In this document: one piece after another, positions 1 to 10,538 of the stretch
Numbering within the stretch: the first letter of the stretch is position 1
Layout: each line of letters opens with the position of its first letter
NCBI GenBank assembly: GCA_016932965.1
Contig: JAFGBW010000020.1
Location: forward strand, 1-10,538
DNA from: Candidatus Auribacterota bacterium
Lineage (GTDB): Bacteria; Auribacterota; JAFGBW01
DNA: 10,538 bases
Reading direction: 5' to 3'
Position numbers and translations under genes: made by a program
The notes under the pieces: generated by a model
Told to the model about the DNA's origin: nothing
What the model saw: only the letters and a program-made list of their open reading frames with translations
Databases searched by the model: none

Positions 1-105
1 AACAGCCAGCCCCATGAGGTGGTTTACCTCCCCCTGAACATCAAATTGCCGGGAACCCTTTCCTCTCTGAATCTGTCCGAATGGCTCAAAACCGATGGGA
101 ATTGA
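1..105 (+). CDS. C-terminal end of an unidentified protein (5' end outside window)
   Basis: Frame 1 is open from the first base of the window to a TGA at 103-105 and encodes the last 34 residues of a protein. They include the stretches EVVYLPLNIKLPG and LNLSEWLKTDGN. The fragment is too short to assign a family, and I do not recognise it. It is called coding because the frame is open to the edge, the residue composition is ordinary for a protein, and a T-rich stretch and a strong hairpin follow the stop at once, as at a gene end. It lies on the same strand as the DUF362 gene, but a 171-base gap filled by a repeat separates them, so one transcript is uncertain. Confidence 0.5.
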   Translation, partial: NSQPHEVVYLPLNIKLPGTLSSLNLSEWLKTDGN

Positions 106-119
106 GTTTTTTTAGTTTT

Positions 120-216
120 GCAGGGAAACTTTTGTGAACAAAAGTTTCCCTGCACCCTTCAAAAAACTTTATATGAACGCCATGAAGCCAAGACTTTGTC
201 TTGGCTTCATGGCGTT
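120..216. repeat. Double-hairpin intergenic repeat, copy A
   Basis: Two perfect hairpins lie in series. The first (120-153) has a 15-bp stem GCAGGGAAACTTTTG with loop TGAA. The second (176-216) has a 19-bp stem beginning AACGCC and ending CAAGAC, with loop TTT. The spacer between them reads CCCTTCAAAAAACTTTA. Copy B at 1236-1391 carries the same two modules in mirror order, so the two copies are inverted relative to each other around the DUF362 gene. Neither hairpin is followed directly by a U-tract on either strand; the nearest is five T at 223-227, six bases after the second stem. They are therefore not textbook intrinsic terminators, although they may still end transcription or protect RNA 3' ends. 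The right flank (217-240) weakly resembles the decayed left arm of copy B. Confidence 0.85.
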
Positions 217-276
217 AAAACCTTTTTAATAAAAAAGATGAAAAATAATTCCAAATACCCGTAAGTCTTTTCTGTC

Positions 277-1218
277 ATGCTGTCGATACCTAAAGTTTAT
301 GTAGGCGAAGTGAAAAATTATGATCCTTTAAAATTGAGGGAGGCCGTCACTTCTCTTCTTGAATACACCCAGTGCAGACACATTTTCAGATCCGGGGACT
401 CGGTGCTGATCAAACCCAATTTCGTCATGGCCCCCAAACAAAAAGAGCATCCTGTGGTCACGAATCCTTTTCTTCTCATGGAATTGATCAAATGCATGAA
501 GGACCTTGGGACCCGTCCTTTTCTGGCAGATTCACCGGGATGGGGGAATCCGGCTTCAATTGCTAGAAAAATCGGTTTGTCTGATTTTTGTTCAAAAAAC
601 CAGGTGCCTATTAAAAAAATCAGGCATCTCCGGTTTCAGAAAAATCCATTCCCTTTTGGCCCTAAATGGATGCCTGTCTCCAAAGATGTTCTTGAAGCAG
701 ACCATGTTATTAATGTTCCTAAATTGAAATCCCATACCCAGATGTACCTCACCCTTTCTGTTAAAAACCTGTTCGGGTGTGTTCCCGGCCGTCTGAAGGC
801 CTTTTTTCATAACTGGTACGGAAAAAACCCCCATCGTTTTACCGATCTCATTCTGGCCAATGCTCTCATGATTAAACCCTGTCTCCACATTGTGGACGGG
901 ATATCGGCCATGCATAAGGCCGGACCCATGCTGGGAGAACCCCTTCCATTAGGGCTTCTTTTTGCCGGAACGGATCCGATAACGGTAGACCAGATCATCT
1001 GCCACATGATTCAGGCTGATCTTCAGCAGGTCAAAATCCTTCAAAGCGCCAAAAAAAATAATCTCATGCCTTTTTCTGTTTCTGACATTGAAACCTCTGT
1101 CCCTTTGAATTCACTTTCCCCATTACCTATATTTCATCATGTAGAATTTTTGGCCCCTGTCCAATTCAATCTATATCGTGTCATTCGCGGTCTGATTAAA
1201 AATTGGTTTACCAAATAA
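277..1218 (+). CDS. DUF362 family protein
   Basis: This 313-residue protein carries the hallmarks of the DUF362 family (Pfam PF04015). These are VLIKPNFV near residue 43, TNP at 62, ADSPG at 84, the signature INVPKLKSHTQ followed by SVKNLFG (about 145-167), and VDGI...GTDPITVD (about 206-238). Family members have no settled function. Many carry a ferredoxin-like 4Fe-4S domain, but this one has none, with only a few scattered cysteines and no CxxCxxC cluster. No signal peptide or membrane segment is evident, so it is probably cytoplasmic. The ATG at 277 is the first start after an in-frame stop at 262 and sits seven residues before the conserved VYVGEVKNYDP start. No Shine-Dalgarno sequence precedes it. 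It is bracketed by inverted copies of an intergenic repeat and followed by amrS. Confidence 0.85.
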   Translation: MLSIPKVYVGEVKNYDPLKLREAVTSLLEYTQCRHIFRSGDSVLIKPNFVMAPKQKEHPVVTNPFLLMELIKCMKDLGTRPFLADSPGWGNPASIARKIGLSDFCSKNQVPIKKIRHLRFQKNPFPFGPKWMPVSKDVLEADHVINVPKLKSHTQMYLTLSVKNLFGCVPGRLKAFFHNWYGKNPHRFTDLILANALMIKPCLHIVDGISAMHKAGPMLGEPLPLGLLFAGTDPITVDQIICHMIQADLQQVKILQSAKKNNLMPFSVSDIETSVPLNSLSPLPIFHHVEFLAPVQFNLYRVIRGLIKNWFTK

Positions 1219-1235
1219 TCATGTTATTACATTGG

Positions 1236-1391
1236 GGGAAAATATCGTTTTTAAAAAGTTTTTTTCCCTGTAATCCTTTTTTAAAAAGCTTTATTTTCGC
1301 CTCATGTTCAAGACTTAGTCTTGAACATGAGGCGAAACCAATAAAAGTTTTGAAAGGTTTCAGGGAAACTTTTTTCAAAAAGTTTCCCTGA
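1236..1391. repeat. Double-hairpin intergenic repeat, copy B (mirror orientation)
   Basis: The central hairpin (1295-1337) is a perfect 20-bp stem that begins TTTCGCC and ends CAAGAC, with loop TTA. The right hairpin (1360-1391) has a 14-15-bp stem TCAGGGAAACTTTT. A decayed partner of that hairpin occupies the left arm (about 1236-1268, GGGAAAA paired with TTTTCCC), so the whole element is roughly one large palindrome centred near 1316. The linker ATAAAAGTTTTGAAAGG is the reverse complement, with changes, of the linker in copy A. No U-tract follows the hairpins; the right one is followed by AAAAAATAAAAAC and then the amrS start codon. The best description is an interspersed palindromic repeat that may double as a transcript-end or leader structure. 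Confidence 0.85.
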
Positions 1392-1403
1392 AAAAATAAA
1401 AAC

Positions 1404-2420
1404 ATGCGGCAAAAAGCGAAATGGTGGGAGGCATTGGAAGGGGCCAAAGTCAGGTGCAGGCTTTGTCCCAGGGGTTGTGTTATTGCAGAAGGGGGGAGGG
1501 GATTTTGTTTCATCAGGAAAAATGAAGGGGGAAAACTCATTTCAGAGGCTTACGGAAGGATTTCCGGCATGGCCGCGGACCCGATAGAGAAAAAGCCGTT
1601 GTTTCATTTTTATCCCGGGAGCAGGGTGTTGAGTTTCGGAACAATAGGCTGTAATCTGAACTGTCAATGCTGCCAGAACTGGCATATTTCAAGGGCAAAA
1701 GACATCCGTATTTTAAGGGAAGAAGTCACGCCTGAAGCTGTTGTAGAAACAGCGATAAAAACCGGATGTAAGACAGTGGCATTCACCTACAATGAACCGC
1801 TGATCTTTGCGGAATTTGCCATGGATACAGCCCGGGCCTGCAGGGAGGCAGGGATAAAAACAGCTGCCGTGACCGCGGGATACGTGAACCCGGAACCCGG
1901 TAAAGAATTCTTTTCGCTCATGGATGCCTCCAATGTGGATTTGAAGGGATTCAATGAAAAATTCTATCTGTCCCATACCGGAGCGCATCTTAAAAATATT
2001 CTTGAAACGCTGGAGCTGATTCACAGAGAAACTTCTGCCTGGCTGGAACTGACGACGCTGTTGATCCCGGGGAAAAATGACGACCTCATGGAAATCAAAA
2101 ACATGTGTGAATGGATCCGTGAACATCTTGGGACGGATGTTCCGGTTCATTTTTCGGCGTTTCATCCGGATTATAATATGACCGAGGTTCCCCCTACGTC
2201 TTTAAAGACGCTCAATCAGGCTTATGAAATCGGTCTTTCAGCAGGGCTGAAGTTTGTTTATACAGGCAATGTTTGGGAGAAGCCGAGAGAAACGACCTTT
2301 TGTCCTTCCTGCAAAAAACCGGTCATTGTCAGAAACGGTTTTGAAGTGGAAAGGAATGAATTACAAAACAATCGCTGCGGATTCTGTCAGGCCGTGATTC
2401 CCGGATATTTTTCGAGTTAA
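1404..2420 (+). CDS. amrS: AmmeMemoRadiSam system radical SAM enzyme
   Basis: This 338-residue radical SAM protein is full length for AmrS, which is related to pyruvate formate-lyase activating enzymes. The N-terminal Cys-rich element CRLCPRGC...GFC (C18, C21, C25, C35) is typical of the family. The radical SAM motif CxxxCxxC is at C83, C87 and C90 within GCNLNCQCCQN, with an extra cysteine at 89. Later conserved stretches are FTYNEP (about 127), VDLKGF (about 188) and SAFHPDYNM (about 251). A C-terminal zinc-ribbon-like pair of CxxC motifs (C300/C303, C325/C328) leads to the typical IPGY end. The family is defined by co-occurrence with Memo and AMMECR1 proteins, neither of which is in this window; its substrate is unknown. 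The ATG at 1404 follows an in-frame TGA at 1389. No Shine-Dalgarno sequence is visible, and a strong hairpin ends only 12 bases upstream. Confidence 0.92.
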   Translation: MRQKAKWWEALEGAKVRCRLCPRGCVIAEGGRGFCFIRKNEGGKLISEAYGRISGMAADPIEKKPLFHFYPGSRVLSFGTIGCNLNCQCCQNWHISRAKDIRILREEVTPEAVVETAIKTGCKTVAFTYNEPLIFAEFAMDTARACREAGIKTAAVTAGYVNPEPGKEFFSLMDASNVDLKGFNEKFYLSHTGAHLKNILETLELIHRETSAWLELTTLLIPGKNDDLMEIKNMCEWIREHLGTDVPVHFSAFHPDYNMTEVPPTSLKTLNQAYEIGLSAGLKFVYTGNVWEKPRETTFCPSCKKPVIVRNGFEVERNELQNNRCGFCQAVIPGYFSS

Positions 2421-2484
2421 CTTAAATAAAAAAATAATCGCACAGAGGCAGGGTTATTCTGAATTCTCAATTCTGACTTGGTAA

Positions 2485-2567
2485 TGCCTGGAGTGGGACT
2501 TGAACCCACAAGATCGTAAGACCAATGGTTTTTGAGACCATCGCGTATGCCATTCCGCCATCCAGGC
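2485..2567 (-). tRNA. tRNA-Leu (anticodon CAA)
   Basis: Read on the - strand, the gene folds into a complete cloverleaf. The acceptor stem is GCCTGGA/TCCAGGC with discriminator A. The D-arm lies in GCGGAATGGCATACGC, and the anticodon stem is ATGGT/ACCAT around loop CTCAAAA. The anticodon CAA (complement of 2532-2534) reads UUG leucine codons. The long variable arm GGTC-TTAC-GATC, expected of a class II tRNA, and the T-arm GTGGG-TTCAAGT-CCCAC complete the fold. The 3' CCA is not encoded (ATT follows the discriminator), so it must be added enzymatically. The gene stands alone, convergent with amrS and divergent from the peptide transporter genes. No integrase gene or repeated 3' end suggests use as an integration site. 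Confidence 0.97.
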
Positions 2568-2579
2568 AGGAGAGATCAA

Positions 2580-2608
2580 TTTCTAATAGATGGAGAAACT
2601 GTTGTCAA
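2580..2608 (-). promoter_or_regulatory. Sigma70-type promoter of tRNA-Leu
   Basis: On the - strand a perfect -35 box TTGACA (complement of 2603-2608) is followed, after exactly 17 bases, by TAGAAA (complement of 2580-2585), a fair -10 box matching TATAAT at four positions. The -10 box ends 12 bases before the mature tRNA 5' end at 2567. That leaves a leader of only a few bases from the expected start point. Position, spacing and strand all fit a strong housekeeping promoter for the tRNA. Confidence 0.75.
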
Positions 2609-2650
2609 TTTGAAATATTTTCAGCTAAAGTATGAGAAATATTTTATCCC

Positions 2651-2672
2651 GGAGAGCACGGAGGACACGGAG
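2651..2672. repeat. Short CACGGAG-type direct repeat
   Basis: GGAGAGCACGG followed by AGGACACGGAG contains two CACGGAG units nine bases apart (GCACGGAGG, ACACGGAGA). Similar CACGGAG/CACAGAG strings are scattered between genes in many environmental bacterial genomes, which is a recollection rather than something checked here. The surrounding gap (2609-2796) contains no convincing gene. It holds A/T-rich DNA and an isolated TAGAAT (2774-2779) without a good -35 box that might serve the transporter genes. Confidence 0.4.
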
Positions 2673-2796
2673 ATTTATTATGGCAGACCATTTTACGATG
2701 TGATTTTATTCCCATCGTGTTCCCGGTTTCCCTTGATGTATTTTTTTTCCAATAAACGATATTGATAGTCATGTAGAATTTGCGTGCAAAAGGTGA

Positions 2797-3897
2797 ATGG
2801 TGAAAAGAATTTTTTCTTCTGAATCACTTTTTCATAAACGAGTGAGAAAATTCCGTTCCTGCAAACGGGCCTATTTTTCATTATGGATTCTCATGACATT
2901 ATACATCGTTTCTTTCTTTTCCCCGCTTCTGGTGAATGACAAGGCTCTTTTAGTGCGCTATGAGAACCAGTATTATTTTCCCGCTTTTTCGGACTTGTTC
3001 GGCAGTTTTTTTTCAGTCCATTATGACTGCACTCAATTTGGACAGACGGAAATTTTTGGAAAAAAAGCCTATGGTCCTCCCCATTACAGGGAACTACAGA
3101 AACAGTATCAAACCGCCATGACCGGCAATAGGGTTTGGATGCCTCTGTATCCATATAACCCCAATGAAAACCTCATGACTGAACTGAAACAACATCCTCC
3201 CACACACTGCGATTCGAAGCATATCCTGGGAACCGATAACCGCGGCAGGGATGTCTTTGCCAGGCTGGTCTACGGCTTCCGTATTTCCCTATCCTTTGCC
3301 CTGGTTATCACGCTGTTTTCTCATGTGCTCGGTATCATTATAGGAGCTCTTCTTGGATACTATGGCGGTATCATTGACATTTTGGGTCAAAGAATCATCG
3401 AAATGTTCACCGCCATCCCCATCCTATACATGTCCATGATCCTGGTTTCATTCATGAAACCTTCTTTTATTCTCCTCTGCCTCATTCTCATCTTTTTGGA
3501 AGGATGGATCCATCTCACCTTTTACATCAGGGGTGAATTTTACAGGGAAAAGGCGAAAGAGTACGTTTTAGCCGCCATAGGGATTGGAGCGGGAGATTTT
3601 CAGGTCATGTTTAAACATATCCTTCCTAATTCGCTGACCCCAGTCATCACATTCACGCCCTTTGCGATCGTGAGTTACATCACGGTTCTGGTCGCGCTTG
3701 ATTTTTTAGGACTTGGCCTTCCTCCGCCAACACCCAGCTGGGGAGAACTTTTGAATCAGGGAGTGGCTGATCTCCGTCATTGGCATTTGATAGTTTTTCC
3801 GTTAGCGGCGCTTTTTTTAACCCTCATGCTCGTTACTCTTATCGGTGAAGGTATCCGGGATGCCTTTGACCCCAAACCTTTTTCCAGATTGCGATGA
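2797..3897 (+). CDS. yejE: YejE-like peptide ABC transporter permease
   Basis: This 366-residue inner-membrane permease resembles E. coli YejE along its length. It has a basic N-terminus, a first membrane helix (about 26-46), and then the YejE-like pattern LVNDKALLVRYENQYYFP and a periplasmic region of about 90 residues. HILGTDNRGRDVFARLVYG (about 142-160) opens the BPD_transp_1 domain. The cytoplasmic coupling loop is at about 247-279 (EYVLAAIGIGAGDFQVMFKH). LDFLGLGLPPPTPSWGELL (about 301) and GEGIRDAFDP (about 350) are classic for OppC/DppC/YejE proteins. The ribosome site AAGGTG (2790-2795) is very close to ATG 2797, so GTG 2800 (second codon) may be the real start. The ATPase gene overlaps by four bases. 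No yejA or yejB lies upstream, which is unusual because the permease normally works as a heterodimer with YejB. Confidence 0.9.
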   Translation: MVKRIFSSESLFHKRVRKFRSCKRAYFSLWILMTLYIVSFFSPLLVNDKALLVRYENQYYFPAFSDLFGSFFSVHYDCTQFGQTEIFGKKAYGPPHYRELQKQYQTAMTGNRVWMPLYPYNPNENLMTELKQHPPTHCDSKHILGTDNRGRDVFARLVYGFRISLSFALVITLFSHVLGIIIGALLGYYGGIIDILGQRIIEMFTAIPILYMSMILVSFMKPSFILLCLILIFLEGWIHLTFYIRGEFYREKAKEYVLAAIGIGAGDFQVMFKHILPNSLTPVITFTPFAIVSYITVLVALDFLGLGLPPPTPSWGELLNQGVADLRHWHLIVFPLAALFLTLMLVTLIGEGIRDAFDPKPFSRLR

Positions 3898-4886
3898 AAG
3901 CCCCGACTCCTTCCCCTCTTCCCACCAAGATACTGGATGTCAGACATCTTCGTGTTCATTTTAAAACAGACGAAGGCATGGTGGAAGTGGTCCGGGATGT
4001 GTCTTTTACTTTGTTCCGCCGTGAAACGCTGGCTCTGGTCGGTGAATCCGGATCCGGAAAATCCGTGACCTGCCTTTCCATCAATCGTCTGCTTCCATGC
4101 CCTCCGGCTGTCATTTCCGGCGGAGAAATCATCTACCAGGAAGTCAATCTGTTAAGATTACCCTGGAAAGAAATGCATCTCTGCCGCGGCAAGGATATCG
4201 CCATGATTTTCCAGGAACCGGCTACGGCGTTAAACCCTATTCTGACGATCCGGACCCAAATGAATGAAGTCTGGTTGAGACATAAGGACATCCGCGGGAA
4301 AGAAGCGGATTACTGGAGCATTGATCTTTTAGCAAGGGTCGGCCTTCCGGATGCCGCCAAACGGCTGGATTCTTATCCGCATGAATTATCCGGGGGAATG
4401 CGGCAAAGGGTTTTGATCGCCATGGCGCTCATCACGAATCCTTCAATCCTCATTGCCGATGAGCCCACTACCGCCCTTGATGTGACCACCCAGGCCCAGA
4501 TCCTGGAACTGTTGGTGAAGATGCAGCAGGAAAGAAAAATAGGCAGCCTTATTTTTATTACCCATAATCTGGCCCTGGTGTCACAGATCGCCGACAGGGT
4601 GATCGTTTTTTACGCAGGCCAGATTCAGGAGGAAGCTCCGGCTTCTGAATTGTTCAGACATCCCGCCCATCCCTATACCCAAGGGCTCCTGTCCTGTTTT
4701 AATTCGTTAGAACATAAAGAAGACCGTTTCCATGCCATTTCCGGTAATCCGCCTGATTTAAAGCTGTTGCCTTCAGGTTGCCCGTTTCATCCGAGATGCC
4801 CCCATGTCGTGGAGCGCTGTAAGACCGTGGCCCCGGAGTTAAGAGCCGTAAACGAAAAACATACCGCCCGCTGCCATTTTGTGTGA
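3894..4886 (+). CDS. Peptide ABC transporter ATP-binding protein (OppD/DppD type)
   Basis: This 330-residue cytoplasmic ATPase has all nucleotide-binding motifs: Walker A GESGSGKS (about 50), Q-loop FQEP (106), signature LSGGMRQR (165), Walker B ILIADEPT (185) and the switch histidine in ITHN (H224). The C-terminal oligopeptide-transporter tail has AHPYTQGLL (about 258) and GCPFHPRCPHVVERC (about 295). Cysteines 296, 302, 309 and 327 match the pattern that can hold an iron-sulfur cluster in some relatives. It resembles one half of E. coli YejF, which has two such domains in one chain. Here only one domain is encoded and no OppF-like gene follows, so the transporter needs a partner ATPase or a homodimer. 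The ATG overlaps the permease stop (ATGA), indicating translational coupling. Confidence 0.93.
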   Translation: MKAPTPSPLPTKILDVRHLRVHFKTDEGMVEVVRDVSFTLFRRETLALVGESGSGKSVTCLSINRLLPCPPAVISGGEIIYQEVNLLRLPWKEMHLCRGKDIAMIFQEPATALNPILTIRTQMNEVWLRHKDIRGKEADYWSIDLLARVGLPDAAKRLDSYPHELSGGMRQRVLIAMALITNPSILIADEPTTALDVTTQAQILELLVKMQQERKIGSLIFITHNLALVSQIADRVIVFYAGQIQEEAPASELFRHPAHPYTQGLLSCFNSLEHKEDRFHAISGNPPDLKLLPSGCPFHPRCPHVVERCKTVAPELRAVNEKHTARCHFV

Positions 4887-4923
4887 TGTGAGGAATCAAT
4901 TTATTAAAAAGAGATAAAATTAC

Positions 4924-4977
4924 GGGAAGATTTTTTTCGAAAAGGAAAGTTTCCCTTCAGACTTTTTCTTTTTTTTT
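4924..4977. terminator. Terminator between convergent operons, derived from the hairpin repeat
   Basis: The imperfect hairpin 4924-4955 pairs GGGAAGATTTTTTT with the complementary side ending AAGTTTCCC, using one mismatch and three G-T pairs. It looks like a diverged copy of the CAGGGAAACTTTT hairpins at 120-153 and 1360-1391. For + strand transcripts leaving the ATPase gene it is followed, seven bases later, by a T-rich tract (4963-4977, TTTTTC then nine T). That tract is the antisense of the last codons of the flippase gene. In the other direction the stop codon of the - strand operon (4957-4959) abuts the stem, and moderately T-rich DNA follows. A bidirectional terminator is the likeliest reading. 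Confidence 0.6.
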
Positions 4978-5922
4978 CATAAAAAAAAGAAAAAATAAAC
5001 CTGTGGAGGCGACGTAGATGAGGGTCATGAATAGGTAGGTGAGGGCGAGTCCTTCAGCCTGTTCTATGGTGAGGCCGGCGAGGGTGAAAAACAGCACATA
5101 GCTCCAGTCTCTGGTGCCCAGCGAGAAAGGGGTCAAGGGGATGCTTTCAATGATGGAAATGATCGGGATGAACATCACGAACCAGTGAAAAGCAGTCTCA
5201 TAATGCAGGGCCCGGGAATACAGATACACGATCCAGATGACCAATCCCTGGAATAAAAAAGCGATGATGAATATTTTTCCCATGAGACGCGGATTTTTTT
5301 TATAGACCTGCAGCGACTGGATAAAACGCTGGAATAGTTCCCGGACTTTTATCAAGGACAGCTTTTGAAGCAGACCATCCGCGCATTTTTGTATTGAAGG
5401 ATGAAGGATGGCAAAAAATGCGGCCAGAATAACCGCAAAGACGGTAAAAAGAAAACAAATCAGCTTCTGATTTTCAATCAGCTGCCTGGCACGCAGAGAC
5501 GCCATGAATCCGATGAAGGCAAGAGCAACAAAACCGCTGGCCCTGTCCATGAAGACAGATGCCAGTGATTTCACCGCGTTGCGGCTTTCCTTGGCCACCT
5601 GATACACGCGAACCACGTCACCGCCGATATTCGATGGGAGAAAAAGGTTCATGAAAGAGCCGATCATGTAGCTTCTGAGTAAAAAAAAGAATGAAAGAAA
5701 TACCCCGTCTGCTTCCAAGAGGATCTTCCATTTAAGGGCGCTGAGCATGCTGTTTACAAAAAGCAGAAGAAAACAGAAACTCAATAAAGTGTAATTGGCC
5801 GTATGGACTATGGGAAAAATTTTTTTAACATCCAGCTTTTGGTACAGTAGGAATAAAAGGACAAAGCAGAAACCCAGCTTGAAAATTATGATGAACCTGT
5901 TCCTCCAAGCTGCGAGCATCAT
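4957..5922 (-). CDS. Flippase-like membrane protein, LPG synthetase TM family (YbhN/AglD type)
   Basis: This 321-residue polytopic membrane protein has about seven or eight hydrophobic segments and fits the lysylphosphatidylglycerol synthetase transmembrane/UPF0104 family (Pfam PF03706). Family landmarks are FLPSNIGGDVVRVYQ (about 94-108), VFMDRASGF (about 123) and PLTPFSLGTRDWSY (about 262), the equivalent of the usual P-x-S-x-GG/G-x-R/E pattern. The length matches stand-alone members, which lack the aminoacyl-transferase domain of MprF. Relatives are proposed lipid or lipid-linked-glycan translocases, often beside glycosyltransferase genes; the substrate here is unknown. The start ATG (5920-5922) overlaps the upstream stop by four bases and is followed by a second ATG. 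AAAGGA at 5934-5939 is a possible, rather distant, ribosome site. The tail FMKKKEKV is encoded by a T-run/A-run palindrome. Last gene of its operon. Confidence 0.85.
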   Translation of the reverse strand: MMLAAWRNRFIIIFKLGFCFVLLFLLYQKLDVKKIFPIVHTANYTLLSFCFLLLFVNSMLSALKWKILLEADGVFLSFFFLLRSYMIGSFMNLFLPSNIGGDVVRVYQVAKESRNAVKSLASVFMDRASGFVALAFIGFMASLRARQLIENQKLICFLFTVFAVILAAFFAILHPSIQKCADGLLQKLSLIKVRELFQRFIQSLQVYKKNPRLMGKIFIIAFLFQGLVIWIVYLYSRALHYETAFHWFVMFIPIISIIESIPLTPFSLGTRDWSYVLFFTLAGLTIEQAEGLALTYLFMTLIYVASTGLFFLFFMKKKEKV

Positions 5923-6992
5923 GAAGGGCGATATCCTTTAACGGAGGAGGCCTGTTCTTTCATGACCTTGATGTAAGGGGTAGGGGCATTGGGATTCACA
6001 AGATAGGGTTCAATATAGATCACGGCCATGTTCCGTTTCTCAGCTTCTTTGGCCACCTGAAGCGCCGCGTCATCATAAACGTTTGATACGGTGAAGACGG
6101 CCCTGTCTTTCTTTAAATTTTGAAAAGCAGTTAAAACATAATCCAGATTGAGGCATTTTCTTTTCACGGCTGTCTGATAATAAGCGATCACTTTTGGCAG
6201 ATATTGATCCAAGAGGGAATGGTTGACTTGCAAATTCAGGTGCACGTGGAGGGCAGGCCCGTGAGTCAGGATGAATCGCTGGGCTTTTTTGAAATCATCA
6301 TCTTTGATCTGGTCAAGAACAGTATGGTATTCGGCTTCCGTGACCTTTAAAGTAAAAAGTTTTAACAGTAATCCCAGATGACGGATTAATGTGTCGGCTT
6401 CTTTTTTTAACGGGGAAGAAAGTGACCGGTTCATCTGATTGAGGCATTGGATCAATTTAAAGGCTTGAATCTTGACGGAATCCTGCACATCTATCCAGGA
6501 CATGAACTGACTGTAAAATTCGGCATAAATGTCTTCATTTTCAATACCATAGATATGGAACTGGAGATCCGAATTGATGGCTAGTGATTCGGGACCGGTG
6601 ATCTTTCCCTGTTTTATGAAATAATCAGTAAATTCCTGTTTCACCTTTTCATCCTTGAATGCCGCAAAAGGAGTCGTGTCGATGGTTCCTGCTGAACCTT
6701 CCACTAAAACCAAATCCATGTCATATGTTGTGACAAGCCTTTTTAAGATTTTTGCTATTTGATTCTGCGCTTCATAATGGCATGGAATGTCTCTTAAAAT
6801 AATCAATAAGACCGGGGCGTTTTTTCCGTCCGGGAAGAACCGTTTTTTGATTACACCTTCTTCTTCAGGGATCGTGATTCTGTTTATGAATGCTTTGGTT
6901 AATGCAGGGGGACCGGGTTTCTCATCTTTTGCAGATGAGGGTAACATGGTGAAAGACAATATGAACAAAATCTGCCAAAAGGACTTTTTCAT
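5919..6992 (-). CDS. Secreted or periplasmic protein of unknown function
   Basis: This 357-residue protein begins with a clear signal peptide: MKKS, a hydrophobic core to about residue 18, and a likely cleavage after LPSSA, giving KDE as the mature start. No lipobox cysteine or later membrane helix is visible. The N-terminal half alternates strands and helices around RDIPCHYEAQNQIA (67-80), LVLVEGSAG (94-102) and FHIYGIEN (145-152). A histidine, an E-G after the second strand and a G-x-E after the third recall the TraB/TIKI/GumN/ChaN-like putative metallohydrolases, but this is a weak analogy. The rest is largely helical, and strands return near TVSNVYDD (about 301) and MAVIYIEPY (about 322). 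AGAGG (7001-7005) is a good ribosome site inside the asnB end. Both neighbours overlap by four bases, so it is co-translated with asnB and the flippase. Confidence 0.85.
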   Translation of the reverse strand: MKKSFWQILFILSFTMLPSSAKDEKPGPPALTKAFINRITIPEEEGVIKKRFFPDGKNAPVLLIILRDIPCHYEAQNQIAKILKRLVTTYDMDLVLVEGSAGTIDTTPFAAFKDEKVKQEFTDYFIKQGKITGPESLAINSDLQFHIYGIENEDIYAEFYSQFMSWIDVQDSVKIQAFKLIQCLNQMNRSLSSPLKKEADTLIRHLGLLLKLFTLKVTEAEYHTVLDQIKDDDFKKAQRFILTHGPALHVHLNLQVNHSLLDQYLPKVIAYYQTAVKRKCLNLDYVLTAFQNLKKDRAVFTVSNVYDDAALQVAKEAEKRNMAVIYIEPYLVNPNAPTPYIKVMKEQASSVKGYRPS

Positions 6993-8857
6993 AGGTAAAA
7001 CCTCTTATACCATAGCGCCGCATTGATGAGCGCCCATAGAATGTGATTGTGATTGTGTTTTTTAGCCAGATGCTCCTGGATGAGTGTTTGAACGGTTTCC
7101 TGATTGAAATTTTCAAGAATCAGAGGCGAATTTGAAAGTAAATCCTGCATAAAAGGACGGAGCTCCTCCCTTAACCAATTTTTAATGGGGAGGCTGTAAC
7201 CTTGTTTTCCGCGATGGATGATGTTTTCAGGAAGAAACCGGTGCATGGAGAGGGCTTTCCTTAAAATCGATTTGGTCTTTAAACCTTTCATTTTAGAGGA
7301 AGCGGGGATTCTGGCGCAAAGCTCCACCAACTCATGGTCCAAAAGCGGCACACGGACTTCCAAAGATGTCGCCATGCTCATCTTGTCCACTTTCATCAGC
7401 ACGCTGTCAGCCATAGTCAATTTTAAATCCACCAGCGTGTCCATGTCTTCCGGATCATCAGAATCGCAGAATTCATGAAAGGCATAGATAGGGTCGAACG
7501 GATTCATCTGAATTTTATTTTGAAACGAAGCCTGAAGCAGCTTGCTAGCCAGGCCTGGAGTCAAAAAATACTGCCATCTCATGGCCCCGGCTTTTTCAGG
7601 ATAAAGACTTCCTTCGACAAAACGTTTCAACATATTGATGGCCCCCTTTTTTTGAGGCTGATCAGGTAATTTCATGACAAGAGGCACCAAAAGCCTGTTT
7701 CGAATCCACGAAGGAATTTTGTGAAAAATACGGTTGATTCTGGCAGCCTTAAAACGGTCATAACCCAGAAATACTTCGTCGCCTCCCTCCCCGCTTAAAC
7801 ACACCTTGACGGACTCTCTGGCCTTTTTGCAGATCAAATGAAAGGGAATGGTGGATAAATCTGTCATGGGTTCATCCAGATGATAAAGGCTCTCCTCAAT
7901 GTCTTCGGGGGAAATTGGATTGATCATGAGAATATGATGTTCGGTACCAAAGAAGTCCGACACTTGTTTGGCATACGGTAGTTCTGAAAATGTTTTATCC
8001 TCGTATCCGATGGAAAAAGCCTGGAGACGCCGTGGATAAAACCTTGCGGCAAAGCCTGTGACCGTGCTTGAATCGAGCCCTCCTGAAAGGAAGACACCCA
8101 CCGGAACATCACTGATGAGCTGCATTTTTACCGCTCGTTCCACGGCGGAAAAAACTTTTTCGGCCATTTCTTCCTCATCCATGTCTAAAGACGGTCTGAA
8201 ACTGATGTCCCAGTATTTTTCTGTTTTCAACTCATGGTTGCGGAAAAGGGCATAATGGCCCTGACTGAGTTTATAGATGTTTTCGAACATGGTGTGGGGG
8301 GCAGGAACAAATTCATAACCCAGATAATAATAAAGAGACTCAAGATGCACTTGTTTGCTGACGACATCGCTTTCCAGGATACTTTTGATTTCCGATGCAA
8401 AAAGAAATTTTCCGTCTTTGAAATAATAATAAAGGGGTTTGATTCCCAGCCGGTCTCTGGCGAGGAACAGCTCCTTTTTTTTCTCATCCCAGATGGCAAA
8501 GGCAAAAATGCCGTTGAATTTTTTAAGGCAATCCGGGCCGTACGCTTCATAACTCCGCAGCACGACTTCCGTATCCGAATGAGTCTGAAAAACATGACCT
8601 TTTTCCATGAGCTCTTTCTTGATTTCAGGGAAATTATAGATTTCGCCGTTGTAGACGATGCATAATTTTCCGTTTCGGGAGAACATCGGCTGGTTCGCTT
8701 TTGTGGAAAGATCAATGATGCTGAGTCTCACGTTGCCAAGAGACATGGAGTCAAAAAAGGCATGTCCATTGGCATCCGGTCCACGATAATGAATTGTTCC
8801 CGTCATTTTCCGGAGAAGGGGTTCGTCCCTCCAGTTGAATCCAGCTATGCCGCACAT
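6989..8857 (-). CDS. asnB: Asparagine synthase (glutamine-hydrolysing), class B
   Basis: This 622-residue protein has two domains. The glutaminase domain starts with the catalytic Cys2 (MCGIAGF) and shows RGPD (25), YNGEIYN (69), SDTEVVL (94) and ARDRLGIKPLYY (133). The synthetase domain has the ATP-pyrophosphatase loop SGGLDSS (258-264), SGEGGDEVFLGYDRF (355-369) and DKMSMATSLEVRVPLLD (491-507). All catalytic motifs are intact, so it should transfer ammonia from glutamine to aspartate or to another carboxylate. AsnB-like amidotransferases also occur in surface-polysaccharide clusters, and the flippase and secreted protein downstream make that specialised role possible. The ribosome site AGGAAG (complement of 8865-8870) lies seven bases before the ATG, and the upstream CheR-like gene ends 43 bases away on the same strand. 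The end overlaps the next gene by four bases. Confidence 0.95.
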   Translation of the reverse strand: MCGIAGFNWRDEPLLRKMTGTIHYRGPDANGHAFFDSMSLGNVRLSIIDLSTKANQPMFSRNGKLCIVYNGEIYNFPEIKKELMEKGHVFQTHSDTEVVLRSYEAYGPDCLKKFNGIFAFAIWDEKKKELFLARDRLGIKPLYYYFKDGKFLFASEIKSILESDVVSKQVHLESLYYYLGYEFVPAPHTMFENIYKLSQGHYALFRNHELKTEKYWDISFRPSLDMDEEEMAEKVFSAVERAVKMQLISDVPVGVFLSGGLDSSTVTGFAARFYPRRLQAFSIGYEDKTFSELPYAKQVSDFFGTEHHILMINPISPEDIEESLYHLDEPMTDLSTIPFHLICKKARESVKVCLSGEGGDEVFLGYDRFKAARINRIFHKIPSWIRNRLLVPLVMKLPDQPQKKGAINMLKRFVEGSLYPEKAGAMRWQYFLTPGLASKLLQASFQNKIQMNPFDPIYAFHEFCDSDDPEDMDTLVDLKLTMADSVLMKVDKMSMATSLEVRVPLLDHELVELCARIPASSKMKGLKTKSILRKALSMHRFLPENIIHRGKQGYSLPIKNWLREELRPFMQDLLSNSPLILENFNQETVQTLIQEHLAKKHNHNHILWALINAALWYKRFYL

Positions 8858-8900
8858 AAGACATCTTCCTGTCTGAACACCGGACAGATGAGCCGGTCAT

Positions 8901-10538
8901 TCATTTTTTTCCGGTTTTTTCCATTTCATCCAATTGTTCCATGATTCTTTTTCTTGACTGGACCAGATGGTATCCATAGACCGTGTCGACTCCCAAAGCC
9001 TGGTCAATGGCAGTCAATGCATATAATAAATGCTTTTTTGTTTCTTCAAAAGAAAGAGATTTTTTTTTCAATAAGGTACTCATATAATGAGCGTTTCCTT
9101 GTATCTCAAAATGATCTGAATAGTCGCGGTCTGACAACAGGTCCAATTCCTCTTCGGATAGCGCTTTGGAAGAAAATATAAAATCCATATAGGTGCAGGC
9201 CATTTCAGGATCGTCTTGGCTGATGGAATTAATGAGATAGCTGCACAGCCGCTCCATGGAGAGCCGGCCGCTTAGACTCACAAGGTCATTACTGACTTTT
9301 AAAAGCGGGTCCAGAACTTCATGGATCAGCCTATTTCTTTTTTCCTTTAAAATTTCTTTTCCGAAGAAATGGAGGAGATGATCCGTCAGTTGCGCCTTGT
9401 GTTCCAGGAGAGCTAACTTGAAATTTTTGTTCATCTGGGAATCAAGAATTTTGATCCCCAGCCGGATCCATTTTCTGTCAGGAGAGGGAGAGATTCTCGG
9501 GTATCTTCCTAAATCCCTGGCGGTTAAAATTTGGGCAAGAGCCAAACTCAAATCCACCGGAAGGGTCTGGTTTGATGCCCATGCCAAGATATCTTTTTCA
9601 AGAATCGTTTCAGACTTGGCTCCAAGATCATTAGTGGAAAGAAAATGCCCGAATTCAGAAGCTTTAGCATAGGTACTGTCTGTGCTGTAAGCATCGTTGC
9701 GAAAAACATTCTTGTATTCCATATAAAGGGGGAAAAAATAGAGAGGATCACAAAGACAAATTTGGTTTAAAATGGACTTGGCCTTTTCAGAATTTTTCTG
9801 GCTCAACATGCTCTCGAAAAGGATTCTCTGAACATCCAGATTCCAGGGGGAAAGAGAGGAGGCTTTTTTTTCCAGTCGTGAAACAAGCGCGGGATGGTGA
9901 TGAGACTTTCCGTATTTATAAAAAAAATAACTCATGTGTGGCGGTTGAGGGCTGGTAAATAACTCTAATAGATTCAATAGGTCAGCCGTCTTTTTTTTAG
10001 CAGGATGAATAGCTATGAAACTGGAAAGACCGATGAAATCATTCAAAATATTATCCAGGTATCTGGAAATGTTATGGTATTTATCTTTTACAATCAGGAT
10101 TCCGTTTTGTCCGGTGATGGATTTTAAATTCATGAAAGTGGGTTGAATGACTTCTCTATCCAGGTACAGAAGAATATTTTTAACGGAAACAAGGTCATAG
10201 GGGGGATTAAAATCATTATCGCTCTGAGGAGCTAAAGGCTGTGTGATATCCTGGACAATAAAATGGATTCTTTCCGTTAAAAATTTTTTAAAACGAACCT
10301 GATAATTTCTTTCCTCCGTTTTTTCGAAGTAATTTTCAAGCAATTTCTTTTTTTTCATCAAAGGCATGGTTTGGAATTTGTCTTCGGAATAAATCATTTG
10401 TCCCGCTTCAGCAAGCACATTGGCATCGATATCGGAAGCGAGAATGGTGAAATGATTGATGCCCAAATCCAATAATTCAAAAGCATAAGAAAGCGCTTCC
10501 TGGCCTGTGGAACAGCCGAACACCTTGATTTTAATGGG
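8901..10538 (-). CDS. CheR-type methyltransferase with long C-terminal helical extension (5' partial)
   Basis: The frame stays open to the right edge of the window. The GTG at 10521-10523 is not the real start, because the upstream codons (PIKIKVFGCSTG) continue the conserved methyltransferase strand. Numbering from the first visible codon, the SAM-binding motif VFGCSTGQE is at 6-14, ILASDID at 32-38 with the acidic SAM ligand, and IYSEDKF at about 49. DLVSVKNILLYLDRE (about 115-129) matches the CheR pattern DLIFCRNVLIYFD. The missing N-terminus would hold the helical CheR domain. From about residue 170 to 545 the protein is helix-rich and TPR-like, far longer than chemotaxis CheR; CheR-TPR fusions such as myxobacterial FrzF are known. 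No receptor, CheA, CheW or CheB gene is visible. It precedes asnB by 43 bases and probably shares its transcript. Confidence 0.82.
   Translation of the reverse strand, partial: PIKIKVFGCSTGQEALSYAFELLDLGINHFTILASDIDANVLAEAGQMIYSEDKFQTMPLMKKKKLLENYFEKTEERNYQVRFKKFLTERIHFIVQDITQPLAPQSDNDFNPPYDLVSVKNILLYLDREVIQPTFMNLKSITGQNGILIVKDKYHNISRYLDNILNDFIGLSSFIAIHPAKKKTADLLNLLELFTSPQPPHMSYFFYKYGKSHHHPALVSRLEKKASSLSPWNLDVQRILFESMLSQKNSEKAKSILNQICLCDPLYFFPLYMEYKNVFRNDAYSTDSTYAKASEFGHFLSTNDLGAKSETILEKDILAWASNQTLPVDLSLALAQILTARDLGRYPRISPSPDRKWIRLGIKILDSQMNKNFKLALLEHKAQLTDHLLHFFGKEILKEKRNRLIHEVLDPLLKVSNDLVSLSGRLSMERLCSYLINSISQDDPEMACTYMDFIFSSKALSEEELDLLSDRDYSDHFEIQGNAHYMSTLLKKKSLSFEETKKHLLYALTAIDQALGVDTVYGYHLVQSRKRIMEQLDEMEKTGKK

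Follow-up and report, generated by a model that had tools for sequence, protein, structure and literature searches.

The closest known relatives of the elements described here are the RAYT-associated REP, BIME and REPIN repeats, which are short, multicopy intergenic palindromes that lie mostly downstream of genes and form opposed dimers of unlike units (PMC3733652, PMC3116915). The following two further groups are comparable: bacterial stem-loop sequence families, in which intergenic stem-loops with a common structure are repeated (PMC2267715); and mitochondrial double hairpin or repetitive hairpin elements, in which adjacent hairpins are dispersed between genes (PMC2800124). Moreover, intrastrand triplex motifs of the TM-ECO type, with one homopurine arm and, beyond the hairpin, a third block in mirror match to an arm, have been reported to be abundant in bacteria (PMC4666352). 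At the level of process, template switching within inverted repeats leaves two published marks, namely homogenised arms and inverted spacers (PMC8604942). Double substitutions also belong to this quasipalindrome mutation (PMC8604942, PMC8794818), which has been proposed as the keeper of perfect RNA hairpins (PMC8794818).

In this study, a stretch of 10,538 nucleotides from a Candidatus Auribacterota bacterium (the window; assembly GCA_016932965.1, contig JAFGBW010000020.1) was analyzed, in which two intergenic hairpins with shared ends and different central stems had been noticed. These two hairpins are members of a set of about 65 or more two-hairpin intergenic DNA repeats of one bacterium, and each is the B half of a larger element that the preliminary description had overlooked. 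Unlike REP, BIME and REPIN repeats, the family carries no GTAG/CGTC tag as a rule, has no Y1/RAYT transposase that could be found, and shows an A-L-B layout (hairpin A, linker L of ~23 nt, hairpin B) with nearly free stem sequence. In contrast to the stem-loop sequence families, the linker mirrors the adjacent arm and several subfamilies occur in one genome. The sponge mitochondrial elements conserve their stems and vary their loops, whereas here the stems vary and the layout is conserved. TM-ECO-type motifs have one homopurine arm, whereas here purines give way to pyrimidines along the arm and the third block changes over accordingly, and a triplex is a candidate structure. Template switching is a mutation process rather than an element family, and its action here would extend over an entire family of repeats. 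Because the tag of REP repeats is rare here, their transposase was not found and the sponge elements keep their stems, the family was classed as a new variety of bacterial interspersed palindromic repeats; it does not appear to be a new kind of system, and its proposed mechanism is read from sequence patterns.

The first hairpin reads AACGCC ATGAAGC CAAGAC TTT GTCTTG GCTTCAT GGCGTT, with a loop of 3, and the second reads TTTCGCC TCATGTT CAAGAC TTA GTCTTG AACATGA GGCGAAA, with 20-21 perfect pairs. Their folding z-scores against dinucleotide shuffles are -10.2 and -11.2, respectively, and the positions and perfect complementarity reported for them were borne out, far beyond chance. The claim that all seven central pairs differ holds in the ungapped register, in which two pairs outside CGCC differ and are compensated as well (AA/TT versus TT/AA), giving nine differing pairs in all; however, symmetric indels form part of the difference, since CATG is present in the arms of both hairpins with an offset of 2 bp. 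The exact core CAAGACTNNGTCTTG occurs at only two sites in the 3.14-Mb, 300-contig genome, both being the window hairpins, which the preliminary description would have taken to point to chance or ordinary terminators. A search with relaxed sequence and the layout kept revealed a genome-wide family, and this test was therefore too strict. The relaxed relatives L086 (ACGGCTCATGCGCAAGACC...) and L098 (ATCTCCATGATTCCAAGAT...) align with the 1295 and 176 copies, respectively, and in this group of four copies, B_III, both-sided changes were found in 11 of 19 pairs and none was broken. No Rfam family matched at the window hairpin sites. The suggestion that the ends and the loop form a fixed recognition site was abandoned, because variation in the wider family extends to CGCC/GGCG, to CAAGAC and to the loop.

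Hairpins were surveyed in 1.17 Mb (~38% of the 3.14-Mb genome), and R1, a covariance model of A-L, was used for the remainder. The survey yielded 70 long near-perfect hairpins (score of at least 13) versus 0.2 in Markov shuffles; since detection required near-perfect pairing, with G-T and A-C treated alike, decayed copies are hidden and perfection is inflated in these counts. Adjacent hairpins formed 36 pairs, including a few loci fetched by pattern match and one contig counted twice, and the spacing was 23-25 nt in 28 of the 36. The 1.17-Mb sample held 25 such pairs, 168 kb of genome G001 held none, and 68 kb of genome G002 held one unrelated pair. Each unit consists, in order, of hairpin A (GGGAAAC..TTTT/AAAA..GTTTCCC, with the arm pattern (G)GGGAAA..C..TTTT), a linker with conserved sequence (23-25 nt), and hairpin B, whose stem is freely variable and whose loop is usually 3 nt; layout and linker are the constants of the family. 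After exclusion of one apparently spurious unit from the 30 gathered, the 29 distinct A-L-B units (from ~38% of the genome) were assigned by linker to the following four subfamilies: type I (CCCTTTTCAAAAAATTTTATTGG; n=12), type I' (n=3), type II (CTTCCTTTCAAAAGAAAA type; n=9) and type III (the window type; n=5). Units are often opposed (A-L-B...B-L-A) and span an intergenic region. Genome-wide, R1 recovered 65 unique A-L sites on 47 contigs (E<=1e-3, model-building sites included). Among 48 relatives, two weak matches were obtained, neither of them in the two same-order genomes, and of 77 genomes from another phylum a single one gave a weak match; sampled stretches of two same-order genomes contained no A-L-B units. 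The family appears to be lineage-specific, a term that reaches no further than this comparison, in which the nearest genomes were of the same order only.

Table 1. Parts of the two-hairpin elements in the window (positions are those of the window).
Feature	Position	Strand	Remarks
Hairpin A, unit 1 (TGCAGGGAAACTTTTGTGAACAAAAGTTTCCCTGCA)	119..154	+	17 perfect pairs
Linker L, unit 1 (CCCTTCAAAAAACTTTATATG)	155..175	+	family-conserved; mirror match of A arm
Hairpin B, unit 1	176..216	+	first reported hairpin; 19 perfect pairs, loop TTT
Degenerate A-L half, right-hand element (GGGGGAAAATATCG...TTTTTTTCCC then TAATCCTTTTTTAAAAAGCTTTATT)	1233..1297	+	model R1, DNA fold
Hairpin B, right-hand element	1295..1337	-	second reported hairpin; common to flanking A-L halves; DNA fold
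Linker L, unit 2 (minus strand CCTTTCAAAACTTTTATTGG)	1338..1357	-	
Hairpin A, unit 2	1358..1393	-	model R1 E 8.2e-9
Possible decayed A-L copy	4921..4977	+	weak model R1 match, E 0.045; may be chance

In the window (Table 1), hairpin A of unit 1 begins ~14 nt past the stop codon of a gene ending near 105, and R1 matches 119-175 at E 5.8e-14. On the right, 1233-1393 form a compact A-L-B-L-A arrangement in which one B is common to both halves, and its degenerate A-L half was matched by R1 at E 1.1e-4 in the window and 0.002 genome-wide. Hairpin A of unit 2 lies 11 nt ahead of the start codon of a radical SAM gene (1404); because of this proximity, and since no Shine-Dalgarno sequence is visible (1393-1404), the hairpin may affect translation of that gene. 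The A-L-like sequence at 4921-4977 lies where two genes converge, one with its end at 4886 (+) and the other at 4957 (-). In addition, a minus-strand tRNA gene (2485-2567) was observed, with the radical SAM gene on one side and a pair of peptide transporter genes on the other.

Compensated stems, first noticed in the two window copies, proved to be real and general across the family. Among most-similar links between equal-length hairpins, 75 stem changes were compensated (39 transversions and 36 transitions) versus 5 uncompensated. In B_I (8 copies in fixed register), both-sided changes affected 7 of 16 pairs with 99% of cells paired, compared with 0 of 500 shuffles, and the shuffle result applied to B_III as well. 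RNA stems commonly evolve via G-U, and this route is not visible in the stems of the family; on the A-to-B strand, none of 1071 stem pairs was G-T and 5 were A-C. Moreover, the B_I loops fall into the classes AAC/GTT, AAA/TTT and TTC/GAA, each present in both orientations in the same frame (p 0.004-0.009), which amounts to spacer inversion. Symmetric indels and, at L056 8465, symmetric loss of an apex were also found. Recent events are visible in near-duplicates at L140 with GCCCGC/GCGGGC changed to GCCTGC/GCAGGC and neighbouring A loops of GCA and TGC, and near-duplicates at L161 with GCGGATT changed to GCGCATT in both arms. At L161, the B hairpins at 1435-1499 and 2696-2730 have the outer seven pairs CGCATTC in common and stems of 31 and 16 pairs, respectively. 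The interiors of these two hairpins are entirely unlike, as though the interior had been swapped in one step.

Given the observed family, layout, covariation and depletion from divergent gene pairs, we propose, at a probability of roughly 0.55, that the window hairpins are B halves of lineage-specific bipartite repeats whose arms are kept perfect by template switching and which have a boundary role. During replication, the nascent strand would switch template inside the palindrome and remake one of the arms to match its partner (quasipalindrome correction), and a mutation in one arm would thereby disappear or be carried into both. Under selection, a hairpin and linker would be kept, not the stem sequence, and the element at gene 3' ends and intergenic boundaries would block or mark ends in a strand-symmetric way (termination, protection of transcript ends or a DNA-level boundary). 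The stem sequences drift freely and the arms nonetheless match perfectly, probably through recopying of one from the other. Regeneration of one arm from the other, already raised in the preliminary description, is the best-fitting reading of the near-equal numbers of transversions and transitions, the missing G-T pairs and the inversion of some loops. DNA-level arm homogenisation combined with hairpin selection appears to fit better than RNA evolution via G-U. On the other side, loop inversion was seen in B_I and not in A or B_II, whose loops are mostly in one orientation, and G-U would also be disfavoured under bidirectional RNA selection. The copies are all paralogous and come from a single draft genome, with comparison genomes no closer than the same order (DUF362 relatives sought for orthologous comparison were at most 36% identical). 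No change can therefore be dated by orthology, and the case for template switching is read from the pattern of changes.

The positions of the units relative to genes bear on a possible, though less likely, explanation at the RNA level, according to which the units are bidirectional clustered-hairpin terminators or protectors of mRNA 3' ends and the covariation arises from RNA-fold selection alone. Such a role agrees with the scarcity of units between divergent genes, which flanked none of 15 unit-bearing intergenic regions of at least 100 nt (25% expected) and one of 17 at a threshold of at least 60 nt, the sample of regions being small. It also agrees with the A hairpins, which often begin 3-28 nt past a stop codon, and with the proposal that hairpin clusters without a U-tract act as intrinsic terminators (PMC8355165). 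However, the A side was near gene 5' ends in 10 cases and near 3' ends in 14 (by simple ORF calls), so that units also stand directly ahead of start codons. Furthermore, only 8 of 116 stem-exit flanks had at least 6 T in 10 nt, which ruled out classical terminators, and the terminator scan called none at the window hairpin sites. The lack of G-U on the A-to-B strand and the frequency of transversions, which equals that of transitions, likewise argue against RNA-fold selection alone. Our working guess for the units is a strand-symmetric boundary or gene-end role.

Somewhat less probable is a non-autonomous mobile repeat of the REP/REPIN or MITE type, mobilised by a transposase in trans, with the variety of stems reflecting old copies. 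Paralogous copies with conserved linkers are indeed dispersed over 47 contigs, near-duplicate pairs lie ~1 kb apart (at L140 and L161), and opposed dimers of unlike units recall REP heterodimers (PMC3733652). As with REP repeats, there are many intergenic copies (65 sites) that avoid divergent pairs (0 of 15). Nevertheless, a search for the Y1 transposase (PF01797), which covered this type and had a positive control, found none in the genome (92.6% complete), and RAYT mobility was rejected on this ground. The GTAG/CGTC tag was present at only 3 of 58 stem bases, all in type II A hairpins, and inspection by eye found neither target duplications nor empty sites. The type I and III patterns were also absent from viral contigs, which excluded a viral origin.

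The linker is the subject of a further and more doubtful reading, in which hairpin A and L form an intrastrand alternate-strand triplex (H-DNA-like), with L as the third strand and B as an anchor hairpin. L matches the 5' arm of A when this is complemented but not reversed, and so mirrors the 3' arm; for example, GGGAAAAAC-TTTTTT corresponds to CCCTTTTC-AAAAAA, and TGAAGGGAAACTTTTCTTTT to ACTTCC-TTTCAAAAGAAAA. The mean L-arm mirror score was 9.28 versus 6.20 in dinucleotide shuffles (z 12, 29 units), a z that overstates independence because the copies are related. The signal was significant separately in families I (z 8.3), II (z 10.3) and III (z 5.1), in each of which L matches the arm of its own family best. 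To our knowledge, no common mutation process yields mirror repeats. Moreover, the polarity suits a third strand that would follow the purines of the 5' arm (pyrimidine motif) and then those of the 3' arm (purine motif), and the purine/pyrimidine switch is correct for a Y-motif lower half and an R-motif upper half. Unlike the known intrastrand motifs with one homopurine arm, the A arms switch from purine to pyrimidine, so that only an alternate-strand form would fit; no description of an alternate-strand triplex family was found in the open-access literature searched. On the other hand, family I' has no mirror signal (z 0.3, n=3), and the rule predicts G at the junction, where C stands instead. 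In addition, the family I linkers show pairing with the flank upstream (z 4.3), a simpler though partial account of the linker there, which fails in family II (z -1.0). That A-L might be a genome-wide triplex element, with L tracking the arm across subfamilies (three-strand covariation) and the structure drifting via arm copying, is slightly more doubtful again.

Chance or two unrelated terminators, to which the two exact core sites alone could point, has a negligible probability in view of the folding z-scores, the excess of long hairpins over shuffles, and the fixed spacing and linker across the family. Several other candidates were rejected. A gene cassette or integron was excluded by the mixed orientation of the genes between units, and copying of the B arms from elsewhere in the genome by the few 14-mer matches outside the family. 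A likeness to Desulfovibrio-type motifs was not borne out, as three Desulfo plasmid stretches yielded nothing and searches of plasmids and phages returned no convincing match. Two other repeats were observed in the same genome. One is a separate palindromic repeat, TGTCATTCCCGCGAAAGCGGGAATCCAGGATTTTC...GGATGACA (L153 6004-6073 and L140 1995-2022), which we take to resemble the ATTCCC-GGGAAT repeats of other bacteria, and the other is a small family of the short palindrome TCATCATGCCTTNAAGGCATGATGA with a variable centre (L084 32, L142 899 and 5713, and L075 1371).

If this reading is confirmed, the repeats would preserve in nature a record of palindromes with arms rewritten from each other, and they would allow the upkeep of perfect hairpins without conservation of the stem sequence to be tested directly. 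The family also calls for caution, as covariation by itself is no proof of RNA function. Furthermore, the mirror linker would offer a way to test for natural alternate-strand triplexes in a bacterium.
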